Source: Candidatus Nanohalarchaeota archaeon
GTDB taxonomy: Archaea > Nanohalarchaeota > Nanosalinia > Nanosalinales > Nanosalinaceae
Direction of reading: 5' to 3'
Assembly (NCBI GenBank): GCA_022729235.1
Contig: JALDAJ010000001.1
Span: 886,442 to 950,441, forward strand
DNA length: 64,000 nucleotides
Each line of letters begins with the position of its first letter. Positions within the stretch are counted from its first letter, which is position 1. The notes beneath the pieces are model-generated. The model did not search any database. It was not told the origin of the DNA and saw only the letters and a list, made by a program, of their open reading frames with translations. Of the stretch, positions 1-64,000 are shown one piece after another. The position numbers and the translations under genes were made by a program.

Positions 1-487
1 CGCATACTATACGGGTCTGGTCTTCGAGGCGTTTGATGCGGAGGGAGAACTCCGCGCTCTGTTCGGAGGCGGGCGTTACGATGAGCTTGTCGGAATGTTC
101 GGTTCACGCGAGGTACCTGCTGTTGGGTTCGCGTTCGGATACTCTACAACTGTGGAGCTCCTCAAGAAGGAGGACCGGTGGCCTCTGAAGGAGGTCGAGA
201 CCGATGTCTACGTGCTGAGCGTATCCGAGTCAGTGCGAGACCGCGCCCTTGAGTATGCGAAGGAGTTGAGGGAGGAAGGCCTAGTCGTCGAGACCGATCT
301 CTCAGGAAGAGGTTTCGGAGGTCAGCTGGACTACGCGGACTCTATAAATGCCGAACGCGTTTTAATCGTGGGCGAGCGAGACCTAGAGAACGGAGAGGTC
401 ACTATGAAGCACATGGACACAGGAGAAGAAGAACAGCTGGATGAAGATGGAGTAGTTGAGCACCTGGAGTCAGAGAGCTTCCTCTAG
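1..487 (+). CDS. hisS: Histidyl-tRNA synthetase, C-terminal part (cut by window edge)
   Basis: The reading frame is open from base 2 to the TAG at 485-487; the 5' part lies outside the window. The first visible residues hold class II motifs typical of HisRS: a YYTG..FE stretch, then GGGRYDELV and PAVGFAFG (motif 3). After these comes an alpha/beta anticodon-binding domain of about 90 residues. The enzyme charges tRNA-His in the cytoplasm. The stop overlaps the stop of the convergent DUF4186 gene by 4 bp. The family call is firm; only the C-terminal third or so can be judged. Confidence 0.93.
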   Translation, partial: AYYTGLVFEAFDAEGELRALFGGGRYDELVGMFGSREVPAVGFAFGYSTTVELLKKEDRWPLKEVETDVYVLSVSESVRDRALEYAKELREEGLVVETDLSGRGFGGQLDYADSINAERVLIVGERDLENGEVTMKHMDTGEEEQLDEDGVVEHLESESFL

Positions 488-867
488 CTGAACTCTCCTA
501 GACCTCTCTGCTGCTGTTTTTTCTCCTCCATGTAGAAGTTGTACTCGCGGGCGATCCATCTGGTAACGAGGTTGACAACTGACTCGACCTGGCTGTCGGT
601 GAGTTCCTTGCCCTCTGGCACCCGGTGTGACCTGTTCAGATCTTTCCTGGACGCGGCGTTGCAGGCGTGCATCGCCTTGTAGACAGGGTTACCGCCTAGA
701 GGAGTCTGCTTCCCATCGTTCTCCGGCTGTCTCCTCAGCTTCTTCTCCACCATTCTCCGTGCCTGCTCCCTGATACCGTCTATACCTACTTCCTGTATCA
801 GCTCCACGTCCTTATCATCCAGTCTCGGCCTGGAAACGTCTCTTCCCGGGAGTTTAAGTCTGCGCAT
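484..867 (-). CDS. DUF4186 family protein
   Basis: This 127-residue acidic protein carries the hallmark of DUF4186: a NDGKQTP block at about residues 50-56, a P-x-Y/F-x-A-x-HA segment, then a P-x-G-x-ELT segment leading into a VTRWI helix. The family is found in bacteria and archaea and has no known function. In many relatives a CC pair follows the HA segment; here it is replaced by HACNAASRK, leaving one Cys, so a metal or redox role may be weakened. It is convergent with hisS, sharing 4 bp at the stops. No signal peptide or membrane segment is seen. Confidence 0.75.
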   Translation of the reverse strand: MRRLKLPGRDVSRPRLDDKDVELIQEVGIDGIREQARRMVEKKLRRQPENDGKQTPLGGNPVYKAMHACNAASRKDLNRSHRVPEGKELTDSQVESVVNLVTRWIAREYNFYMEEKKQQQRGLGEFS

Positions 868-912
868 AGTTCATAACTCAGAATTCGAAAGTTTTAAGAA
901 TAGGATTTTGTT

Positions 913-1584
913 TCAGAATCTTTCGTATGCTGTATCCTGACCGTCTTCTCTTTCATCGAGCCCTCTCTCATGTATTTCCTGGATTTGGTCGTGCACTAAC
1001 CTTTTCATCTCTTCTCTTATCTCAGGATTTGGAACTTCACCGGTACTGAGAAAGCTCTGTATACTTTCATGCATATCTGATAGAAAGTCTTCCAGTCCGT
1101 CCACATCTGCAGATACTGAATCTGTTCTTATGCTTTCTACTTCCCTGTAACTGCTCTCGATCCAGTTATCGATTTTCCTCAGTTCTTCTTCTGATTTCTC
1201 AGAGATTGAACCAGCGATCCTCTCGTATCTCTCTAGTTCCTTTATTCTGTTCTCTAGCCAGGGCTTATGGTTGTTCTTCAAACGTTCTAGTTCTTGATAT
1301 GCTTTTCTGGCCACAAGATCAGAACCTATAAGAATAGCAATAATCTCCTCAATCTCACGCCACTCAGCGCCAAGAAATTCCAGGGTCACGTGTATGTCTT
1401 TATTTTCCAGTTCTTCAGTTCTTGATACTATATTTCTCCATCTCCCATCAAGACTCGAGTCTATAGAACCATTTTCTCCCCGTAAGTGCTCAATGAGGCT
1501 TTCTGCGGTGAGAAGATAACTCTTTGCCTCATCCCACTGGTTTTTCACTTCATCGACAGGGTTATCGGAATTTATTGAATTCAT
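913..1584 (-). CDS. Hypothetical acidic helical protein
   Basis: I do not recognise this 223-residue protein. It is very rich in Glu, Asp, Arg and Lys, has no signal peptide or membrane span, and reads as long amphipathic helices; the stretch around residues 100-150 is probably coiled coil. Codon use is more A/T-rich than in neighbouring ychF. It stands alone, divergent from ychF, with about 60 bp between the two starts. No catalytic motif is visible. Confidence 0.6.
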   Translation of the reverse strand: MNSINSDNPVDEVKNQWDEAKSYLLTAESLIEHLRGENGSIDSSLDGRWRNIVSRTEELENKDIHVTLEFLGAEWREIEEIIAILIGSDLVARKAYQELERLKNNHKPWLENRIKELERYERIAGSISEKSEEELRKIDNWIESSYREVESIRTDSVSADVDGLEDFLSDMHESIQSFLSTGEVPNPEIREEMKRLVHDQIQEIHERGLDEREDGQDTAYERF

Positions 1585-1648
1585 AATTCATCCACGACGA
1601 TTTTGATATCAGTGACAGGTAAAAAGTCTTCCCAGATGAAAGGTTAAT

Positions 1649-2845
1649 ATGCCATACAAAATCGGTCTTGTCGGTAAACCCTCGGTCGGGAAGTCAACGT
1701 TCTTCAACGCTGCAACGATGAATGATATAGAGGAGGGTGCGTACCCTTTCACCACTATTGATCCCTCAGTGGGCGAGGCGTATGTCCGTGTGAGATGTGC
1801 CGCACCTGATTTTGATGAGAAGTGTGACCCGAACTTCGGTTTCTGTGAGGACGGTAAGCGTTTTGTTCCCGTCAAGCTCGTGGATGTTGCAGGACTGATT
1901 CCTGGTGCGCACGAGGGTAAAGGGCTGGGTAACAAGTTCCTGACAGATCTCAACGAGGCGGATGTACTGGTACACATAGTAGACTTTTCCGGTAAGACGG
2001 ATATCGAAGGTGAGCCTACAGAGGGGCACGACCCGCGTGAAGACATCGATTTCCTGGAGGAGGAGCTGGACATGTGGTACCTGGAGATACTGGAGAAAGG
2101 TATCGAGCGCTTTGAAGGGAAACAGAGGCAGCCGGACGTAAAACTAGAGGAAGAACTCGCGGAGCAGATGTCTGCGTTCAAGACTAACAAGAACGAGATA
2201 AAACAGCTGATACTTAGAGAAGACCTTGAACTCGACCCGGATACATGGGACGAGGATGACAGGAAGGATCTTGCTCGTGCCATAAGGAAGGCGACCAAGC
2301 CGATGATAATCGCCGCGAACAAGATGGATACGGAAGAGGCGCGGGAGAACTACGAGGAGATAACCAGCGACCCGGAGTACGAGGATTTAGCTATAGTTAC
2401 CAGTAGCGCCCACGCCGAGAAAGCCTTGAAGAACGCGTCGGAGCAGGGTGTGATCGATTACACGCCGGGTGACGAGGATTTTGAGATAACAGGTGAGGTC
2501 TCCAGTGAGCAGGAAGAAGGTCTGGAGGAGATCCGGGAGTTCATGCAGGATTATGGCGGGACAGGGGTACAGGAAGCTCTCGAGAAAGCGCTGTTTGACG
2601 AGCTAGGTGTCATCGCTGTCTTCCCTGGCGGCGCTGACGGTTTAGGTGACGAGCACGGCAACATACTGCCTGACTGCTTCCTGGTTCCTGAAGGCGCGAC
2701 TGCCGAAGACTTCGCCTACGAGATTCACTCCGACATCGGAGAGGGTTTTCTGCACGCTATCGATTGCCGCGACAACCGGCAGATAGGTGCTTCGCAGGAA
2801 CTTGAGCACCGGGATGTAATCGAAATAGTGTCGTCTAACCAGTAG
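1649..2845 (+). CDS. ychF: YchF/Obg-family translation-associated GTPase/ATPase
   Basis: This 398-residue protein has the full YchF layout. A Walker A loop GKPSVGKS lies at residues 9-16, the switch II motif DVAGLIPG at about 79-86 followed by the glycine-rich HEGKGLGNKF, and an NKMD base-recognition motif near 225. A C-terminal TGS-like domain follows from about 315. The family binds ribosomes and hydrolyses ATP or GTP; archaeal members are close to full length at about 390-400 residues, as here. The gene appears to be monocistronic. The start is the first ATG after a TATA-like A/T-rich stretch near 1618-1626. Confidence 0.93.
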   Translation: MPYKIGLVGKPSVGKSTFFNAATMNDIEEGAYPFTTIDPSVGEAYVRVRCAAPDFDEKCDPNFGFCEDGKRFVPVKLVDVAGLIPGAHEGKGLGNKFLTDLNEADVLVHIVDFSGKTDIEGEPTEGHDPREDIDFLEEELDMWYLEILEKGIERFEGKQRQPDVKLEEELAEQMSAFKTNKNEIKQLILREDLELDPDTWDEDDRKDLARAIRKATKPMIIAANKMDTEEARENYEEITSDPEYEDLAIVTSSAHAEKALKNASEQGVIDYTPGDEDFEITGEVSSEQEEGLEEIREFMQDYGGTGVQEALEKALFDELGVIAVFPGGADGLGDEHGNILPDCFLVPEGATAEDFAYEIHSDIGEGFLHAIDCRDNRQIGASQELEHRDVIEIVSSNQ

Positions 2846-2868
2846 GAAAAATAGAAAGAAAAAGAGGT

Positions 2869-3426
2869 TTAGAAGAGGTTTCTGAGCCAGTTGAAGAATG
2901 AGCTGAAGACTCCCTGTGTTTCGTCGCCGTTGTCTTCACCGTTTGATCCGTCGTACTCGTGCTCAATGGTTTCAACTCTTTCACCGTCGTGTTCGACGTG
3001 GAGCTGGAACCCTTCATCTGTCTCGAAGCTGGCCTGGTACTCGATAATTCCTACACACTGCATACATACTTCTCCTTCTTCAAGGTCGCTCTCGGTCACT
3101 ACGTTCATCGTGTAGACGCCGTATCCTTCGTCAGTCACTTCGTGGTCAACTGTGTAGCACGGGTTTGGTGTCTGGATGAAACCAGTGAAGTGGACTCCCA
3201 TTATTTCTTCATCATCAGGTTCTGTAGTGTATACCCCGTAGTCATCCACTCCTTCTTCCTCGTTGCTCATACAGGTAGCGTTGACAAGTTCAAGTGAAGC
3301 CTGCCAGCCCTGTTCCTGCACTCCAGTGATAGCCGCCTCATCTTCTCCCGGTTCCGGTCCTCCGACTACTGCGGTGGAGAGACCTACCAGCATCAGGACG
3401 GATGCGATGTAGATAAGTTTTCTCAT
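2869..3426 (-). CDS. Secreted protein with signal peptide, function unknown
   Basis: The first 20 or so residues (MRK, a hydrophobic run, then AVVGG) form a Sec-type signal peptide. The mature part is strongly acidic, with five cysteines (one near residue 52, a CYT segment, and a CMQC motif) that could form disulfides or bind metal. The last 15 residues, FSSFFNWLRNLF, make an aromatic amphipathic helix that could lie on a membrane. The start is the ATG at 3426; a TATA-like box on the minus strand (about 3451-3460) fits leaderless transcription. It is divergent from the sulfatase gene. The family is not recognised. Confidence 0.6.
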   Translation of the reverse strand: MRKLIYIASVLMLVGLSTAVVGGPEPGEDEAAITGVQEQGWQASLELVNATCMSNEEEGVDDYGVYTTEPDDEEIMGVHFTGFIQTPNPCYTVDHEVTDEGYGVYTMNVVTESDLEEGEVCMQCVGIIEYQASFETDEGFQLHVEHDGERVETIEHEYDGSNGEDNGDETQGVFSSFFNWLRNLF

Positions 3427-3470
3427 ATCCCTAAGAAGGAAGATTACAGCTTAAATAAAGAGATGTAGAT

Positions 3471-3488
3471 GTTCGGATATAACCGAAC
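3471..3488. promoter_or_regulatory. Perfect palindrome with embedded TATA-like box
   Basis: GTTCGG, ATATAA, CCGAAC: two perfect 6-bp inverted arms around a TATA-like spacer, in the divergent promoter region between the secreted protein (2869-3426) and the sulfatase. An arm pair bracketing the TATA box is the usual layout of an archaeal repressor operator. The role is inferred from position only. Confidence 0.5.
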
Positions 3489-3535
3489 CTTTATTGTCCG
3501 ATAGAAAATTAAGATTCCCCTTCACCTTTCAGAAC

Positions 3536-4876
3536 ATGAATGTCCTGGTAATCGATATAGATTCTCTCCGCCCCGACCACGTAGGATGCTATGGCTATGA
3601 GAAAGAGACCACACCAAACATCGACTCGCTCGCGGAGGACGCGGTAGTCTTTGAGAACGCTTACGCGGCGAGTTCTCCCTCGCTACCGTCCCGCGCCTCC
3701 TTCATCTCTGGACGGTATTCTGTGAGCCACGGAGTCGTTTCCCATGGTCCTGAAGCGGAAAGACTGGAGTCGCCGAAGGTTATGCCCCCGGAAGAGTTGA
3801 AAGACTGGGACGGCGACATGAGGGACTGGATGACTCTTCCAGAACTGTTCTTCGAGAACCGTGTAAAGACCGCCGCAGTCAGTTCTGAACCGAGGCACCC
3901 TGCTTCGTGGATAAACCAGGAGTGGCACGAGTTCTACCAGCCCCAGGAGCCGGAGGGTGAGATGGAGACTCATGGGACTGTACGGGGTGAAGAGGTAGCT
4001 GATTTAGCCGTTGATTTCCTGGAGCGACAGCAGGAGGATTTCTTTCTCTACGTGCAGTTCTGGGATCCTCACATCCCCTGTAAACGCAGTGATGAGGAGA
4101 TAGAGAGGTTTATTGATGGGCTTCCGAGCTACCTGGATGCGGAAGAGCTTGAGTTCGGAGACGGCTGGAACTCTCCTCACGTACTGGATATAGAGAGCTC
4201 GGGGGATGTGGAGAGGATAATCGCAGGGTATGATGCGGAGATAAGATATGCTGACAGACAGGTCGGACGGCTGGTAGAGAAGCTGAAACAGCAGGGTATC
4301 TACGATGAGACAGTTATCGTTCTTGTAGGCGACCACGGTGAAGAGTTCGGGGAGAACGGTGTCTATCGGGAGCACTGGAGTGTCTACGAGGGTACACAGA
4401 GGATACCGATGATAGTGAAGCCTCTAGAAGAGGTGGATGATGAGAGAAAAGATGAGCTGGTGACGAATATAGATATCGCACCTACCCTTGCCGATTACGC
4501 CGGACTGGAGAAGCCGGATAAGTGGCAGGGAAGCTCTCTTAAGCCACTGGTAGAAGATAAGGCTCGGGAATGGCGTGATTTTGTGGTGGTTGACCACGGG
4601 CTCTACACTGTCCAGCGCGCGATTATAACCAGCGATGGCTGGAAACTGGTCAAAACTCTGCATCCGGGCGCGAGAGATATACCCGGAGAACAGCTGTTTA
4701 ACCTTGACAGTGACCGGTACGATCAGAATGATGTTTCTGCGGAAGAAACTGGTAGAGTAGAAGAGCTTGAGGAAAGAATGGCTGACTGGGTCGAAAACAA
4801 CTGCACGCTTGATAGAGACCCGCTGGAAAGGCTGTCAGAGAAGGGTCCTGTCGCCTACCGCTACTTCAAGGATTAA
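3536..4876 (+). CDS. Sulfatase/alkaline-phosphatase-superfamily hydrolase
   Basis: From the ATG at 3536 the protein begins MNVLVIDIDSLRPDH, the metal-binding start of sulfatases. The active-site signature is Ser49-x-Pro51-x-Arg53, so the nucleophile is Ser rather than Cys; in sulfatases that Ser must become formylglycine through a radical SAM enzyme, not seen here. A later DHGEEFGENG segment supplies further metal ligands. There is no signal peptide, so action is cytoplasmic unless an upstream TTG at 3494 is used. Substrate cannot be told: sulfate ester, phosphonate or phosphate are all possible. The ATG was preferred because the extra 14 residues are poorly conserved in type. The promoter contains a palindrome. 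Confidence 0.83.
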   Translation: MNVLVIDIDSLRPDHVGCYGYEKETTPNIDSLAEDAVVFENAYAASSPSLPSRASFISGRYSVSHGVVSHGPEAERLESPKVMPPEELKDWDGDMRDWMTLPELFFENRVKTAAVSSEPRHPASWINQEWHEFYQPQEPEGEMETHGTVRGEEVADLAVDFLERQQEDFFLYVQFWDPHIPCKRSDEEIERFIDGLPSYLDAEELEFGDGWNSPHVLDIESSGDVERIIAGYDAEIRYADRQVGRLVEKLKQQGIYDETVIVLVGDHGEEFGENGVYREHWSVYEGTQRIPMIVKPLEEVDDERKDELVTNIDIAPTLADYAGLEKPDKWQGSSLKPLVEDKAREWRDFVVVDHGLYTVQRAIITSDGWKLVKTLHPGARDIPGEQLFNLDSDRYDQNDVSAEETGRVEELEERMADWVENNCTLDRDPLERLSEKGPVAYRYFKD

Positions 4877-4884
4877 GGGGGTTA

Positions 4885-5076
4885 CTAGTCGATTTCTTCT
4901 ATCCGTTCCTTTATAGCCTGTTCATCCACCTCTATACCTGCCGGTTCCACGTCGGTCTCATGCTGTAACCCGTGCTGGTTCGCGTAGTGCATCTGGGCTA
5001 CACGTATGATTCCCTTCTCGCTGTCGGCTTCTATGACCTCTCCGCAGAGCCGGCACACGTACCTGTAGGAAGTCAT
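4885..5076 (-). CDS. Small C2H2-like zinc-binding protein
   Basis: From the ATG at 5076 this is a 63-residue protein with a CRLC pair near its N terminus and a H-x-4-H pair about 20 residues later (HYANQH), then an acidic tail. The pattern is that of a single zinc finger. It resembles the 51-residue protein at 33102-33257 in layout (aromatic, CxxC, spacer, HxxxxH, acidic tail), and both recall DUF1059-type proteins. Function is unknown; such small fingers are common in haloarchaea. It is convergent with the sulfatase. Confidence 0.6.
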   Translation of the reverse strand: MTSYRYVCRLCGEVIEADSEKGIIRVAQMHYANQHGLQHETDVEPAGIEVDEQAIKERIEEID

Positions 5077-5184
5077 CTCCAACAGGCGGATAATGTCTGC
5101 CAGGGGTTAAAAGCAAGACTGTACCGCTCCGAAATGTAGCGTCGGCATGCGACTAGCCTATAAAAGTAACGGTCTAATCATACA

Positions 5185-5193
5185 GTATAAAAG
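5185..5193 (+). promoter_or_regulatory. TATA box of the DEAD-box helicase gene
   Basis: GTATAAAAG is centred about 22 bp before the ATG at 5211, the distance expected for a leaderless or near-leaderless archaeal transcript. No Shine-Dalgarno site is seen before the ATG. A similar arrangement recurs across the window. Confidence 0.6.
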
Positions 5194-5210
5194 AGGATTT
5201 GTTTGTACAG

Positions 5211-6344
5211 ATGAGTTTTGAAGAAATCGGAATTTCTAAAGATACAGTTTCCAGGCTTGAAAAGCAGGGTATAACAGAACCAACGGAGGTCCAGGAGCGG
5301 TCAATTCCCAAGATATTCGAGGGATACGATGTCCTGGTGGAGTCGGAGACCGGCTCAGGTAAGACGCTAGCGTTCTCGCTACCGGTTATCGAAGAAGTCT
5401 CCGGCGACGAAACGCAGGCATTGATTCTCTCGCCGACCAGAGAGCTTGCGAAGCAGATATCGGAGGAGATAGACCTTGCATCAGGCGACAATGTTGAGAC
5501 AGTTACTATCTACGGCGGGGTCTCGTACGGTCCGCAGGTACAGGGTGCGAAGACGGCGAACATCGTGGTCGGTACGCCGGGGCGTGTGCTTGACCTCCTG
5601 AAGCAGAGAAAGCTTGATGTGTCTGGAATCGAGTATTTTGCGCTTGATGAGGCGGACAGGATGCTGGACATGGGTTTCCAGGATGAACTGGAGGCTATCA
5701 TCGACTTTCTACCAGACAAGAGACAGAACCTGTTGTTCGGCGCGACCATACCCCGCGACCTGAAGGAGCTATGCAAGAAGTATAACATGACCCCGGGTAT
5801 CATCCGGGTCGAGAGAAAGAAACACACCCGCAACCTGAGCGAGAAATATATCGATACCAAGAGGGATAAGAAGCTATCAACACTCTATACTTTACTCAAG
5901 GACAGGGAGCGCGACCTTTCACTCGTGTTCTGCCGGACCAAGGCTACCACCAGGTGGCTCGCGGACAAGCTCCGGAAGAACGGTGTTGATGCACAGGAGC
6001 TTAACGGTGACATGTCCCAGCACAAGCGTGAAGAGATGATGGAAAGGTTTGAGAACGGAGAGATAAAGGTGATAGTCGCTACAGATGTCGCGGCTAGAGG
6101 TCTCCACGTTGACAACGTCTCCCATGTTTTCAATTACGATGTTCCCGACACATTCGACACTTACACCCACAGAATTGGTAGAGCGGGTAGACAGGGAGAA
6201 GAAGGAGAGGCAATCACCCTGCTTGAAAGTGATGACCACCGGAAATGGCGGCAGATAAAGAAAAAGAAGAAGCAGTCAAAGGATGATACAAAGATTGAAA
6301 GGATGGACAAGGACCAGCTTGACCTGGAAAAGGTCAGGACCTAG
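5211..6344 (+). CDS. DEAD-box ATP-dependent RNA helicase
   Basis: This 377-residue protein has the full two-domain helicase core: Q motif at about residues 3-28, Walker A SETGSGKT (45-52), PTRELA near 75, DEAD (146-149), a GAT variant of the SAT motif near 177, ARGLH near 300, and HRIGRAGRQG near 325. A short lysine-rich tail follows. It unwinds or remodels RNA in the cytoplasm, most likely in ribosome assembly or mRNA turnover. The ATG at 5211 was chosen over the TTG at 5199 because of TATA spacing. A hairpin plus T-run directly follows the stop. Confidence 0.93.
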   Translation: MSFEEIGISKDTVSRLEKQGITEPTEVQERSIPKIFEGYDVLVESETGSGKTLAFSLPVIEEVSGDETQALILSPTRELAKQISEEIDLASGDNVETVTIYGGVSYGPQVQGAKTANIVVGTPGRVLDLLKQRKLDVSGIEYFALDEADRMLDMGFQDELEAIIDFLPDKRQNLLFGATIPRDLKELCKKYNMTPGIIRVERKKHTRNLSEKYIDTKRDKKLSTLYTLLKDRERDLSLVFCRTKATTRWLADKLRKNGVDAQELNGDMSQHKREEMMERFENGEIKVIVATDVAARGLHVDNVSHVFNYDVPDTFDTYTHRIGRAGRQGEEGEAITLLESDDHRKWRQIKKKKKQSKDDTKIERMDKDQLDLEKVRT

Positions 6345-6368
6345 GTACCGTAAATCTGGTACTTTTTT
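6345..6368 (+). terminator. Hairpin and T-run terminator after the helicase gene
   Basis: GTACC (6345-6349) pairs with GGTAC (6358-6362) around an 8-base loop and runs straight into six T residues. The stop codon TAG ends at 6344. Archaeal termination needs mainly the T-run; the short stem may assist. Confidence 0.6.
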
Positions 6369-6374
6369 ACCTTC

Positions 6375-6839
6375 CTACAATGGTGGTGAATACGTTTCTA
6401 CCAGCTTGTAACCCAGTTCACTAGCCTCGTCCAGTATCGAGTCCATATCCGATGTAGTCTCGCCTATTTCTCCAGATGCGGTAAAAGGTATGCCGGTTCC
6501 ATGGGGTCCGAAGTACGTGGGCTCTATTTCACTGTAGGCGTGATCCCTGGCTTCTTCAAGATTAGCCTGTTCTCCCTCACGTCCAGTTACAGGCATATCC
6601 AGCGAAGCACACCAGTCATCTTCGTTCCCATCGAACCTTACTCTCAGGGTAGGAGCCATGAATCCGAAATCTCCGTTTAGTATAAGGTATATTTCCGGGG
6701 TGTTCTCCTCCTGGTACTGTTCCACCCACTCATCGACCTGGTCGTAGAAAGGTTCTTCTCCCACACATTGGTTATATCGCCAGTCATTACTTTTATTGAG
6801 ACTGCAAATTAACTCCCTTACTTCTTCGGAATCGTCCAT
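6375..6839 (-). CDS. Hypothetical acidic protein
   Basis: I do not recognise this protein of about 154 residues. It is strongly acidic, with two or three Cys near the N terminus, and probably mixed alpha/beta: an IYLILNGD strand, a VRFDG strand, and a TYFGPHGTGIPF loop rich in Gly and aromatics. No signal peptide or membrane span. The start is placed at the ATG at 6839, not the longer TTG frame from 6908, because a T-rich TATA-like element lies about 25 bp upstream of it and the extra 23 residues are hydrophobic and atypical. Confidence 0.55.
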   Translation of the reverse strand: MDDSEEVRELICSLNKSNDWRYNQCVGEEPFYDQVDEWVEQYQEENTPEIYLILNGDFGFMAPTLRVRFDGNEDDWCASLDMPVTGREGEQANLEEARDHAYSEIEPTYFGPHGTGIPFTASGEIGETTSDMDSILDEASELGYKLVETYSPPL

Positions 6840-6960
6840 AACTATTGAATCAAGATTAAAAACGAATAAATATGTGGTCAAGCACACATAATCCTGTTGA
6901 GAAATCACCGGTTAAAGCTTTATACACCGGGATAACCGTATTACTTACGTGGAAGCGTAG

Positions 6961-7962
6961 ATGAACAGGGTAGTAAACGTTGGCGATGACGAGAAGGAGA
7001 GTTCTATGGACACGGATATGGAGGAGTTAAAGGAAAGACTCTACAAGAGCATTGGACTGGCGTTTATTGCCGTTATTTCTCATACAGTTTCTGCTTTCGG
7101 TCATATAACTACGGCTGCGATTAAGATATGGCGTATATCTGTGAAGTCCTTGGTTAAAGCGTCAGGATATGTTTCACAGGCTTTAAAGAGAGTTTCTGGA
7201 ATACTGCCGGGTAAAATTAGAGAGGTATTCGATAACATAGAAAGAGAGACGGATACAATCTTGAGGCTGTCCTCCATCTTTCTAGGAGTTGCTATTCTGT
7301 CATTCTCACTGACAGCTTTCCTTGGACTCAATTTTTACTCTTCTATGACCTCGCAGGAAGCCTACGTCTCTATGGTTAACACAACCCATGATTCCGGGGA
7401 CACTATCGCCTACGGAGACCGCAGCTGGTACGGGGATACGTGTGATGTATCACGTGTTATATCCTCAGTTGAAGTTCCCTGTGACACACTAGCTGGCGGA
7501 ATGGATTCTGTTATAGGTTACGTCGCGGATCAGAAGGACGTTGACAGGGAGGAAGTACTGGTTGATGTCGCGGAGAGAGCTTATGCAGACTCAAATATCG
7601 CTTCTAAGCATCAAGCCTCTGTTACTCTTATGCCGGGCGCAGTGGCTCTTGCTGCTATCTCGGCACTGATAATTTCATACCGGTCCCGGAATGTTCTCGA
7701 GGTATTCAAGAGAGTGGGTAGCGCCAACATCATCTCAGGTTTCCTGCTGTTCGCGCTGAAGTCTCTTCTACCATATAATATAGTCGATACCGCTGCACAC
7801 TACACACTGGGATCTTCAAACGTGGTAGTCCTCGCCAACAGTATCTCCCTAGTTCAACCCTTCCGAGCCCAGCTCTTTATCCTGGACGTGGTCGCGATAT
7901 TCCTTACTTTCTCAGGGTCAATCCTTGTACTATCCGCTTACTATCTTGAGCATAAATACTAG
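6961..7962 (+). CDS. Membrane protein, function unknown
   Basis: This 333-residue protein has a probable membrane span at about 99-121, an extracellular domain of about 110 residues with two Cys (GDTCDVS and VPCDT) that could pair, and further spans near 222-240, 253-275 and 305-328. The N-terminal 95 residues are basic and amphipathic. No family is recognised. The ATG at 6961 has an in-frame alternative at 7006. It overlaps the convergent gene at 7959 by 4 bp. Confidence 0.6.
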   Translation: MNRVVNVGDDEKESSMDTDMEELKERLYKSIGLAFIAVISHTVSAFGHITTAAIKIWRISVKSLVKASGYVSQALKRVSGILPGKIREVFDNIERETDTILRLSSIFLGVAILSFSLTAFLGLNFYSSMTSQEAYVSMVNTTHDSGDTIAYGDRSWYGDTCDVSRVISSVEVPCDTLAGGMDSVIGYVADQKDVDREEVLVDVAERAYADSNIASKHQASVTLMPGAVALAAISALIISYRSRNVLEVFKRVGSANIISGFLLFALKSLLPYNIVDTAAHYTLGSSNVVVLANSISLVQPFRAQLFILDVVAIFLTFSGSILVLSAYYLEHKY

Positions 7963-8318
7963 CCCTGGCGTCTCATATCCTCCAGTAAGTCCTCTTTCAA
8001 CTCCTGGTACTCTTCCTCGGTAATCGCATCTTTATCTCTTAGCTCAGCGAGTCGTTCCAGCTCCGAAAGTTTGCGGTCATCAAGTAGACCTGTATAACCT
8101 CCCCATACCGCAACGAGGTAGACGAGCGCGCCCACGAAGTTGAAAACAAGTATCACGACCGCCCAGAGAAGCTTTTCTTCCACGCTCATACTTTCTCTTT
8201 TCACAAGAAGATCATAGAACGCGTAGACTATTACTGCCAGCGCGGCGATTGATGCTAGCACACCTAACAGGGTTATCAATGCAAAAGTGCCTAAAGCAAA
8301 CATTTCTCCGGGGAACAT
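7959..8318 (-). CDS. Membrane protein with PLD-N-like and SHOCT-like regions
   Basis: In this 119-residue protein two hydrophobic spans (about residues 10-33 and 49-72) form a phospholipase-D-nuclease N-terminal-like hairpin with a WAVVILVFNFVGALVYL core. The C-terminal 35 residues, ending LAELRDKDAITEEEYQELK, match a SHOCT motif (short C-terminal oligomerisation helix pair). Such proteins are common small membrane proteins of unknown role. The first ATG at 8318 is followed by a hydrophobic stretch; a second ATG six residues in could be used. Confidence 0.65.
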   Translation of the reverse strand: MFPGEMFALGTFALITLLGVLASIAALAVIVYAFYDLLVKRESMSVEEKLLWAVVILVFNFVGALVYLVAVWGGYTGLLDDRKLSELERLAELRDKDAITEEEYQELKEDLLEDMRRQG

Positions 8319-8369
8319 ACAGTAAGTTAGTTCAGCCAGAGTTATAACTTTTAAATCGGGACAGAGAGG

Positions 8370-9026
8370 TCAGACGGGTTTTCTAAACTCTACTTTCTCC
8401 ATAAGCCTCCGGATAGCGGATTTGAACACTTCATGAGTCTCCTTGTGATCGTGGATAAGGATTATGTCTGCTGAATCTGTGTTAAGACCCTTCATGTTTC
8501 CCGGTTCGTCCTCATCCATCCGTTCCAGTACTTCTTCCCTGCTGTCGATTTCGTACTCCTTGACATCGAATGTCCAGAACCAGTCAACTTTGTCTCTGCA
8601 TTTTTCATCGTACCATCCATACGTGATTCCCGGGAAGCCAGGCTTGCTGTACCCCTGCTCTCTTAGAAAACTCTGCAGCTCTTCTTCTTTCTCACCGCCC
8701 CTGTTACCGAACGGGAACCGGAAGAACTTTCCTGGTCTATCCACTCCTGCTCTCTCATAGAGCTTATCAATGAGTTCGTCAGTCCTCCTGATCTCTTCCT
8801 CCGCCTTCTCCAGACTGATATCTGAGAACTTAGGGTGGCTGTAGGCGTGGTTCCCGATGATGAATCCCTCTCTTATCGCCTTGACAACAATCTCTGGTCG
8901 TTCCTCAAGGTAGTGCCCCTCGCAGAAGAACACTGCAGGGACATCATTGGAGATAAGAAGCTCTAGCTTGTCCTCGAATACAGGCGAGGGCGCGTCATCG
9001 ATTGTCAGGTAAGCGGTCTTTGTCAT
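8370..9026 (-). CDS. Polysaccharide deacetylase (NodB/CE4 family)
   Basis: This 218-residue protein starts MTKTAYLTIDDAPSP, with the metal and catalytic Asp pair at 10-11. H60 and H64 in GNHAYSH are the zinc ligands, and FRFPFGN near 100 is the third motif. The family removes N-acetyl or related groups from polysaccharides. There is no signal peptide, which is unusual for an enzyme acting on cell-surface glycans, so an intracellular or lipid-linked substrate is possible. Its ATG abuts the stop of the GNAT gene with no gap, so the two are probably co-translated. Confidence 0.85.
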   Translation of the reverse strand: MTKTAYLTIDDAPSPVFEDKLELLISNDVPAVFFCEGHYLEERPEIVVKAIREGFIIGNHAYSHPKFSDISLEKAEEEIRRTDELIDKLYERAGVDRPGKFFRFPFGNRGGEKEEELQSFLREQGYSKPGFPGITYGWYDEKCRDKVDWFWTFDVKEYEIDSREEVLERMDEDEPGNMKGLNTDSADIILIHDHKETHEVFKSAIRRLMEKVEFRKPV

Positions 9027-9590
9027 TCAAGACAACTCTTTCTCGTAGATTGTGTTCGCTTCGAAGGCGTTGAAATTTTCTTTCAGCTCGTTTCTGGTTC
9101 CTGCGCTGTAGTTATCGAACTCTACGTACAGGAACTTTATCTCAGAGCCGATATCGCGTTCATCGACTAATCTTTCCTCCTTCCTGTAGTTTTCAGGCAA
9201 ATCACTCCTGTTCACCTGCAGAAGTATCTTCTCGGGTCGGTAACCGCAGCGCCTGTAAAACTCTTCCACATTATCCGCTGTCGCCACACTAACTCTGTCC
9301 GAGTAATTCCGTGCCTGTTTTTCAAAGAACTCCAGTATGCTTTTTCCAAATCCTTCTCCCCGGTAATCCTCTCTGACCGCGATGGATTCAAGTATAACTT
9401 CACCGTCTCTCACGGTTCCGGATGCCTCTCCTATCAGTTCTTTACTATCTCTGCATACGACAAAAAGCTCCGGCCACTTCTCGTATTTCTCCCTGAACTC
9501 TTCAAGTGAATCATCTCTCTCCGTGTACTTCTTCTCGAACTCCAGCAATTTCTCGAGTTCTTCACTATTTGCGGTACGGGTTTCGACCAT
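9027..9590 (-). CDS. GNAT-family N-acetyltransferase
   Basis: The acetyl-CoA-binding motif is clear at about residues 71-90: IAVREDYRGEGFGKSIL, with the R-x-x-G-x-G loop. Upstream strands and a downstream V-x-x-DN...FYRRCGY segment complete the fold. The 187-residue length includes a C-terminal extension of about 50 residues. The stop touches the start of the deacetylase gene, suggesting that an acetyl-adding and an acetyl-removing enzyme are made together, perhaps on a common amino sugar or protein; this is inference from context. Confidence 0.8.
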   Translation of the reverse strand: MVETRTANSEELEKLLEFEKKYTERDDSLEEFREKYEKWPELFVVCRDSKELIGEASGTVRDGEVILESIAVREDYRGEGFGKSILEFFEKQARNYSDRVSVATADNVEEFYRRCGYRPEKILLQVNRSDLPENYRKEERLVDERDIGSEIKFLYVEFDNYSAGTRNELKENFNAFEANTIYEKELS

Positions 9591-9665
9591 AACCGTGTAT
9601 AGGATGCGATGTTCTTACATCTAGCGCAAGAACCCTGTTGAGACAAGAAAAAATCCTTATCTACC

Positions 9666-9706
9666 TTTTAAAGCTTGGGTTCTATCGGTTGCTATCAAAG
9701 GAGGTG
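9666..9706 (+). promoter_or_regulatory. cspA promoter and strong ribosome binding site
   Basis: A TATA-like TTTTAAAG lies at 9666-9673. A strong Shine-Dalgarno, AAAGGAGGTG, lies at 9697-9706, 7 nt before a TTG codon. This marks the TTG at 9714 as the start and makes the gene an exception to the largely leaderless pattern here. A short 5' leader with a strong site fits a highly translated gene. Confidence 0.6.
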
Positions 9707-9713
9707 TTTAATT

Positions 9714-9908
9714 TTGAAAGGTACAGTAAAATTCTTCCATGACAGGAAGAACTACGGTTTCATCGAGACAGACGAAATGGACGACGACGTATTCTTCCAC
9801 AAGGAAGAAATGGACGACGATCTACACGTAGAAGAAGGAACTGAAGTCGAATTCGAACAAGAAGAAGGCGACCGTGGACCAAAAGCAGTCAACGTCACAG
9901 AAGCGTAA
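9714..9908 (+). CDS. cspA: Cold shock domain protein
   Basis: This is a 64-residue single cold-shock domain. RNP-1 is KNYGFI (12-17) and RNP-2 is VFFHK (26-30), inside the usual five-stranded barrel starting KGTVKFF. It binds single-stranded nucleic acid and acts as an RNA chaperone. The surface is strongly acidic (EEMDDD, EEG), as in halophile homologues. The TTG start at 9714 gives the standard length and has the strongest ribosome binding site I see in the window; the longer frame from 9675 would add 13 atypical residues. Confidence 0.93.
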   Translation: MKGTVKFFHDRKNYGFIETDEMDDDVFFHKEEMDDDLHVEEGTEVEFEQEEGDRGPKAVNVTEA

Positions 9909-9958
9909 GCCCCCTGGGTTTAAGCTTCTGGATACATATCAACCCATATTTTCTCTCA

Positions 9959-10654
9959 TTATTCTACCCGGTTCTCCATAATATCCAGGAACTCCGGGTC
10001 ATACTCTTCATCAACATGTTTGACATTCCACAGTCCTGAATCTCTTACCTTTTCCCCGGGACTGTAGTTGCCGAGCCATTCCCCTGGTCTCTCATCGATA
10101 TTGTACTCTGTACCCAGGTTGCTCAAAAGGGCGACAGCATTCCTCTGGATTACACCCCGTTCACTTTTCGAGCTAGGACGGTCATCTACTTCCATCCACA
10201 GCACCTGTAGCTCTCCAAGGAACTCACTGACCTTCTCCTCCAACTCATGCTCCTCGTCCCGTGTACCAGTTTCCGCAGAGCTGTTCCAGTCAGGGTAACG
10301 TTCTTCCAGACCATCTCTCTCAATGATAGCCTCACCTACCAGTCTCCGGAGTGCAGAGTTCCGGTGGTTTCCACCACCCGCGTAGTCGCCGGTAGTAGCA
10401 CCTCTTATCTTCCTCAGACTGTCCCAGAGCGTTGTATCAGTTCCCTGGCTCAGCATATGCGTGCCGACGTGAGTAACCCGTAACTGGCTGGAGTCCTCAC
10501 GCGTCTCGTCCGGCGCGCAGAGAAAGTAAACACCTCTTTCCGGCCACTTCATATCGCTGTCACATTCACCTAGCTCCCTGAAACTACCGCACTTCCTCTC
10601 TTTTAGTCGCTGAAGAATACTGTAGAAAAGGTTAACATCTTCCTCTCGAGTCAT
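9959..10654 (-). CDS. GIY-YIG-like protein of unknown function
   Basis: This 231-residue protein begins its core with PERGVYFLCAP at about residue 38, then RVTHVGTH, TTLWDSLRKIRG, and GGGNHRNSALRRLVG. This order (GVYF strand, VGTH strand, R-containing helix) matches a bacterial and archaeal family placed in the GIY-YIG superfamily. Later SERGVIQRNAVALLS and GLWNVKHVDEEYDPEFL are also typical of that family. A nuclease role is likely from the fold but unproven. It stands alone; the ATG at 10654 is the first in frame. Confidence 0.6.
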   Translation of the reverse strand: MTREEDVNLFYSILQRLKERKCGSFRELGECDSDMKWPERGVYFLCAPDETREDSSQLRVTHVGTHMLSQGTDTTLWDSLRKIRGATTGDYAGGGNHRNSALRRLVGEAIIERDGLEERYPDWNSSAETGTRDEEHELEEKVSEFLGELQVLWMEVDDRPSSKSERGVIQRNAVALLSNLGTEYNIDERPGEWLGNYSPGEKVRDSGLWNVKHVDEEYDPEFLDIMENRVE

Positions 10655-10739
10655 ACAACAAACTGGACACAGCCCGTATAAAGAGATTTCCCAGCATCCT
10701 TACCAAACCAATAAAGTATTTACTTTACTACATACTTCT

Positions 10740-11360
10740 GTGGCACAGTCAACATATACGGGACAGGATTTTCTGGATGCCTTAGAAGATTTCTCAGGAG
10801 CAAATGATAATCTCGAGAGCGCAGCATTTAAGCTAGAGGTGCGTATAGATCACTTCAAGGAAACCAAGGATTACCACCGGTTAGATAAGGGCATCAACGA
10901 ACTTACAGGTGCATTGACGGAGATGTGTGATGAGTTCAGGAAAGTCAATAGGATACTGTCAGGAACGTCTTCTACTGTAGACATGGACCCGCATGACATT
11001 ATAACCTCTGGCTCCGTCAGAGTCAGAGGCATCAGTAGGCTCGAGGGTGTTGTAAAAGGAATACACAAGCTCGCATCAGAGTTTGAAAACTATCCTCACA
11101 ACGTGGATTTCGAGGGCGTGGACTACAGTATTATATGTCCTGCAGTTGCAGGGTTCTACAGCCCGCAGAATGTCAACGAAGAATGGGTACAGCTCGGTTA
11201 TACATACGAGAAGATTGCAAATAATGAAGTCTTGCTCCGAGCCCAACCTACAGCAGGCAGGACGCCTGTTCAGCGACTCTATGACGAGGACAATGAATTC
11301 TACCGTAGCCAGGCTACAGTTATAGAGAGCCAGATGTCGCCAGAAACAGTTGCTGATTAA
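10740..11360 (+). CDS. Hypothetical protein, possibly truncated by an in-frame stop
   Basis: This 206-residue acidic protein from a GTG start has no family I recognise. The N-terminal 90 residues look helical; the middle has a YSIICPAVAGFYSP strand-loop. The TAA at 11358-11360 is followed in the same frame by 53 more coding-like codons to a TAA at 11520-11522, so the protein may once have been longer or may be read through. Upstream, the 10-mer AGTATTTACT at 10715-10724 is shared with the promoter of the winged-helix regulator. Confidence 0.5.
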   Translation: MAQSTYTGQDFLDALEDFSGANDNLESAAFKLEVRIDHFKETKDYHRLDKGINELTGALTEMCDEFRKVNRILSGTSSTVDMDPHDIITSGSVRVRGISRLEGVVKGIHKLASEFENYPHNVDFEGVDYSIICPAVAGFYSPQNVNEEWVQLGYTYEKIANNEVLLRAQPTAGRTPVQRLYDEDNEFYRSQATVIESQMSPETVAD

Positions 11361-11522
11361 AATTACTTCTGTAATCTAAAACCACTTGACGTCAGCCGCC
11401 AAATACACGGCGACCTCCAAGACATCTTCCAGAAGATAAACCTGACTCCCGCAACTTCTGCATGGAACAACTCCCACAGTATTCGTCCTGAAAAGAAGGA
11501 TTTGGAGCGGCAGAACAGTTAA
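11361..11522 (+). pseudogene. In-frame coding-like tail after the stop of the preceding gene
   Basis: Fifty-three sense codons follow the TAA at 11358-11360 without a frame change and end at TAA 11520-11522. They encode residues such as DVSRQIHGDLQDIFQ and TPATSAWNN, with G/C-rich third positions like real genes here. No start codon lies in this stretch. Either the upstream gene carries a nonsense mutation or this is the remnant of another gene. Confidence 0.4.
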
Positions 11523-11547
11523 ATCTCTTATAGATACATCTAAGAAT

Positions 11548-11997
11548 GTGAGAACGAGTCAGGACGAGAGAAGGGTGAACCTAGGGCAGGGACCTCTGCA
11601 TTACCACCTTATGACCATACCTGACCTCCTTGAAAGCGAATACGACCACTACGACATAGATGCTAACCCGCCCTACATCAGGACTGAACCCGTCCTCTCG
11701 GGAGAAGAGGTCGACGGCTACTCGATCGAACATTGGGTTGAAAGGGAACTCGAGGTGAGCATGACTGACTCTCCTATCCGTAACCGCGAGGTCATACTAT
11801 CCGGTCTGGACAGGAAAGATGGCTTAGACTGGGAAAGGATACTCTCGATAAGAATGGAGAGCAGAGAGATGGATGCCGAACAAGAAGTTTTCGTGTACGG
11901 CTTTACCCTGGACCTCCAGTTCATCATGGCAGACTATGACGAACTAGACTCAGATAGACAGGGAGGAACCGGTATATGGGAGTACAGAACCACATAG
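11548..11997 (+). CDS. Hypothetical acidic protein
   Basis: From the GTG at 11548 this is a 149-residue protein with no recognised family. It is mixed alpha/beta, with a paired-strand look in EVFVYGFTLDLQFIMADYD near residues 115-135. A TATA-like CTTATAGA lies about 20 bp before the start. After the stop, a different frame stays open to 12051 and reads HIDRNQEDQESD, resembling the coding fragments near the winged-helix regulator, so the 3' end may have changed frame. It is convergent with the MauE-like gene. Confidence 0.5.
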   Translation: MRTSQDERRVNLGQGPLHYHLMTIPDLLESEYDHYDIDANPPYIRTEPVLSGEEVDGYSIEHWVERELEVSMTDSPIRNREVILSGLDRKDGLDWERILSIRMESREMDAEQEVFVYGFTLDLQFIMADYDELDSDRQGGTGIWEYRTT

Positions 11998-12030
11998 ACA
12001 GGAACCAGGAAGATCAAGAGAGTGACTTCC

Positions 12031-12585
12031 CTACAACGTGTAAGAAAGCATAAGCACTGCCATCAGCATCATCCCAAAGTTTTCCACAAGAGTAACCTTT
12101 GTCAGCGGGACGTTGAAAACATCCCCGAGACATGCACAAGGCACTTCGTTTCCGTGAAGAATCTCATTCAGAACACCTACACCTCCGACACCCATCAGGA
12201 AGATAGTGGAGATATATGCCGCGACTTCAAGGTTCACGGAGGAACCGGAAAACACGATGAAGATAAAGAGCAGTCCCAGTCCGATTTCAAGGAAAGGATA
12301 AACCGTCGCATAAAAATCGCTTCTCGCCGCCAGCAAGTCATAGCTCTTGAAAGCCCCCCTGAAACCCTCCATGTTGTAAACCTTGAAACCTCCAAAAGTC
12401 AGGAAGAACATCGCCATCAAAGTCTTACCGATCTCCATGACCGCGTACTCACCACGCAACACCGAGATAACCGCGGTTGAAACAAAAACAAAACCGAAAA
12501 CACCCAACAGAGGTGCAAGTTCCTCCAACTTCTTGAAAACTTTCCTGCTCACATAACTGCTTTCTGCAGACACCGCTAAAAACAT
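12031..12585 (-). CDS. MauE/DoxX-like membrane protein
   Basis: This 184-residue protein has four or five membrane spans (about 27-46, 54-70, 92-112, 119-137, 165-182). A conserved VPCACLGDVFNVPLT stretch near 147-161 is the MauE hallmark, with a C-x-C pair. MauE proteins support disulfide formation or maturation of periplasmic enzymes. The VKOR and DoxX genes at 45-47 kb belong to the same physiology but are far away. The neighbouring genes are hypothetical. Confidence 0.7.
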   Translation of the reverse strand: MFLAVSAESSYVSRKVFKKLEELAPLLGVFGFVFVSTAVISVLRGEYAVMEIGKTLMAMFFLTFGGFKVYNMEGFRGAFKSYDLLAARSDFYATVYPFLEIGLGLLFIFIVFSGSSVNLEVAAYISTIFLMGVGGVGVLNEILHGNEVPCACLGDVFNVPLTKVTLVENFGMMLMAVLMLSYTL

Positions 12586-12674
12586 TTTGATTCCCGTAGA
12601 AGCTAGTGTCAGACATCCCTAAGAAAAGATCGCTTCCGCTCCAAAGAAAAACAGTATCCTGACAACCTATATCA

Positions 12675-13214
12675 CTACAATCCCAGTTTCTCCCTGCGCG
12701 CCATCCCAAAACTTGTAACATCCTCTGCTAACACTTCGACATCACATTCAAACAGTTCGGGAAACACGGCGTGAATCTGGTCCGCAACAATGGCGTTGTA
12801 CTCAAAGCTCTGGCGGTCGCTGAAAACCGAGAAACCTGTTTCGTCTTCTGGAAAACCTGGAAACGGTTCATCTCTCGCATAGAAACCCATGTTCTTCGTA
12901 GCTCCCTTGATAACCGGTACATCCCATTCATCACTGTAACTGGTAGGGTACACTCTTTCAAACTCTAGCCGTTGCTCGTCCTCCGCGACGTAAACCCGGG
13001 GAACCCAGAAAGAGCTTTCAAAAGTCTCAATCAACTCCTCCATGCTTCCAACAGCAGAAGAGTAAGCCGTGAAACCTCCTGGCTCCCAGTGAACCACGAC
13101 CTTGTTTCCCTCGTAACTGAAAGTCCCTTCAACACACTCCTGATCATTACACGAACGGCGGGCACTCATCAAGGTCTGGAACTCGTAAAGAAGATCATCA
13201 TCCTCTACCGCCAT
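12675..13214 (-). CDS. Hypothetical acidic protein
   Basis: I do not recognise this 179-residue protein. It has no signal peptide or membrane span. It has a CNDQEC motif near residue 22, a strand-rich middle (NKVVVHWEPGGF), and a helix-rich end (VADQIHAVFPELF). It could be a small ligand-binding or immunity-type protein, but nothing in the sequence settles that. It lies between the MauE-like gene and a frame-disrupted small gene, in the accessory stretch. Confidence 0.5.
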   Translation of the reverse strand: MAVEDDDLLYEFQTLMSARRSCNDQECVEGTFSYEGNKVVVHWEPGGFTAYSSAVGSMEELIETFESSFWVPRVYVAEDEQRLEFERVYPTSYSDEWDVPVIKGATKNMGFYARDEPFPGFPEDETGFSVFSDRQSFEYNAIVADQIHAVFPELFECDVEVLAEDVTSFGMARREKLGL

Positions 13215-13266
13215 AAAAACCCTTTTTTGAGTAAAACTTTAAACCAGACTCGGCGAGAACCCCTAC

Positions 13267-13498
13267 ATGAAACAACTCCTCCAGGAGTTAAACCAGCTGG
13301 ACGAAATCAAGGCGGTCAAGAAGTTCAACGACCGCGTCCTCAAGATACAGTTATTCACCCGCGACATCAAGGGAAGCGACGCGGTAGAAATCCGCGGCGA
13401 CATCCAAAGCATCTCCCAGAAACTCATCCGCCGGCTCAACGACGCCGCACGAAAACGACCTGGAGGACTACGCCAGGATAATGGAGAGGGAGTTATAG
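13267..13498 (+). pseudogene. Small gene with an apparent +1 frameshift
   Basis: The frame from ATG 13267 reads as a good alpha/beta protein for about 60 residues (MKQLLQELNQLDEIKAVKKF... RRLNDAA). At about 13447-13449 the sensible continuation moves to the +1 frame: HENDLEDYARIMEREL then TAG at 13496-13498. That stop lies 1 bp before the end of the convergent metallopeptidase gene, a natural junction, whereas the unshifted frame runs 78 bp into that gene with atypical residues. One extra base around GCCGCAC explains it: a sequencing error, a mutation or programmed shifting. The product would be about 76 residues, of unknown family. Confidence 0.55.
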
Positions 13499-13499
13499 T

Positions 13500-14672
13500 C
13501 TATTCAAGTTCACTCTCAATGTATTCTACTGCTCTATGTAATACTTCCGGGCTCCATGCACCAGTTGTCAGTGCGTAGGTAGATCTATCATCATAATCTA
13601 CCCGGTCCATAAGCACATTTCCTGCAGCATATGAAGATTCCTTAAATGCGTCATAGAGGCTCATGCTGCTGTTTTCTACCGTTTGTTCTGCCACAAATTC
13701 AGGGTATGACTGGGATAGAACGCTTACGGCTGAGTCAATCTCACCTCGTCTCTCTTGCTCCTTTACAAACTGTATAAAGGCGCTCCTAGAATTCATGTTG
13801 TTTTGAGAGTTATGCCGTAGTATATCAACTCCTTCTTGGGTTACAGGAAGTACATCACCGTACTCTTCAAGGAATTCCAGCGCCTTTTTGTCACATCTCT
13901 TGGCTATACCCTCTATATGTGCCTGTGTAGTAGGTGACCTCGTTACTCTCGGATTAAACCTCGGGAATCTGATGCCCTCTGAGTTCGTCTGGTGCACTCC
14001 GTGACCTAGTACTTCGTGGAAGTAAGTCCTTATAATATTTGTCGCGTCTACTGTTACTTCTCCATTATCTTTCAGAACATCGAAGTAATCCTCGCTCATC
14101 CTGACCTCGTTATGCTCTCCGTTCCAGCTTGCTCTCTGCTCTCTGTTCGCAGGAATAGATACCACATCATACGAGAAGTCATCAGGGAATATGTCATTTT
14201 CACGTGCATATTCGTCAACTATCTCCTTAATAATCTGCAGTTCCTCCTTCAAATCAACCTCTAAATCAGACCTACGAGGATCTACTTTGCTCCGACTTGA
14301 TGACCTCCAGCTTGACTCATACTCACTTTCGAAATCATACTCCAAGGTATCTTTTCTCAGTCTGTCATAAGTTCCTTCTCCATGTACCGTATCAACTGCC
14401 TCCGGAACCGTAGTATCCGATTTCAGAGTCATGAAATCAGCCATCTCTCTAATAGCATCTATCCTGTAATCAAGCTCATCCACAACCAGCTCCTCGAACT
14501 CGCTATCAGTTTCAACTCCGGAAAGCTGGTTATCGAAGCTATCTAGCTCATCAGCCAAACGATCATAACCCACGGGATTAACAGTGCTACTCAGGAAGGC
14601 CTCGGTCCTCTTACCCACCATCTCAAAACCATCAACCACTTCCTGAAGCTCATCCGAAATCTCAACTTCCAT
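13500..14672 (-). CDS. Putative zinc metallopeptidase with HEVLGH motif
   Basis: This protein of about 390 residues has a central FHEVLGHGVH, an HExxxH zinc motif as in M49 dipeptidyl peptidases and some gluzincins, rather than the common HExxH. It sits in a helix preceded by an ANREQRASWNGEHNEVRM strand region, typical of peptidase folds. A downstream helix with IEGIAKRCDKKALEFL could supply the third ligand. There is no signal peptide. The ATG at 14672 was preferred to the TTG at 14696 because a TATA-like stretch lies about 25 bp before it. Substrate is unknown. Confidence 0.6.
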   Translation of the reverse strand: MEVEISDELQEVVDGFEMVGKRTEAFLSSTVNPVGYDRLADELDSFDNQLSGVETDSEFEELVVDELDYRIDAIREMADFMTLKSDTTVPEAVDTVHGEGTYDRLRKDTLEYDFESEYESSWRSSSRSKVDPRRSDLEVDLKEELQIIKEIVDEYARENDIFPDDFSYDVVSIPANREQRASWNGEHNEVRMSEDYFDVLKDNGEVTVDATNIIRTYFHEVLGHGVHQTNSEGIRFPRFNPRVTRSPTTQAHIEGIAKRCDKKALEFLEEYGDVLPVTQEGVDILRHNSQNNMNSRSAFIQFVKEQERRGEIDSAVSVLSQSYPEFVAEQTVENSSMSLYDAFKESSYAAGNVLMDRVDYDDRSTYALTTGAWSPEVLHRAVEYIESELE

Positions 14673-14701
14673 ATTGTCACTTACAAGAATAAACAATTTA
14701 A

Positions 14702-14929
14702 AATCAGGGTCGGAACTGGATCGACCGCCCCCAGAAACAGTACCAAGAGACTAATTTAGGTTATGATTCTTCTGTAACGGATAGGAAGAGTAGAGGTCAT
14801 AAACCAGGGCACTATCAAGTGAGTTTGGAGAATTATAACTTGAACTTTTCCGCTGGTAGAATACGCACAGCTCTATGGAGAAAAACTGTAGAGGGGCAGG
14901 AAGTTACAGCGAATATGTATCAGTTTTAG
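14702..14929 (+). pseudogene. Coding-like fragment with DRPQKQYQE motif
   Basis: Seventy-five sense codons between two stops, without ATG. They read like protein: NWIDRPQKQYQE, then GYDSSVTDRKSRGHKPGHY and FSAGRIRTALWRKTVEGQEV. The same DRxQKQYQE motif recurs at 16152-16229 on the other side of the winged-helix gene. Only internal GTG or TTG codons could start translation, and no ribosome binding site is near. It is probably a gene remnant. It overlaps the last 26 bp of the convergent regulator gene. Confidence 0.35.
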
Positions 14930-16121
14930 GGTCATAAGTTACTATTCTTCCTTGTCGAAGATCAGTCTCTCTTAACTCCATGAGCGTCTCTCCTGTTTTT
15001 CTCAGGGCGTATGTAGATTTGGTTATATCCATGCCATCGTCAAGCGCGAAGTTTGCAAGCTTTTTTGCCAGATCTATATAACTTGTCTCACCATTTTTCT
15101 CAAGATGCTTTATTGCTTGATCAGCAAGCGTTTCAACCTGGCTATCAGGTTCGTAATTGTTCTCACAGGTGTTATATACTATATCCTTCGAGACTTCTGC
15201 TGGTGTATCTTCAGTTATTTTCTCATAGCCATCTTCGAACACAAACTCGCCGAACTCGTGGACTGCGTCAAGCAGTTCATCGCCTTTCTCAGTTCGATGA
15301 TACTCGGTGAACGCGCCGGGTTCGACATCAACTACCAAGTCATACTCTTCAAGAGTATCGAGATTCCAAGCTATATTCTGTATGTCAACGATTCTCTGTA
15401 TCTCGGAGAAAGATCTGCCCTCGGCCCCTTCAAGTACCTGAAGAGTTCCTGCTGAACCAGAGCCTATACTATCCCAGTAATCCTCGTCCAGAACGCTTAG
15501 TAAATCTTCCTCCTCCAGATGTCCCAGTCCATCTCTTACCCACTCGCCTTCATCCGTCAGCGTTCTTCCGCCCCCGTCTCTTTCCACCAACTCGAGATTC
15601 TCAAACCGGTAAAAAGACTGCGCCGTGAAACTATCGTACGTGCGCTCATCGATATCTCTGCGGTCGAAATTGTCCTCATCAAGTTCAAATATAATTTCTC
15701 TCCGTTCAGGGACTGTAAACGGGCTGAGTACTTCCAGATAATCGCCAAATACCTCTCTGTCTGTACATCGCTCATCTTCAGAATCATCCGTCTTCTCCTC
15801 AAGCCTGCGGAAAATGTCCGCGATATCCTCCTTGCTACCGGGGTCTTCCAAACTACTGAACAGGTTAACCAGTCCACCTGGCGCAGAATACTCTGAATAC
15901 CCCGTGGTCTCATCTTCCTTAATGAGCACTCCCATGTCACAGAGCCGTCCCCTGACTCCTGATACGGACACAGGGTGGTAACCAAGTTCCTCGGCTAACT
16001 CGGCGTTAGTTTTATCGGGATTCAGGAGCGTATTTTCAAGAACTACTAGCTCTGGACGCGAAAGCTCTGGAACACTTTCTAAATCAGCCGTCTCTGCCTG
16101 AGAACTCTCTGTAGCCACCAT
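14904..16121 (-). CDS. Large winged-helix regulator-like protein
   Basis: In this 405-residue acidic protein residues 23-75 form a clear winged HTH (LSRPELVVLENTLLNP... TNAELAEELGYHPVSVSGVRGRL). At least one further winged-helix-like unit appears near 175-290 (FYRFENLELVERDGGG; RIVDIQNIAWNLDTLEEYDLV). It is probably a DNA-binding regulator with tandem wHTH modules; I recognise no named family. The ATG at 16121 is followed by a disordered acidic segment. A-T-rich TATA-like sequence lies upstream, with AGTATTTACT at 16130-16139. It is flanked by coding fragments sharing DRxQKQYQE. Confidence 0.6.
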   Translation of the reverse strand: MVATESSQAETADLESVPELSRPELVVLENTLLNPDKTNAELAEELGYHPVSVSGVRGRLCDMGVLIKEDETTGYSEYSAPGGLVNLFSSLEDPGSKEDIADIFRRLEEKTDDSEDERCTDREVFGDYLEVLSPFTVPERREIIFELDEDNFDRRDIDERTYDSFTAQSFYRFENLELVERDGGGRTLTDEGEWVRDGLGHLEEEDLLSVLDEDYWDSIGSGSAGTLQVLEGAEGRSFSEIQRIVDIQNIAWNLDTLEEYDLVVDVEPGAFTEYHRTEKGDELLDAVHEFGEFVFEDGYEKITEDTPAEVSKDIVYNTCENNYEPDSQVETLADQAIKHLEKNGETSYIDLAKKLANFALDDGMDITKSTYALRKTGETLMELRETDLRQGRIVTYDPKTDTYSL

Positions 16122-16151
16122 AGACTCACAGTATTTACTAAAATATATAAT

Positions 16152-16229
16152 AATCCGGAGAAACCAGACCGCTCACAGAAACAGTACCAGGAAATCACAA
16201 GGTCCTATGGCAGAGTATTATTAGGTTAG
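16152..16229 (+). pseudogene. Short coding-like fragment with DRSQKQYQE motif
   Basis: The frame reads NPEKPDRSQKQYQEITRSYG to a TAG at 16227-16229, with no start codon. Nucleotides CAGAAACAGTACCA are identical to those at 14732-14745. It lies in the promoter side of the winged-helix gene. It may be a gene remnant or a repeated DNA site that happens to be open. Confidence 0.25.
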
Positions 16230-16293
16230 TGTGAAGGGGTAGAGTTTGCCGTGGATAAAAAGAGGTTTAACTCTACTTGTATGAAATGGCTTT

Positions 16294-17007
16294 ATGGGCT
16301 TTGAAGGACTGAAAGCACTGGTTACAGGAGGCTCCAACGGTATAGGAGCAGCCATAGGCAAAATGCTCGTTGAAGAAGGTGCCGAGGTTATAGTCTTCGA
16401 CCAGGAGGAGCCCGGGTACGAGGCCGAGTACCACTCAGTTGATGTAAGAGACCACAGCCAGATAGAGGAAGCCTTCGGACAGATAGAAGAACTCGATATA
16501 CTCGTGAACAACGCCGGCGTCTACGAACAGGTCCTGACCGAGAACACCGAGCCGGAGCAGCTGGACAAGATGGTCGACACCAACTTCAAAGGATACTACA
16601 CTGTCGCCAAGCACGCCCTGCCGTTGCTGAAGGAAAACGAGGGCTCGATAGTCAACATCTCTTCAGGACTCGGGGAAAGCCCCGAACCTTACTCCCCTGC
16701 CTACTCCGCGACCAAAGCGGCGATCAACTCGCTTACAGACGCCTGGGCACAGAAGTACGCCTCCGACAACATCCGCGTCAACGCGGTGCTTCCAGGACCT
16801 ATCCACACCGACATGCTGCACGGTGCTTTCGACAGCGAGGAAGAACTCGACGAGTACCGCGAACTCAACCCGCTCGGCAAGATAGGAGAACCGGAAGACG
16901 TCGCCCGCGCAGTCCTCTACCTCGCCGACCCCGGAAACGACTTTGTAACAGGAGCGAAACTACCAGTCGACGGCGGAGAATCAGTAGGAACGGTATACAC
17001 GGAATGA
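16294..17007 (+). CDS. Short-chain dehydrogenase/reductase
   Basis: This 237-residue SDR has all the classical motifs: TGGSNGIG cofactor loop (about 11-18), NNAGV near 70, a Ser in VNISSG near 118, YSATK catalytic Tyr-x-x-x-Lys near 134, and a PGPIHTDM motif near 168. It oxidises or reduces an alcohol/ketone with NAD(P); an Asp after the second strand (FDQEEPG) favours NAD. Substrate is unknown. The third codon position is richer in C than in neighbours, hinting at high expression or transfer. A TATA-like GGTTTAACT precedes the ATG by about 25 bp. Confidence 0.9.
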   Translation: MGFEGLKALVTGGSNGIGAAIGKMLVEEGAEVIVFDQEEPGYEAEYHSVDVRDHSQIEEAFGQIEELDILVNNAGVYEQVLTENTEPEQLDKMVDTNFKGYYTVAKHALPLLKENEGSIVNISSGLGESPEPYSPAYSATKAAINSLTDAWAQKYASDNIRVNAVLPGPIHTDMLHGAFDSEEELDEYRELNPLGKIGEPEDVARAVLYLADPGNDFVTGAKLPVDGGESVGTVYTE

Positions 17008-17257
17008 CAGGATGAAGACTCTTCTACTTCTAGTCCAGAAAGGTATCGTCCTTGAAGTAAAATTAGAATATTGACGAGTAGAATGGCTAAGTTTATCCAT
17101 AACTGCGGGTTTTGACAAACCATCTTGAGTAGGCAAACTATTTACTCGCCTTAAAAATAGGTAGGGTGATTTCTCAGATTTCATTTCAACTCAATTTTGC
17201 CGGAACTACTGGAACAGCCTCCATTCAACCTTTTAAACAGGAAATCAACTGTTCTAC

Positions 17258-18097
17258 ATGTCCGAAACAGAGTGTCCAACCTGCGGCAAGTCGGACTTCA
17301 GCGATGAAAGCTACATGAAGAGACATCACAAGCTGATTCATGGAGAGAGCCTTCGGCAGAAATACGAGTGCTCAATTGGAGGATGCAATAATAAATCGTA
17401 CAATCCGAAATTCTGCAGTCAGGAATGTCTTGGGAAGGCTCGCAGGGCGTATGAGTTCGGAACTTGTGAAGCACCAGAATGTGACAATGAGACTTACAAG
17501 CAGAAATACTGCTCAAACAATTGTGCAAACAAGAATAGTTGGAGGTACAGGGACAACGCTGCCAAACGGGAAGAAGTAAGGCGAAAATTGTCGGAAATGA
17601 GAAAAGGTAAGAAGAACCCTTTTTATGGCGAGACGCACTCTGATGAAGTGAGGGCACAGATTTCTGAATCAATAGGCGGAGAAAATCACCCGCACTATGG
17701 CGTAACTGGAAAAGATCATCCCAGTTATGGAAAAGTTTCTGGATTGAAACTCCAAACTGTCGAAGAAACTGGTCATACGGTTAGGTCTAACTGGGAGAAA
17801 GAGATCGACCTGATGCTCCATAACGCTGGTATCAACTACGAATACGAGTCAAGGACTTTTGAGTTGTCAGATGAGCTTACATACACACCGGACTTTATTG
17901 TAGAAGATGTAATAATAGAGGTCAAAGGGTGGCCGGATGATAAGTCAAAGCGAAGAGCCCGGCTTTTTATGCAAGGTTTCTCCCAGTATACCTATCTTGT
18001 GATTGGAAATAAGCTTCCATGCGATATATTTATCAAATGGAAAAATAGAGATAGGCTCTTAGGCATTTTAGAAAAATCGATAGAAAAAGAGAAATAA
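17258..18097 (+). CDS. Freestanding homing-endonuclease-like protein
   Basis: This 279-residue protein is modular: an N-terminal C2H2 finger (CPTC...HHKLIH, residues 5-29), two CxxC/CS-type zinc clusters (residues 36-90), NUMOD3-like DNA-binding repeats (KGKKNPFYGETHSDEVRAQIS, then NHPHYG and HPSYG, 115-165), and a C-terminal PD-(D/E)XK nuclease-like core (YTPDF... IIEVKGW, about 210-235). This mix is typical of homing endonucleases of phages and selfish introns. It is AT-richer than nrdJ, with which it is convergent; ribonucleotide reductase genes are frequent targets of such elements. TATA-like CTTTTAAAC lies 26 bp before the ATG. Confidence 0.72.
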   Translation: MSETECPTCGKSDFSDESYMKRHHKLIHGESLRQKYECSIGGCNNKSYNPKFCSQECLGKARRAYEFGTCEAPECDNETYKQKYCSNNCANKNSWRYRDNAAKREEVRRKLSEMRKGKKNPFYGETHSDEVRAQISESIGGENHPHYGVTGKDHPSYGKVSGLKLQTVEETGHTVRSNWEKEIDLMLHNAGINYEYESRTFELSDELTYTPDFIVEDVIIEVKGWPDDKSKRRARLFMQGFSQYTYLVIGNKLPCDIFIKWKNRDRLLGILEKSIEKEK

Positions 18098-18105
18098 GAA
18101 AGTGG

Positions 18106-18130
18106 TGTTAGAGGTAGAGCACCTCTAACA
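18106..18130. terminator. Ten-bp perfect hairpin between convergent genes
   Basis: TGTTAGAGGT (18106-18115) pairs perfectly with ACCTCTAACA (18121-18130) around AGAGC. It overlaps the nrdJ stop codon and lies 9 bp after the endonuclease-like gene. T-rich sequence follows on both strands, so it may end transcription both ways. It could alternatively be a recognition site of the adjacent nuclease. Confidence 0.5.
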
Positions 18131-21052
18131 TTTTGAATAGCCACAACCTGGACACTTCTTGCAGCCTTCGATGATGGCGAGCATGCCTCCGCAGTCCGGG
18201 CATTCTGGTGTTGTGCCGTCTTTGACGAGTTCGGCGGCGTCTGCCTGTTGCTCTACTTCTGTCTTGCCGGCGTTCTGTGTCTTGGTGTCGTCTTCTTGTT
18301 CGAACTCGTCCACTGTCTGCTGTGGTGCGTTTCCGCCTTCGAGGTGGCGTTTGAATGCTTCGGCGATGGCGTCGGGGACTGAGTGGATCTGTGTTCCCTG
18401 GTCCCAGGCAATCTGTGGTGAGCGGATATCGTCCAGTTGCTTAATGACTTCTTCCGCTGATGCTCCGCTTCTCAGTGCGAGCGAGGTCATGCGTCCTAGT
18501 GCCTGTGTGAAGCTCTGGGTGTATCCTCCGCTCTTGCCAAGGTTTGCGAATACTTCGAACGGTCCGTAGCCTTCGGCGTCGTTGATGGTGACGAATAGGT
18601 CGCCGTAGGCGGTCTCTATTTCCTGTGTGGTGCCGGAGACCTGTTTCGGTCGTTCCTTGACTCCGCGGTCCTGTCCCATGGAGGTGTGTCCGCCGTTGCC
18701 TTCTGTGTCGGCTTCTACTCCTTCCTGTGTTATCTCCTGGTCAAGCCCTTCTTCCCTGACTTCGAGGTCTGTCTGTGATGCGACTTCTTCGAACTCGTTG
18801 CTCTGCAGTAGGGATTCTGCTCCGCCGAATTCTTCGACGATTTCGTGGAGCATGTCGACCTTGTCCATGTCGGTGAGCTGGTTGTCAGCGTTCTGTTTCA
18901 TGACTTCTGTCTCGCGTGTTCCATCTCTGTACACGGTCATGCCTTTGATTCCCTTGTCGTACGCCCTCATGTATGCGTCGCGTACATCCTGTTTGGATGC
19001 GTCGTTTGGGAAGTTGCAGGTCTTGCTGATGCCGGAGTGGTTGTGCTCCTGGAATGCTGCCTGGATGTCGACGTGTTCCTCTGGTTTGACTCTATCAGAG
19101 GTGACGAAGAGTTCCTTCATCGCTGGCGGTAGGACGTCGTTGCTTAACGAGTCGACTCCTTCCCATTCGTTGTTCCGCATCTTCTCCTCTACTTCTTCAC
19201 GTACCTGGTCGACGTCGATGCCGTTGGCTTCCAGCGCTTTGATGAAGTAGTCGTCGAACTCGACGAGCATGTCCTCGCCCTGGATGTCCTTGGCGACGTT
19301 CTTAAAGTAGGCGACCTGGAAGATCGGTTCGCATCCTCCTGAGGTGTTGCCTATCATGCTCGTGGTCCCGGTGGGTGCGATGGTAACCGTGTTGTGGTTT
19401 CTCATCTCCAGTCCGTCTTCGAAATCTTCAGCGTCGTATCCGCCGCTCATCTTGTGGAACCATTCCTCATACTCGGTTGGTTCAGCCCACTTGGATTTCT
19501 CCCATTCTCCGAACGTTCCTCTCACGTCCGCGAGCCTGTGGCTTTCCTCGACGGAGAACCTTGTGATTAGTCTCTGGATTTCTTTTGCGGCTGCCTGTGA
19601 TTCTTCAGAGCCGTACCGGATTCCGAGCTGGACAAGCATCTGTGCGAATCCCATGAGTCCTAACCCGACTTTTCTCATCTCACTGACTTTTTCCTCGATT
19701 TCTTCGAGAGGGAAGTCGCTCATCGTCACGACGTTGTCGAGGAACCGTGTCCCGATTTTTGCGATTCTTTCGAGTTCGTCAACCTTCATGGCTTCCTGGA
19801 CGTACTCCTGCATCGCGATGTCGAGTTCTTCCTCGTCGCTGTACTCGATGTCGTGTTCAGCGCACCATTCGTGGAAGTTGAGTCCCATGCCGTCGCCCTG
19901 GTCCTCTACCAGTAGCGAGAGGTTGATGTGTCCGAGGTTGCATGCCTCGTAGTTTTCAAGCGGTTGCTCCGCACAAGGGTTAGTTGCTTCCATGCGGTGT
20001 TCCGGGTGTTTTTCGACGTCGAATGAGTGCTTGTCGTTCGCCTCGTCGTAGACGTAGAATCCTGGTTCTCCGTTTCTCCAGGCACCGTCGACCAGGGTCT
20101 CCCAGATGAACCTTGCCGGGAGCGTCATCTCTTCGCCCGGTTCGAGTTCTATGTCGAACTCTTCGATTTCTTCGCCGAAAGTCTGCGCGAAGTCTCTCCA
20201 GAAGTTGTCATCCTTGCCCTGGTCGCTTCCGGATGCTTCAGGGTACCAGTCTTCGTCGCTGTTGTAGAACTCCGCGGTCTTTTCAGTTACGGTGTGTGGT
20301 TCGTTGTCGGAAGGATTGACAAGTGTGTATTCTTCATCGTTCTTCACCGCCTCCATGAAGTCGTGTGTTAAGCCAACTGAAATGTTGAAGTTGGATAGGT
20401 TGCCTTCCTTTCTCTTCGAGGTTATGAACCGGAGTACGTCAGGGTGATCGATGCGCATGATTCCCATCTGTGCGCCCCTTCTTTTTCCGCCCTGTTTGAT
20501 TGTTCCGCACATGGTGTCGAAGACCTGCTGGAAAGTCATCGGTCCGGAGGCGATTCCTCCTGTCGATGAAACGGCGTCTCCTTTAGGTCGTAGCAGGTGG
20601 AATGGGTATCCTACGCCTCCTCCTGTCTGGAAGATGTTCGCCGCGTCGTGTACCGCTCCGAAGATCGAGTCCATGTCGTCCTCCGGGTGTACCACGAAGC
20701 ACGCGCTCAACTGCTGGAGTTCTGCTCCCGCGTTCATCAGTGTCGGCGAGTTAGGCATGAACTTCAGGTTGGTCATCAGTTCGTAGAACTGTTTCCACGA
20801 CTTCTCATAGTCTACGTCATCGTATTCTTTATCCGGCTGCGCCACATTCTTTGCTACACGTTCGAACATCTCCTCCGGAGTCTCCGTCAAGTTGCCGTCC
20901 CTGTCTTTGAGGAGGTATCGTGCGGGCAGTATCCGTTCGTACGCGTTCTCCGTCAGTCGTTCTTCTACTGTGTCACCTGTCACACGTTTGACAGGTAGCT
21001 GGAATTCAGATTTTGAGGAAACATCGTTGGTTTCGGTAACAGTGTCAGTCAT
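18125..21052 (-). CDS. nrdJ: Adenosylcobalamin-dependent (class II) ribonucleotide reductase
   Basis: This 975-residue protein makes deoxynucleotides. Substrate-site motifs are clear: first redox Cys near 118 (QLSACFV), the N-x-C-x-E radical site NPCAEQPL (358-365), and the following Cys in CNLGHINL. The C terminus ends in two zinc-knuckle pairs, CPDCGG and [12 protein letters not shown], the long NrdJ type whose tail carries the reducing cysteines. There is no N-terminal ATP cone and no intein. It depends on vitamin B12, for which no synthesis or uptake gene is in the window. nrdR lies 76 bp upstream on the same strand; a GGGGGAT ribosome site precedes the ATG. Confidence 0.95.
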
Positions 21053-21128
21053 TTGTGGTAATCCCCCATTGAGTATGATTCGAAAGTTGATGTGTTGGAA
21101 CTTTGATGTGAATTATGAGTTGTGATTA

Positions 21129-21569
21129 TCATTTTTCTTGTAACGCCTCGACTTCTTCCTGGAATGATTCAGCGTTTTCGAACGAGTCGTATACGGATGC
21201 GAACCTGATATAGGCGACCTCGTTCCGCCTCTTTAATTCCTGCTTCACGAGTTCTCCTATCTCCTCCGTGGTGACTTCTTTCCGATCCATTACCTGTCTT
21301 TTAACATCCTCGACTGTTGACTCGATGTCGTCTTCTTCAAGAGGAGTTTTTTCGGCAGCCTTCTCGATACCGTCTCGTATTTTCTCTTCATCGAACTCCA
21401 TGATGTCACCGGAGCGCTTTGTTACCTGGATGTCGTATTTCTCCACGGTTTCGTAAGTAGTGAACCGTCTATCGCAGTCACTGCATTCACGTCTCCTCCT
21501 GATTCTTTCACTGGATTCCCGTGTGTCAACGACGTTGGTCGAGCATTTTCCACAGTATGGGCATTTCAT
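21129..21569 (-). CDS. nrdR: NrdR-type transcriptional regulator of ribonucleotide reductase
   Basis: This 146-residue protein has the NrdR plan: an N-terminal zinc ribbon (CPYCGK at 3-8 and CSDC near 29) with the FTTYE linker, then an ATP-cone domain (VTKRSGDIMEFDEEKIRDGI onwards). In bacteria NrdR represses nrd genes in response to ATP/dATP. Placement just upstream of nrdJ on the same strand fits that role. I did not find a convincing NrdR box in the 76-bp gap or upstream, so the binding site may be different in this lineage. Confidence 0.92.
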   Translation of the reverse strand: MKCPYCGKCSTNVVDTRESSERIRRRRECSDCDRRFTTYETVEKYDIQVTKRSGDIMEFDEEKIRDGIEKAAEKTPLEEDDIESTVEDVKRQVMDRKEVTTEEIGELVKQELKRRNEVAYIRFASVYDSFENAESFQEEVEALQEK

Positions 21570-21828
21570 GCGATATACTTACCTCTAGCTGCTTATACGG
21601 ACTTATGCACCATCCACTACATGTTGGGGAGAATCTATCCCCTTCCCCCGCATATGTCGTGCTTTCGCAATCCGAGTTTTGTCTCTGGTACTTATAAACT
21701 CTGCCATGTTGAAATCGCGTGAACTGTGTAATCAAGAAGAACATATTCGATACTCAATTTATGTTGTAACTTCTAGATAACAACACTTATTTAAAGAGGC
21801 ATGAGTAATGTTACTTTAAGGTGACAAA

Positions 21829-21963
21829 ATGGGATACGGACTAGGTGCAGACACGGCTCAAGATGTACTCAATCAGACTGCGGAAGCTTCCAGTACTATA
21901 GACGATACAGTCTATACGCTTGAGGAGAAGTGTTTTGATCCAGAAGACATGTTAGGGGAGTAA
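21829..21963 (+). CDS. Small acidic 44-residue protein
   Basis: The ORF starts at an ATG with a good Shine-Dalgarno, AAGGTGA, ending 5 nt upstream. A TATA-like TTATTTAAAG lies about 35-45 bp before the start. The product begins MGYGLGADTAQDVLNQ, has helical potential throughout, and one Cys near residue 35. Codon use fits neighbouring genes. No family is recognised. It may be co-transcribed with the PIN-ATPase gene 55 bp downstream. It is too short for ordinary gene finders. Confidence 0.55.
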   Translation: MGYGLGADTAQDVLNQTAEASSTIDDTVYTLEEKCFDPEDMLGE

Positions 21964-22018
21964 GTCTCTCCTTTTTCTCTCCTTCTTATTTTTCAAACTT
22001 GGCTATAAGTGATAATAT

Positions 22019-23818
22019 ATGACAGACGAAATCGTACCCGATACATCGATACTTATCGACGGTAAGCTTTCCGGGCTCGCGGAAGATGGCGAGCTGGATG
22101 GAGCTGTAGTGATACCTGAGTTTGTTGTCGATGAGTTAGAGAACCAGGCGAACCGCGGACTCGAGGTAGGTTACGCAGGGATAGAGGAGATCAAGAGGAT
22201 ACGAGAGCTTGCGGAGGAGAAAGGTTTTGACCTATCCTTCACCGGTAGACGTCCGACACAGGAGGAGATAGATCTGGCGTCCAGTGGTAGAATCGATGCG
22301 TTGATAAGAGATATAGCCGAGGAAAGAGACGCCACTCTTTACACAGGCGACATCGTCCAGGGGAAGATGGCTGAGGCGAAGGGTATCGAGGTAAGAGTAT
22401 TTGAGAAGGAGCGGGTTGAGAGGTTTCCGCTTGAAGACTACTTTGACGAAGAGACTATGTCTGTTCACCTGAAGCAGGGAAGCGTCCCAAAAGCTAAGAG
22501 AGGACTGCCCGGGGAGTTCGGGCTTGAAGACATCGGCGACGAGGAGATGACAAGGGACGATATAGAGAGGATAATACAAGATACTATAGAAACCGCGGAG
22601 ACCTCGGATGAGGGACTTATCGAGCTTGAGAAAGAAGGTGCCACAGTAATCCAGCTGGGGCGTTACAGGATAGCTATCTCGCGTCCTCCTTTCTCCGAGG
22701 CGCCGGAAGTTACCGCGGTGCGCCCGGTCGCGAAGGTAGGGCTAGAGGACTACGACCTGTCAGACAAGCTCCTTAACAGGCTGGAAGAGACTGCGGAAGG
22801 GATACTCATCTCTGGTGCGCCAGGACACGGTAAATCTACGTTCGCACAGGCGCTGGTCGAGTACTACGAGGATCAGGGCAATATCATGAAGACAATGGAG
22901 AAACCCCGCGACCTGGATGTCGGACCTGACATCACCCAGTACGCGGCGCTTGAGGATGAGATGGAGAACACTGGCGACTTCCTCCTGCTTGTCAGACCTG
23001 ACTACACTGTTTACGATGAGGTCAGAAAAACCAGTGACTTCGAAGTCTACAGCGACATGAGGATGGCAGGAGTCGGGATGATCGGAGTGGTCCACGCATC
23101 AGAAGCTGTCGATGCCGTCCAGCGTTTAATCGGTCGTGTTGAGATGGGAATGATACCGCAGATAGTTGATACAGTAATCCACATCGAGAACGCATCGGTC
23201 GCGAAGGTCTACAAACTGGAGCTGACTGTCAAGGTTCCGGAGGGTATGACAGAAGCAGATCTTGCCCGACCAGTTGTGCTCATCAGCGACCTCGGAACGG
23301 GTGAACCAGAGTACGAAATATACACTTACGGAGAGGAGACAGTCGTCCTCCCCATCGACGGCGACAGAGAAATCTCCGGCACGCAAAAACTGGCTCAGGA
23401 TCAGCTTGAACACGTTTTACAGGCGAGAGGTATCGACGATGCACGCATCGAGTTCATCTCCGACGACCATATCAGACTTCTAGTGGACGAGGAAGAAATC
23501 CCTCACATTATAGGACACGGCGGGGAAAACATCGACCAGCTAGAGGAAGAACTCGGACTCAGTATAACAGTCGAGCCACGGACAGGTACCCTGAAGAGCG
23601 AAGTCAGCGGTTACGGCGTTGAGGAACGCGGTAACTCGGTGATAATCAGTGTTGGAGAGGACATGTCCGGGAAAGAGGTCGATGTCTACGACGGCGACGA
23701 ATTCCTGTTAACCGCGACCGTTGGAAAGACTGGTGAAGTGTCTGTCACCAAGCAGAGCGATCTTGCGTCCAGAATTCTTGGGGCGTCAGAGAGCGGGAAG
23801 CTGGAAGTAAGGGTCTAA
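22019..23818 (+). CDS. PIN-domain/PilT-type ATPase/KH protein (PINc/VapC ATPase)
   Basis: This 599-residue archaeal multidomain protein starts with a PIN nuclease-like domain (PDTSILIDG at 7-15, with acidic residues ELENQ and TGD later). A secretion-type ATPase core has Walker A SGAPGHGKST near 265, and a KH RNA-binding motif IIGHGGENIDQLEEELG lies near 500. The family is nearly universal in archaea and is thought to act on RNA or ribosomes; its exact job is unproven. The PIN active-site acids appear present. The stop overlaps the convergent gene by 4 bp. Confidence 0.9.
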   Translation: MTDEIVPDTSILIDGKLSGLAEDGELDGAVVIPEFVVDELENQANRGLEVGYAGIEEIKRIRELAEEKGFDLSFTGRRPTQEEIDLASSGRIDALIRDIAEERDATLYTGDIVQGKMAEAKGIEVRVFEKERVERFPLEDYFDEETMSVHLKQGSVPKAKRGLPGEFGLEDIGDEEMTRDDIERIIQDTIETAETSDEGLIELEKEGATVIQLGRYRIAISRPPFSEAPEVTAVRPVAKVGLEDYDLSDKLLNRLEETAEGILISGAPGHGKSTFAQALVEYYEDQGNIMKTMEKPRDLDVGPDITQYAALEDEMENTGDFLLLVRPDYTVYDEVRKTSDFEVYSDMRMAGVGMIGVVHASEAVDAVQRLIGRVEMGMIPQIVDTVIHIENASVAKVYKLELTVKVPEGMTEADLARPVVLISDLGTGEPEYEIYTYGEETVVLPIDGDREISGTQKLAQDQLEHVLQARGIDDARIEFISDDHIRLLVDEEEIPHIIGHGGENIDQLEEELGLSITVEPRTGTLKSEVSGYGVEERGNSVIISVGEDMSGKEVDVYDGDEFLLTATVGKTGEVSVTKQSDLASRILGASESGKLEVRV

Positions 23819-24576
23819 GATAGTTTAGCAAGATCGACTTCGTCGGAAATACAGTATGAGTTATGTCCGCCGCGACCATCTTTCTTGAGCATACCTGCTT
23901 GTGTTAAGTCATCAAGCTTGTCCAACGCTCCAGAGTTAGTTTGATTCAGGTAGTCGGCGACATCGCTAGTATGTGCTTCTCCTCCCTGCTGCTGGATGTA
24001 ATCCATAATGTCTCCACCATATGGTATTTCTCTTGCGAAAAACTGCTCAGGTCTCTCCACGAGTTGAATCAATTCCCTCTCTGATAAGTAAAGGGTTTTA
24101 CTTCCGTGGACATCGATAAATTCCAGGAGTTCTTGAGTTTCCGGGACGCATCTTAATATTCCGTGTCCACAGTACTCTATCTTTTCCACCTCCTCAGGCA
24201 AGCGCTGGGCGAGAAGATTTGAAGCTCTTCTCGAGTGACCGTCAGCCCTGATACCGAATTCGATGTAAGGTCGGTCAGTTATGAAGTCAAGATCCTCTAC
24301 GGTTATCTCGGCAGAGTAAGTCACTTTTCCCGAGTTATTCCTGCCAAAAAAGTTATCAGGAAACTCGGCAGTATACTCGATGTAGTCTTCTCCTCTAGAC
24401 GTTACTTGAGGTCCAAATTCATCAAAGTCTCCCATATTGCCACGGAGCTCTTTCTCAGCGAGTTCCGTTAAGTTCTCCCAGGCAGGAGGTAAAAGTTCAC
24501 GAGTGAAATCCTGCCAGGGGGCAATCCTGATTATATCCTTGGAGATACGCTCCTTCAAGACTTCAAACCGGGGCAT
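23815..24576 (-). CDS. Hypothetical protein with C-terminal winged-helix-like region
   Basis: In this 253-residue protein the last 70 residues read as a winged helix (DIMDYIQQQGGEAHTSDVADYLNQT, then LDDLTQAGMLKKDGRGGHNSY). The N-terminal 170 residues are alpha/beta with a RNNSGKVTYSAEITVEDLDF strand pair. I do not recognise the family; a sensor plus DNA-binding arrangement is plausible. It is divergent from the DUF389 gene and overlaps the PIN-ATPase stop by 4 bp. Confidence 0.5.
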   Translation of the reverse strand: MPRFEVLKERISKDIIRIAPWQDFTRELLPPAWENLTELAEKELRGNMGDFDEFGPQVTSRGEDYIEYTAEFPDNFFGRNNSGKVTYSAEITVEDLDFITDRPYIEFGIRADGHSRRASNLLAQRLPEEVEKIEYCGHGILRCVPETQELLEFIDVHGSKTLYLSERELIQLVERPEQFFAREIPYGGDIMDYIQQQGGEAHTSDVADYLNQTNSGALDKLDDLTQAGMLKKDGRGGHNSYCISDEVDLAKLS

Positions 24577-24617
24577 AAGACAAGATATAAAGCCAAGAAT
24601 TATTAGATTTTCTAGAT

Positions 24618-25778
24618 GTGAGACAGCTCCAGGTAACGGTTCCGAAAAAGTTCAAGAGTGATACGGAGGATATCCTCGAAGGATACTCCAGCGACATCTC
24701 TTCGAGTGAGGTGGAGAAGGATGATAGAAAGGCCGTTGAGTTCACTGTTTCTGTTGAGTCGGAGGATATAGATGAACTAACTGAAGAACTGAAGGATATC
24801 GAGGACCTGGAGTCCGGTGAGCTTTCTATCCGTGTCCAGGAGCAGGAGTCTCTTATCAAGAAAGGTCAGAAGACCAAGGGCTCGGGTTCTGCATTGTCAC
24901 AGGAGGAGCTTTACTCTAAGGCGCAGGAGGCAGCCGTGTTCAACAACGCACAGTGGGGACTGATAGCAGTTGCTTCTGCTATCGCCGCGTATGGCTTGGC
25001 TCTGGATAATGTTATTGTTGTAGTCGGTGCGATGATGCTTGCGCCGATACTTGCCCCGCTGGTTTCCAACACGATTTCTCTCGTAGTTGGAGACCGGTCA
25101 TTGATGAAAGACTCTCTTTTCTCGGGAGGTATAAGTGTTCTCGTGGTGATAGCGGTATCATTTATCGCTGTAACCCCGTTCCCTGTAGGTATGAACTCCA
25201 CGCTGGAGATGGTCGTGTCTTCGAGTGTTCTTGGAGTCCTGCTATCGCTCCTGGTCGGTTCCGCCGCAGCATTATCGTTTGCAACAGGATATAGAGACCA
25301 GATAGCTGGAGTTGCAGTGGCTATCGCGATTGTTCCTCCGCTTGCCGCGGTCGGTATAGGGCTTAACATGCAAAATTTCCTGCTCTCTGTCCAGGCAGCT
25401 ACCGTGGCATCGATGAATATCCTTGCGGTTCTGGTTTCAGGATTCCTGACATTCAAAATCCTTGGTCTTAAGCCTTCAACTTACTACCGACAGGAGCAGG
25501 CTGAAAAGATGAAATACGTGGTTCCAGCGGCGTTAATCCTTTTTGGACTGCTCGCCGCTCCATTAATATATTCTTCATACAACAGCTACCAGGAGCATGT
25601 TTCCCAGCAGGAGGTAAGGGATGTGGCAGAAGACTTTTTCGGGGAAGACCTGCTGGAAGTAAGAGTTGATGGTTCATCGATGACTATCATCGTCATGGGG
25701 GAACAAGACACTGAGAAGTTCAGAACGCAGTTATCAGCGGAACAAGAAGTAGAAATCCGGCAACTCAGTACCGAGTAG
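24618..25778 (+). CDS. DUF389 (TIGR00341-like) membrane protein
   Basis: This 386-residue protein has an N-terminal soluble domain (about 1-95), then a hydrophobic core of six or seven spans with the hallmark GAMMLAPILAPLVS near residue 140 and AIVPPLAAVGIGLN near 240. These match DUF389 proteins, widespread and of unknown function. A soluble C-terminal domain of about 60 residues follows. The start is GTG at 24618. A small membrane protein gene follows after about 30 bp, probably in the same transcript. Confidence 0.85.
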   Translation: MRQLQVTVPKKFKSDTEDILEGYSSDISSSEVEKDDRKAVEFTVSVESEDIDELTEELKDIEDLESGELSIRVQEQESLIKKGQKTKGSGSALSQEELYSKAQEAAVFNNAQWGLIAVASAIAAYGLALDNVIVVVGAMMLAPILAPLVSNTISLVVGDRSLMKDSLFSGGISVLVVIAVSFIAVTPFPVGMNSTLEMVVSSSVLGVLLSLLVGSAAALSFATGYRDQIAGVAVAIAIVPPLAAVGIGLNMQNFLLSVQAATVASMNILAVLVSGFLTFKILGLKPSTYYRQEQAEKMKYVVPAALILFGLLAAPLIYSSYNSYQEHVSQQEVRDVAEDFFGEDLLEVRVDGSSMTIIVMGEQDTEKFRTQLSAEQEVEIRQLSTE

Positions 25779-25809
25779 TTATTTAAAAAAGCATCGGGAA
25801 CGCTTTAGT

Positions 25810-26169
25810 ATGACTATGGGAGAGCTTATCCTCGCAGTTAACACGGCGGGGACTTTGGCTATCGGAGCTATCTGTTTCTTCATAGTCTACACCACCTTCA
25901 AGGGTATAGAAGACAGCAAGATACAGGAGTTCTCCCGGCGTTTCATGATGGCTATCGCCGTTTTAATCCTGTACGTGTCGTATCTAATGACATACGAGGC
26001 ATTCTTCCCTGACTCCACAATCGCGCAGTACCCGCTCTACATCATACTGATTTTCGTCTTTATCTACATGATATACGCGGCGATAGCGTTTGAGAAAGTC
26101 GCGGAGTCATACGGTATCTCCCAGGATGCCAAGCTTGAGAAGATGGAGCAAGAAGAGATAGGTAAATAA
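25810..26169 (+). CDS. Small three-span membrane protein
   Basis: This 119-residue protein has three predicted spans (about 6-28, 44-64, 75-95) and a charged C-terminal tail of about 20 residues. No motif is recognised. It follows DUF389 by 31 bp with TATA-like TTATTTAAAAAA between, so it may also have its own promoter. Confidence 0.6.
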   Translation: MTMGELILAVNTAGTLAIGAICFFIVYTTFKGIEDSKIQEFSRRFMMAIAVLILYVSYLMTYEAFFPDSTIAQYPLYIILIFVFIYMIYAAIAFEKVAESYGISQDAKLEKMEQEEIGK

Positions 26170-26260
26170 GTTCAAAGGATATATTCCGCCATCTAAGAAG
26201 CTTCCCAGCCATCCTTACCTCTTCATATAGAGAGTAAAATTTAGTGGAAAGAGGAGTTTT

Positions 26261-27430
26261 TCAGCGGTGCTCTGTGCGTTTCTCGTGCTCCTTCCTGATG
26301 ATGGTGTTGAGCTGGTTAAGTGCCTCATCAAGCGTGTCAAGTAACTCCCATCCTTCCTCATCAACCGAGGTAACACCGTACTCGCTTACGAGCTGCATCT
26401 CAAGTTCCCAGCGGTGTTTCTTGCCATCTTTCTCCTTCTTCCTGACCCGGAGCTTGAGCTCTTCAGGTCTCTTCAGTTTTCTTCCTAGCGACCCTCTCAG
26501 CTGGTTTCTTATCTTGTTATGAAGCGCGGCTTTCTCTTCTGGCAGGTCTACCCCTGTCAGCTGGACAAGTATCGTCTGCTGTTCCGCAAGTTCTGCGAGG
26601 TGGTCAACAAGGTCTTTCAATGTGATTATTTCCTCTGGGTACCCGTCTTCGACAAAGATTATCTCATCCTCGTCCTCTTCCTGCATCTTCTGGATAGCTT
26701 CCGTCCCAGTCATGTGCTCCTCGCTCGTGGAAACGCTGTTCTGCATCAGTTGATCGACCGTTATCTCGGACATCTTGTCCTTTTCCTTCCCGCCTGCGAT
26801 GTTCACTTCTTCCGTACCTTCTCTCCTTCCTGAGGTCCCGCCAGCAGACTGGCGCTCTCTCTTGATCATCATCCTGAGAACGTCAACACTGTCGAGCTTC
26901 CCTGTTAACTCTCCATCATCAATAACGGGTAGACGGGAGATATTGTTGTCAAGCATGGCGTGTCGTGCCTGGTCAATAAGATCATCTTCTTCGACCATGA
27001 CAACGTTGAAGTTTGCGAACCTGCTGGTGGAGACATCTCCTAGTTCTTCAACTTCTCCAAGGATTTCAAGAAACTCCTGGTCGCCGATGACCCCGGCAAG
27101 TTTGTCGCCGTTGAGTGAGACCAGCATCTTCCGGCCCGAGTTAATCCTCAGGTCTGAAAGCTCAACCAGGTTATCCCCGGTCTCGAACTCCGGCGGCTGG
27201 TGCATCATCTTTTCCGGCGCGGTTATCTCGGGGTTGAACTGTACAAATCTTACAAGCTCCCGGTAACCTACCGCGCCTGCGAAGTCTCCGTTCTCATCGA
27301 CTACAGGAATAACTCTCAGCTCATGCTCCTCCATCCTGTTCTTTATCTGCGACACTGACTCCTCAGTAGAGGCTGTCAATGGGTCGGTGTTCATGACTTC
27401 TTCTGCAGAAATCTCGAACGCGGACCTCAT
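26261..27430 (-). CDS. CBS-domain protein with ribosome-hibernation-like C terminus
   Basis: This 389-residue protein has at least three recognisable CBS motifs (residues about 10-60, 140-190 and 225-280) and probably a degenerate one between. The last 100 residues (VQLTGVDLPEEKAALHNKI, RELKLRV-type strands, ELEMQLVSEYG, LNTIIRKEHEK) look like the S30AE/HPF ribosome-hibernation fold. CBS domains usually sense adenine nucleotides, so an energy-dependent ribosome silencer is a reasonable inference. The gene starts 3 bp after the stop of the NYN-nuclease gene, so they form an operon. Confidence 0.72.
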   Translation of the reverse strand: MRSAFEISAEEVMNTDPLTASTEESVSQIKNRMEEHELRVIPVVDENGDFAGAVGYRELVRFVQFNPEITAPEKMMHQPPEFETGDNLVELSDLRINSGRKMLVSLNGDKLAGVIGDQEFLEILGEVEELGDVSTSRFANFNVVMVEEDDLIDQARHAMLDNNISRLPVIDDGELTGKLDSVDVLRMMIKRERQSAGGTSGRREGTEEVNIAGGKEKDKMSEITVDQLMQNSVSTSEEHMTGTEAIQKMQEEDEDEIIFVEDGYPEEIITLKDLVDHLAELAEQQTILVQLTGVDLPEEKAALHNKIRNQLRGSLGRKLKRPEELKLRVRKKEKDGKKHRWELEMQLVSEYGVTSVDEEGWELLDTLDEALNQLNTIIRKEHEKRTEHR

Positions 27431-27433
27431 ACC

Positions 27434-27943
27434 TTAATTTCCTCCGTTAACCAGGTACTTGTCGGCTTTATCATCCATGTCTATGAAATTATCCGCTGCT
27501 TCCCTTAACTCTTTGGCGCTTGACCGGCCGAAGCTCATGACTTCAACACGGCATCCGCGAGCCTTGAGGTGGTCGACAAGTGAGGCAAAATCCCCGTCAC
27601 CTGTAACCAGGACCACGGTGTCAAGCTTCTGAGCCTGTTCTATCATGTCGATAGTCATTCCAAGGTCCCAGTCACCCTTCTTCTGTCCGCCGTAGAACTC
27701 CTTGAGTTCCTTGATCTTGACCTCATAACCTATCCTTCGGAGAGCTTCAAAGAAATCCTCCTCGTCAGGCGTATCAGCCTTGATAACGTAGGCACTTGCT
27801 CTTATGAGCTTGCGGTTCATCACCGCTGAGTCAAGCAGTTTTGAGAAATCTACTTTTGCATCGTAAAGGTTTTTTGCGCTGTAGTACATGTTTTGGACGT
27901 CGACGTATACGCCGACTCTCTGATCTTTATGTATATCTGACAT
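27434..27943 (-). CDS. NYN-domain (LabA/DUF88-type) ribonuclease-like protein
   Basis: From the ATG at 27943 the protein (169 residues) begins MSDIHKDQRVGVYVDVQN, with the first active-site Asp. It continues with the GDWDLGMTIDMI and LVTGDGDFASLVDHL motifs that complete the NYN/PIN-like acidic cluster. The family cleaves RNA or acts in regulation. A GGTG ribosome site lies 6-9 nt upstream, favouring this start over the longer frame from 28009. It is followed after 3 bp by the CBS/hibernation-like gene, suggesting a shared role in RNA or ribosome turnover. Confidence 0.87.
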   Translation of the reverse strand: MSDIHKDQRVGVYVDVQNMYYSAKNLYDAKVDFSKLLDSAVMNRKLIRASAYVIKADTPDEEDFFEALRRIGYEVKIKELKEFYGGQKKGDWDLGMTIDMIEQAQKLDTVVLVTGDGDFASLVDHLKARGCRVEVMSFGRSSAKELREAADNFIDMDDKADKYLVNGGN

Positions 27944-28068
27944 CTTTTTCACCAAAAGAAAAGCCGAACTGTAATCGACTTTATACATGTACGAAACCGG
28001 GGAACACACTTAAAAGCGTACCCTATCGCTCAAAGAGTTTTTAACAACTTTTATGTGGTAAAGTGTAT

Positions 28069-28410
28069 ATGAACGAGGATGGACTTACGCGGAGGGAAGT
28101 TTTTACTGCAATCGTCGCTCCTGTAGCCGCTATAGGCTCAGGTTGTTTAGAAGAGGAGTGGGAGGAAACAAGGCTGGAACTAGAAGAAGATAATAGTTCT
28201 CACAGTGAAACAGTTAACGATACTGAATACAATTTTACCTATAGTAACTTAGATGATTACAGTTTAGAAATCACAGTTTATGCAAATGGAACAGAATTCT
28301 TTAATGACGAAATATTCTCTAATGAGATCATTTATCCAGGAGGTAGTGAAGAAGTACGTATTCAGTACGATTCTGAGGACGGAGCACTGTACATAGAAAC
28401 ACGAAGTTGA
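28069..28410 (+). CDS. Tat-type lipoprotein, small
   Basis: This 113-residue protein from ATG 28069 starts with a twin-arginine signal (R8-R9, then a hydrophobic run) ending in a lipobox-like IGSGC with Cys26. The mature part is an acidic beta-rich domain. Folded export by Tat with lipid anchoring is typical of haloarchaea. TATA-like TTTTTAAC is centred about 26 bp before the ATG, so it is probably leaderless. It is AT-rich relative to neighbours. Function unknown; the second Tat lipoprotein of the window lies 1.5 kb away. Confidence 0.7.
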   Translation: MNEDGLTRREVFTAIVAPVAAIGSGCLEEEWEETRLELEEDNSSHSETVNDTEYNFTYSNLDDYSLEITVYANGTEFFNDEIFSNEIIYPGGSEEVRIQYDSEDGALYIETRS

Positions 28411-28412
28411 AC

Positions 28413-29321
28413 TTATGTTCTGCGCCTAAACCACTCCATGATAGCTCCGGTCACACCCTGTCTGATGAAGTAGAACATGGAGACGTACATGACTGCCTCT
28501 CCCGACATCTGTGAGGCGATGAAGAGCGCGATCGCGATTCCTTTCGAGCCGGAGGCGAACCCTAGGGCGCGGGCTTCCGGTTCCATGAATCCTGATACAC
28601 GGGACAGGAAGTAACCAGCACCGAAAGTGAAAAGGACGAACCCTGCCATCAATGCCGCGCCAAGTCCGATATTTTGGAGAAAAGCGAGTCCGTGTGTGTT
28701 GTATACCAGCCGGAACTGGACGAGCATAACAAGTATTATCAGCCAGAGACCAACTTTGGAGAAGTGGTGCCTGAGGTCATCAAACAGGACGTTCTCGAAC
28801 CTCTGGGCGAAAATACCCAGTGCGAGCGGTCCTGCCAGGAAGAGAAGGTTATCAACCGCGATTTCTGTGACGTCAAGCCCTATATCGAATCCTGTCAGTA
28901 GTAAAGGGATTAGCAGGAAAGCGAGTAAAAGAGATGTTCCGCCGACTATCAGCGCAAGCTCTCCCTTACCCTTGCTCAGGTTGGAGAATACTACAGGCGA
29001 GCCCATCGCCGCGGATGAAACACCTATAGCGATGAATGCCTGTCCCAGGGCTCCGCCCACCATGTGGTAGACGCCGAACGCGGTTAGCGGGGCGAGGATG
29101 AACACAACAGCCCACCCCAGGGCGACCTCTCTCTTGTGGTGCGCACACTTCTTCATGCTATCTATGTCCAGGTGAAGTCCTATCAGGAAGAAAAGTACAG
29201 ATATCAGCGCGGTAAATAGTGCGTTAGACACGATGCTGCCGGAGACGTAGTATGCAACAGCTCCCGCCACAACTACTATGCCGAGGAACTCAAGATCCAG
29301 CTTTATCCCGTGTGTGGGCAT
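28413..29321 (-). CDS. BASS/SBF-like ten-span transporter
   Basis: This 302-residue protein has about ten membrane spans and no soluble domain. The sequence FASGSKGIAIALFIASQ near residue 255 recalls the crossover region of bile-acid:sodium symporter (SBF) and related antiporter families, and GSPVVFSNLSKGKGELAL near 110 its first-repeat counterpart. A Na+/H+ antiporter of similar fold cannot be excluded. The substrate is unknown. It is convergent with the small Tat lipoprotein. Confidence 0.65.
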   Translation of the reverse strand: MPTHGIKLDLEFLGIVVVAGAVAYYVSGSIVSNALFTALISVLFFLIGLHLDIDSMKKCAHHKREVALGWAVVFILAPLTAFGVYHMVGGALGQAFIAIGVSSAAMGSPVVFSNLSKGKGELALIVGGTSLLLAFLLIPLLLTGFDIGLDVTEIAVDNLLFLAGPLALGIFAQRFENVLFDDLRHHFSKVGLWLIILVMLVQFRLVYNTHGLAFLQNIGLGAALMAGFVLFTFGAGYFLSRVSGFMEPEARALGFASGSKGIAIALFIASQMSGEAVMYVSMFYFIRQGVTGAIMEWFRRRT

Positions 29322-29492
29322 AGAGAATCCTTGCCCTCACCTGTTTATTATAGTTAGCAGACAGATCAAGGTGATGTCTGTGCAGTCAAAAAACAGGTAT
29401 TTTAGACAATATATTTGATTTAAAACCTGTAAACCGGTGTATCTTTTCATTTAAATCAAACTAATCTTTTTTACCAACTGAAAGGTGATATA

Positions 29493-29849
29493 ATGAATGG
29501 AAATTCGGATAAAACACATAGACGCCCGGAAAACCGTGTAAGTGAAATATTTGATGCGCTTTCATCAGGGACACGTAGACATACACTTGACTACCTTAGA
29601 GACTGGGAACAGAGCATTCACAGGGCAGATATAGCACGGCAGATAGAAGACAGGTTGAAAGAAGATGTTGAAGAAATCAATGTGCGTCTCGGACACGTAC
29701 ACCTCCCGATGCTGGATGACATAGGTGCCGTCGACTATGATAGAGACATGGAAGACGCCCGATACCAGGGCGACGACCTTATCGAAGAGGCGCTAGACAT
29801 CGCTCTCCAGCTTGAAGAACAGGTTGGTGACAGGACAGACTATCTTTGA
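29493..29849 (+). CDS. HTH protein of the DUF7344 type
   Basis: This 118-residue protein shows the pattern of haloarchaeal DUF7344 winged-helix proteins: FDALSSGTRRHTLDYLRD, a RADIARQIED recognition-helix region, and HVHLPMLDDIGAVDYDRD at the wing. It probably regulates transcription. A ribosome site, AAAGGTGAT, lies 4-12 nt before the ATG at 29493, and A/T-rich TATA-like stretches lie upstream. It precedes a Tat lipoprotein gene by 56 bp and may be linked to it. Confidence 0.78.
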   Translation: MNGNSDKTHRRPENRVSEIFDALSSGTRRHTLDYLRDWEQSIHRADIARQIEDRLKEDVEEINVRLGHVHLPMLDDIGAVDYDRDMEDARYQGDDLIEEALDIALQLEEQVGDRTDYL

Positions 29850-29905
29850 TGTAGCCCTGCACCAGGAAAACATTAATAAGTGCTACCAAGTAATAACAAC
29901 ATATT

Positions 29906-31162
29906 ATGACTGAAGAACGTACTAGTTCACGGAGACATTTTATGAAAACAGCTGCTGGTGCAGCAGCACTTCTAGCAGGATGTAATACGTCCGGAGATAC
30001 AGAGACACAGAGTGAATCAGACGACGTAGATATGGATGGAGTCAACGAGAACCTGGACCCCCAAGAAGACGGGCAGCATGAAGAACTAGCAGATACTGAA
30101 ACTGTTGAAGATGCTATCGAGGAATACAGTGAACATGTTTCAGATAACTACGATGGAATTGAAGGAAAAGAACTGGTAAGTCTTACTGATACAGGATCCT
30201 ATAACAGGCAGTCACTGAAAGTAGATGTCAAGCTGGATGAAGTGTTTGATGCAGCAGACATTGACATCGATGAGCTGAACGCCTACGAGATTCTGAAATC
30301 GAGAGACATGGATCACTTCGCTGATCACGTGGGATCCACGATTAGAGAGGACTTCATAGATCCGCTTCTGGATATTACAGGCGAATATGCGAGCACTGAG
30401 CATGATAATGACGAAGGATATGCGTTCTTTTCGCTTAGAATGCACTCCGCTGACGACACGGAGTTCGGACTTACGGTTAACGCCGATACCCTTGATGAGG
30501 TAAGCAACGAACTGGAACAGGCTGAAAACGAAAACTCGGTGGTAGAAGACCTTGTTCAGGAACACACGGGCGCCACAGCACCCAAAGAAATGCGTGATGG
30601 CAGAATATTCATCCCTGAGGGTATGAGGAGAACAGTGGAAATCAACGGAGCGGAGACTGAGATATACATTGAGGATGTGACCAGAGACGATAATGGAACC
30701 GGATGGGCGTACGTGGATATCAATAATCGAGGGGAAGATGACGATGGTCATATACTTACGGCCGAGGGCAGCAACCGTCTCGTTGGATGCAGCTGGCTGG
30801 AGAAAGACGAGGTCTCTATCAACCCAGATCCTTACAGCGACGGTGTCTGGTTCGAACTGGACCAGGACTCTTTAAGCGAGTACCACGGCGAGTGCGCCTG
30901 CGACCCCAAGAACGATCATCTGGCGACAGGTCAAGAGGAGACCTATACCGTGGGACACCAGGAAACGACCGCTGAAGTCGTCGCGGTCGATGAAAGCGAT
31001 GAGGCGTTAATAAGGATAGACGGCGAACTTGCCTATATCGAGGAGGGAGAAACGTATAACACTGATAACGGCTTCAGCTACAGGGCAGAAAATATATTCG
31101 ACATGGAGCACGAAGAAGGAGTCGTAGAGCTCGCCGTCGCCGAGGACGAGTGCTACGAGTAA
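29906..31162 (+). CDS. Tat-exported lipoprotein, large
   Basis: The 418-residue protein opens with a Tat signal, SSRRHFMK (7-14), and a lipobox LLAGC with Cys26. A disordered acidic linker follows. The C-terminal half is beta-rich, with strands VEINGAETEIYIEDVTRD and a Cys motif CACD near 330. It is very acidic, as expected of a surface protein in brine. It has no recognised family; binding or structural roles are possible. A TATA-like TTAATAAG lies about 30-35 bp before the ATG. Confidence 0.72.
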   Translation: MTEERTSSRRHFMKTAAGAAALLAGCNTSGDTETQSESDDVDMDGVNENLDPQEDGQHEELADTETVEDAIEEYSEHVSDNYDGIEGKELVSLTDTGSYNRQSLKVDVKLDEVFDAADIDIDELNAYEILKSRDMDHFADHVGSTIREDFIDPLLDITGEYASTEHDNDEGYAFFSLRMHSADDTEFGLTVNADTLDEVSNELEQAENENSVVEDLVQEHTGATAPKEMRDGRIFIPEGMRRTVEINGAETEIYIEDVTRDDNGTGWAYVDINNRGEDDDGHILTAEGSNRLVGCSWLEKDEVSINPDPYSDGVWFELDQDSLSEYHGECACDPKNDHLATGQEETYTVGHQETTAEVVAVDESDEALIRIDGELAYIEEGETYNTDNGFSYRAENIFDMEHEEGVVELAVAEDECYE

Positions 31163-31175
31163 ATCTCTCTCGTTC

Positions 31176-32018
31176 TTAGTCCCTCAACTCTCTTATCTTC
31201 TCTATATTCTCTTTATAGCTCTTCCCGTCGCTTGTAGGCGTTTCAAGCATCATGGGTAGGTCTTCAAACTGTTCCGCGTTGATAACGTTCCTGAACCCTT
31301 TTTCTCCTATATTACCTTCTCCGATATGTTCGTGGTTGTCTTTTTCACTGCCCTTTTCATCCTTTGAATCGTTGAGGTGCAGGACCTTCACCCGTTCAAG
31401 TCCGATGTCCTCCTCGATTTCCTGCAACATGTCCCGGAAACCTTTCTCCTCCCTGAGTTCATAACCGGCGGCGTGGGCGTGGCAGGTGTCGATGCAGACA
31501 CCGATTTTTTCATCCGGTGTGTCCGCGGAGTCTATCATCTCCCGTAGTTCTCCGAACGTTTTTCCGAGCGTTGTACCCTTTCCGGCAGTGTTCTCAAGCA
31601 GAAGCGTGACGCTTTCCGGGATGTCAAGGGAGTCGATACCTTCCGCGATACGTTCGATACCGTTTTCGCGACCACTCCCCGTGTGTGCGCCAGGGTGGAA
31701 AACAATGTATTTGACGCCAAGTTTTTCAGCAGCGTCCAGTTCGTCCTGGAGGCAGTTAACTGACTTCTCGAACAGGTCGTCTTTCGGTGTTGCCAGGTTG
31801 ACGAGGTATGTCGAGTGGATTACATATGGCTTCTGATCATTATCCGCCATGAGTTCCTGGAAATTTTCGCCTTCTTCATCGCTGTATTCCGCGACTTTCC
31901 AGCCCCGCGGACTCCCTGCGAATATCTGTCCGCAGTTACCGCCGACTTCTTTCTGTCTTTCGATTGCTTTTTCAACTCCACCAGAAACCGAAACGTGTGC
32001 ACCTACTCTGAAAGTCAT
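31176..32018 (-). CDS. nfo: Endonuclease IV (AP endonuclease)
   Basis: This 280-residue TIM-barrel enzyme cuts DNA at abasic sites in base-excision repair. It has the family's metal ligands: GAHVSVSGG at 7-15, FHPGAHTG near 108, LLENTAGKG near 140, CIDTCHAHAAGY near 176, and VKVLHLNDSKDEKGSEKDNHEHIGEG (split zinc cluster). Length equals the bacterial enzyme. It stands alone. Endonuclease V also occurs in the window. Confidence 0.95.
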   Translation of the reverse strand: MTFRVGAHVSVSGGVEKAIERQKEVGGNCGQIFAGSPRGWKVAEYSDEEGENFQELMADNDQKPYVIHSTYLVNLATPKDDLFEKSVNCLQDELDAAEKLGVKYIVFHPGAHTGSGRENGIERIAEGIDSLDIPESVTLLLENTAGKGTTLGKTFGELREMIDSADTPDEKIGVCIDTCHAHAAGYELREEKGFRDMLQEIEEDIGLERVKVLHLNDSKDEKGSEKDNHEHIGEGNIGEKGFRNVINAEQFEDLPMMLETPTSDGKSYKENIEKIRELRD

Positions 32019-32155
32019 GGAACTGTTTTGGACAGGAGCTTCAAAAACTGTTTTGGTGACCTACTTCTCGACTATATCTCCCCTGATATTCTCGTCAATG
32101 TCTGTAGTTCAGGGGAATCGAAAGAAATTAAATTTCTGCCTGAATTTCCTAGTTT

Positions 32156-33070
32156 ATGGTTTTGATATCTGATTTTATTTTATTTGCTATTTTAGCTTCT
32201 GTTTTCTGGGCTGTTTCACTTGTAATTAAAAAAGACGTTATATCTAACAGAATCGATAGTTCAGTAACAGTTGCCTTAATCGCCGGTGTAACCAGTTTTC
32301 TCGTCTCTCTTTCGCTGCTTTTAACCGGTAATATAGCGTTTCCAAGTCTCTACTTGTTTGGAGTTCTAGTATTCAGTGGCGTACTATATATGGGAGGTGT
32401 ACTTGGATTGTTTGAGGCTATGAAAATAGGAGAGGTTTCACGTCTTTCTTCCATGACAAAACTTTCCTCCGTTTTTACCCTTGTTCTCGCCACAATTTTT
32501 CTGAACGAATACTTTACTCTTCAGAAATATGCAGGCATCACGATGATTATCGGAGGTGCCGTGATGGTATCTTCAGAGGATTTTGGCCGTGAGTTCTTTG
32601 ATTTGAAGGCTAATCGTGCTTTCTGGACGATGTTTGTCTCCATGTTTTCTATCGGAGCCAGCTGGGTTGTCATGAAGTATGCTACTGAACTATCCAGTTA
32701 CTGGAACGTGTTTTTCTGGTCCCGGCTCGGTGTTGCCATGACTGCGCTATTAGTGCTTTTGTATCCTCCTGTACGTTCACCGGTCTTTGGAGTTATCAGA
32801 AATTTCCGGGTTAAGAGACCTGACTTCATAGCAGTAGCCGAGGTTGCGAACACGTCAGGAGTCTTCCTGAACACTTTGGCATTAAGCCTAGGACCTGTTT
32901 CTCTAGTAGCGGCTGCATCTTCTACAACACCGCTGTTTGTATTATCAATTGTCATACTTCTGACTTTGATTAAGAAAAAAAGTTTCAGGGATGACATAGG
33001 TAGGAAACCGTTTCTGATGAAGATTTCTGCTGCTACCATGGTAGTTATCGGTATTTATCTGATAAGCTAA
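32156..33070 (+). CDS. EamA/DMT-family transporter
   Basis: This 304-residue protein has ten spans as two EamA repeats (about 8-135 and 158-300), each ending in a loop followed by NE-type helices such as FLNEYFTLQKYAG. It probably exports a small metabolite; specificity cannot be told. The gene is AT-richer than its neighbours, hinting at transfer. TATA-like AAATTAAA lies about 26 bp before the ATG, so leaderless. Confidence 0.85.
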   Translation: MVLISDFILFAILASVFWAVSLVIKKDVISNRIDSSVTVALIAGVTSFLVSLSLLLTGNIAFPSLYLFGVLVFSGVLYMGGVLGLFEAMKIGEVSRLSSMTKLSSVFTLVLATIFLNEYFTLQKYAGITMIIGGAVMVSSEDFGREFFDLKANRAFWTMFVSMFSIGASWVVMKYATELSSYWNVFFWSRLGVAMTALLVLLYPPVRSPVFGVIRNFRVKRPDFIAVAEVANTSGVFLNTLALSLGPVSLVAAASSTTPLFVLSIVILLTLIKKKSFRDDIGRKPFLMKISAATMVVIGIYLIS

Positions 33071-33101
33071 TAACGCAGGGGAAAAAATAAGGGGGTGATA
33101 G

Positions 33102-33257
33102 TTAATGAGTGTCCTCGATGCCCTGACGGATCTCGTCTTCTTCCAGCTCCATTTCGTGTTCTTCGCGGGCATGGCTCTGTACTATGTCAACGAGTTCGTT
33201 TTCTCTATCAGCCACAGGTTCCGCACCGCACACAGGGCAGGTGAATGCTACTGCCAT
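33102..33257 (-). CDS. Small C2H2-like zinc-binding protein, 51 residues
   Basis: This ORF starts MAVAFTCPVCGAE, with a CPVC pair at 7-10 and a H-x-4-H pair about 25 residues later (SHAREEH), then an acidic tail. GAGGTG ribosome site lies 6 nt before the ATG at 33257. The layout is like the 63-residue protein at 4885-5076. It may be a single-finger DUF1059-type protein. It lies between the EamA and flavoprotein genes and is missed by ordinary length cut-offs. Confidence 0.65.
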   Translation of the reverse strand: MAVAFTCPVCGAEPVADRENELVDIVQSHAREEHEMELEEDEIRQGIEDTH

Positions 33258-33324
33258 TTTCAACACCTCTCACTGTAGAGTCAAGCTCGTTTAAAATAAG
33301 CACTGCTATAGAGGACTGTATCAT

Positions 33325-33885
33325 TCACGTGTCGTGGTCCTGGTAAGGCTCCCCATACTTGTCGCTGAGCAGGTTGACCGCTGCCTTTGTTCCGTCTCCC
33401 ATCGCGAACGCGGTCTGATAAACCCAGTAACGGATCAGTCCTGCAGCGTAGAGACCGCCCATGACCTTGTTGTCCTCATCTGTGACGATGTGCCTGTCCA
33501 TCCAGTACGGACCTTCCTTACTCTCTTCAAACTCCACGTCAAGAGGCTTAAGGTAGTCAGTCATACCCGCACTTGCCAGGACAACGTACTCAGCCTCATA
33601 TTCATTTTCTTCAGCAGTCACTAGAAAGCCGTTATCCGTCTTCTCCAGTTTCTCGACCTTTTCCTCACGGAACTCGCCATTGAAATCCTCCAGTTTTTCT
33701 CTTCCGTTCCTGAGAAGCTCCTGTCCAGCGATATAGTCATGACCGACCAGGTTCTGGATGTTGGAAGTGTTGTAGACCAGACTCTCATCGGAGTCAAGAA
33801 CAAGTGTGTCCTCGCCGGCTTTTGCAGTGTAGACAGCAGCCTGTAACCCGGCGATACCGCCACCGATAACGACTACATCTTTCAT
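33325..33885 (-). CDS. Short thioredoxin-reductase-like flavoprotein
   Basis: In this 186-residue protein an N-terminal FAD-binding GGGIAGLQAA (8-17) and later EYVVLASAGM and GLYAAGLI motifs match the FAD domain of thioredoxin-reductase-like enzymes. The NAD(P)-binding domain and its CxxC are absent, so the protein is only about 60% of the usual length. It may work with a partner supplying the electrons, or use another donor. Superoxide dismutase follows on the same strand about 50 bp upstream, so a redox-stress role is plausible. Confidence 0.8.
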   Translation of the reverse strand: MKDVVVIGGGIAGLQAAVYTAKAGEDTLVLDSDESLVYNTSNIQNLVGHDYIAGQELLRNGREKLEDFNGEFREEKVEKLEKTDNGFLVTAEENEYEAEYVVLASAGMTDYLKPLDVEFEESKEGPYWMDRHIVTDEDNKVMGGLYAAGLIRYWVYQTAFAMGDGTKAAVNLLSDKYGEPYQDHDT

Positions 33886-33933
33886 ACAAAGTAATAGAGA
33901 TAGAAAAAATAAGAAATGAAGGGCTGTATAGCC

Positions 33934-34536
33934 CTAATGTATTTCGACTATGTCCTGGTAGCGCTCCTGTACGCTTGACCAGTCGACTACGTCGAAGAAG
34001 TTGTCGATGAAGTCTCCGCGGTCAGGTCCGTAGTCGTGGTAGTAGCTGTGCTCCCAGACGTCGAGCGCGAGTACCGGGTGTGCGCCCCAGACTGCTCCCT
34101 GGTCGTGCTTGTCGACGACCACGTTGTGCAGCTCGTCGCTGTACGGTATGTAGACGAGTAGCGCCCAGCCTCCTGCAGCCTTCGCAGCTTCTACAAACTC
34201 CTGTTTCCAGTTCTCGTAGGAGCCGAACTCTTCCTCGATACGTTCCCTGAGCTCGCCTTCAGGCTCTCCTCCACCACTTGCGGACATGGAGTTCCAGAAC
34301 ACGTCGTGCAGGATGTTCCCACAGAAGTTGTGCGTGAAACTTCTCAGGATAGAGCCGGTCCCGGAGAAGTCGCCTGACTCCCGCTGGTTTTCCAGGTCTT
34401 CCTCCGCCTGGTTCCACCCGTTGACGTACCCCTGGTGGTGTGTCTTGTGGTGCCAGTTTACTACCTGTTCGGATATCGCAGGTTCGAGAGCGTCTTCATC
34501 GTATGGAAGTTCTATAAGTCTTTGTTGTTCTGTCAT
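33934..34536 (-). CDS. sod: Superoxide dismutase (Fe/Mn family)
   Basis: From the ATG at 34536, with AAGGTGA ribosome site 8 nt upstream, the protein has 200 residues and the family's ligands: the HH..HHQGYV segment near 29-37, His77 in ILHDVFW, and the DVWEHSYYHDY motif near 167-177. It removes superoxide in the cytoplasm. Whether Fe or Mn is used cannot be read safely. The flavoprotein gene follows on the same strand after 48 bp. Confidence 0.93.
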   Translation of the reverse strand: MTEQQRLIELPYDEDALEPAISEQVVNWHHKTHHQGYVNGWNQAEEDLENQRESGDFSGTGSILRSFTHNFCGNILHDVFWNSMSASGGGEPEGELRERIEEEFGSYENWKQEFVEAAKAAGGWALLVYIPYSDELHNVVVDKHDQGAVWGAHPVLALDVWEHSYYHDYGPDRGDFIDNFFDVVDWSSVQERYQDIVEIH

Positions 34537-34654
34537 TGTAGAATTCACCTTAAAATGTAATGCGGGAGCTACGTTAAACTGTTTTTGGAGTCTTCTCTGG
34601 ATAGAAATAAAAATAGAAAGAAATGTGGTGGTAAACCCTTAAGGAGGCTCAGGT

Positions 34655-35335
34655 TTACTCTTCTTCGGTTTCTTCCTCAGTTTGCTCTCCGAGTTCCTCT
34701 TCCAGTTCTTCTTCATCTATCTCTGGCTGCTGCATCCCCTGTTCCTGCATCATTTCCATCTGCTGGATAGCCTGGTCAATATTCTCTCCCTGAGGGAATA
34801 GGATTTCTCCATCCGGTGAAACGTACATCTCTACGGTCTGGGTATCTATCTCTCCTTCCATCGTCTGTCCCTCCATCGATATCTCTGCCAGCCACATACC
34901 GTTTCTCTCGGTAACTGCCTCTACCTGTACATCTTCAAGCTGATCCATTCCTGAAGCAGCATCCGCATACGCCTGTACTGATTCCTCTACATCACCGGGC
35001 GCCACCTCCGTATCCACACCATCTAATCCTGGAACGGACACGAAACTGGCGGCTACAAGACCTGCAACAAGTCCTAGAACTAGACCTCCAACGAGGGCAG
35101 AACTAGGTGAGATCGAGCTGAGAAACATTTCGTCGACAGCTTCTTCTGCTCCTTCTTCCTTCATCTCTTCCTCAAGCCTTTTCTCGAGCCACTGCCTGAC
35201 CGTTTTCCTATTCTTTCCTTCTGCTTCTGCCTCTAGAAGCCTCTCATAATCAGGATCTTCCAGCTCAAGGATCTCGTTTTTAGCCTCCTCTACAGTACCA
35301 CTGAGAATGTCCTCGTAACTATCGTTATCAGCCAT
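34655..35335 (-). CDS. Single-span anchored protein with acidic tail
   Basis: This protein of 226 residues from ATG 35335 has a charged cytoplasmic N-terminal part (about 75 residues), one membrane span (GGLVLGLVAGLVAASFV), an outside domain with beta strands (VEAVTERNGMWLAEISMEG; VEMYVSPDGEILFP), and a tail of Glu and Gln. The outside domain recalls the small folds linked to thiol-oxidoreductase proteins in haloarchaea, but no active-site Cys is present. Function unknown. tRNA-Trp lies just upstream. Confidence 0.55.
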   Translation of the reverse strand: MADNDSYEDILSGTVEEAKNEILELEDPDYERLLEAEAEGKNRKTVRQWLEKRLEEEMKEEGAEEAVDEMFLSSISPSSALVGGLVLGLVAGLVAASFVSVPGLDGVDTEVAPGDVEESVQAYADAASGMDQLEDVQVEAVTERNGMWLAEISMEGQTMEGEIDTQTVEMYVSPDGEILFPQGENIDQAIQQMEMMQEQGMQQPEIDEEELEEELGEQTEEETEEE

Positions 35336-35413
35336 GTTTCTACTTACTAGAAAGAATCTTTTAAAAACACCTGTGGACACACATGAGAAGAGACACTGAA
35401 CGGAAAGGAGAGT

Positions 35414-35432
35414 TGGGGTGGGAGGGATTTGA
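35414..35432 (-). repeat. Partial copy of the tRNA-Trp 3' end
   Basis: These 19 bp are identical to 35487-35505, the 3' acceptor and T-loop part of tRNA-Trp, at 73 bp distance. On the transcript strand the copy lies downstream of the tRNA. Its GATTTGA (35426-35432) can pair with TCAAATC at 35457-35463, with inner GAAGAA/TTCTTC pairing, so the copy forms part of a stem-loop. Confidence 0.65.
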
Positions 35433-35486
35433 GTCGAAGAAACAAGTTCTTCTCAATCAAATCGCTCCTGGAGCATATCTCTGATA

Positions 35487-35662
35487 TGGGGTGGGAGGGA
35501 TTTGAACCCGCAACCTTCCGCTAGCTCCTGCAAGTTTTAATCATCGGAATCGAAGGCAAGCCTTCTCAAACCGACACGTCAGACGAGTCGGTGTTCCTCA
35601 TACCTCCAAAGTTGGAAAACTGCTCTGGAGGCGGACGCTCTCCCAAGTTGAGCTACCACCCC
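35487..35662 (-). tRNA. tRNA-Trp(CCA) with intron
   Basis: On the minus strand the acceptor GGGGTGG (35662-35656) pairs with CCACCCC (35494-35488), with discriminator A at 35487. D arm GCTC/GAGC; anticodon stem TCCGC/GCGGA; loop CTCCAGA with anticodon CCA (35628-35626); T loop TTCAAAT. One mismatch appears in the T stem. An intron of about 102 nt (35624-35523) interrupts the loop after position 37. The exon-intron ends form CTCC/GGAG with 3-nt bulges AGA and CTA, as in a relaxed bulge-helix-bulge cut by the archaeal splicing enzyme. CCA is not encoded. Confidence 0.9.
35523..35624 (-). ncRNA. tRNA-Trp intron, possible box C/D guide
   Basis: In haloarchaea and other euryarchaea this intron often encodes a box C/D RNA that guides 2'-O-methylation of the pre-tRNA. 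Here the segment TTTGGAGGT is complementary to the anticodon region ACCTCCA/G..., and is followed at once by ATGA. If ATGA is a degenerate D box, the fifth base before it faces C34. GATGA and CTGA also occur. However, two strong hairpins (CCGAC/GTCGG and GAAGG/CCTTC) cross the region, so this is a candidate only. Confidence 0.4.
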
Positions 35663-35708
35663 TTTTAGTGGCTCTTAACAAGACGGGGTGCGGCAAGAGT
35701 TTAAAATG

Positions 35709-35999
35709 CTATCCTATCAGCGACAGCCTTGCCGCGGTTAATGAGGCGAAAAGCACCACCATGAGCAGAGAGGTTACGGAGATAACATCAAGAAACCGTG
35801 TCCAGTCATCCTCCAGTTCTTTCGCCAGTCCTGCAGAAACAAACGCTATTGACGATAGAACAGCCAGACCCATCATAGTGCCAGCAAAATTTACAGAGAC
35901 CAGTAAAGATGCACCTGTCAGGAATGCGAATCCGTAGAATAGCGGTCGGGAAATCTCGACAAGCATTTCCTGGCTTACATCAAGCTGGTCTTCTAACAT
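35709..35999 (-). CDS. Small membrane protein
   Basis: From the ATG at 35999 this is a 96-residue protein with three hydrophobic stretches (about 19-40, 42-58, 70-92). A TATA-like TTTAAATAC lies about 26 bp before the ATG, so the shorter start is preferred to the frame from 36056. No family is recognised. It is divergent from the MBL exonuclease gene. Confidence 0.55.
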   Translation of the reverse strand: MLEDQLDVSQEMLVEISRPLFYGFAFLTGASLLVSVNFAGTMMGLAVLSSIAFVSAGLAKELEDDWTRFLDVISVTSLLMVVLFASLTAARLSLIG

Positions 36000-36073
36000 G
36001 TTAGAGCCTTTGTAGCGCTCGTATTTAAAGAACAAGGTGGTTTTGTAACATTTCACATCTATGACGATAACAC

Positions 36074-37033
36074 GTGATAAAGGAGAAAGACGGGATACAT
36101 CTAGAACTTGGTGAAAAAGTTGTCGCGGACAGCCGTAAAGCTGTTGGAGATATCAACATAGTTTCTCACGCCCACTTCGACCACCTGCATCGAGGAGAGA
36201 CAGAAGTGGTTTGCTCCGCGGAGACAGCGGGCATCGGCTCGGTGCGTTCAGGGAAGGAGATAGAGTTTTCCGAAGATCACAACTCCGTTGAACTCCTGCC
36301 CTCTGGACACATAATCGGTTCCCGCGCCGCTCTTATAGAGGACGATAAAAGCATACTTTACACCGGTGACGTTTCAACCCGTGACAGGTTCTATCTGGAA
36401 GGCTTTGAACCCGTGAACGCTGATATTCTCGTGGTGGAGACGACTTACGGCGTTCCCGCGTACAGTTTTCCTTCACAGGAAGAAATTATAGACGAGATAA
36501 CAGGATGGGTACAGGACAATGAAAAACCTTTGCTACTGTTCGGATATTCGCTCGGTAAGGCGCAGAAGATACAGCATCACGTTCAGGAAGCAACCGACAG
36601 ACCATTACTTGCTCACGGATCAGTAATAGAGATGAACCATGCAGTCGAGAAGTCAACTGATCTCGAGTTCCGCGCGAAACCTTACGAGGGAAATAAGGAC
36701 CTGTTCAAGGAAGAAGGTATACTGGTAGCTCCCCCGGGAAGCAGAAAAGCTGAGTGGGTGAAGCGGCTTGAGAATAAAAAGGAGGTATTAACCGCCGGTT
36801 TCTCGGGCTGGGCGGTCAACAACTCCATGGGCTACAGCCGGTACGACCGCGCGTTCCCGCTCAGCGACCACTGTGGGTTCGACGAACTTGTGGAGCTCGT
36901 GGAGAAGGTCGACCCGGAGCGAGTTTATACTCACCACGGGTTTGATGAAGCGTTCGCCAGCTACCTGAGAAAAGAACTGGGCATTCACGCGCGGGCGCTG
37001 AAGAAGAACCAGGCGACGCTGGAAGAGTTCTAA
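36074..37033 (+). CDS. MBL-fold mRNA-processing exonuclease-like protein (CPSF-like)
   Basis: This 319-residue metallo-beta-lactamase-fold protein has SHAHFDHLHR (31-40) as the zinc motif, LYTGDVSTRD near 96, and a C-terminal LSDHCGFDEL followed by YTHHG, the beta-CASP-type order. It resembles the archaeal group COG1236 of RNA-processing exonucleases related to CPSF-73/Ysh1. It probably trims or cleaves RNA. The start is GTG at 36074, as a stop lies just upstream in frame; the nearest ATG at 36061 is in another frame. Confidence 0.82.
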   Translation: MIKEKDGIHLELGEKVVADSRKAVGDINIVSHAHFDHLHRGETEVVCSAETAGIGSVRSGKEIEFSEDHNSVELLPSGHIIGSRAALIEDDKSILYTGDVSTRDRFYLEGFEPVNADILVVETTYGVPAYSFPSQEEIIDEITGWVQDNEKPLLLFGYSLGKAQKIQHHVQEATDRPLLAHGSVIEMNHAVEKSTDLEFRAKPYEGNKDLFKEEGILVAPPGSRKAEWVKRLENKKEVLTAGFSGWAVNNSMGYSRYDRAFPLSDHCGFDELVELVEKVDPERVYTHHGFDEAFASYLRKELGIHARALKKNQATLEEF

Positions 37034-37085
37034 AAATAGGTTCAATTCATCTACAGGAGTTAATTTTATACCTCTAAACAGAACT

Positions 37086-37400
37086 ATGCAGTATATGAGA
37101 TTATCCAAAGAAGAAATCTTTGAACGTCTAGATGATGAAAGACCTGAACTTGAAGAGTTAGGCGTGGAAAAATTGGGAGTTTTCGGCTCTCAAGTAAGAG
37201 GAAACGCTGATGAAGAAAGCGACATTGATTTCCTAGTAATTTTCAAGGAGGAAGAAAAAACGTACAGTAATTACATGGACTTGAAACGCTTCCTTGAGAA
37301 CCTGTTTGATACAGAAATTGATCTCGCAACCCGTGAATCTCTCAAGCCGTCCATAGAATCACGGGTACTTAACGAGGTAGAATATGCCAAGAAAGCATGA
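37086..37400 (+). CDS. mntA: MNT-domain nucleotidyltransferase antitoxin
   Basis: In this 104-residue protein the minimal nucleotidyltransferase motif is exact: Gly34-Ser35, ten residues, then Asp46-x-Asp48 (GSQVRG... SDIDF). The family (MntA) neutralises HepT by transferring AMP to its catalytic Tyr. It overlaps the HepT gene by 17 bp, as usual for such pairs. An ATG at 37095 is an alternative start and lies at a better distance (about 29 bp) from TATA-like TTTTATAC (37062-37069). Confidence 0.9.
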   Translation: MQYMRLSKEEIFERLDDERPELEELGVEKLGVFGSQVRGNADEESDIDFLVIFKEEEKTYSNYMDLKRFLENLFDTEIDLATRESLKPSIESRVLNEVEYAKKA

Positions 37401-37722
37401 AGCCTATCTCGAGGATATTCTGGAATGTATAAAACGAGTTGAAAAGTATACCGAAGGAGCGGATTATGAAGAATTTTCCAATGATGAAAAGACAGTTGAC
37501 GCAGTTCTGAAAAATCTTGAAAATATAGGAGAAGCCGTGAAAAACCTCCCGGAAGAGGTCAAAAACGAGCGTTCAGATCTAGAATGGAGTGATATTGCCG
37601 GTTTTCGAGACTTTATCACTCATCAATACTTCAGAGCTGATAAAGAAATAACTTGGGACATTGTCCAGAACGAGGTTCCCATCCTTAAACAGGCTGTCAG
37701 AGAGATCCAGAAGAACCAATAA
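37384..37722 (+). CDS. hepT: HepT-like ribonuclease toxin (DUF86)
   Basis: This 112-residue helical protein carries the HepT active-site pattern Arg75-x4-His80-x-Tyr82 (RDFITHQY). HepT cuts RNA unless its Tyr is modified by the partner MntA encoded just upstream. All catalytic residues are present, so the toxin is probably intact. The two form a type VII toxin-antitoxin module. The gene ends 2 bp before a convergent frame-disrupted gene. Confidence 0.9.
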   Translation: MPRKHEAYLEDILECIKRVEKYTEGADYEEFSNDEKTVDAVLKNLENIGEAVKNLPEEVKNERSDLEWSDIAGFRDFITHQYFRADKEITWDIVQNEVPILKQAVREIQKNQ

Positions 37723-37724
37723 CA

Positions 37725-37945
37725 TTACTCGATGTCATCTCCACTAAGTTTTGACTCGATACTCTCAATTACCTGCGACTGTTCCTCAAGACGTTCCTCC
37801 ACAACTTTTCTCGTACAATCAAAGTGGAACTTCTCAAGATTGTTTCTCAACCTTTCTTTTTCTGTTTCCCTGAACCAGTCGAGTGATTCCTGGCAAACTC
37901 TTCCCTCAGTCTTAACTTCAGTTCTTCAAGCTCGTTTTCTTCCAT
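37725..37945 (-). pseudogene. Small operon gene with an apparent -1 frameshift
   Basis: ATG at 37945 lies 4 bp after the stop of the HD-domain gene and begins MEENELEELKLRLREE. At about 37900, the sensible reading moves by one base: VCQESLDWFRETEKERLRNN and on to a TAA at 37725-37727, which sits 2 bp from hepT. In the first frame translation would end after about 34 residues. Total length 221 bp is one base short of a whole number of codons. The product would be about 73 residues, helical. An assembly error, mutation or frameshifting would explain it. Confidence 0.55.
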
Positions 37946-37949
37946 CTTA

Positions 37950-38507
37950 TCACTTAATGTTTACGTCATCCATTTCGTCGAAAAGCTTCCAGAAACTGTC
38001 AAGCTCTTCGTGGTGCTTCCTACCTATTCTTCGACCGGTCTCTGTCTGCAACTTCTCAAAGCACTTCTCCTCGATTTCCCGAGTGTGCTCCAGCGACTCC
38101 CTGAAGCCTTTTTCTCGTGCACCCACATCACAAGCTATCTCGCGCATGATTCCGAACGGTCCGACCACCTGCAGCTTGTCCGCATCAAACACGACTTTCG
38201 CCTCGACTGTCTCTGCTTCGTCGATGTTCTCTAGTTCGGAACAGCGGACACAGTGAGCCAGTTCCTCTACCAGGTCTTCGTCAATACCTGTACTCTCTAG
38301 GAACTCTCTCACTTCACCGGCGTCATGAATCTGGTGGAGCGATGCTCCAAGCCTAACTACTTCCCTGTCCGCTCCTTCTTTCTCCGCCAGGTATTCAGCG
38401 AGTTCAATCGTTCTCTCCATGTGCTCGATACCGTGGGTTTCATCGAGCTGTATGTAATGATTCCTGGCAAACTCTTCGATTTCTTCAAGTTTTCCTTCCT
38501 CGACCAT
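37950..38507 (-). CDS. HD-domain phosphohydrolase
   Basis: From the ATG at 38507, 185 residues. The N-terminal HGIEHMERTIELAEYLA and a later SLHQIHDAG and VVFDADKLQVVG define the H...HD...D set of the HD superfamily, here with HQIHD instead of plain HD. These enzymes cleave phosphate esters of nucleotides or lipids. The gene follows the Toprim gene by 1 bp and precedes a disrupted small gene by 4 bp, so three genes are co-transcribed. A nucleotide-linked job is inferred. Confidence 0.8.
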   Translation of the reverse strand: MVEEGKLEEIEEFARNHYIQLDETHGIEHMERTIELAEYLAEKEGADREVVRLGASLHQIHDAGEVREFLESTGIDEDLVEELAHCVRCSELENIDEAETVEAKVVFDADKLQVVGPFGIMREIACDVGAREKGFRESLEHTREIEEKCFEKLQTETGRRIGRKHHEELDSFWKLFDEMDDVNIK

Positions 38508-38508
38508 T

Positions 38509-38934
38509 CTATCCCCTGAAAAACAGTCCGTCCAGCTTTGCCTCCACAAACTTGTCTTCCCTGGAGTGGAAGAGCGGTCTTATATCCTCGATGCACCTTC
38601 GTCCTGTTGATGTGAGCTGGGCTCCAAACTCTTTTCTTGAAGCACGAACTACATCAACTTCCTCCTCCAGCGCCTGGGCTATCTCCCTGTTCTGTTCCTT
38701 TCCGTGTTCGTCGAAGTCGGTCAGTACTGCAACTCTTTTCGCACCACGGGACACGTCTTCCACGAGATCCTTGAGTTTCCGCTCCGCGGAGAGAAATATT
38801 TTGCCGTTGAATCCCAGCTGTTGCAGGACTTTCTTATCGCTGAAACCCTCGACGATTATCGAGTCAACGTCCCTGTCGAGCCGTTCAACAACTTTTTCCA
38901 GTTCTTTTCTTTCCCTAAATTTTCTCTTTTCCAT
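38509..38934 (-). CDS. Small Toprim-domain protein
   Basis: From the ATG at 38934, 141 residues. The Toprim fold is marked by IIVEGFSDKKVLQQLG, with the conserved Glu, and AVLTDFDEHGKEQN, the D-x-D motif. Small Toprim proteins include RNase M5-like and primase-like enzymes that cut or join nucleic acid. A GATTTAAG TATA-like box lies about 25-30 bp upstream. It is first in an operon with an HD hydrolase. It is divergent from pcm. Confidence 0.82.
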   Translation of the reverse strand: MEKRKFRERKELEKVVERLDRDVDSIIVEGFSDKKVLQQLGFNGKIFLSAERKLKDLVEDVSRGAKRVAVLTDFDEHGKEQNREIAQALEEEVDVVRASRKEFGAQLTSTGRRCIEDIRPLFHSREDKFVEAKLDGLFFRG

Positions 38935-38968
38935 AACGAAGTTAACGCTTGCAAGACTTAAATCCTGT

Positions 38969-39574
38969 ATGGAGTCGAACAACGCGCTCGTTGACTACCT
39001 GGAAAGAGGAGACCACATCAGGACCGAGAGGGTTAGAGAAGCTTTCAGGTCTGTTGACAGGGAAAGATTTGTACCAGAGGAGCATAGCAACGATGCGTAC
39101 AGCGATGTCCCGCTACCTATAGGTGAAGGTGCGACGATTTCCGCGCCCCACATGGTGGCTATTAACACCGAACTACTCGACGTGGGTGAGGGCGATACTG
39201 TCCTGGAAATCGGTTCCGGTTCCGGGTATCAGCTAGCTGTAATCGCGGAACTCACTAACGCGGAGGTAGCGGGTGTTGAGAGGATAGAAGAATTGGTGGA
39301 GAGATCACGCGATGGACTGGAGCATTGGGAAAACGTGCGTGTAGTCCACGGGAATGGGCTGGACGCGGTTGAAGGAGAGTTCGACCGTATCCTGTTCTCA
39401 TGCGGTATCGACACCTTTGATCTAGGGAAAGAGTACCTAGAAGACGACGGTATCATGGTGGCGCCGGTGAACGTGGACAGGGGGCAGATGCTTCAGAAGT
39501 ACATCGATAGTGAGAGCAAGATTGAGAGCCATGGTCGTGTCAGGTTTGTGCCGTACCGCGACAAGCCGGTCTAG
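38969..39574 (+). CDS. pcm: Protein-L-isoaspartate O-methyltransferase
   Basis: From ATG 38969, 201 residues. The enzyme uses S-adenosylmethionine to start repair of isoaspartate in aged proteins. Motifs: VPLPIGEGATISAPHM near 46-62, the SAM site VLEIGSGSGYQLAVI near 75-90, and VVHGNGLD near 125. A long in-frame upstream extension overlaps the Toprim gene and is not real. It is convergent with the nuclease-like gene, overlapping 4 bp. Confidence 0.92.
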   Translation: MESNNALVDYLERGDHIRTERVREAFRSVDRERFVPEEHSNDAYSDVPLPIGEGATISAPHMVAINTELLDVGEGDTVLEIGSGSGYQLAVIAELTNAEVAGVERIEELVERSRDGLEHWENVRVVHGNGLDAVEGEFDRILFSCGIDTFDLGKEYLEDDGIMVAPVNVDRGQMLQKYIDSESKIESHGRVRFVPYRDKPV

Positions 39575-40845
39575 ACAGTCCTGCTCACTTTTCTTCCAAC
39601 GACCGGGTTGACTGCTGACTGGTAGACGCTCCTGACTGCTTCTTTGAATGATTCAAGGGATTCCTCGCCCTGGCTGTACTGTACCTCCAGTTCCGGTGTT
39701 ATCTCTATGTTTTCACGGAACCTGTTGCCTATCATCTCACCTATCTCCCGGGTGTTGAGGAACTGGTCTTTCACACTGGAGGCTGCCTCCTCCGGCATCG
39801 CGACCTCGATGCTGTGTTCAACATCGTCCACGGATTCGACTCTCGCCCGGATTCCGATGCCTGCCCTATCCCTTATCTCAACGTAGCTGTCGCCGTATTC
39901 TCTCTCGACCGGTATCTTCGGGGTGAACAGTTCCAGGACTTCCTCGGGCGACACGATTCCTGCGGTCTCTCTTATATCCGACCTGAGCTCTCCGGGGCGG
40001 GAAAGGTAGTTTGAGTCACGCTCTGGGAAAGTATTGATAACAGTATAGTAAACCGGTCTTTCTACCTCCTCTATCCTGCTCTTTATCTCCTCTACCTTAT
40101 CCTCTATCTCGTCCACTGAGTCCTCTGAGTAGGGTACGTCGAAGAGGAATATCTCGTTGCGCCTGCTGTGCTTCACCACCGCATCCACAGGGATGTTGTA
40201 GTCATATGAGTCTAGTGGAGGCTTCTCAAGTTCCAGTCCGACGAACTCTCTTTCCAGGTCTTCAAGTTTTTTGATACCGCGACTTACTCTTCTCTCGAAA
40301 GGCTTGATGCTGTTGAAAAGAAGTCTTGCCTGGCTGTGAGACAGTTGCTCTCTCTCCACCATTTTAGCGACATCCCGGACTACTTTCTCCGTGTCCGTGT
40401 AGACCAGTTCGCGCTGGAGGAACTGGTGTAGTTTTGGAAAATCTACTTGCTCATATCCCTCTGGAGAAGCACCAGGAGTCGTTACAAATATACCTCTTAT
40501 ATCGTGCTCGGCAAGTTCAGAAAGTTCCAGTCCTACATCGACAGGGTTACCTTTTACCATCCCGACATATTTTTCCATGCGTTCCAGGTCTTCACTGTCA
40601 ACCTCGCCCTTGTTCTTCGCATCGATTATCCATATCTCTTTTTTGTTCTCCCTCGTTACGCGGGCGAAACAGTCGGGGCGTGAATCGCTCAGGCTTCCAA
40701 CGCGTTCAAAGAAGTCGAAGTAGCCCTGGTACTGCCTTAGAACGTCGAGAACATCTGTCTGGAACACGCTCCAGTCCGTCATACGAAAACCTCCGTTCGG
40801 CTTCGGTTTTCTCCAATCGGGATCTTGGGGAGAACCCTCATTCAA
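39571..40845 (-). CDS. PD-(D/E)XK nuclease-like protein
   Basis: In this 424-residue protein the N-terminal 110 residues hold RPDCFARV and, after a turn, EIWIIDAKNKGEVD, which together fit the PD-(D/E)XK nuclease core. The rest is a mixture of helices and strands with a long Glu/Lys stretch (EDKVEEIKSRIEEVERP). Function is not assigned; a DNA repair or restriction role is plausible. The ATG at 40845 overlaps the regulator stop by 8 bp and has GAGGTGG upstream, so it is co-translated with the ArsR-type gene. An alternative start lies at 40782. Confidence 0.6.
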   Translation of the reverse strand: MNEGSPQDPDWRKPKPNGGFRMTDWSVFQTDVLDVLRQYQGYFDFFERVGSLSDSRPDCFARVTRENKKEIWIIDAKNKGEVDSEDLERMEKYVGMVKGNPVDVGLELSELAEHDIRGIFVTTPGASPEGYEQVDFPKLHQFLQRELVYTDTEKVVRDVAKMVEREQLSHSQARLLFNSIKPFERRVSRGIKKLEDLEREFVGLELEKPPLDSYDYNIPVDAVVKHSRRNEIFLFDVPYSEDSVDEIEDKVEEIKSRIEEVERPVYYTVINTFPERDSNYLSRPGELRSDIRETAGIVSPEEVLELFTPKIPVEREYGDSYVEIRDRAGIGIRARVESVDDVEHSIEVAMPEEAASSVKDQFLNTREIGEMIGNRFRENIEITPELEVQYSQGEESLESFKEAVRSVYQSAVNPVVGRKVSRTV

Positions 40846-41749
40846 CCACCTCGTAGTCGTCTATTTTTCCATCGCCGTCCATGTCGAGTCCCCGGATTAT
40901 CCTGTAGAACCCCTTACCCCCTTCGTAACCATCTATTAGCTCTTCCAGGTTTTTGAATGCTCTTACCGCGCCTTCAGTACCACGGTTCCTGATACCTGCA
41001 ACCAGGTAAATCGCTTTCCCAGGGTTTTCCGGGTTCGGTATCTTCTGGATTACGCCTATAGAATCGCCTGAGTACGTGTTCTCCGGCGTCTGTAGTTCAT
41101 GGTATGGAAAACTTTCTGTTGAGAAGCTGGCAGGGAAATGGTCGTTAAAGCGACGGGTTACCGTGTTCGTCAGTAGTCCTCCGAGGAGAACCAGGTTTTT
41201 TCCAAAGGATTCTTCGCGGACTATCTCTGTATCAAAACATGTCTCGAGCCCGTCACATGTTCCAAAATTACCTAGTTTAGAGCCTATCTCTCCGGCTAGA
41301 TGTCCATCTCTTGCCCTTACCTGGTGCTCGCCGTGCTGGTCCGGTGAACCCACCACTATATTTCCTTTAATGGCTCCTTTCTCCACGAGCGGGTCCAGGA
41401 ACTCTTTCTTGTCGTCCGCCGGGGGCAACAGGGTTTTTTCTCCACCTGAACCCAGGTCCAGGAGATAACCGTGTGATGAGGGTCGGTAGAACGTTGCCAT
41501 ACCACCCGACTTTTTCTCCGTTCTGTCCTCCACTAACAAATCTGCTTCCTGAAGTTTCTGGAAATGGTAGTACGCTTTCTGCTTGCTGATACCGAGTTTT
41601 GAGGCTACCTCTGCAGGATATGCAGGTTCTTCTGACAGCATCTCCATTATCTTTCTCCGGGTCTCATCTGTCATCGCCTTTATCTTATCACAGTCAAGCT
41701 TATCCGCATCAACGACTTCATCCCTGTGGCGTCTGATAAACTCTGGCAT
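40838..41749 (-). CDS. ArsR-type HTH regulator with extra C-terminal domains
   Basis: In this 303-residue protein residues 24-90 are an ArsR-like winged helix (TDETRRKIMEMLSEEPAYPAEVASKL; QKAYYHFQKLQEADLL). The middle, with NIVVGSPDQHGEHQVRARD and GKNLVLLGGLLTN, resembles S-layer-associated domains of archaea. The C terminus has a perfect EF-hand-like loop D-x-D-x-D-G-x-I (residues 289-300: DMDGDGKIDDYE). A cytoplasmic calcium-sensing regulator is one reading. The promoter holds an inverted repeat across its TATA box, suggesting autoregulation. It is in one operon with the nuclease-like gene. Confidence 0.72.
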   Translation of the reverse strand: MPEFIRRHRDEVVDADKLDCDKIKAMTDETRRKIMEMLSEEPAYPAEVASKLGISKQKAYYHFQKLQEADLLVEDRTEKKSGGMATFYRPSSHGYLLDLGSGGEKTLLPPADDKKEFLDPLVEKGAIKGNIVVGSPDQHGEHQVRARDGHLAGEIGSKLGNFGTCDGLETCFDTEIVREESFGKNLVLLGGLLTNTVTRRFNDHFPASFSTESFPYHELQTPENTYSGDSIGVIQKIPNPENPGKAIYLVAGIRNRGTEGAVRAFKNLEELIDGYEGGKGFYRIIRGLDMDGDGKIDDYEVVE

Positions 41750-41762
41750 TAAAACAACTATT

Positions 41763-41792
41763 CAACCAGTAACATAAAAGTTTTACCGGTTG
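41763..41792 (-). promoter_or_regulatory. Inverted repeat spanning the regulator's TATA box
   Basis: CAACCAGTAA (41763-41772) and TTACCGGTTG (41783-41792) are inverted repeats with one mismatch. The 10-bp spacer contains the minus-strand TATA-like CTTTTATG, 25-30 bp before the ATG at 41749. This is the normal shape of a repressor operator, so the HTH protein may control its own operon. Confidence 0.6.
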
Positions 41793-41904
41793 GAGACATA
41801 TTAAAGAGGGTTAGCCGTGAATTATAAGAAATGTACAAAAACCAGTCAAAAAAGCCTGAAACCGGATTTTTTATAATGTACAGGCGTTATTACAGACTGT
41901 AGCC

Positions 41905-43635
41905 ATGTGCGGTATAATAGGTTATTCTGGAGATGAAGAAGCAGCGGAAAAGGTCGTTGAAGGTCTTAAGAAGCTGGAGTACCGCGGCTACGACTCTGCA
42001 GGAATAGCTACAGCCGGTAATCCTTCAGTAAAAGTAGAGAAAGATGTCGGAACAATCGATGAGGATCTTTCCCAGAACCTGGATGGAACAACAGGTATCG
42101 GACACACCCGCTGGGCGACACACGGCGAAGTAAATGAAATGAACGCCCATCCACACCTTGACTGCGAGGGAAGAATCGCGGTCGTACACAACGGCATAAT
42201 AAACAATCACCGTGAGCTGAAGGAAGAACTGGATAACCACGAGTTCAAATCGGATACGGATACAGAGGTTATACCGCACCTGATGGAAGAGAAACTTGAA
42301 GAGGAGGGAAAATCCCTGGAGGATGCGGCGGAAGATGTAATGGATATGCTTGAGGGCTCATACGCAGTTGTCGCCACCCTTGACACCGGAGAGATAGTTG
42401 CGTTCCGGCAGAACTCTCCTCTAGTTCTCGGGATTCAAGATAACCATCTCTTCATCGCGTCGGATGTAACCCCGTTTCTTGAGTACACCGATCAGGGAAT
42501 ATTCCTTGAGAACGGCGATATAGCAGTGATAGATGGCGACTACAACATCTACAACGATGGAGAGCCGGTGGAGCGCGAGGTCAAAGAAATCAAGTGGGAC
42601 GCGCAGGAAGCATCCAAGACAGGTCACGACCACTTCATGCAGAAAGAGATACTGGAACAGCCGAACACAATCAAACGTTCCGTGTTCCAGGACCGGTCAG
42701 AGCTTGAAGAGGCAGTGGAAATGATAGAAGATGCCGAAAACGTGTACCTGACCGCCTGCGGAACCGCGGGTATCGCCGCGTCACTCGGCGCGAAGTATCT
42801 ACGGGAGGCAGGTCACTGCCCTGAAGCGGAGCTTTCGCACGAGATGGAGTACCGGACAGATGAAATCGGGAAAGACGACCTAGTAATCGCAGTCAGTCAG
42901 AGCGGAGAAACTGCCGACCTTCTCTCCGTTCTGAGAGATGTAGACGCAGACGTACTTGGCATCGTGAACGTTGTAGGCTCAACTCTAGCCAGAGAAGCCG
43001 ACCACACACTATTTGTCAACGCTGGACCAGAGATAGGGGTCGCATCTACCAAGGCATTCACTGCGCAGGTATCGGTCTTGAAACTTCTGAAGTACGCGCT
43101 TGAAGGAGAAATAGAAGAAGGGAGAACATCGCTTCTTGAGACAGCTGATAAAGTAGAGGAAGTTATAGAGAAAAACAGGGAGACAGTTGAGGAAGTCAGC
43201 GAATACTTCACCGGAAAGGATGACGTATACTTTATAGGACGGAATAAAGGCTACGAGCTCGCACGTGAAGCTGCTCTCAAACTGAAAGAGCTTTCGTACA
43301 TCCACGCGGAGGCGTTCCCAGGCGGCGAGTTCAAGCACGGGACTCTCGCGCTTGTAGAAGACGGTACTCCTGTCATGAGCTTTTTGAAAAGCGAGGGCTA
43401 CGAGGACATACTAACCAACACAGCGGAAGCCAAGGGTCGGGGCGCGGATATAATCGCGGTCGGAAACGAAGCGCCTGAGGACGGTGTCGAGTACTTCATA
43501 GAGATCCCAGAAGACGATAACCCTGAGATCCTAGAAGTAGTTCCGTTCCAGATGCTAGCCTACAAAACCGCAGTCAAGCTCGGGAACAACCCCGACAAAC
43601 CGAGGAATCTGGCGAAAAGCATCACTGTGAAATAG
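41905..43635 (+). CDS. glmS: Glutamine--fructose-6-phosphate aminotransferase
   Basis: This 576-residue protein makes glucosamine-6-phosphate, the entry to amino-sugar synthesis. Cys2 of MCGIIGY is the glutaminase nucleophile; GYDSAGIA and GHTRWATHG follow. The isomerase half has two SIS domains (about 255-385 and 420-560), with CGTAGIAASL, SQSGETAD and the C-terminal AKSITVK. It is slightly shorter than bacterial enzymes. TATA-like TTTTTTATAATG lies about 30 bp before the ATG. Confidence 0.96.
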   Translation: MCGIIGYSGDEEAAEKVVEGLKKLEYRGYDSAGIATAGNPSVKVEKDVGTIDEDLSQNLDGTTGIGHTRWATHGEVNEMNAHPHLDCEGRIAVVHNGIINNHRELKEELDNHEFKSDTDTEVIPHLMEEKLEEEGKSLEDAAEDVMDMLEGSYAVVATLDTGEIVAFRQNSPLVLGIQDNHLFIASDVTPFLEYTDQGIFLENGDIAVIDGDYNIYNDGEPVEREVKEIKWDAQEASKTGHDHFMQKEILEQPNTIKRSVFQDRSELEEAVEMIEDAENVYLTACGTAGIAASLGAKYLREAGHCPEAELSHEMEYRTDEIGKDDLVIAVSQSGETADLLSVLRDVDADVLGIVNVVGSTLAREADHTLFVNAGPEIGVASTKAFTAQVSVLKLLKYALEGEIEEGRTSLLETADKVEEVIEKNRETVEEVSEYFTGKDDVYFIGRNKGYELAREAALKLKELSYIHAEAFPGGEFKHGTLALVEDGTPVMSFLKSEGYEDILTNTAEAKGRGADIIAVGNEAPEDGVEYFIEIPEDDNPEILEVVPFQMLAYKTAVKLGNNPDKPRNLAKSITVK

Positions 43636-43638
43636 GCT

Positions 43639-43935
43639 TTATCCTTTCCCCGATTCTTCTCCTTCCCATATCTCCTCTTCGATGTCTTCTCCTTCATCGA
43701 TCCTTTCAAGTATAGTCCTGAAGTAGTTGGGTGAGAACCAGGTCTGCTGCCTGTTCTCAAGCACAAACCGTTTACCTTGATCCGTGTCGACCACCCTTAC
43801 CCTTGTCCTGGTCCTGTCCTCTATCTGGTCGACCCTCTGTCTGAGTTCTTCAAGCTCCTCCTGTGTCTTATCGATAAGCTCTATCAGGTCTCTGAGCGTG
43901 TAGTCTTCAGCCGTTTTCCCGCCTTCCTCAGCCAT
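43639..43935 (-). CDS. Small coiled-coil protein
   Basis: From the ATG at 43935, with GGTGA 7 nt upstream, 98 residues. The middle, residues 10-45, is an ideal coiled coil (LIELIDKTQEELEELRQRVDQIED), followed by a short beta segment RVRVVDTDQGKRFVLENR. It has no family I recognise. It is convergent with glmS, with 3 bp between stops. Confidence 0.55.
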   Translation of the reverse strand: MAEEGGKTAEDYTLRDLIELIDKTQEELEELRQRVDQIEDRTRTRVRVVDTDQGKRFVLENRQQTWFSPNYFRTILERIDEGEDIEEEIWEGEESGKG

Positions 43936-43997
43936 CTCATTCACCGGTTGAAGTAGCAGGTTGAGCGCTCTTAAACAAAACTGTAATTCATACCACT

Positions 43998-44624
43998 CTA
44001 TTCCAGTATTTCACAACTGATATTCCTATCCTCAAGCTCAGTCTTCAGGGGCTGCGCGTTAAGATCATCGAAGAACGGCTCACCGTAGTGGTACGGCACA
44101 ACCACATCCGGCTTTATCCTGACAGCTGCCTGGACTGCATCCTCTATATCCATGGTGTATACTCCCTCGACAGGCAGGAATGCCATATCAACCCTATTCT
44201 CAAGCTCATAGAACTCATCTATCAGTCCTGTGTCTCCAGCGACATAGAACGCGTTTCCAGCCATTACAACCCGGTAACCAAGTCCTTCCTCTCTAGAGGG
44301 TTCATCGTTATACATCGGTATGCCCTCGATTTTTACACCGTAGATGTCAACGATTTCACCCTCTTCAATAACTTCTACATCCATACAGGGAACATCCCTA
44401 TCTGACATCGATTCCGGCAGAACTACACAGGTCCTATCTCCACATACATCTTTCAACTGCTCAGGGTCAAAATGTCCTTCATCATCGTGCGTTATCAATA
44501 CTACATCCGCCTGGAAACCAGGAGAAACCTTTGAATACGGATCTACAGCGACCGTAAAACCATCATCGACGAACCTCAATGATGCGTGTCCATCCCACCT
44601 GATTTCGATACTGTTGTACTCCAT
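43998..44624 (-). CDS. MBL-fold hydrolase (UPF0173/UlaG-like)
   Basis: From the ATG at 44624, 208 residues. The family begins IEIRWDGHASLRF; the zinc motif here reads THDDEGHFDP (TH-x-D-x-GHFD type), followed by YVAGDTGLI and VVPYHYGEPF. It is related to the L-ascorbate-6-phosphate lactonase UlaG group. It probably hydrolyses a phosphorylated or lactone compound. The longer frame to 44849 runs across the tRNA-Leu region and is spurious. TATA-like ATTTAAAAC lies about 26 bp upstream. Confidence 0.85.
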   Translation of the reverse strand: MEYNSIEIRWDGHASLRFVDDGFTVAVDPYSKVSPGFQADVVLITHDDEGHFDPEQLKDVCGDRTCVVLPESMSDRDVPCMDVEVIEEGEIVDIYGVKIEGIPMYNDEPSREEGLGYRVVMAGNAFYVAGDTGLIDEFYELENRVDMAFLPVEGVYTMDIEDAVQAAVRIKPDVVVPYHYGEPFFDDLNAQPLKTELEDRNISCEILE

Positions 44625-44730
44625 CTCCTGTAAAATCCGGGAGCAAGGAGTTTTAAATCGATTTCCCGGCAAAGAGATTGCAATTAAAAAGCTGTGTCCC
44701 AGCAAGTAAACATACTGAGCATGCAGGGTC

Positions 44731-44750
44731 GAAGACCTGGAAAGGTCTTC
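44731..44750 (+). other. Perfect 8-bp hairpin with GNRA-type loop
   Basis: GAAGACCT pairs with AGGTCTTC around GGAA, a GNRA tetraloop. It lies between the MBL gene and the tRNA-Leu region without any reading frame. It may be part of an untranslated RNA or a processing signal. Confidence 0.45.
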
Positions 44751-44762
44751 TGTACCAACATA

Positions 44763-44787
44763 TTTACCCCATGCGGGGGTAGCCAAG
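44763..44787 (+). repeat. Partial copy of the tRNA-Leu 5' end with its leader
   Basis: These 25 bp are identical to 44826-44850, which cover the 10-bp leader and the first 15 bases of tRNA-Leu, at 63 bp distance. After the copy, sequence departs and can fold back: GGGGGT (44775-44780) pairs with ACCCCC (44800-44805), with inner CAAG/CTTG pairing. So the copy is part of a stem-loop rather than a tRNA. Confidence 0.65.
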
Positions 44788-44835
44788 AATAGCTTGCCAA
44801 CCCCCTCAAAAACAATAGGCAAGCCTTTACCCCAT

Positions 44836-44994
44836 GCGGGGGTAGCCAAGTGGTCAAAGGCGCAGCGTTGAGGTCCGGCTTTTCTTCCACAAGGAAGATG
44901 ACCGGTCGAGAAAATCCTTGACTTTCGAAATGGGATTTTCGATTCAAATGCGCTGTCTCGTAGGAGTTCCGGGGTTCGAATCCTCGCCCCCGCA
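44836..44994 (+). tRNA. tRNA-Leu(GAG) with intron
   Basis: Acceptor GCGGGGG (44836-44842) pairs with CCCCCGC (44987-44993), discriminator A at 44994. The D arm is GCC/GGC, the anticodon stem CAGCG/CGCTG, and the loop TTGAGG-G has anticodon GAG (44870-44872). The variable region between the anticodon stem and T arm is long, as in tRNA-Leu (CTC/GAG arm). An intron of 76 nt (44874-44949) follows position 37; its ends pair as TTGA/TCAA with bulges GGT and ATG. Within it an 8-bp stem GAAAATCC/GGATTTTC forms. CCA is not encoded. Confidence 0.9.
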
Positions 44995-45082
44995 TCCTTA
45001 CTTTCAGTTCTATGCGGATAATTAGAGGGTTATTCCGGGCGAGAGACAACTTATTTATATAGAATAGAGAAAGTGTGGAACA

Positions 45083-46231
45083 ATGGCACTAGAGTTCATG
45101 GATGTTCAGCAGAAGGATAACCAGCTTTACATGTTACTGATTACGATGTTTGCCACCGCGCTCGGAGTAGCGTGGGTAGGTCACCACTATGTTTCACTCC
45201 TGATAACCGGTGTTATCGGTCTTCTTATCGCGGTACACCTTCACAGGGAGAAGATGGACTCCATGGATACTGTTGTCTGCCCGATAGGAGAGCACTGTTT
45301 CGACGTGATTACAAGTAAATACTCCGTGTTCCTTGGCGTCTCTGTCGAGGTCTACGGGATACTGTACTACGGACTTATACTTACAGGATACCTTATCGCA
45401 ACCTTATTCACTGTTCCAGCATGGTTCACATTCTTCCTGATTGGAAACACAGCAATCGCACTACTGTTCTCAGCATACCTTACATGGATCCAGGCAGTCC
45501 CGCTTGGAAAATGGTGTATCTGGTGTGTTACCTCGGCACTGGCATGTGTAGCGATCTTTGCTTTCGCAGTACTTGGTCTCAGCATGCCTTTAGCTGAACT
45601 CCTGGCACAGTTCCAGGCTATCCCTCACGCGGTCTACGTATTCAGCATAGCGTTAGGAATGGGTGCTGCGCTTTCAGGTGATGCACTCTTCCTCAAGTTC
45701 CTGAAAGACTTTGAGATGTCAGAGATGGGTTCCAAGGCTATTAACACGCTCTGGGAAGTTATGTGGGCGTCCATGGCATTCATTGTTCTCGGAGGGTTTG
45801 GTTACTTCTACGCCAATCCTTCACTCATCTATGAGCCAGCGAACATGGTATCCTTACTGGCTATCGGTATCCTGGTAGTCAACGGTAAACTACTCTACCT
45901 TTACGTATCCCACAACCTGACAGAGATAAGATTCAAGACTGGTGAGGAAGATGAAGAGAACGTTGAACACGTGGAGGGACTCCCTGCGCACGTCAAGAAG
46001 ACCCGGAGAAGAGCATTCATGCTCACAGGTATCTCTGGAGCATCGTGGTTAACAGTGTTCTTCCTGACATTTGCACAGATTCCAGGACAGTTTGCCGCAG
46101 TAAATATGCTGCTTTCAGCTTACCTGGCGATGATACTCATCGGTCTCTTTTCAGGGTTTTCAGCAGAGTTCGCCCTGAAGAAAAGCGCTCAGGGACAGCT
46201 GAAGTCAAGGATTCCTCTACTCTTCGACTGA
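45083..46231 (+). CDS. VKOR-family disulfide-forming membrane protein, two-domain
   Basis: In this 382-residue protein the N-terminal half (about 15-165) is a vitamin-K-epoxide-reductase fold with Cys66 and Cys72 in the outside loop, a Ser in FLGVSVEVYG, and the redox pair CIWC at 145-148. It passes electrons from folding proteins to a quinone, so surface proteins gain disulfides. The C-terminal half has about six more spans without Cys pairs and is of unknown role. TATA-like CTTATTTATATA lies about 26-37 bp before the ATG. The DoxX gene follows after 65 bp. Confidence 0.87.
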   Translation: MALEFMDVQQKDNQLYMLLITMFATALGVAWVGHHYVSLLITGVIGLLIAVHLHREKMDSMDTVVCPIGEHCFDVITSKYSVFLGVSVEVYGILYYGLILTGYLIATLFTVPAWFTFFLIGNTAIALLFSAYLTWIQAVPLGKWCIWCVTSALACVAIFAFAVLGLSMPLAELLAQFQAIPHAVYVFSIALGMGAALSGDALFLKFLKDFEMSEMGSKAINTLWEVMWASMAFIVLGGFGYFYANPSLIYEPANMVSLLAIGILVVNGKLLYLYVSHNLTEIRFKTGEEDEENVEHVEGLPAHVKKTRRRAFMLTGISGASWLTVFFLTFAQIPGQFAAVNMLLSAYLAMILIGLFSGFSAEFALKKSAQGQLKSRIPLLFD

Positions 46232-46262
46232 TGCATTCATAGAACTTTGAACGAGCTACCAG

Positions 46263-46281
46263 AAGCTTCTAAAAGAAGCTT
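46263..46281. promoter_or_regulatory. Inverted repeat at the doxX promoter
   Basis: AAGCTTCT (46263-46270) and AGAAGCTT (46274-46281) are perfect 8-bp arms with a 3-bp loop. The second arm overlaps the TATA-like GCTTTAAC of the DoxX gene, 16-19 bp after it starts to the ATG at 46297. It can be an operator, or a hairpin ending the VKOR transcript. Confidence 0.4.
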
Positions 46282-46296
46282 TAACACACCTATTTT

Positions 46297-46839
46297 ATGA
46301 GACGGGAGCTTGTAGCACGGTTCTTGGGAAAGGATATCGGGATAAACTATTCGGATAAAAGCGTTGTTTACTCTATACTCTCACTAAGGATTGTGATGGC
46401 ATGGGTTTTCCTGCAGTCTGGAGTACAGAAACTTCTTGACCCTACATGGACTGCAGGAGGTTTCCTCGGAGGTATTTCCGAGACAAATCCCTTCACAGGT
46501 CTATGGACTCTTATGGCAGGAGCTCCCGCCGTTGATCCTCTAGTTGTCTACGGCCAGATCTTTATCGGTCTTGGACTCCTATTTGGTGCATTCTTCAGGT
46601 TCTCCGCACTTATGGGTGGACTCCAGATGCTGCTTTTCTGGATGGCTTCACTTGAGGCAGGACTGCTTGCTGGACTGCCTGTAGCACATGGATATGTCAT
46701 CAGCCAGCACATAGTGTACGCACTCATCCTGTTCGGGCTTGGCGCGTTTAATGCAGGACGCATCTACGGTGTTGACAACTACCTGGAGGAGACAGAACTG
46801 GTGAGGAAAGTACCACAACTCAGGTACCTGCTGGGGTAA
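46297..46839 (+). CDS. DoxX/DoxD-family membrane protein
   Basis: This 180-residue protein has four or five spans (about 27-45, 80-100, 105-122, 135-153). Typical DoxX residues: an FLQSGVQKLLDP at the first span and a QIFIGLGLLFGAF helix. In archaea DoxD is a subunit of thiosulfate:quinone oxidoreductase; other members aid thiol oxidation. Next to VKOR, a role in quinone-linked disulfide formation is likely. Short TATA-like GCTTTAAC lies near the start. Confidence 0.82.
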   Translation: MRRELVARFLGKDIGINYSDKSVVYSILSLRIVMAWVFLQSGVQKLLDPTWTAGGFLGGISETNPFTGLWTLMAGAPAVDPLVVYGQIFIGLGLLFGAFFRFSALMGGLQMLLFWMASLEAGLLAGLPVAHGYVISQHIVYALILFGLGAFNAGRIYGVDNYLEETELVRKVPQLRYLLG

Positions 46840-46904
46840 AAAACCTTTGAAAGAGGAACAAGTTTTTGACTTGCAGGAACGAAGTATAGCACAGGTGACC
46901 CAAA

Positions 46905-47102
46905 TTGTTTGACAGACTACAGAACGCTCTTGAAGAAAAAGGTGAAATCATGATCCGTTTCGACTCCGGTGAAACAGCTGAACTGCACCTACACAACACC
47001 GAGTTCCTGGACGACCCGATAATCAAGGTCGACGGCGGTGACGCGGTTCACTGGTTCAACGCGGAGAAAGTAGAGAGCTACTGGATCCACGACGACTTCT
47101 GA
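46905..47102 (+). CDS. Small acidic protein
   Basis: This 65-residue protein starts at a TTG with AGGTGA 7 nt upstream. It is a small beta-rich protein (EIMIRFDSGETAELHLHNTEF) ending EKVESYWIHDDF. It resembles short conserved haloarchaeal proteins of unknown function. No Cys and no membrane span. TATA-like GTATAG lies about 20-25 bp upstream. Confidence 0.55.
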   Translation: MFDRLQNALEEKGEIMIRFDSGETAELHLHNTEFLDDPIIKVDGGDAVHWFNAEKVESYWIHDDF

Positions 47103-47150
47103 ACTTCGTACTTCTTTCTTCTTATTCCTTATTTTTCTCTCAAGAAAAAG

Positions 47151-47702
47151 TTAGTTTCCTGCCGGTACTACTCTTCCCGACGCGATGTATCCACTGACTT
47201 CACGATCTCCAGGTCTTTCCTTATCAAGGTCCGGGACTCTTACAGGAGCTCCTGAACTTTCCAGCGCAGTTTCTATTCCCTGCCTGGCTTCTACAGGGAT
47301 TTTTTCCATCACTTCTTTGAGGACTCCTGCATGTATCTCGGCTGATTCGTTGACCCGTGTCCTAACTTCCTGTCTATCATCTCTTGGCAGGTCTTCTGTT
47401 ATTTCTTCCGCCTTAGACATCTGTTCTACGTACTCCTTCATCACCTTCTCAGTATCATCCGACCTGTTCATGTCCGAGAGTTCTCTTGCCTCAGCCAGTC
47501 TCTTCTCTGCGATATCCAGTCTTTTCTCAGCTTCAGCTTTATCTGAAAACGTGAAAGCAAGACTTACCGATTCTATTGCACGGTCTATACTGTATGTGAT
47601 CGATCCCGGCAGTGACGATGGCTCCTGTAGAGAATCTGCAGGCTGGGCGAAGGCTACTGATGTCATGACCAGTACTGCTGTAAATACTGCAAGAGCCCTC
47701 AT
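47151..47702 (-). CDS. Secreted protein, DUF5667-like
   Basis: This 183-residue protein has a clear Sec signal (residues 1-19, ending SVAFAQ). The mature part starts with ITYSIDRAIESVSLAFTFSDKAEAEKRLDIAEKRLAEA, the helical pattern of DUF5667 domains, and ends in a flexible tail. Role unknown, probably a cell-surface helical protein. TATA-like CTTTAAATAC lies 24-33 bp before the ATG; the promoter is divergent with the TraB gene. Confidence 0.68.
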   Translation of the reverse strand: MRALAVFTAVLVMTSVAFAQPADSLQEPSSLPGSITYSIDRAIESVSLAFTFSDKAEAEKRLDIAEKRLAEARELSDMNRSDDTEKVMKEYVEQMSKAEEITEDLPRDDRQEVRTRVNESAEIHAGVLKEVMEKIPVEARQGIETALESSGAPVRVPDLDKERPGDREVSGYIASGRVVPAGN

Positions 47703-47776
47703 AGAGCTTTCTTTGATTCTACAGTATTTAAAGCCGGGTCGTTTTTTTAAGACTCTGAAACCGGTAAACTGTTATC

Positions 47777-48898
47777 GTGCGCAGAGATATCGACCTTGGA
47801 GATAGAAAAGTAACCCTTGTAGGGACAGCTCACATATCAGAAGAGAGCAGGAAAGAGGTTGAAGAAACGATAGAAGAAATAGAGCCAGATCTGGTAGGCG
47901 TAGAACTTGACGAGAAACGGTTTGAATCCCTGAACGACAGGGACGGATGGAAAGACCTTGACCTGGCAGAGGCTATCCGGGACGGCAAGGGATACCTTCT
48001 ACTCATGAACCTTTTACTTGCAGTTTACCAGCGACGCCTAGGTCTTGAAGAGGGAATAGAGCCCGGAGAGGAACTGATGGCTGCAGTAGAGATGGCGGAG
48101 AATAATAATATAGATTATGCGTTAATCGACCGTGATATCTCGGAGACTTTTGAACGGTTGCGGGGTGAGATGACCCTGAAAGAGAAGCTATTTTTCCTCG
48201 CTGGTCTATCTCTCGGAACTGAAGACTATGAAATCGAGGAACTTAAAGAGACAAATATACTTGACCAGCTGATGCGTGAACTGGAGGATGACTTTCCTTC
48301 CGTGAAACGCGTATTCCTTGATGAACGGAACGCATACATGGTTGAAAAACTGCTGGAACGCGATTTTGACCATGCAGTGGTTGTTGTCGGAGCCGCTCAC
48401 GTAGAAGGTATGTGTGAGATGATCCAGGACCGGGAAATAGAAGTCCCTACTACAAGCAAAAGTATTCCCTGGATGAAAATTTTCAAGTACGGCTTCCCAC
48501 TGGCGATAATTGCGATGATAACATACACGTTCTACCAGATCGGGTTCTCCGCAGGCATCGGCGGGATACAGTTCTGGGTGCTTGCAAACGGTTTCCTTGC
48601 GATGATAGGTGCGATACTTGCTCGGTCACATATAGCGACCTGGATAACTTCTTTCCTAGTATCACCTATAACCTCGCTTTACCCGGTTGTAGGTGCAGGA
48701 ATGGTAGCTGCCTACGTAGAGGGGAAAATTTATCCTCCCAAAGTAGAAGAGATGGAGCAACTACCATACACCACCGAGTACCGGGACCTGTGGAACAACC
48801 AGGCAGGAAGGATACTTCTCACATTCTTCCTGGTCAGCATAGGAAGCTCTTTAGCAGCGTTCGCAGGCGCAGGATACATAGCATCAATCATACTTTGA
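47777..48898 (+). CDS. TraB/PrgY-family membrane protein
   Basis: In this 373-residue protein the N-terminal half carries VGTAHIS (15-21) and VVVVGAAHVEGM near 200, the paired motifs of the TraB family, a proposed metalloprotease group. The C-terminal half has four or so spans (about 240-365). In bacteria PrgY and TraB proteins inactivate peptide pheromones; the archaeal role is unknown. The start is GTG, with TTTTTTTAAG 22-31 bp before it, so probably leaderless. Confidence 0.87.
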   Translation: MRRDIDLGDRKVTLVGTAHISEESRKEVEETIEEIEPDLVGVELDEKRFESLNDRDGWKDLDLAEAIRDGKGYLLLMNLLLAVYQRRLGLEEGIEPGEELMAAVEMAENNNIDYALIDRDISETFERLRGEMTLKEKLFFLAGLSLGTEDYEIEELKETNILDQLMRELEDDFPSVKRVFLDERNAYMVEKLLERDFDHAVVVVGAAHVEGMCEMIQDREIEVPTTSKSIPWMKIFKYGFPLAIIAMITYTFYQIGFSAGIGGIQFWVLANGFLAMIGAILARSHIATWITSFLVSPITSLYPVVGAGMVAAYVEGKIYPPKVEEMEQLPYTTEYRDLWNNQAGRILLTFFLVSIGSSLAAFAGAGYIASIIL

Positions 48899-48902
48899 AC
48901 CT

Positions 48903-49529
48903 CTAGTCCAGCATCCACTTCTCCTCCCATTCCTTTATGCGCTGGCGCCACTGATATTCAATGTCTTCCTCCTCTTCCTGACTGAGAAATGGCTCATCTC
49001 TAAGACGGTAACCGATAAAGACTCCTGCAACCATTCCGAGGAGGTGTGCCTCGTGCGCCACACCGGTTGTAGCGGCTGAAAGACCGACCACATCGATGAA
49101 TGCGTAAGCGATAAGTACCGACCACATCGGGGCGGGTACACCCAGCGCGAGACCTGGCTTCCGGGGACGGTAAACCGCTAGCGCAGCAAGTACACCCATG
49201 GCACCTCCAGAAGCCCCGATCACTGTGGTCTCTGGGAAGAAGATGAACGCGGACAGGTTGGCGATTACTGCGGATACAAAGAAAGTTTTCAGGAACATTC
49301 TTTGAGAGGTAAGTCTCTCGTATATCGAGCCGAACAGTGCGATGAAGAACGCGTTGTTGAACAGGTGCTCCATGCTACCGTGACCGAAGAACGACGTGAA
49401 GAACTTCCACCACGGCGACTCCGCAGCGTTAAAGCCAGGGTTGAAACCTGTAAACACCTGTCCCAGATAAACCACTAGAAACACGAACACCAGCTGCAGA
49501 GCCATGAAGTTGAATTTTTCTTCCGACAT
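48903..49529 (-). CDS. Rhomboid-family intramembrane serine protease
   Basis: This 208-residue protein has six spans. Catalytic residues are present: GASGG with Ser107 and AHLLG with His162, plus the HLFNN motif at 55-59. It cuts membrane-spanning segments of other proteins. The charged tail (LSQEEEEDIEYQWRQRIKEWEEKW) is cytoplasmic. It is convergent with TraB, 4 bp apart. Confidence 0.92.
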   Translation of the reverse strand: MSEEKFNFMALQLVFVFLVVYLGQVFTGFNPGFNAAESPWWKFFTSFFGHGSMEHLFNNAFFIALFGSIYERLTSQRMFLKTFFVSAVIANLSAFIFFPETTVIGASGGAMGVLAALAVYRPRKPGLALGVPAPMWSVLIAYAFIDVVGLSAATTGVAHEAHLLGMVAGVFIGYRLRDEPFLSQEEEEDIEYQWRQRIKEWEEKWMLD

Positions 49530-49622
49530 GTGAAGACTGGGTTCTTGGATACTTAACTAACTTGAGTCGGAATAGGTGGCAGGAACAAACAAGTATTATT
49601 AAGGCTAGAGGAGTAGTCTTCC

Positions 49623-50267
49623 ATGTTTATGATCGAGGACTCCCTGAAATACTCTCTTAGAGGAGAGAATGTACTTGAAACGTACCTCATAGCGGGAGTA
49701 GTTATGATAGCCTCTATACTCATCATTCCGTTATTATTCTTCCTGGGTTATCTTCTCAGGATTGGAGAACAGTCCTCTCAGGGATCAGAAGACCTTGCGA
49801 AGTTCTCAGATTTCAAGCAGCTTTTTGTGGATGGGCTAAAATTCTTTGCAGTAGTAATATCCTACCTAGTACTGGGATCGCTACTACTGTCTGCGGCAGG
49901 TTCTATGTACCCCGACGGCGCAGTTGTAACTCTTGCTTTAGCCCTCGGTATCATTGTCTACCTCGCTTTTCTCCTCGCTATACCTATGGCTCTAATAGGT
50001 GTTGCCAGCGAAGGAACCCTGAAAGCAGCTTTCCGGAGAGAAAGTTTTGAATACATCCTGACCCGTTCTTACTGGGTTGCGGCATTCTCCGCACTCATGC
50101 TGAGTATCTTAGGGACAGTAGTTCTATTCATCATAGGATTTGTTCTGTCGATAACTGTCGTAGGAATCGTTCTCATACCTTTCCTCTGGATAGCCTGGAG
50201 CATCTACTTCTATATCTTCTTTTTCCGGGTATTTGGACTTGCCTACAGCGATATCACAGAAAACTGA
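49623..50267 (+). CDS. DUF4013 membrane protein
   Basis: This 214-residue protein has five or six spans. A long first soluble segment with LKYSLRGENVL precedes IAGVVMIASILIIPLLFFLGYLLRI; the DUF4013 pattern of paired long hydrophobic helices and a conserved aromatic R-x-F motif (FRRESFEYILTRSYW) is visible. Function unknown. The ATG at 49623 or 49629 may be used. It is convergent with the deaminase gene. Confidence 0.78.
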   Translation: MFMIEDSLKYSLRGENVLETYLIAGVVMIASILIIPLLFFLGYLLRIGEQSSQGSEDLAKFSDFKQLFVDGLKFFAVVISYLVLGSLLLSAAGSMYPDGAVVTLALALGIIVYLAFLLAIPMALIGVASEGTLKAAFRRESFEYILTRSYWVAAFSALMLSILGTVVLFIIGFVLSITVVGIVLIPFLWIAWSIYFYIFFFRVFGLAYSDITEN

Positions 50268-50275
50268 TATCTTGA

Positions 50276-50698
50276 CTACCTATCAGAATATCCTATCTTG
50301 CTTGCCTCTTCTCTCATGAACTCTTCGACAAGCTCTGGCTTATGACCTGAAGCATCTATAGTATCTTGGGCTGATGCCTCTGAGAACGTTTTGAGCCAGT
50401 CTTCAGACATGTCTTCATCCTTTGCAGCATAAACTACTCCTTCAATCTGCGCCCAGCAGATAGCTGCCATACACATCGGACAGGGTTCGTGAGTCGTATA
50501 CAGCCAGCAACCCTCGAGCGTGTGGCTGTCCAGTTCTTTGCATGCCTTTCTGATAGCGTTGATCTCAGAATGTCCCGTTGCATCGGGCTCCTGGAAAATC
50601 GTCCCGCCTGTCTTCACGATAACTTCTCCATCTTTCACAACGAGGGCGCCTACAGTATCATATTCCTGTTCAAGACCAAATTCTATAGCCTCAATCAT
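50276..50698 (-). CDS. Nucleoside/nucleotide deaminase (CDA superfamily)
   Basis: From the ATG at 50698, 140 residues. Zinc ligands are exact: His43 in GHSEINA (H-x-E with Ser) and PCPMC with Cys73 and Cys76. This matches the tRNA-adenosine/guanine deaminase branch of cytidine deaminases. Possible substrates are guanine, cytosine or a tRNA base. The TTG start at 50725 is less likely; TATA-like sequence at 50741-50750 gives a 20-nt leader. Confidence 0.88.
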   Translation of the reverse strand: MIEAIEFGLEQEYDTVGALVVKDGEVIVKTGGTIFQEPDATGHSEINAIRKACKELDSHTLEGCWLYTTHEPCPMCMAAICWAQIEGVVYAAKDEDMSEDWLKTFSEASAQDTIDASGHKPELVEEFMREEASKIGYSDR

Positions 50699-50776
50699 CA
50701 GGATGCTGCACGAGTCAGTCCACAATGTGTGTTTCTAGGCTAAAAATATAAGCATTTAGCGAATAAGGAGTTTTGT

Positions 50777-51409
50777 ATGAGGATTATATCGCAACTACTA
50801 GGAAGTTCAAATGAACCTGACTTCTACGCTAACGAACCGCAAATTGATGATAGAACTGTTGACACGTTATGGGAGCTTATATATCAGGGGGACGGCCTAA
50901 ATAGGATTGAACTTCATGGTTTGACCTTTCTTTCGAACGTCTACTTTGTTGAAAACGACTTGGAACAGCTTGATGCCGAGTGGGAGCCCGACTACCATGG
51001 AGTCTCCTCAGAGGATGTTGACACAGCACTTCAATCGGAGGACCTAGCTGGAGATCCCGATATGGAGGGTGAAGGGATAACTTTCGATAATAACCTATTG
51101 TTCGAATTTAACACGGACGTAAAAAAACAGGTTAAACCGGAAATAGAATCAGCAGCACATACCGTCTTGGATGAAACAGACTACTATGTTGAAAGGGAAC
51201 TCCAAGCCAACACTGCTTCAGGAGTTCCAGGGTTTTTTGACATTCTATTTCCGCGTTACGATGAGAGATACGTTGACAAAAACGGAGATGGCTGGTTACA
51301 AAATCATCCCGCCCGTGAAGCAACGGGTTTCGGAGAGAAAGTTGACTTTGAAAGATATAGACGAGGTATCAACTATAACGCTATAACTCCTACTTTCAGT
51401 TCAGAATAG
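50777..51409 (+). CDS. Hypothetical protein
   Basis: In this 210-residue protein I recognise no family. It is acidic without signal peptide or spans. It has strand-rich parts (HGLTFLSNVYFVEND; GVPGFFDILFPRYDERYV) and a KNGDGW turn. AAGGAG ribosome site lies 7 nt before the ATG. It is AT-richer than the LysRS gene next to it, with which it is convergent, and so may be recently acquired. Confidence 0.5.
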   Translation: MRIISQLLGSSNEPDFYANEPQIDDRTVDTLWELIYQGDGLNRIELHGLTFLSNVYFVENDLEQLDAEWEPDYHGVSSEDVDTALQSEDLAGDPDMEGEGITFDNNLLFEFNTDVKKQVKPEIESAAHTVLDETDYYVERELQANTASGVPGFFDILFPRYDERYVDKNGDGWLQNHPAREATGFGEKVDFERYRRGINYNAITPTFSSE

Positions 51410-51427
51410 ACCGATTATAAATCCCGT

Positions 51428-53026
51428 TTAAATCTGCCGCAGTATCTCTGTCGCGTCCTCTCTACCTATCGAGAGTATCAGTCTTGAGAGCCGCGGTCCC
51501 TGCTCCCGTGACAGTAAGACCTGGTAGGCGGTGGTAAAGAACTTGCCTGTTCCCAGTTCTGAATCGTCCTTCACATCGAATACCAGGCTGTCCAGTTCGT
51601 CCTGGTTCTCGAACTCTTCCTCTTCAAGCGCGTCCGCGAGTAGTTCCATCGCCTCTCTCTGTTCCTCGCTTAAGTTCTGGACAACGTCTTCCGGCACCTC
51701 AAAGTTTATCTCGTAGCGGTAGTCCTCCGAGGCGTGTTCTCTCGCCCAGTTCTTCGCCTTCTCAAGTCTCTCCACGACTTGCTCCACGCCTTTCTCGGCG
51801 ATATCCTCGGGCACGTGGTCGGTTCTCTTCAAGGACTCAACCGCTTTCGTCTCCCACTCCTCTTCAGGCACTGTCTGTGCGACAAACGCGGCGTGCTGGA
51901 ACGGAACCCTTACCGGCTGATCCTCGGGTATCTCTACCATCGCGCGCTCGTAGACCCGTTTCCAGTGCTCTCTTTTCCTGTCGTTCTCCATCTTCTCCGG
52001 GTTGAAGTATGCGTCCTCTATCTTATCGAACCGCTCGTAACGGTTGAAAACATCCTCACCGAAGGGTATCTCAAACGCCTTATTCGGCTTGGTCTCGGAG
52101 AACAGGAAACGCACCATCTCCGGCGTGTAGACCTGTTTCAAATCGGTTAGTGTAAACGCGTCCTCTCCTTCACTACCTGATATCTTCGCACCGTCCTTAG
52201 TCACGAACTCGTACATCTGGTGGACTGGCGGCTCGTCTCCGTAGACCTCTCTAACTAACTCATTCGCGGTATCGCGCGAGCCTCCAGCAGCGGAGTGCTC
52301 CTTGCCTGCGGGCTCGTACGAGACCTGTTCATAGTGCCACCTCATAGGCCAGTCAACACGCCACGGCAGTTTCACGTGACCCTCTTCTGAGAAGTCGAGC
52401 TCCCGCTCCTCTTCACATTCCTCGCAGTAGTATGTTACAGTATATTCGCCGTTGTATTCCCTGACTTCCGTGAAGTCCTTGCCACATTCCGTGCAGTATA
52501 CTCTCAGCGGGCAGTAAGGCTCTTCTAACGGTTCTTTCCGGTACTTGTCAAGTATCTCTTTGATCTTCCCTCTATTATTCATCGCCTGCTTGATAAGGTC
52601 GGCGTATTCGCAGTTACGGAACCTCTCACTCTGTCTTATGAACTCGATATCCATGTGCATATCCTTAAGCTCTTCTTCCAGCCGGGCTTCGAAGTGCTCC
52701 GCGTAGCTGTTGTGACAATCCTCTGGGTCAGGCACCTCTGTAAGTGGTAAACCGATATACTGCTCCCACTCGTCAGGTACGTTCGCGGGCACTTTCCTGA
52801 ACCGGTCGTAGTCGTCCCAGAAATAGATGAACCGGACATCCTCGCCGCGCTCCTTGAGAGATTTCACAACGAAATCGACCGTTATTATCTCCCGGAAGTT
52901 CCCGGCATGGACAATCCCGGAAGGTGAGATGCCTGCCGCGCACACGTACTCTTCTCTGTCAGAGAATTTCTGTGTTACCGCGTACGCCAGCTGGTCCGAC
53001 CAATAGATGGGTTGATCCTCTGTCAT
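51428..53026 (-). CDS. lysK: Lysyl-tRNA synthetase, class I
   Basis: This 532-residue class I enzyme charges tRNA-Lys. The HIGH motif variant is PSGIVHAGN (35-43) and the KMSKS variant KISGS at 281-285, both usual for class I LysRS. A zinc insert with C178/C181 and C201/C204 follows. The C-terminal helical bundle ends LSIGREDATEILRQI. Archaea normally have either class I or class II LysRS; a class II gene end also lies at the window's right edge. The ATG at 53026 precedes YWSDQLAY, the usual start. Confidence 0.96.
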   Translation of the reverse strand: MTEDQPIYWSDQLAYAVTQKFSDREEYVCAAGISPSGIVHAGNFREIITVDFVVKSLKERGEDVRFIYFWDDYDRFRKVPANVPDEWEQYIGLPLTEVPDPEDCHNSYAEHFEARLEEELKDMHMDIEFIRQSERFRNCEYADLIKQAMNNRGKIKEILDKYRKEPLEEPYCPLRVYCTECGKDFTEVREYNGEYTVTYYCEECEEERELDFSEEGHVKLPWRVDWPMRWHYEQVSYEPAGKEHSAAGGSRDTANELVREVYGDEPPVHQMYEFVTKDGAKISGSEGEDAFTLTDLKQVYTPEMVRFLFSETKPNKAFEIPFGEDVFNRYERFDKIEDAYFNPEKMENDRKREHWKRVYERAMVEIPEDQPVRVPFQHAAFVAQTVPEEEWETKAVESLKRTDHVPEDIAEKGVEQVVERLEKAKNWAREHASEDYRYEINFEVPEDVVQNLSEEQREAMELLADALEEEEFENQDELDSLVFDVKDDSELGTGKFFTTAYQVLLSREQGPRLSRLILSIGREDATEILRQI

Positions 53027-53078
53027 AGTTACCGGTTACTGGCTGAGTTTTTAAAGTTGCAGTGCCGCTTGAAATAAT

Positions 53079-54287
53079 ATGTTCGAGGTAAACCCGAGAC
53101 TGATCTTTGCGATAGTATTCGTCACCGCGCTCTCGCTTTTTATGTGGCGTGACAGGGAAAACGTGGAGCGCCACTTTATACTGTTCTACAGGAGGACGGA
53201 GCATGGGCTTGAATACATCGATGCCATAGCCAAGAAGTTCCCGCGTTTCTGGAAAGTTTACGGCTCTCTGGGCGTGGTGGTTGGACTCCTGAGCCTGGTG
53301 GTCATAACCGGGTTTACTGGCATGATGTTTGTTGACATGGTCGCGACCCAGACGATAAATGATGGATTCGCTCTAGTGCTTCCTGGTCTTGAGTCGTCTG
53401 ATACAGGAATGGGTATGGATGAACCTGAGGCAGGTGCTATGTTCGTGCCTGTTGAGTACTGGGTTATCGCCATCGCAGTGCTTATGTTTGTCCACGAGAT
53501 GAGTCACGGCATCGTTGCGAGGATAGAAGGGTTTGAGATAAACTCGGTTGGATGGATAGTACTTGGAATCATACCCGGGGCATTTGTGGAGCCGAAAGGG
53601 GAGAACATGCTACCCGGAGGCGATAGTGACCCTTCAGAGTCACATACTATATGGGAAGGCGGTGGCTGGAAGTCAAGACTGAAAGTCCTGTGTGCAGGAA
53701 GTTTCGCGAACTACGTGACCGCGGCAGTGTTTTTCCTATTGCTTTTAGGGCTCTCCACAGGTGTAAGCAGTTATGCGATACAGGAAACGGAACACCTTAA
53801 CTACCAGGCTGTAGAAGGATATCCTGCATATGAGGCAGGTATGACGCAGGGTGAGTTATACGAGGTGAATGGTGTCGAAATCGGTTCAGTTGAAGACCTC
53901 AGGAACGCTACCGCAGATATTGCGCCTGGAGATGAGGTGGTTATGAATACTTCAGAAGGCGAATTCACCCTGGAGACTGTTGAGAGAGACGGATTTGATG
54001 GTGGCTACATAGGCATAGGGCTGGGCAACGTTGAGTGGAAGGAAAGTTTTGAACCCTACCAGGGAGTCTTCCAGTGGTTCACCTCTCTACTATTTGTCGT
54101 AGGATCGCTCAACCTGTTCATCGGTCTGTTCAACATGCTACCTATCAAGCCGCTTGACGGCGGTCTGTCCGTTGAGACCCTGATAACAGAGTTCTGGGGA
54201 GAGGATAAAGTAACTTACCTGAACAGGTTCTCCCTGATAGGCTGGGCGCTCATCCTTGGTACGATCACTCTTGCCCTGGTGCTCTGA
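53079..54287 (+). CDS. Site-2 protease family with PDZ domain (M50)
   Basis: In this 402-residue membrane protein HEMSH at 139-143 is the zinc motif and NMLPIKPLDGG near 355 the second active-site motif. A PDZ domain lies between (about 250-320, YEVNGVEIGSVEDL). It cleaves within or near membranes, as in regulated signalling or quality control. TATA-like GTTTTTAAAG lies 22-31 bp before the ATG. It is divergent from class I LysRS. Confidence 0.9.
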   Translation: MFEVNPRLIFAIVFVTALSLFMWRDRENVERHFILFYRRTEHGLEYIDAIAKKFPRFWKVYGSLGVVVGLLSLVVITGFTGMMFVDMVATQTINDGFALVLPGLESSDTGMGMDEPEAGAMFVPVEYWVIAIAVLMFVHEMSHGIVARIEGFEINSVGWIVLGIIPGAFVEPKGENMLPGGDSDPSESHTIWEGGGWKSRLKVLCAGSFANYVTAAVFFLLLLGLSTGVSSYAIQETEHLNYQAVEGYPAYEAGMTQGELYEVNGVEIGSVEDLRNATADIAPGDEVVMNTSEGEFTLETVERDGFDGGYIGIGLGNVEWKESFEPYQGVFQWFTSLLFVVGSLNLFIGLFNMLPIKPLDGGLSVETLITEFWGEDKVTYLNRFSLIGWALILGTITLALVL

Positions 54288-54296
54288 ATGTCCTAA

Positions 54297-54312
54297 CCTA
54301 TTTGATTCTTAC
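54297..54312 (+). promoter_or_regulatory. Promoter element repeated before ferredoxin gene
   Basis: CCTATTTGATTCTTAC is identical to the 16 bp at 54683-54698. It begins 32 bp before the ferredoxin ATG. Sharing with the geranylgeranyl-reductase promoter suggests common control. Confidence 0.5.
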
Positions 54313-54328
54313 ACTCGCCTCCTGTAGT

Positions 54329-54634
54329 ATGACGCATACAATAGAAGTAATCGATCGAGGCGACAAAGTCGAAGCAGAGGACGGTCAGACCATACTCAAC
54401 GCGTTGCTTGAAGGCGGTGTCGAGTGGCTGCACGCGTGCGGAGGTTTCTGCAACTGTACCACGTGCCGGGTGAAAATCGAGGAGGGTGAGGAAAACATCT
54501 CTGACATGGAAGAGGATGAGAAGAATACTCTGAGACGTTTCCAGGGAGATGAAGTGCTGGATGGACCCTTCCGACTGAGCTGCCAGGTAAAAGTCTATGG
54601 AGACGTGAAGATAAGCGAGCCTGAGTGGCTCTAG
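54329..54634 (+). CDS. 2Fe-2S ferredoxin, adrenodoxin-like
   Basis: From the ATG at 54329, 101 residues. Cluster ligands fit C-x5-C-x2-C...C: Cys37, Cys43, Cys46 and Cys85, with an extra Cys41. This C-x5-C spacing is the adrenodoxin/ISC type rather than the plant type. It is a soluble electron carrier. It lies 88 bp before the geranylgeranyl-reductase gene and shares with it a promoter element, so it is a candidate electron donor. The TTG at 54302 would add nine hydrophobic residues. Confidence 0.88.
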   Translation: MTHTIEVIDRGDKVEAEDGQTILNALLEGGVEWLHACGGFCNCTTCRVKIEEGEENISDMEEDEKNTLRRFQGDEVLDGPFRLSCQVKVYGDVKISEPEWL

Positions 54635-54682
54635 GCAGTTTTGACCACCTGTAAAAATCCAGTAGAAACTGACTGAACCAAG

Positions 54683-54698
54683 CCTATTTGATTCTTAC
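54683..54698 (+). promoter_or_regulatory. Second copy of the repeated promoter element
   Basis: Identical 16 bp to 54297-54312; it lies 39 bp before the ATG of the geranylgeranyl-reductase gene. TATA-like sequence may be part of it. Confidence 0.5.
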
Positions 54699-54721
54699 CT
54701 ATTCAGTAAATTAACATATAG

Positions 54722-55789
54722 ATGAAAGACCTGATAATCGTTGGCGCAGGACCCGTAGGTTCACACCTCGCGAAGAAGTTCTCGGAGAAAGGAAACGATG
54801 TACTGGTTATTGAGCAGAGCGACGAGATCGGGAAGCCGCTCGCCTGTTCTGGCCACGTATCGCCGGATATCTGGAAGTTCGTCCCGGAAGACAAGAGAGA
54901 CCGGCTGGAGCAGAACCAGATAAGTGGTGCTCGTTTCCACGATGACGGGGATGAGTACCGGTTCTACAAGGAGAACGAGACGGTTTCCTACGTTATCGAC
55001 AGAGTTGAACTGGACAGGGTTAAGGCAGAGGAAGCACAGGAAGCAGGAGCAGATTACAGGCTTGGAGAGAAAGTTATGGATGTGAATGAACACGATAGAT
55101 ACGTGGAAGTCCAAACCCAGGGAGACTCCTACAACGCGAAGATGGTAGCAGGTTGCGACGGCGCCAGCTCAACAGTAAGACACAAGCTGGACCTCCCGGA
55201 GCCAGACCAATTCTACCAGGGCGTGCTCTGTTTCTCGGACGAAGATGACAGCGGAGACTTCGTCGACGTTTTCCTGGAGGTTCCAGAGTTCTTCGGCTGG
55301 AGGATTCCCAGGAGCGACAGCGTAGAGTACGGTGCCGCAGTACCGAAGGGAGAGGAACCGATGAAATGGCTTGACCGAATCCTCGAACGATATGATGTCG
55401 AGAAGCAGAAAGTATGTGCCGGTGCTATACCTATCGGACCACCCTCAACCGTCACAAGTGACCGCGTATTCCTGGTCGGTGACGCGGCAGCCCAGACCAA
55501 ACCCTTTACCGGGGGCGGAATACTTTACGGGATGAGATCGTCAGACGTAGCATCCCGGACAATAGATATAGACAGCCCATCAACCCTGGATACTTACGAG
55601 AAAGGATGGAGAGAAGAGCTTATATGGGATATACGGATCGGACAGGTTATAAAGAGTTCATATTCCATGCCCTCTATAGCGCAGAAAATGGGTATGTGGC
55701 TTTTCCAGGGCGAGATAGGAGTCCACATGGACCGTCCTACGTCTCTATTCAGTCTAGCACAGCTAAAATCACTTCTCAGACGCAACTAA
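54722..55789 (+). CDS. Geranylgeranyl reductase-family flavoprotein
   Basis: This 355-residue protein has FAD-binding GAGPVGSHLAKKF (8-20), CDGASSTVRHKL near 141, and GDAAAQTKPFTGGGI near 252, all hallmarks of the GGR family. Archaeal members saturate the prenyl chains of membrane lipids (digeranylgeranylglycerophospholipid reductase). A ferredoxin gene upstream and cis-prenyltransferase downstream fit. Whether it acts on lipids or on the polyprenyl glycan carrier is not settled. Confidence 0.88.
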   Translation: MKDLIIVGAGPVGSHLAKKFSEKGNDVLVIEQSDEIGKPLACSGHVSPDIWKFVPEDKRDRLEQNQISGARFHDDGDEYRFYKENETVSYVIDRVELDRVKAEEAQEAGADYRLGEKVMDVNEHDRYVEVQTQGDSYNAKMVAGCDGASSTVRHKLDLPEPDQFYQGVLCFSDEDDSGDFVDVFLEVPEFFGWRIPRSDSVEYGAAVPKGEEPMKWLDRILERYDVEKQKVCAGAIPIGPPSTVTSDRVFLVGDAAAQTKPFTGGGILYGMRSSDVASRTIDIDSPSTLDTYEKGWREELIWDIRIGQVIKSSYSMPSIAQKMGMWLFQGEIGVHMDRPTSLFSLAQLKSLLRRN

Positions 55790-55826
55790 CAGGTTTAATT
55801 AAAAAGTTAGTTGTGAACCAGAATAT

Positions 55827-56498
55827 ATGCATCTAGGAGTTATTCCAGACGGCAACCGGCGCTACGCCAGAGAGAATAACGTAGAGAAGAAAGAGGCTTA
55901 CAGAAGAGCTAAAGACGTTATATTAGACATTTTTGAAGATATGAGCGAACTGCCTGCAGATATCCAGGAAGTAACGTTCTACCTGCTCTCCGAGGACAAC
56001 CTGGAGCGGAGCGATGACGATCTGAATACCCTTTTCGAACTTCTGCAGGAGCAAATACAGGAGACAGCCTCACAGTTCAACGGCAACGGATTCAGCTTTA
56101 ACTGGGTCTCAACACAACCCCGGGCTATACCTAGAGGGCTGAGGAAAAAACTGGAGAAGCTTGAGAAAAAGCACAGCGACGGGGATAAACAGCTCAACGC
56201 TCTCATCTCCTATTCCGGTAGAACCGATATAGTGAAGGCTGCGGAAGAGATAAGCGAGAACGGGGACAGCTTCAGCAGGGACGCGCTTAAGTCCCACCTG
56301 GAGATAGAAACCGACATCGATTTTGTAATCAGGACAGGAAACAATCCTACAAGAGAGTGCCTATCCGGCTTCCCTATCTGGAACTCTTCCTACTCCGAGT
56401 ACTACCACATACAGAAGCACTTCCCTGAAGTGACTATGGAAGATATAACTACGGCACTTGAGCACTACAAAGAGTTAAGACGGAAGAAAGGCGAGTAA
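55827..56498 (+). CDS. uppS: Cis-prenyltransferase (UppS family)
   Basis: This 223-residue protein starts MHLGVIPDGNRRYAREN, with the catalytic Asp8 in DGNRR. Other motifs: TFYLLSEDNLERS (family Y-x-x-S-x-x-N-W-x-R), LNALISYSGRTDIVKA, and FVIRTGNNPTRECLSGFPIW. It builds long-chain polyprenyl diphosphate, the carrier of surface glycans. It is rather short but complete. It follows the reductase by 37 bp, suggesting that a shared polyprenyl pathway is encoded here. Confidence 0.92.
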   Translation: MHLGVIPDGNRRYARENNVEKKEAYRRAKDVILDIFEDMSELPADIQEVTFYLLSEDNLERSDDDLNTLFELLQEQIQETASQFNGNGFSFNWVSTQPRAIPRGLRKKLEKLEKKHSDGDKQLNALISYSGRTDIVKAAEEISENGDSFSRDALKSHLEIETDIDFVIRTGNNPTRECLSGFPIWNSSYSEYYHIQKHFPEVTMEDITTALEHYKELRRKKGE

Positions 56499-56504
56499 TT
56501 AACA

Positions 56505-56612
56505 GTGGTAGACAAAACCTGCTGGAACTGCGGAGCAGAAATGTTGAAAAGACCGGACTGCGAACTTGAATGCAGGAAATGCGGATTAATACGTGACTGC
56601 AGCGACCCCTAG
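56505..56612 (+). CDS. Very small zinc-ribbon protein, 35 residues
   Basis: This ORF starts GTG at 56505, 6 bp after uppS, and encodes two C-x-x-C knuckles: CWNC at 6-9 and CRKC near 23-26, with further Cys in PDCE and RDCS. It resembles one-domain zinc-ribbon microproteins of halophilic archaea. It ends 9 bp before the DUF192 ATG, so it is probably in the uppS operon. Too short for usual gene finders. Confidence 0.6.
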   Translation: MVDKTCWNCGAEMLKRPDCELECRKCGLIRDCSDP

Positions 56613-56621
56613 GTGAAACCG

Positions 56622-57101
56622 ATGAACGTGCCTTCGACAACCAGAAAGAACAGGGTCATACTTCTTGGAGCTGTTTTAATCCTTGCAGCAGTTGCTTTAA
56701 TGTCAACTCTCCAGACAGAAGCAAAAGCCACGTTCGTCTCCGACGGCGAAGAACTCGCAACGGTAACGCTCGAGGTAGCAGATACCGGGGAGGAACGCCA
56801 GCAGGGCTTGATGCACAGGCAGTCACTCGCGGAAAACCACGGCATGATTTTCGTTTATTCTGATGAGGACACACGGACTTTCTGGATGAAGAACACCTAC
56901 ATCCCGCTCGACATGATATTCATAGCGGAAGACGGTACGATCGTCGACATACAGGAAGCCGATCCTGAACCAAACACGCCTGACCATGAACTTGAACGCT
57001 ACACAAGTCTGGAACCAGCGATGTATGTTATAGAAGTTAACCAGGGATTCTCAGAGAAGCATGGCATAGAGATCGGTGACCAGATTCTACTGGACTACTA
57101 G
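56622..57101 (+). CDS. DUF192 protein, membrane-anchored
   Basis: From the ATG at 56622, with AGGTGA 5 nt upstream, 159 residues. A single N-terminal span (about 11-30) anchors the DUF192 domain, marked by EERQQGLMHRQSL, GMIFVYSDEDTRTFWMKNTYIPLDMIF, and the closing GIEIGDQI. Function unknown, outside-facing. The GTG at 56613, directly after the zinc-ribbon stop, is an alternative start. Confidence 0.85.
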   Translation: MNVPSTTRKNRVILLGAVLILAAVALMSTLQTEAKATFVSDGEELATVTLEVADTGEERQQGLMHRQSLAENHGMIFVYSDEDTRTFWMKNTYIPLDMIFIAEDGTIVDIQEADPEPNTPDHELERYTSLEPAMYVIEVNQGFSEKHGIEIGDQILLDY

Positions 57102-57154
57102 TCGCTCGGTCTTCGACTGATGAATTTAATAATCTTGCTCGTGTTCTCAAATGC

Positions 57155-57511
57155 ATGAACCTGGAGAAGCTTATACCTGATGACTATGGAACACTTGAAA
57201 ACGATGATTTAGCACTTTCCGAGGGTCGTATCGCCCGTCTTGTAAGAGAGAACATGGATGAGGAGCAGACTCTTGACGGTGATGTACCTCACGTTATCAA
57301 CTGCGTTCTCTCCCGCTTACTGGATGAGATTATCGACAGCATGATGAAGGAGGCTGACATGATGGCGAAGGTGAAAGAGGCTCACGCACGTTCCGCGCTT
57401 AGAAACATCGAAATCGACGAGCAGTACTCCGCGAGAACCGAGGCGTTTATCGACCAGTTGAGATCTATCTCAGACGAGATGGAGGAGACGGCAGACCGCC
57501 TCGAGCAGTGA
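57155..57511 (+). CDS. Helical protein, possible histone fold
   Basis: This 118-residue protein reads as short helix, long helix, short helix: GRIARLVRENM (about 24-34), VPHVINCVLSRLLDEIIDSMMKEADMM (46-72), HARSALRNIE (79-88), followed by a coiled-coil tail. The GRI...long helix...A-x-x-R...I pattern resembles archaeal histones (GRIIKDAG... long helix... KTIKAEDI). It is strongly acidic, unusual for a histone but normal in halophiles. Nothing else identifies it. TATA-like ATTTAATAAT lies about 25-35 bp before the ATG. Confidence 0.45.
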   Translation: MNLEKLIPDDYGTLENDDLALSEGRIARLVRENMDEEQTLDGDVPHVINCVLSRLLDEIIDSMMKEADMMAKVKEAHARSALRNIEIDEQYSARTEAFIDQLRSISDEMEETADRLEQ

Positions 57512-57625
57512 TGAGAGATAAGGTCTTTAACAGGATTTTAAGAAGGTTAGCGGTTTTATCCTCGTTAAATAGTGTCGTTAACCTTTTTAATTTCAATTTA
57601 TCAATCGAAGGATAGGTGAATAACG

Positions 57626-57850
57626 ATGGCAGAAGTTAACTACTTGGATTGGGCTTCCCTCGTGCTCGTAATCGTAGGAGCACTGAACTGGGGTCTCGTA
57701 GGACTGGGCGAGTTCGCTGAACAGAACCTGAACATAGTGAACCTCATCCTAGGAGGCATCCCGGAAGCAGAAGCACTGGTCTATGTCCTAGTAGGTCTGG
57801 CAGGACTTTACCAGGTCTACTTCGGCTACCAGCTCTACGAGGAGCAGTAA
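57626..57850 (+). CDS. DUF378 small membrane protein
   Basis: This 74-residue protein has two spans and the family motif ALNWGLVGLGEF near 20-31, then VYVLVGLAGLYQVY. Function unknown. AGGTGA ribosome site lies about 6 nt before the ATG. TATA-like CTTTTTAAT lies about 50 bp upstream. Codon use is strongly biased, consistent with high expression. Confidence 0.87.
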   Translation: MAEVNYLDWASLVLVIVGALNWGLVGLGEFAEQNLNIVNLILGGIPEAEALVYVLVGLAGLYQVYFGYQLYEEQ

Positions 57851-57877
57851 GTTCCTCGACCACTTCTTTCCTTTTTA

Positions 57878-58078
57878 TTATCCGTCATCCTGGTCTTCCA
57901 GACCGTCCTCATCAGGCACCATTTCATCCAGTCCCTCGGTCATATCCATCATCTCACCCATCTGATCCTGCAGAGTACCGAGTTGCCTCTTCATCTTCCA
58001 CCTGAGATAGAAAAGCGCGGCACCAACACCGATGAGGAAACCGACTAAGAGACCGGCTAAAAACCATATAGTTGTCAT
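57878..58078 (-). CDS. Small membrane-anchored protein
   Basis: This 66-residue protein has one N-terminal span (IWFLAGLLVGFLIGVGAALFYL) followed by a basic stretch and an acidic tail with Met-rich MGEMMDMTEGLDEM. No family recognised; such proteins may bind membranes or scaffold partners. It is convergent with DUF378. Confidence 0.55.
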   Translation of the reverse strand: MTTIWFLAGLLVGFLIGVGAALFYLRWKMKRQLGTLQDQMGEMMDMTEGLDEMVPDEDGLEDQDDG

Positions 58079-58148
58079 AAACAGCTATTCTCTCCACGCC
58101 CTTAATAATCTGAACCTTTATAAAGTAATACATCGTAATACAATCGAT

Positions 58149-58460
58149 ATGGCGGTCGAGCCAAAAAGACGACGTAACCAGAGACAAGGAGAACTAAGCC
58201 CTCATGAATTAGCAAGTAAACTTGAATACAGCAGCGCTGATGAACTCTACTCTCTTGTGAAAGGCATACTGACTGCGAGCGAGAACGGAAAGATGCAGGT
58301 CAGAGAGATGCAGAACCAAATACCTGATCTTGAGAAATATGATGAAGATCATATTGCAAGAGTCGTTACGTCTCTTACCAACTTTCACCACGACTACAAT
58401 GGGATAGTGACCTACCTAGACGGGAACGGTAATCCCGGATTTTTCCTCGAAGAATACTAG
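58149..58460 (+). CDS. Small hypothetical protein
   Basis: From the ATG at 58149, 103 residues. It starts with a basic patch EPKRRRNQRQ and then looks helical with an HELASKLEYSSADELYSLVKGIL pattern; the end is VTYLDGNGNPGFFLEEY. A winged-helix-like fold is possible. TATA-like TTTATAAAG at 58117-58125 fits a leaderless start; the longer frame from 58032 is not supported. Confidence 0.5.
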   Translation: MAVEPKRRRNQRQGELSPHELASKLEYSSADELYSLVKGILTASENGKMQVREMQNQIPDLEKYDEDHIARVVTSLTNFHHDYNGIVTYLDGNGNPGFFLEEY

Positions 58461-58524
58461 GAATAGCCTCTCAGGAATTCTAACTACTTTAAAATCAAAG
58501 ATTTTTCTGCCGGGCATAACGCCT

Positions 58525-59334
58525 TCAAGGCTTTCTTTTTCTAATAACCTCTGCCCTGTGACCGTCTTCTTGACTTTCCTTAGACCGGTCATAAGCAGTC
58601 TTGAGCAGGTATAATCCGAATAACGGGAGAATCAGGGTAGGCAGCATCATTTCGGGATCCTGCACGTATATCGGTGGAGCGTTAGCATAGAAATCGACTA
58701 CGCCCCGTGCAGGTTCGTACAACTCAGCTGATAAAAGACCAGCGCCTACCGCTCCTGCCCCTCCTAAAGCTCTTCCTGCCGCACTACGTTTTTTGAGGCT
58801 TGACAGCTCTTCCAGGTTATTCACGTGCTCGCTTACTCTACCCCTATTACGCTCCAGTGCTCTCTCATAGTCTGCTCTCAACTCCTCAAGTTCCTCCTCC
58901 AGTCCCTCTATCACTTCTATCTGTTCTCCAGTAAGTTCTTCGTACCTTACCTGGAGCTCTCTGAACCTTGATATAGAACTTTCCAGGCTCTCTACGTAGT
59001 CAGGTCCTACTTCTCCGTACTCTTCGAGTAGATCTTCGATATCACGTTCCAATCTCTTAAGAGCGCGCTGGAATCTTTCATCATTCTCTATCCTCCCTGC
59101 TCCACCAATTTCCAGTTCCTGTTTTCTATTCTCCAGTTCACCGATATATCTTGCAGTATCTTCCAGCAGCAGTTCTCTTCTCTCCCTGAAATCATATACT
59201 GTTTCCTCTTCTCCTGTACTTCCCCCGTCAGTCATGACTTTAGGAGGCTCTAGCGCAGTGTTTAACTCCCTATAACCAGTAGAAGTAGCTTCTAGCGTTT
59301 GATCGACAGTATCATTCTGATTATCTCGTCCCAT
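58525..59334 (-). CDS. Coiled-coil membrane protein
   Basis: In this 269-residue protein residues about 55-175 form long coiled coils (DFRERRELLLEDTARYIGELENRKQELE; ELEELRADYERALERN). One or two membrane spans follow near 185-250 and a basic tail ends it. No family recognised. It may be a scaffold at the membrane. A Walker or other motif is absent. Confidence 0.55.
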   Translation of the reverse strand: MGRDNQNDTVDQTLEATSTGYRELNTALEPPKVMTDGGSTGEEETVYDFRERRELLLEDTARYIGELENRKQELEIGGAGRIENDERFQRALKRLERDIEDLLEEYGEVGPDYVESLESSISRFRELQVRYEELTGEQIEVIEGLEEELEELRADYERALERNRGRVSEHVNNLEELSSLKKRSAAGRALGGAGAVGAGLLSAELYEPARGVVDFYANAPPIYVQDPEMMLPTLILPLFGLYLLKTAYDRSKESQEDGHRAEVIRKRKP

Positions 59335-59430
59335 CGCGTGTTTTGGGCAGTCCCAGCCAGACTTAAACGTTAAGCTTTAGGACAACGCATACAAACTTGT
59401 TAAATAACTCCGAATCACCGGTGTATTTTT

Positions 59431-59634
59431 ATGGATCGTAAAAAGATGGAGTACAGGCTGGCGATTTACTCCCTCGCCATCCATGTCGCCGCCCTGTTTT
59501 TCGGAGTCGCTGCATTCTTCCTGGCAGGACTGACCGCATCAATAATAGTATTCTTCCTGGCAGTCGCTATTCTTCTCGGAGTAGTCTACTGGAGAACTAC
59601 TAGAACTCTAGAAGAAGAGAACAAGAACGGCTGA
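59431..59634 (+). CDS. Small two-span membrane protein
   Basis: This 67-residue protein has spans at about 10-32 and 35-53 and a charged tail. TATA-like GTATTTTT is close to the ATG, and TTAAATAA lies about 30 bp upstream. It overlaps by 27 bp the end of the convergent site-2-protease-like gene. No family recognised. Confidence 0.5.
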   Translation: MDRKKMEYRLAIYSLAIHVAALFFGVAAFFLAGLTASIIVFFLAVAILLGVVYWRTTRTLEEENKNG

Positions 59635-60132
59635 AACCCCGGCTATAAGGAAGAAGACGGGTTTGCTGTACCTGTAAACTGACTGTCCGTCCAGCCCTGC
59701 CGCCGGTATCATGTTGAACAGGGCGAGCCACGCATTAATCCGGAGCCCGTACTCTCCTACCATGCCAGGTACTGCGAGAAACACTAGCGCCAGCACGATA
59801 TTCGTGACCGGTCCTGCAACACTGATAAGCATCTGCTGCCTGTCAGTTCTCCTGCCGCGGGAGTAAACTGCACCAGGTGCAGCGAAGATAAATCCGGCGA
59901 GCGAGGCAAGAAAGGCGAACCCGAGCATCCTGTAATCCGCCACGAACTCTGCCCAGAGCCCGAACCTCTGCGCCACCACCTTGTGCGCAAGCTCGTGAAT
60001 CAGGAATCCTATACCTGCAGTGAAGAGAGCTATCGCGATCGGACGCGGACTTAATCCTCCGAGCAGATTGGCAAACGCCAGGCTGAGTATCACCCACGCA
60101 GCAATCAAGTCACGGATTTCTCTCTGCTCCAT
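59608..60132 (-). CDS. Site-2-protease-like membrane protein (M50)
   Basis: From the ATG at 60132, 174 residues with five or six spans. The zinc motif HELAH is at 46-50, and FNMIPAAGLDG near 150 is the second motif (family N-x-x-P-x-x-x-L-D-G). It is the minimal M50 core without PDZ. It is probably an active membrane protease, the second in the window. The frame to 60213 would add an atypical N terminus. Confidence 0.85.
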   Translation of the reverse strand: MEQREIRDLIAAWVILSLAFANLLGGLSPRPIAIALFTAGIGFLIHELAHKVVAQRFGLWAEFVADYRMLGFAFLASLAGFIFAAPGAVYSRGRRTDRQQMLISVAGPVTNIVLALVFLAVPGMVGEYGLRINAWLALFNMIPAAGLDGQSVYRYSKPVFFLIAGVSAVLVLFF

Positions 60133-60181
60133 ATCACTAGTACTGTTTCCATAAAGTAAAAAGAGGTTTTTCTCCAGAGCA

Positions 60182-61177
60182 TCAGAGACCAAGAAGCAAC
60201 GTCGCAACACCAAAGTAAATCAACAACGCAGTGATGTCTTTGATAGTTGTAACCATCGGATCTGAAACCGCGGCAGGGTCGTAACCAGTCCTGTCAACCA
60301 TACCCGGTATTAACGTCCCGATCACCGAGGCAACGGTACAGGTAAGAAACAGGGATATAGAGATAACTGACGCTATCCCGATACCCTGCCAGAAATAGAT
60401 GACAGCACCAGCAAGAACGCCTACGATTAAGCCTATGATCCCGCCAACCAGCGCCTCTCTAAACACTCGACGCCATATATTTCCCTCCTCTATACTTCCA
60501 AGCGCAAGCCCTCTGACAAATATCGTTGACGACTGCGTTCCCACATTACCTCCCATGTCCATAATCACCGGAATGAAAAACGCCAGGACGACAAGAGCCT
60601 GTAGCTCATGCTCGAAAGCCTCTATAACTGTACCCGCGATGATACCTCCTGCAAGCGCGAATACCAGCCATGGAAGTCTTGCAACTACAGTTTCTCTAAT
60701 CGAAGCGTTAAGCATCTTCTCACTCCTATAAAACTCCTTCGAGCCTATAACACCCGCCTTCTTGAAGATATCCTCGGTCGCCTCCTCGTCAAGCACCTCA
60801 ACCATGTCATCCAACCGTAAGATACCTTCTAGCCTACCCTTCTCCACCACAGGAATCGCACGGTAATCATACTCCGCCATCACGCGGGCGACATCCTCCA
60901 TATCCTCGTCCAGTCCGACAGTCACCATATCCTGGTCCATCGCCGCCTCTAAGGACTCCGAGTTCATCAACTCCTTGACCGAGGCGATGCCTTCAAGCTT
61001 GCCGTCATCCTCTATGTAGACGTAGTATATCGACGGTCTGTCCTCAACAGTATCATGTTCCCCGAACTTCTCCAGCGCCCTGTCAACCGATGTATCAAGA
61101 GAGACAGAGACAAAGTCCGTTCTCAAAAGATCACGTGCTTGGAGCTTTTCATCGTCCATGTAAACTGTTGAGGTCAC
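60182..61177 (-). CDS. mgtE: MgtE-like magnesium transporter with CBS domains
   Basis: In this 331-residue protein two CBS domains (about 15-140: RTDFVSVSLDTSVDRALE, VMAEYDYRAIPVVEKG) sense magnesium or adenine nucleotide. The membrane part (about 165-330) has five spans with MDMGGNVGTQSSTIFVRGLALG, the MgtE hallmark, and VDRTGYDPAAVSDPMVTTI. The N domain of larger bacterial enzymes is lacking. Start may be at 61177 or at the Met six residues later. Confidence 0.9.
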   Translation of the reverse strand: MTSTVYMDDEKLQARDLLRTDFVSVSLDTSVDRALEKFGEHDTVEDRPSIYYVYIEDDGKLEGIASVKELMNSESLEAAMDQDMVTVGLDEDMEDVARVMAEYDYRAIPVVEKGRLEGILRLDDMVEVLDEEATEDIFKKAGVIGSKEFYRSEKMLNASIRETVVARLPWLVFALAGGIIAGTVIEAFEHELQALVVLAFFIPVIMDMGGNVGTQSSTIFVRGLALGSIEEGNIWRRVFREALVGGIIGLIVGVLAGAVIYFWQGIGIASVISISLFLTCTVASVIGTLIPGMVDRTGYDPAAVSDPMVTTIKDITALLIYFGVATLLLGL

Positions 61178-61249
61178 GCCTAACTAAAAGCTTGCCAGAC
61201 ACAACCGGAAAAACAATATTAATGCTGTTGGTAAGTCGATGATAACACA

Positions 61250-61897
61250 GTGTTCGGAAATATATCTGATTACAACAAAACTAGGCTTGAGACCGTATAC
61301 CGAGATGGAGGGATCTATCACACTGATCGATCCTGCATGCCTGATATCATAGTCGGTCTATCATTCGGCGCACACACTGACGAGGGCTCTCCAAATTATC
61401 ATCTGGCTGAGGCGGTAGATATCGCTATGACGGTATTCCCCGAAACTCCCGCACTCGTCCAGCCCGAAATAGGGAGAATTGAAACCGATAGAGGACGCCT
61501 CGAGTCTTATGAACAAGTTTATACCGTAGCAGAACCAATACAAGGTAAGAATAATATAAAGCCTGATGTTGATACATGGGACGCCATCGAAAAATCATTA
61601 GAAATTGCAGAGGAAGAAGACGTGGACGCTTATGAAGCGCTCTACGTGGCACATCCTGCCCACGTATCAAGAGTTATGAAGACAGGAAGCTACCTGGGTC
61701 TGGACGGGGAACCTTTTATTTCAGAGAATAGGCAATGGAGTTCTGAAGATTCTCAATGGTGGGTAAGAGGACCGATGAGATGGGCGGCTAAGGAACTATT
61801 CCTTGCGCGACCATACTGCCACCTGAAAGGGAATACCAGAAGACTCGCAAGCATACCAGAAGAACTACAGGACATAAGTCAAGAAAGATTTTCGTAA
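61250..61897 (+). CDS. Hypothetical protein, possible DUF218-like fold
   Basis: In this 215-residue protein PDIIVGLSFGAHTDEGSP near 31-48 and ALYVAHPAHVSRVMKTG near 129-145 resemble DUF218 proteins, which have a strand-then-H-x-x-R helix at their active site. Classical DUF218 lengths are similar. The GTG at 61250 is preceded by TATA-like CAATATTAATG. Function unknown, perhaps a polysaccharide- or peptidoglycan-like precursor step as in ElyC-type proteins, which is speculative. Confidence 0.5.
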   Translation: MFGNISDYNKTRLETVYRDGGIYHTDRSCMPDIIVGLSFGAHTDEGSPNYHLAEAVDIAMTVFPETPALVQPEIGRIETDRGRLESYEQVYTVAEPIQGKNNIKPDVDTWDAIEKSLEIAEEEDVDAYEALYVAHPAHVSRVMKTGSYLGLDGEPFISENRQWSSEDSQWWVRGPMRWAAKELFLARPYCHLKGNTRRLASIPEELQDISQERFS

Positions 61898-61932
61898 ATG
61901 GACTCTCCCAAAATGAGGAAAGCACTGATTTT

Positions 61933-62781
61933 TCAAGATGTTCGTTTCACAAACTTATAGGTATACTGCTTTAGAACCCCTTTCTGTATTGTCAGGAGCT
62001 GGTAAATTCCTGTGAGCCCGTGGTTGACCTGCATCTTTTCCGTCTTGCCAACTGCGCGCGTCAGGAAACCTATCGGGAGTAAAAGAACGGCAGCGAGAAA
62101 AATCCTGTAGGAAGAAGGCTTTATCCTCTCAGTTATGTCCTCCTTTTCATCAAGTTCAAGAGGCGTTTTTTCGGCAGCCTCCTCCAGATCGTCCGTGTGA
62201 ATTAGTCCTTCAAGCAGCCATCCTCGGCACATCTTGTTCTCCAGGTATCTCTCGAGCCCCGACTTTTCATCTAGATCCGTGAAACCGTCGGAGAGGATTA
62301 GAATTCCGTCTTCTTTCAGCAGGTCCGAGAACTGAGAGACCGTGCCCTCGATGTCTTTGCAGTAACAGAAAGTCTCTATGCCGAATATAAGGTCGAAGCT
62401 TTCTTCGGTGTCGATCGACTCAAAATCCGTCTCCCGGAACTCTATCAAGTCCTCGACTCCTTCCTCCTGCGCTTTCTCTCTGGCTATCTCCAGCGCTTCA
62501 CCGTTGATGTCGATACCTATGAACTTCGCACCGGTTAACTTTGCCAGCCTGATGGCGTTACCTCCCATTCCACACCCTATCTCCAGAATTTTGCTGTCCT
62601 CGTTGAGTTCGGCTTTTTCCAGTATCCTTTCCGCCCTTCTCTTCACGGCATCGTCAAAGCCGTCCGCCTCACCATCGTGGATGCCATAGTGCATCATCCC
62701 ATGAGAATCAGAGTTCCAGACAAGGTTGTAATGGTAGCGTGAAAGGTTATAGTACTTATTGAGTTCCTCTCTCCCGTACAT
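61933..62781 (-). CDS. SAM-dependent class I methyltransferase
   Basis: In this 282-residue protein ILEIGCGMGGNAIRLAK near 64-80 is SAM motif I; FIGIDINGEALEIAREKA and FDLIFGIETFCYCKD follow. The N-terminal YYNLSRYHYNLVWNSDSHGMMHYGIHDG resembles tocopherol/sterol-type methyltransferases, with a C-terminal hydrophobic stretch (IFLAAVLLLPIGFLTRAVG) suggesting a membrane or lipid substrate. tRNA-Ala follows upstream. Confidence 0.82.
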   Translation of the reverse strand: MYGREELNKYYNLSRYHYNLVWNSDSHGMMHYGIHDGEADGFDDAVKRRAERILEKAELNEDSKILEIGCGMGGNAIRLAKLTGAKFIGIDINGEALEIAREKAQEEGVEDLIEFRETDFESIDTEESFDLIFGIETFCYCKDIEGTVSQFSDLLKEDGILILSDGFTDLDEKSGLERYLENKMCRGWLLEGLIHTDDLEEAAEKTPLELDEKEDITERIKPSSYRIFLAAVLLLPIGFLTRAVGKTEKMQVNHGLTGIYQLLTIQKGVLKQYTYKFVKRTS

Positions 62782-62809
62782 CGCTGTTCACTTCCCAAGC
62801 TTATTCTTA

Positions 62810-62883
62810 TGGACTCTCGGGGATTTGAACCCCGGGCCTCTTCCATGCCAAGGAAGCGTTCTGCCAGGCTGAACTAAGAGCCC
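62810..62883 (-). tRNA. tRNA-Ala(GGC)
   Basis: Acceptor GGGCTCT (62883-62877) pairs with AGAGTCC (62817-62811), discriminator A at 62810. The third pair is G-U, the alanine identity element. D arm GTTC/GAAC, anticodon stem CTTCC/GGAAG, loop TTGGCAT with anticodon GGC, T arm CGGGG/CCCCG with TTCAAAT. No intron. CCA is not encoded. It is not next to any duplication. Confidence 0.95.
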
Positions 62884-62934
62884 CTTAACTTACATACGAA
62901 ACTCAGCAGGTAAAACCTAAATAACCTGTTGGAG

Positions 62935-63657
62935 CTAAAGCCTCTGCTTGATTTTATCGACATACTTATCCGCGAGCCTTGTCGGCTCCGGAAGCTTGTA
63001 TCCTCCGCCCGTCTTCTCGACTAAATCGACTGCAGTGTCCTCGCTGACACGATGACCGGAACTGATGTAGAGCGGGTTGATACCTCTCGAAGTCTGTCTG
63101 GACTGGTAGGCATAGCCTATGAGCTCTCCGTCCCCAGTTTCAACTGAATCATCCGCAACTACTGGTACTCTTTCTCCCTCGTCCAGATCATTTACCTCAT
63201 CAGTTGTTCGTCCACAAAGCAGTTTTTTCGCAACACCGATAGCAGGAATGTCGAAAAGAACCCCTATGTGGGTGGCGATCCCTGCCTGCCGGAAATGGAT
63301 ACGCCCGGAGCCGTCGAGCATCAGTAAGTCTGGTTTAGCGGACAGGCTTTCGAGCGCCTCGATGATGCAGGAACCCTCTCTGAACGCGAGGAGACCTGGG
63401 ATGTAAGATATCTCGAGCTCCGCAACCCCGTGACCCCTCTCCATGACCTCCCCGTTCTCCATCACCACGACTCCACTGACCGCTTTCTCATCTATGAATG
63501 CCTGGTCGATGCCCGCGACCTTAACATCTTCCAGCGACCGCGGGAAGTCAAAGTTGTCCTCGAAGACTGCTTCTTCTGCTATTTCATACTGGAGTTTTTC
63601 CATCTCTTTCCGTGATAGTCCGGGCGAGGGCAGGTACTGGGGTTTCTCCGGTTTCAT
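62935..63657 (-). CDS. nfi: Endonuclease V
   Basis: In this 240-residue protein VAGIDQAFID near 48-57 holds the first catalytic Asp, LLMLDGSGRIHFRQAGIATHIG near 110-131 the second set, and IGVAKKLLCG near 143 the substrate-base pocket. It cuts next to deaminated adenine (inosine) in DNA or RNA. The middle insertion (ASELEISY..) is normal. Together with endonuclease IV it suggests a focus on deamination and base repair. Confidence 0.92.
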   Translation of the reverse strand: MKPEKPQYLPSPGLSRKEMEKLQYEIAEEAVFEDNFDFPRSLEDVKVAGIDQAFIDEKAVSGVVVMENGEVMERGHGVAELEISYIPGLLAFREGSCIIEALESLSAKPDLLMLDGSGRIHFRQAGIATHIGVLFDIPAIGVAKKLLCGRTTDEVNDLDEGERVPVVADDSVETGDGELIGYAYQSRQTSRGINPLYISSGHRVSEDTAVDLVEKTGGGYKLPEPTRLADKYVDKIKQRL

Positions 63658-63705
63658 GTTTGTTTCCTTACTGTGTGAAAAATAAAAGAGAAAAGATAGA
63701 CAGAG

Positions 63706-64000
<295 letters not shown>

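Follow-up and report, generated by a model that had tools for sequence, protein, structure and literature searches.

The 3' end of an intron-bearing tRNA-Trp gene in a Nanohaloarchaeota genome is present twice, once in the gene itself and once in a hairpin just beyond it, raising the question of what this second copy represents and how it came to lie there. We analysed a window of 64 kb from this 1.03-Mb single-contig genome (G000), in which an earlier note had described the last 19 nt of tRNA-Trp as being repeated 73 bp downstream on the transcript strand, with GAUUUGA/UCAAAUC pairing around an inner GAAGAA/UUCUUC stem. A protein encoded near the tRNA has its best matches in Nanohaloarchaea (82% and 76% identity). 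The repeat is without mismatch (Table 1) and both stems are present in the computed fold, in which an additional GGAG/CUCC pairing takes the hairpin beyond the stems first named. The copy begins 54 bp past the end of tRNA-Trp and its alignment score of 38 was equalled by none of 300 dinucleotide shuffles; the 73-nt stretch formed by insert and copy folds at -20 kcal/mol (z = -3.57). The tRNA-Trp orthologs of G006, G009, G017, G003 and G001 (five genomes) had no 3' copy; the window genome is the sole member of its genus, and the nearest empty Trp sites are those of other genera. The tRNA-Trp intron (window positions ~35513-35616) also contains a hairpin, GAGAAGGCTTGCCTTCGA, that is extra with respect to the relatives. 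We consider that the Trp copy is probably the far end of a hairpin-forming insert (54 bp + 19 bp) abutting the gene on its 3' side, that many inserts of this kind occur at Nanohaloarchaeota tRNA ends, and that they are probably mobile-like elements duplicating the stretch from a tRNA loop to the end of the gene.

Table 1. Features of the tRNA-Trp and tRNA-Leu loci, given as positions in the window.
Feature	Position	Strand	Basis
tRNA-Trp gene, anticodon CCA, with anticodon-loop intron	35487..35662	-	Rfam RF00005, 45.7 bits; orthologs in five other genomes
Proximal copy: final 19 nt of the intact gene, from T-loop to base 73	35487..35505	-	exact repeat
54-bp insert: linker TATCAGAGATATGC, arm GGAGCGATTTGA, GAAGAA/TTCTTC hairpin	35433..35486	-	homology to tRNA-Lys insert; fold z -3.57 with copy
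Distal copy of tRNA-Trp 3' end	35414..35432	-	exact repeat
tRNA-Leu (GAG) gene with intron	44836..44994	+	Rfam 41.1 bits
Distal 5' copy: 10-nt leader and tRNA-Leu bases 1-15	44763..44787	+	25-bp exact repeat
48-bp insert at tRNA-Leu 5' end: CTTGCCAACCCCC arm complementary to copy, A-rich stretch, GGCAAGC	44788..44835	+	

As the earlier note had also observed, the intron-bearing tRNA-Leu of the window has a partial copy of its 5' end (25 bp exact, 44763-44787 versus 44826-44850) and the tRNA-Ala has no copy of its own end. Upstream of the Leu 5' copy (44731-44750), CGAAGACC and GGTCTTCTG form a hairpin whose shape resembles that of the Trp hairpin. The Rfam scan of the window yielded tRNAs and no other RNA family. 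Readings as box C/D, H/ACA or kink-turn elements were weighed by eye and not upheld, and a window-wide hairpin family was rejected, the 84 hairpins counted being no excess over the 85 to 91 found in shuffled sequences.

Copies of tRNA ends are not confined to these two genes. In the 30 tRNAs detected by the Rfam model in the window genome, surveyed with 1.5 kb on either side, 15 had a copy of their own end, 11 on the 3' side and four on the 5' side; this set is incomplete, because multi-intron tRNAs are missed by the model, and degenerate copies are undercounted. A copy was defined as the 3' end downstream or the 5' end upstream, within 150 bp and with a score of at least 22, the threshold and the alignments being our own choice; none of 900 comparisons with control flanks 400-550 bp away from the same tRNAs reached this score (3' ends). 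ARAGORN missed the intron-bearing tRNAs, and the sequence examined consisted of the stretches around tRNAs and the pattern matches. Other intron-bearing tRNAs of the genome were found to have copies (6/15 in total), but so were 9 of the 15 intron-less ones, and the suggestion that copies accompany introns is rejected, with Fisher p = 0.82 over nine genomes. Among the relatives, for which the tRNA sets are samples, copies were present in G004, G008, G015, G002 and G001 (related genera), and none exceeded the threshold in G003 or G006 (27 sampled tRNAs each, 54 in all). The tRNA-end copies are thus a family-wide trait with gaps, several genera having them and others being without. The tRNAs missed by the Rfam model include a G003 tRNA-Gln (L192 flanks), whose D-loop and anticodon loop each contain an insertion, and the intron-containing Ser tRNA that adjoins it. 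In the window genome, tRNA-Gly(GCC) (L030, around and upstream of G000:C1:41423-41493) carries a D-loop insertion of ~50 nt with a 9-bp direct repeat, AGTGGCTAA, on either side, and this insertion is possibly a D-loop intron.

The borders of the copies are tight. All 12 of the 5' copies begin at tRNA base 1 and run to bases 12-16, which lie within the D-loop or shortly before it, and 18 of the 22 3' copies stop at base 73, with 20 of the 22 beginning within bases 48-57, in or near the T-loop. The copies are 11-25 bp long and the inserts, which are gene-free, about 25-110 bp. Non-canonical bulge-helix-bulge introns in the T- or D-loop would be one reading of such an arrangement, the true exon then being the far copy, and D-loop introns do seem to be present in the family, in the G003 tRNA-Gln and probably in tRNA-Gly(GCC) with its 9-bp repeat. 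However, the near tRNA is complete without any removal, the far copy of L160 does not match the acceptor stem, many far copies are degenerate and inspection by eye revealed no clear bulge-helix-bulge at the Trp junctions. We regard this reading as the least credible of those considered here.

Insertion can be recognised directly where filled and empty orthologs are compared. The congeneric genomes G008 and G015 often differ in this respect at orthologous tRNAs, providing eight usable pairs (a ninth, L288/L229, was excluded because its members are not true orthologs). In six of the eight pairs, the sequence past the far copy aligned with the DNA bordering the tRNA in the empty ortholog (each p = 1/301), with scores of 48 (L276/L286), 41 (L277/L285), 71 (L203/L204), 53.5 (L217/L221), 24.5 (L270/L279) and 31 (L273/L282), whereas the inserts themselves had no match to the ortholog flank at these pairs (p 0.29-0.87). 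Pair L223/L226 showed a partial match (p 0.01) and pair L227/L228 was uninformative. At 5' inserts, the promoter region CTTAAAGATTCGGTTG still lies ahead of the far 5' copy. In L277, a tRNA-Ser(CGA), the far copy GCGCTGGCG is identical to the 3' end of the ortholog and the near copy carries a change. These six congeneric loci are true insertions with end duplication, and the far copy marks the former gene end. By analogy with them, the distal Trp copy would be the displaced original end of the gene, and we infer from the same loci, and from the kinship of the Trp insert with an insert at tRNA-Lys, that the Trp insert arose by the same end-duplicating insertion.

The same comparison bears on local tandem duplication of the tRNA end and its flank by replication slippage, followed by drift. 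Tandem units do occur: a Leu gene of G001 has two exact 61-bp units, with a 79-bp perfect run, which are a recent exact tandem duplication, and two units are found in succession at tRNA-Lys (L009). However, the spacer left by a tandem duplication would be homologous to the ancestral flanking DNA, which is not what was found in the six filled/empty pairs, and this origin is therefore excluded at those loci; furthermore, spacer sequence is common to unrelated tRNA loci. Individual cases of tandem duplication could remain, but as a general account it is very improbable.

The insert sequences are diverse, with clear kinship in a minority only, and the alignment of 3' elements across loci is poor. 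The Trp and Lys inserts of the window genome are related (79% over 91 bp, E 4e-15 including the tRNA part; score 60 without it), as are Gly (G015) and Glu (G008) inserts and the Ala and Gly inserts of G000, and two Ser inserts of G004 are identical. With the tRNA copies excluded, shuffled and reversed controls gave top scores of 30 (2975 comparisons) and 26 (595 comparisons). A recurrent hairpin, module Y, consists of a constant loop, GTTACGCT, followed by a constant ACGCAAT, between covarying arms. It was found at 13 sites in five Nanohaloarchaeota genomes, of which ten lie in tRNA introns or adjoin a tRNA end and three are elsewhere; it lies directly at tRNA 3' ends, is reversed at tRNA 5' ends and also occurs in tRNA introns (loci among L294-L306), and in L294 it is located between an intact tRNA-Asp and the far 3' copy. 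The exact pattern of module Y had no match in the window genome. Terminal inverted repeats were not clearly visible in the Trp insert; in L294 and L303, modules face in opposite directions at both ends. A further module found next to tRNAs, consisting of AAACTnnnAGTTTGATCANCA and then a hairpin, was seen in the flanks of L002, L030, L146, L148, L165, L207 and L275, in the sense orientation downstream of tRNAs and as the reverse complement upstream.

The main rival to mobile-like insertion is that insert and copy form a selected, structured leader or trailer RNA, acting for instance as a protein-binding or processing element or as the precursor of a stable tRNA-derived small RNA. The strong hairpins (z -3.57) and the constant loops on covarying arms of module Y elements are consistent with such a function. 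The 5' insert of tRNA-Leu is common to the Leu genes of G000, G004 and G008, three genera in which the core TTGCCAACCC is conserved, and is similar in G003 and G001. In addition, in several cases the insert arm fits the T-stem of its own tRNA, other tRNAs giving an equal or better fit in 0/50 cases for Ala, 2/50 for Leu, 3/50 for Phe, 4-5/50 for Glu and 4/50 for Gly. However, this fit, striking by eye, is no more than suggestive when all cases are taken together (p = 0.06). Furthermore, presence or absence varies at many tRNAs between the two congeneric species, and no copy above threshold was detected among the 54 tRNAs sampled from G003 and G006; the element is therefore dispensable. We consider a selected RNA to be unlikely as the general explanation, albeit the strongest competitor to the insertion of mobile-like elements.

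An intact tRNA accompanied by a partial copy of its own end is the classic signature of integrative elements (PMC3293823, PMC3119063, PMC9897764), and the earlier note had raised the possibility of an attachment-site remnant or exchange scar. This proposal stands in outline, since true insertions were found with the far copy at the old gene end, but not in the form of a conventional integrase scar, the inserts being ~25-110 bp long, gene-free and present at half of the tRNAs. At the Trp locus, the intact tRNA and the partial end copy are there, but no integrase lies in or next to the 54-bp insert: the only two matches to the tyrosine-recombinase family PF00589 in the genome are about 59 and 80 kb away from tRNA-Trp, so that the integrase-like element sought in its vicinity was not found. 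An ORF of 472 aa with a phage-integrase domain (L307, G000:C1:862694-863212) is located ~0.7 kb downstream of tRNA-Thr(GGT) (863906-864053) and is a possible ordinary integrated element. The inserts might still be scars of tyrosine-integrase elements of the SSV or pNOB8 type, which use tRNA ends as attachment sites, shrunk by internal deletion, and the presence of two such matches, one of them close to a tRNA, is in keeping with this idea. However, the copies are only 11-25 bp long, the inserts are tiny and rich in hairpins, no larger relative was detected at the tRNAs examined, and hairpin sequence is shared by inserts at different tRNAs. We consequently view shrunken integrase scars as improbable. 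A viral source was rejected, pattern scans of viral contigs having returned only coding matches unrelated to the elements.

Known mobile elements provide further points of comparison. Archaeal integrative elements extend over kilobases and include an integrase gene (PMC3293823, PMC3119063, PMC9897764). Those that target tRNAs, such as SSV/pNOB8-type elements, ICEs and the Caldiarchaeum tRNA-Thr element (PMC3293823), share with the inserts an intact tRNA on one side and a partial end copy on the other, whereas the inserts span tens of bp, lack an integrase and occur at both tRNA ends. The casposon MetMaz-C1 is about 10 kb long, its inverted repeats measuring 31 nt and its duplication 14 nt (PMC10359463), whereas the inserts reach at most about 110 bp. 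Mitochondrial repetitive or double hairpin elements (PMC2800124), including a family of yeast mitochondrial mobile DNA (PMC4478555), are likewise short, gene-free hairpin units for which mobility has been proposed, patchily distributed among close relatives, and the presence/absence variation of the present units constitutes a functional analogy with them. The inserts differ in being located in a cellular archaeal genome, in their strong bias to tRNA ends and introns and in the duplication of 11-25 bp of a tRNA end. MITEs and REP-like palindromic elements (reviewed in PMC10969869) are small, non-coding, palindromic, multicopy and mobile-like. The insert families and module Y are similarly small palindromic non-coding repeats at several genome sites, and the end duplication beside empty orthologs corresponds to a target-site duplication. 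However, no partner transposase was found (the Y1 transposase of IS200/IS605, PF01797, the sole type searched, was absent from 8/8 genomes), and what is duplicated here is a functional gene end, bounded at fixed positions. In size and habit, the inserts are nearer to mitochondrial hairpin elements and MITEs than to integrative elements.

The inserts are probably mobile DNA with a way of life like that of MITEs or mitochondrial hairpin elements. An insertion duplicates the stretch from a tRNA loop to the gene end, starting from the T-loop for 3' inserts and from the D-loop for 5' inserts; the duplication may be produced when a staggered break is made, or the template is switched, within this stretch. 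One copy completes the intact tRNA and the other remains beside the old flanking DNA. The tRNA stays intact owing to the duplication, which may be why inserts are tolerated at its ends. A 5' insert sits between promoter and tRNA and would therefore be expected to be transcribed within the pre-tRNA, giving a longer leader; RNase P and RNase Z would presumably remove the inserts as leader or trailer. The occurrence of module Y in tRNA introns, at tRNA 3' ends and, reversed, at 5' ends would be in keeping with a common source, and we tentatively suggest, as a rather unlikely extension, that a single class of hairpin elements colonises all three tRNA loops, with insertion into the anticodon loop yielding a spliced intron and insertion at the D- and T-loops yielding an end duplication with a leader or trailer insert.

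We found no description of a fixed tRNA-end duplication in the open-licence literature, and its novelty is provisional. The gain of archaeal tRNA introns and the fragmentation of tRNA genes are an open question, and one published model of these processes rests on a single population (PMC3293823). The Nanohaloarchaeota provide many gains of tRNA-end inserts that can be compared filled and empty in close genomes, with fixed loop borders and related modules in introns, and insertion models are thereby directly testable. If the three-loop reading is true, the introns of archaeal tRNA genes would share a source with the fragments of tRNA ends. In such genomes, tRNA 'fragments' need not be split tRNAs or proviral scars.
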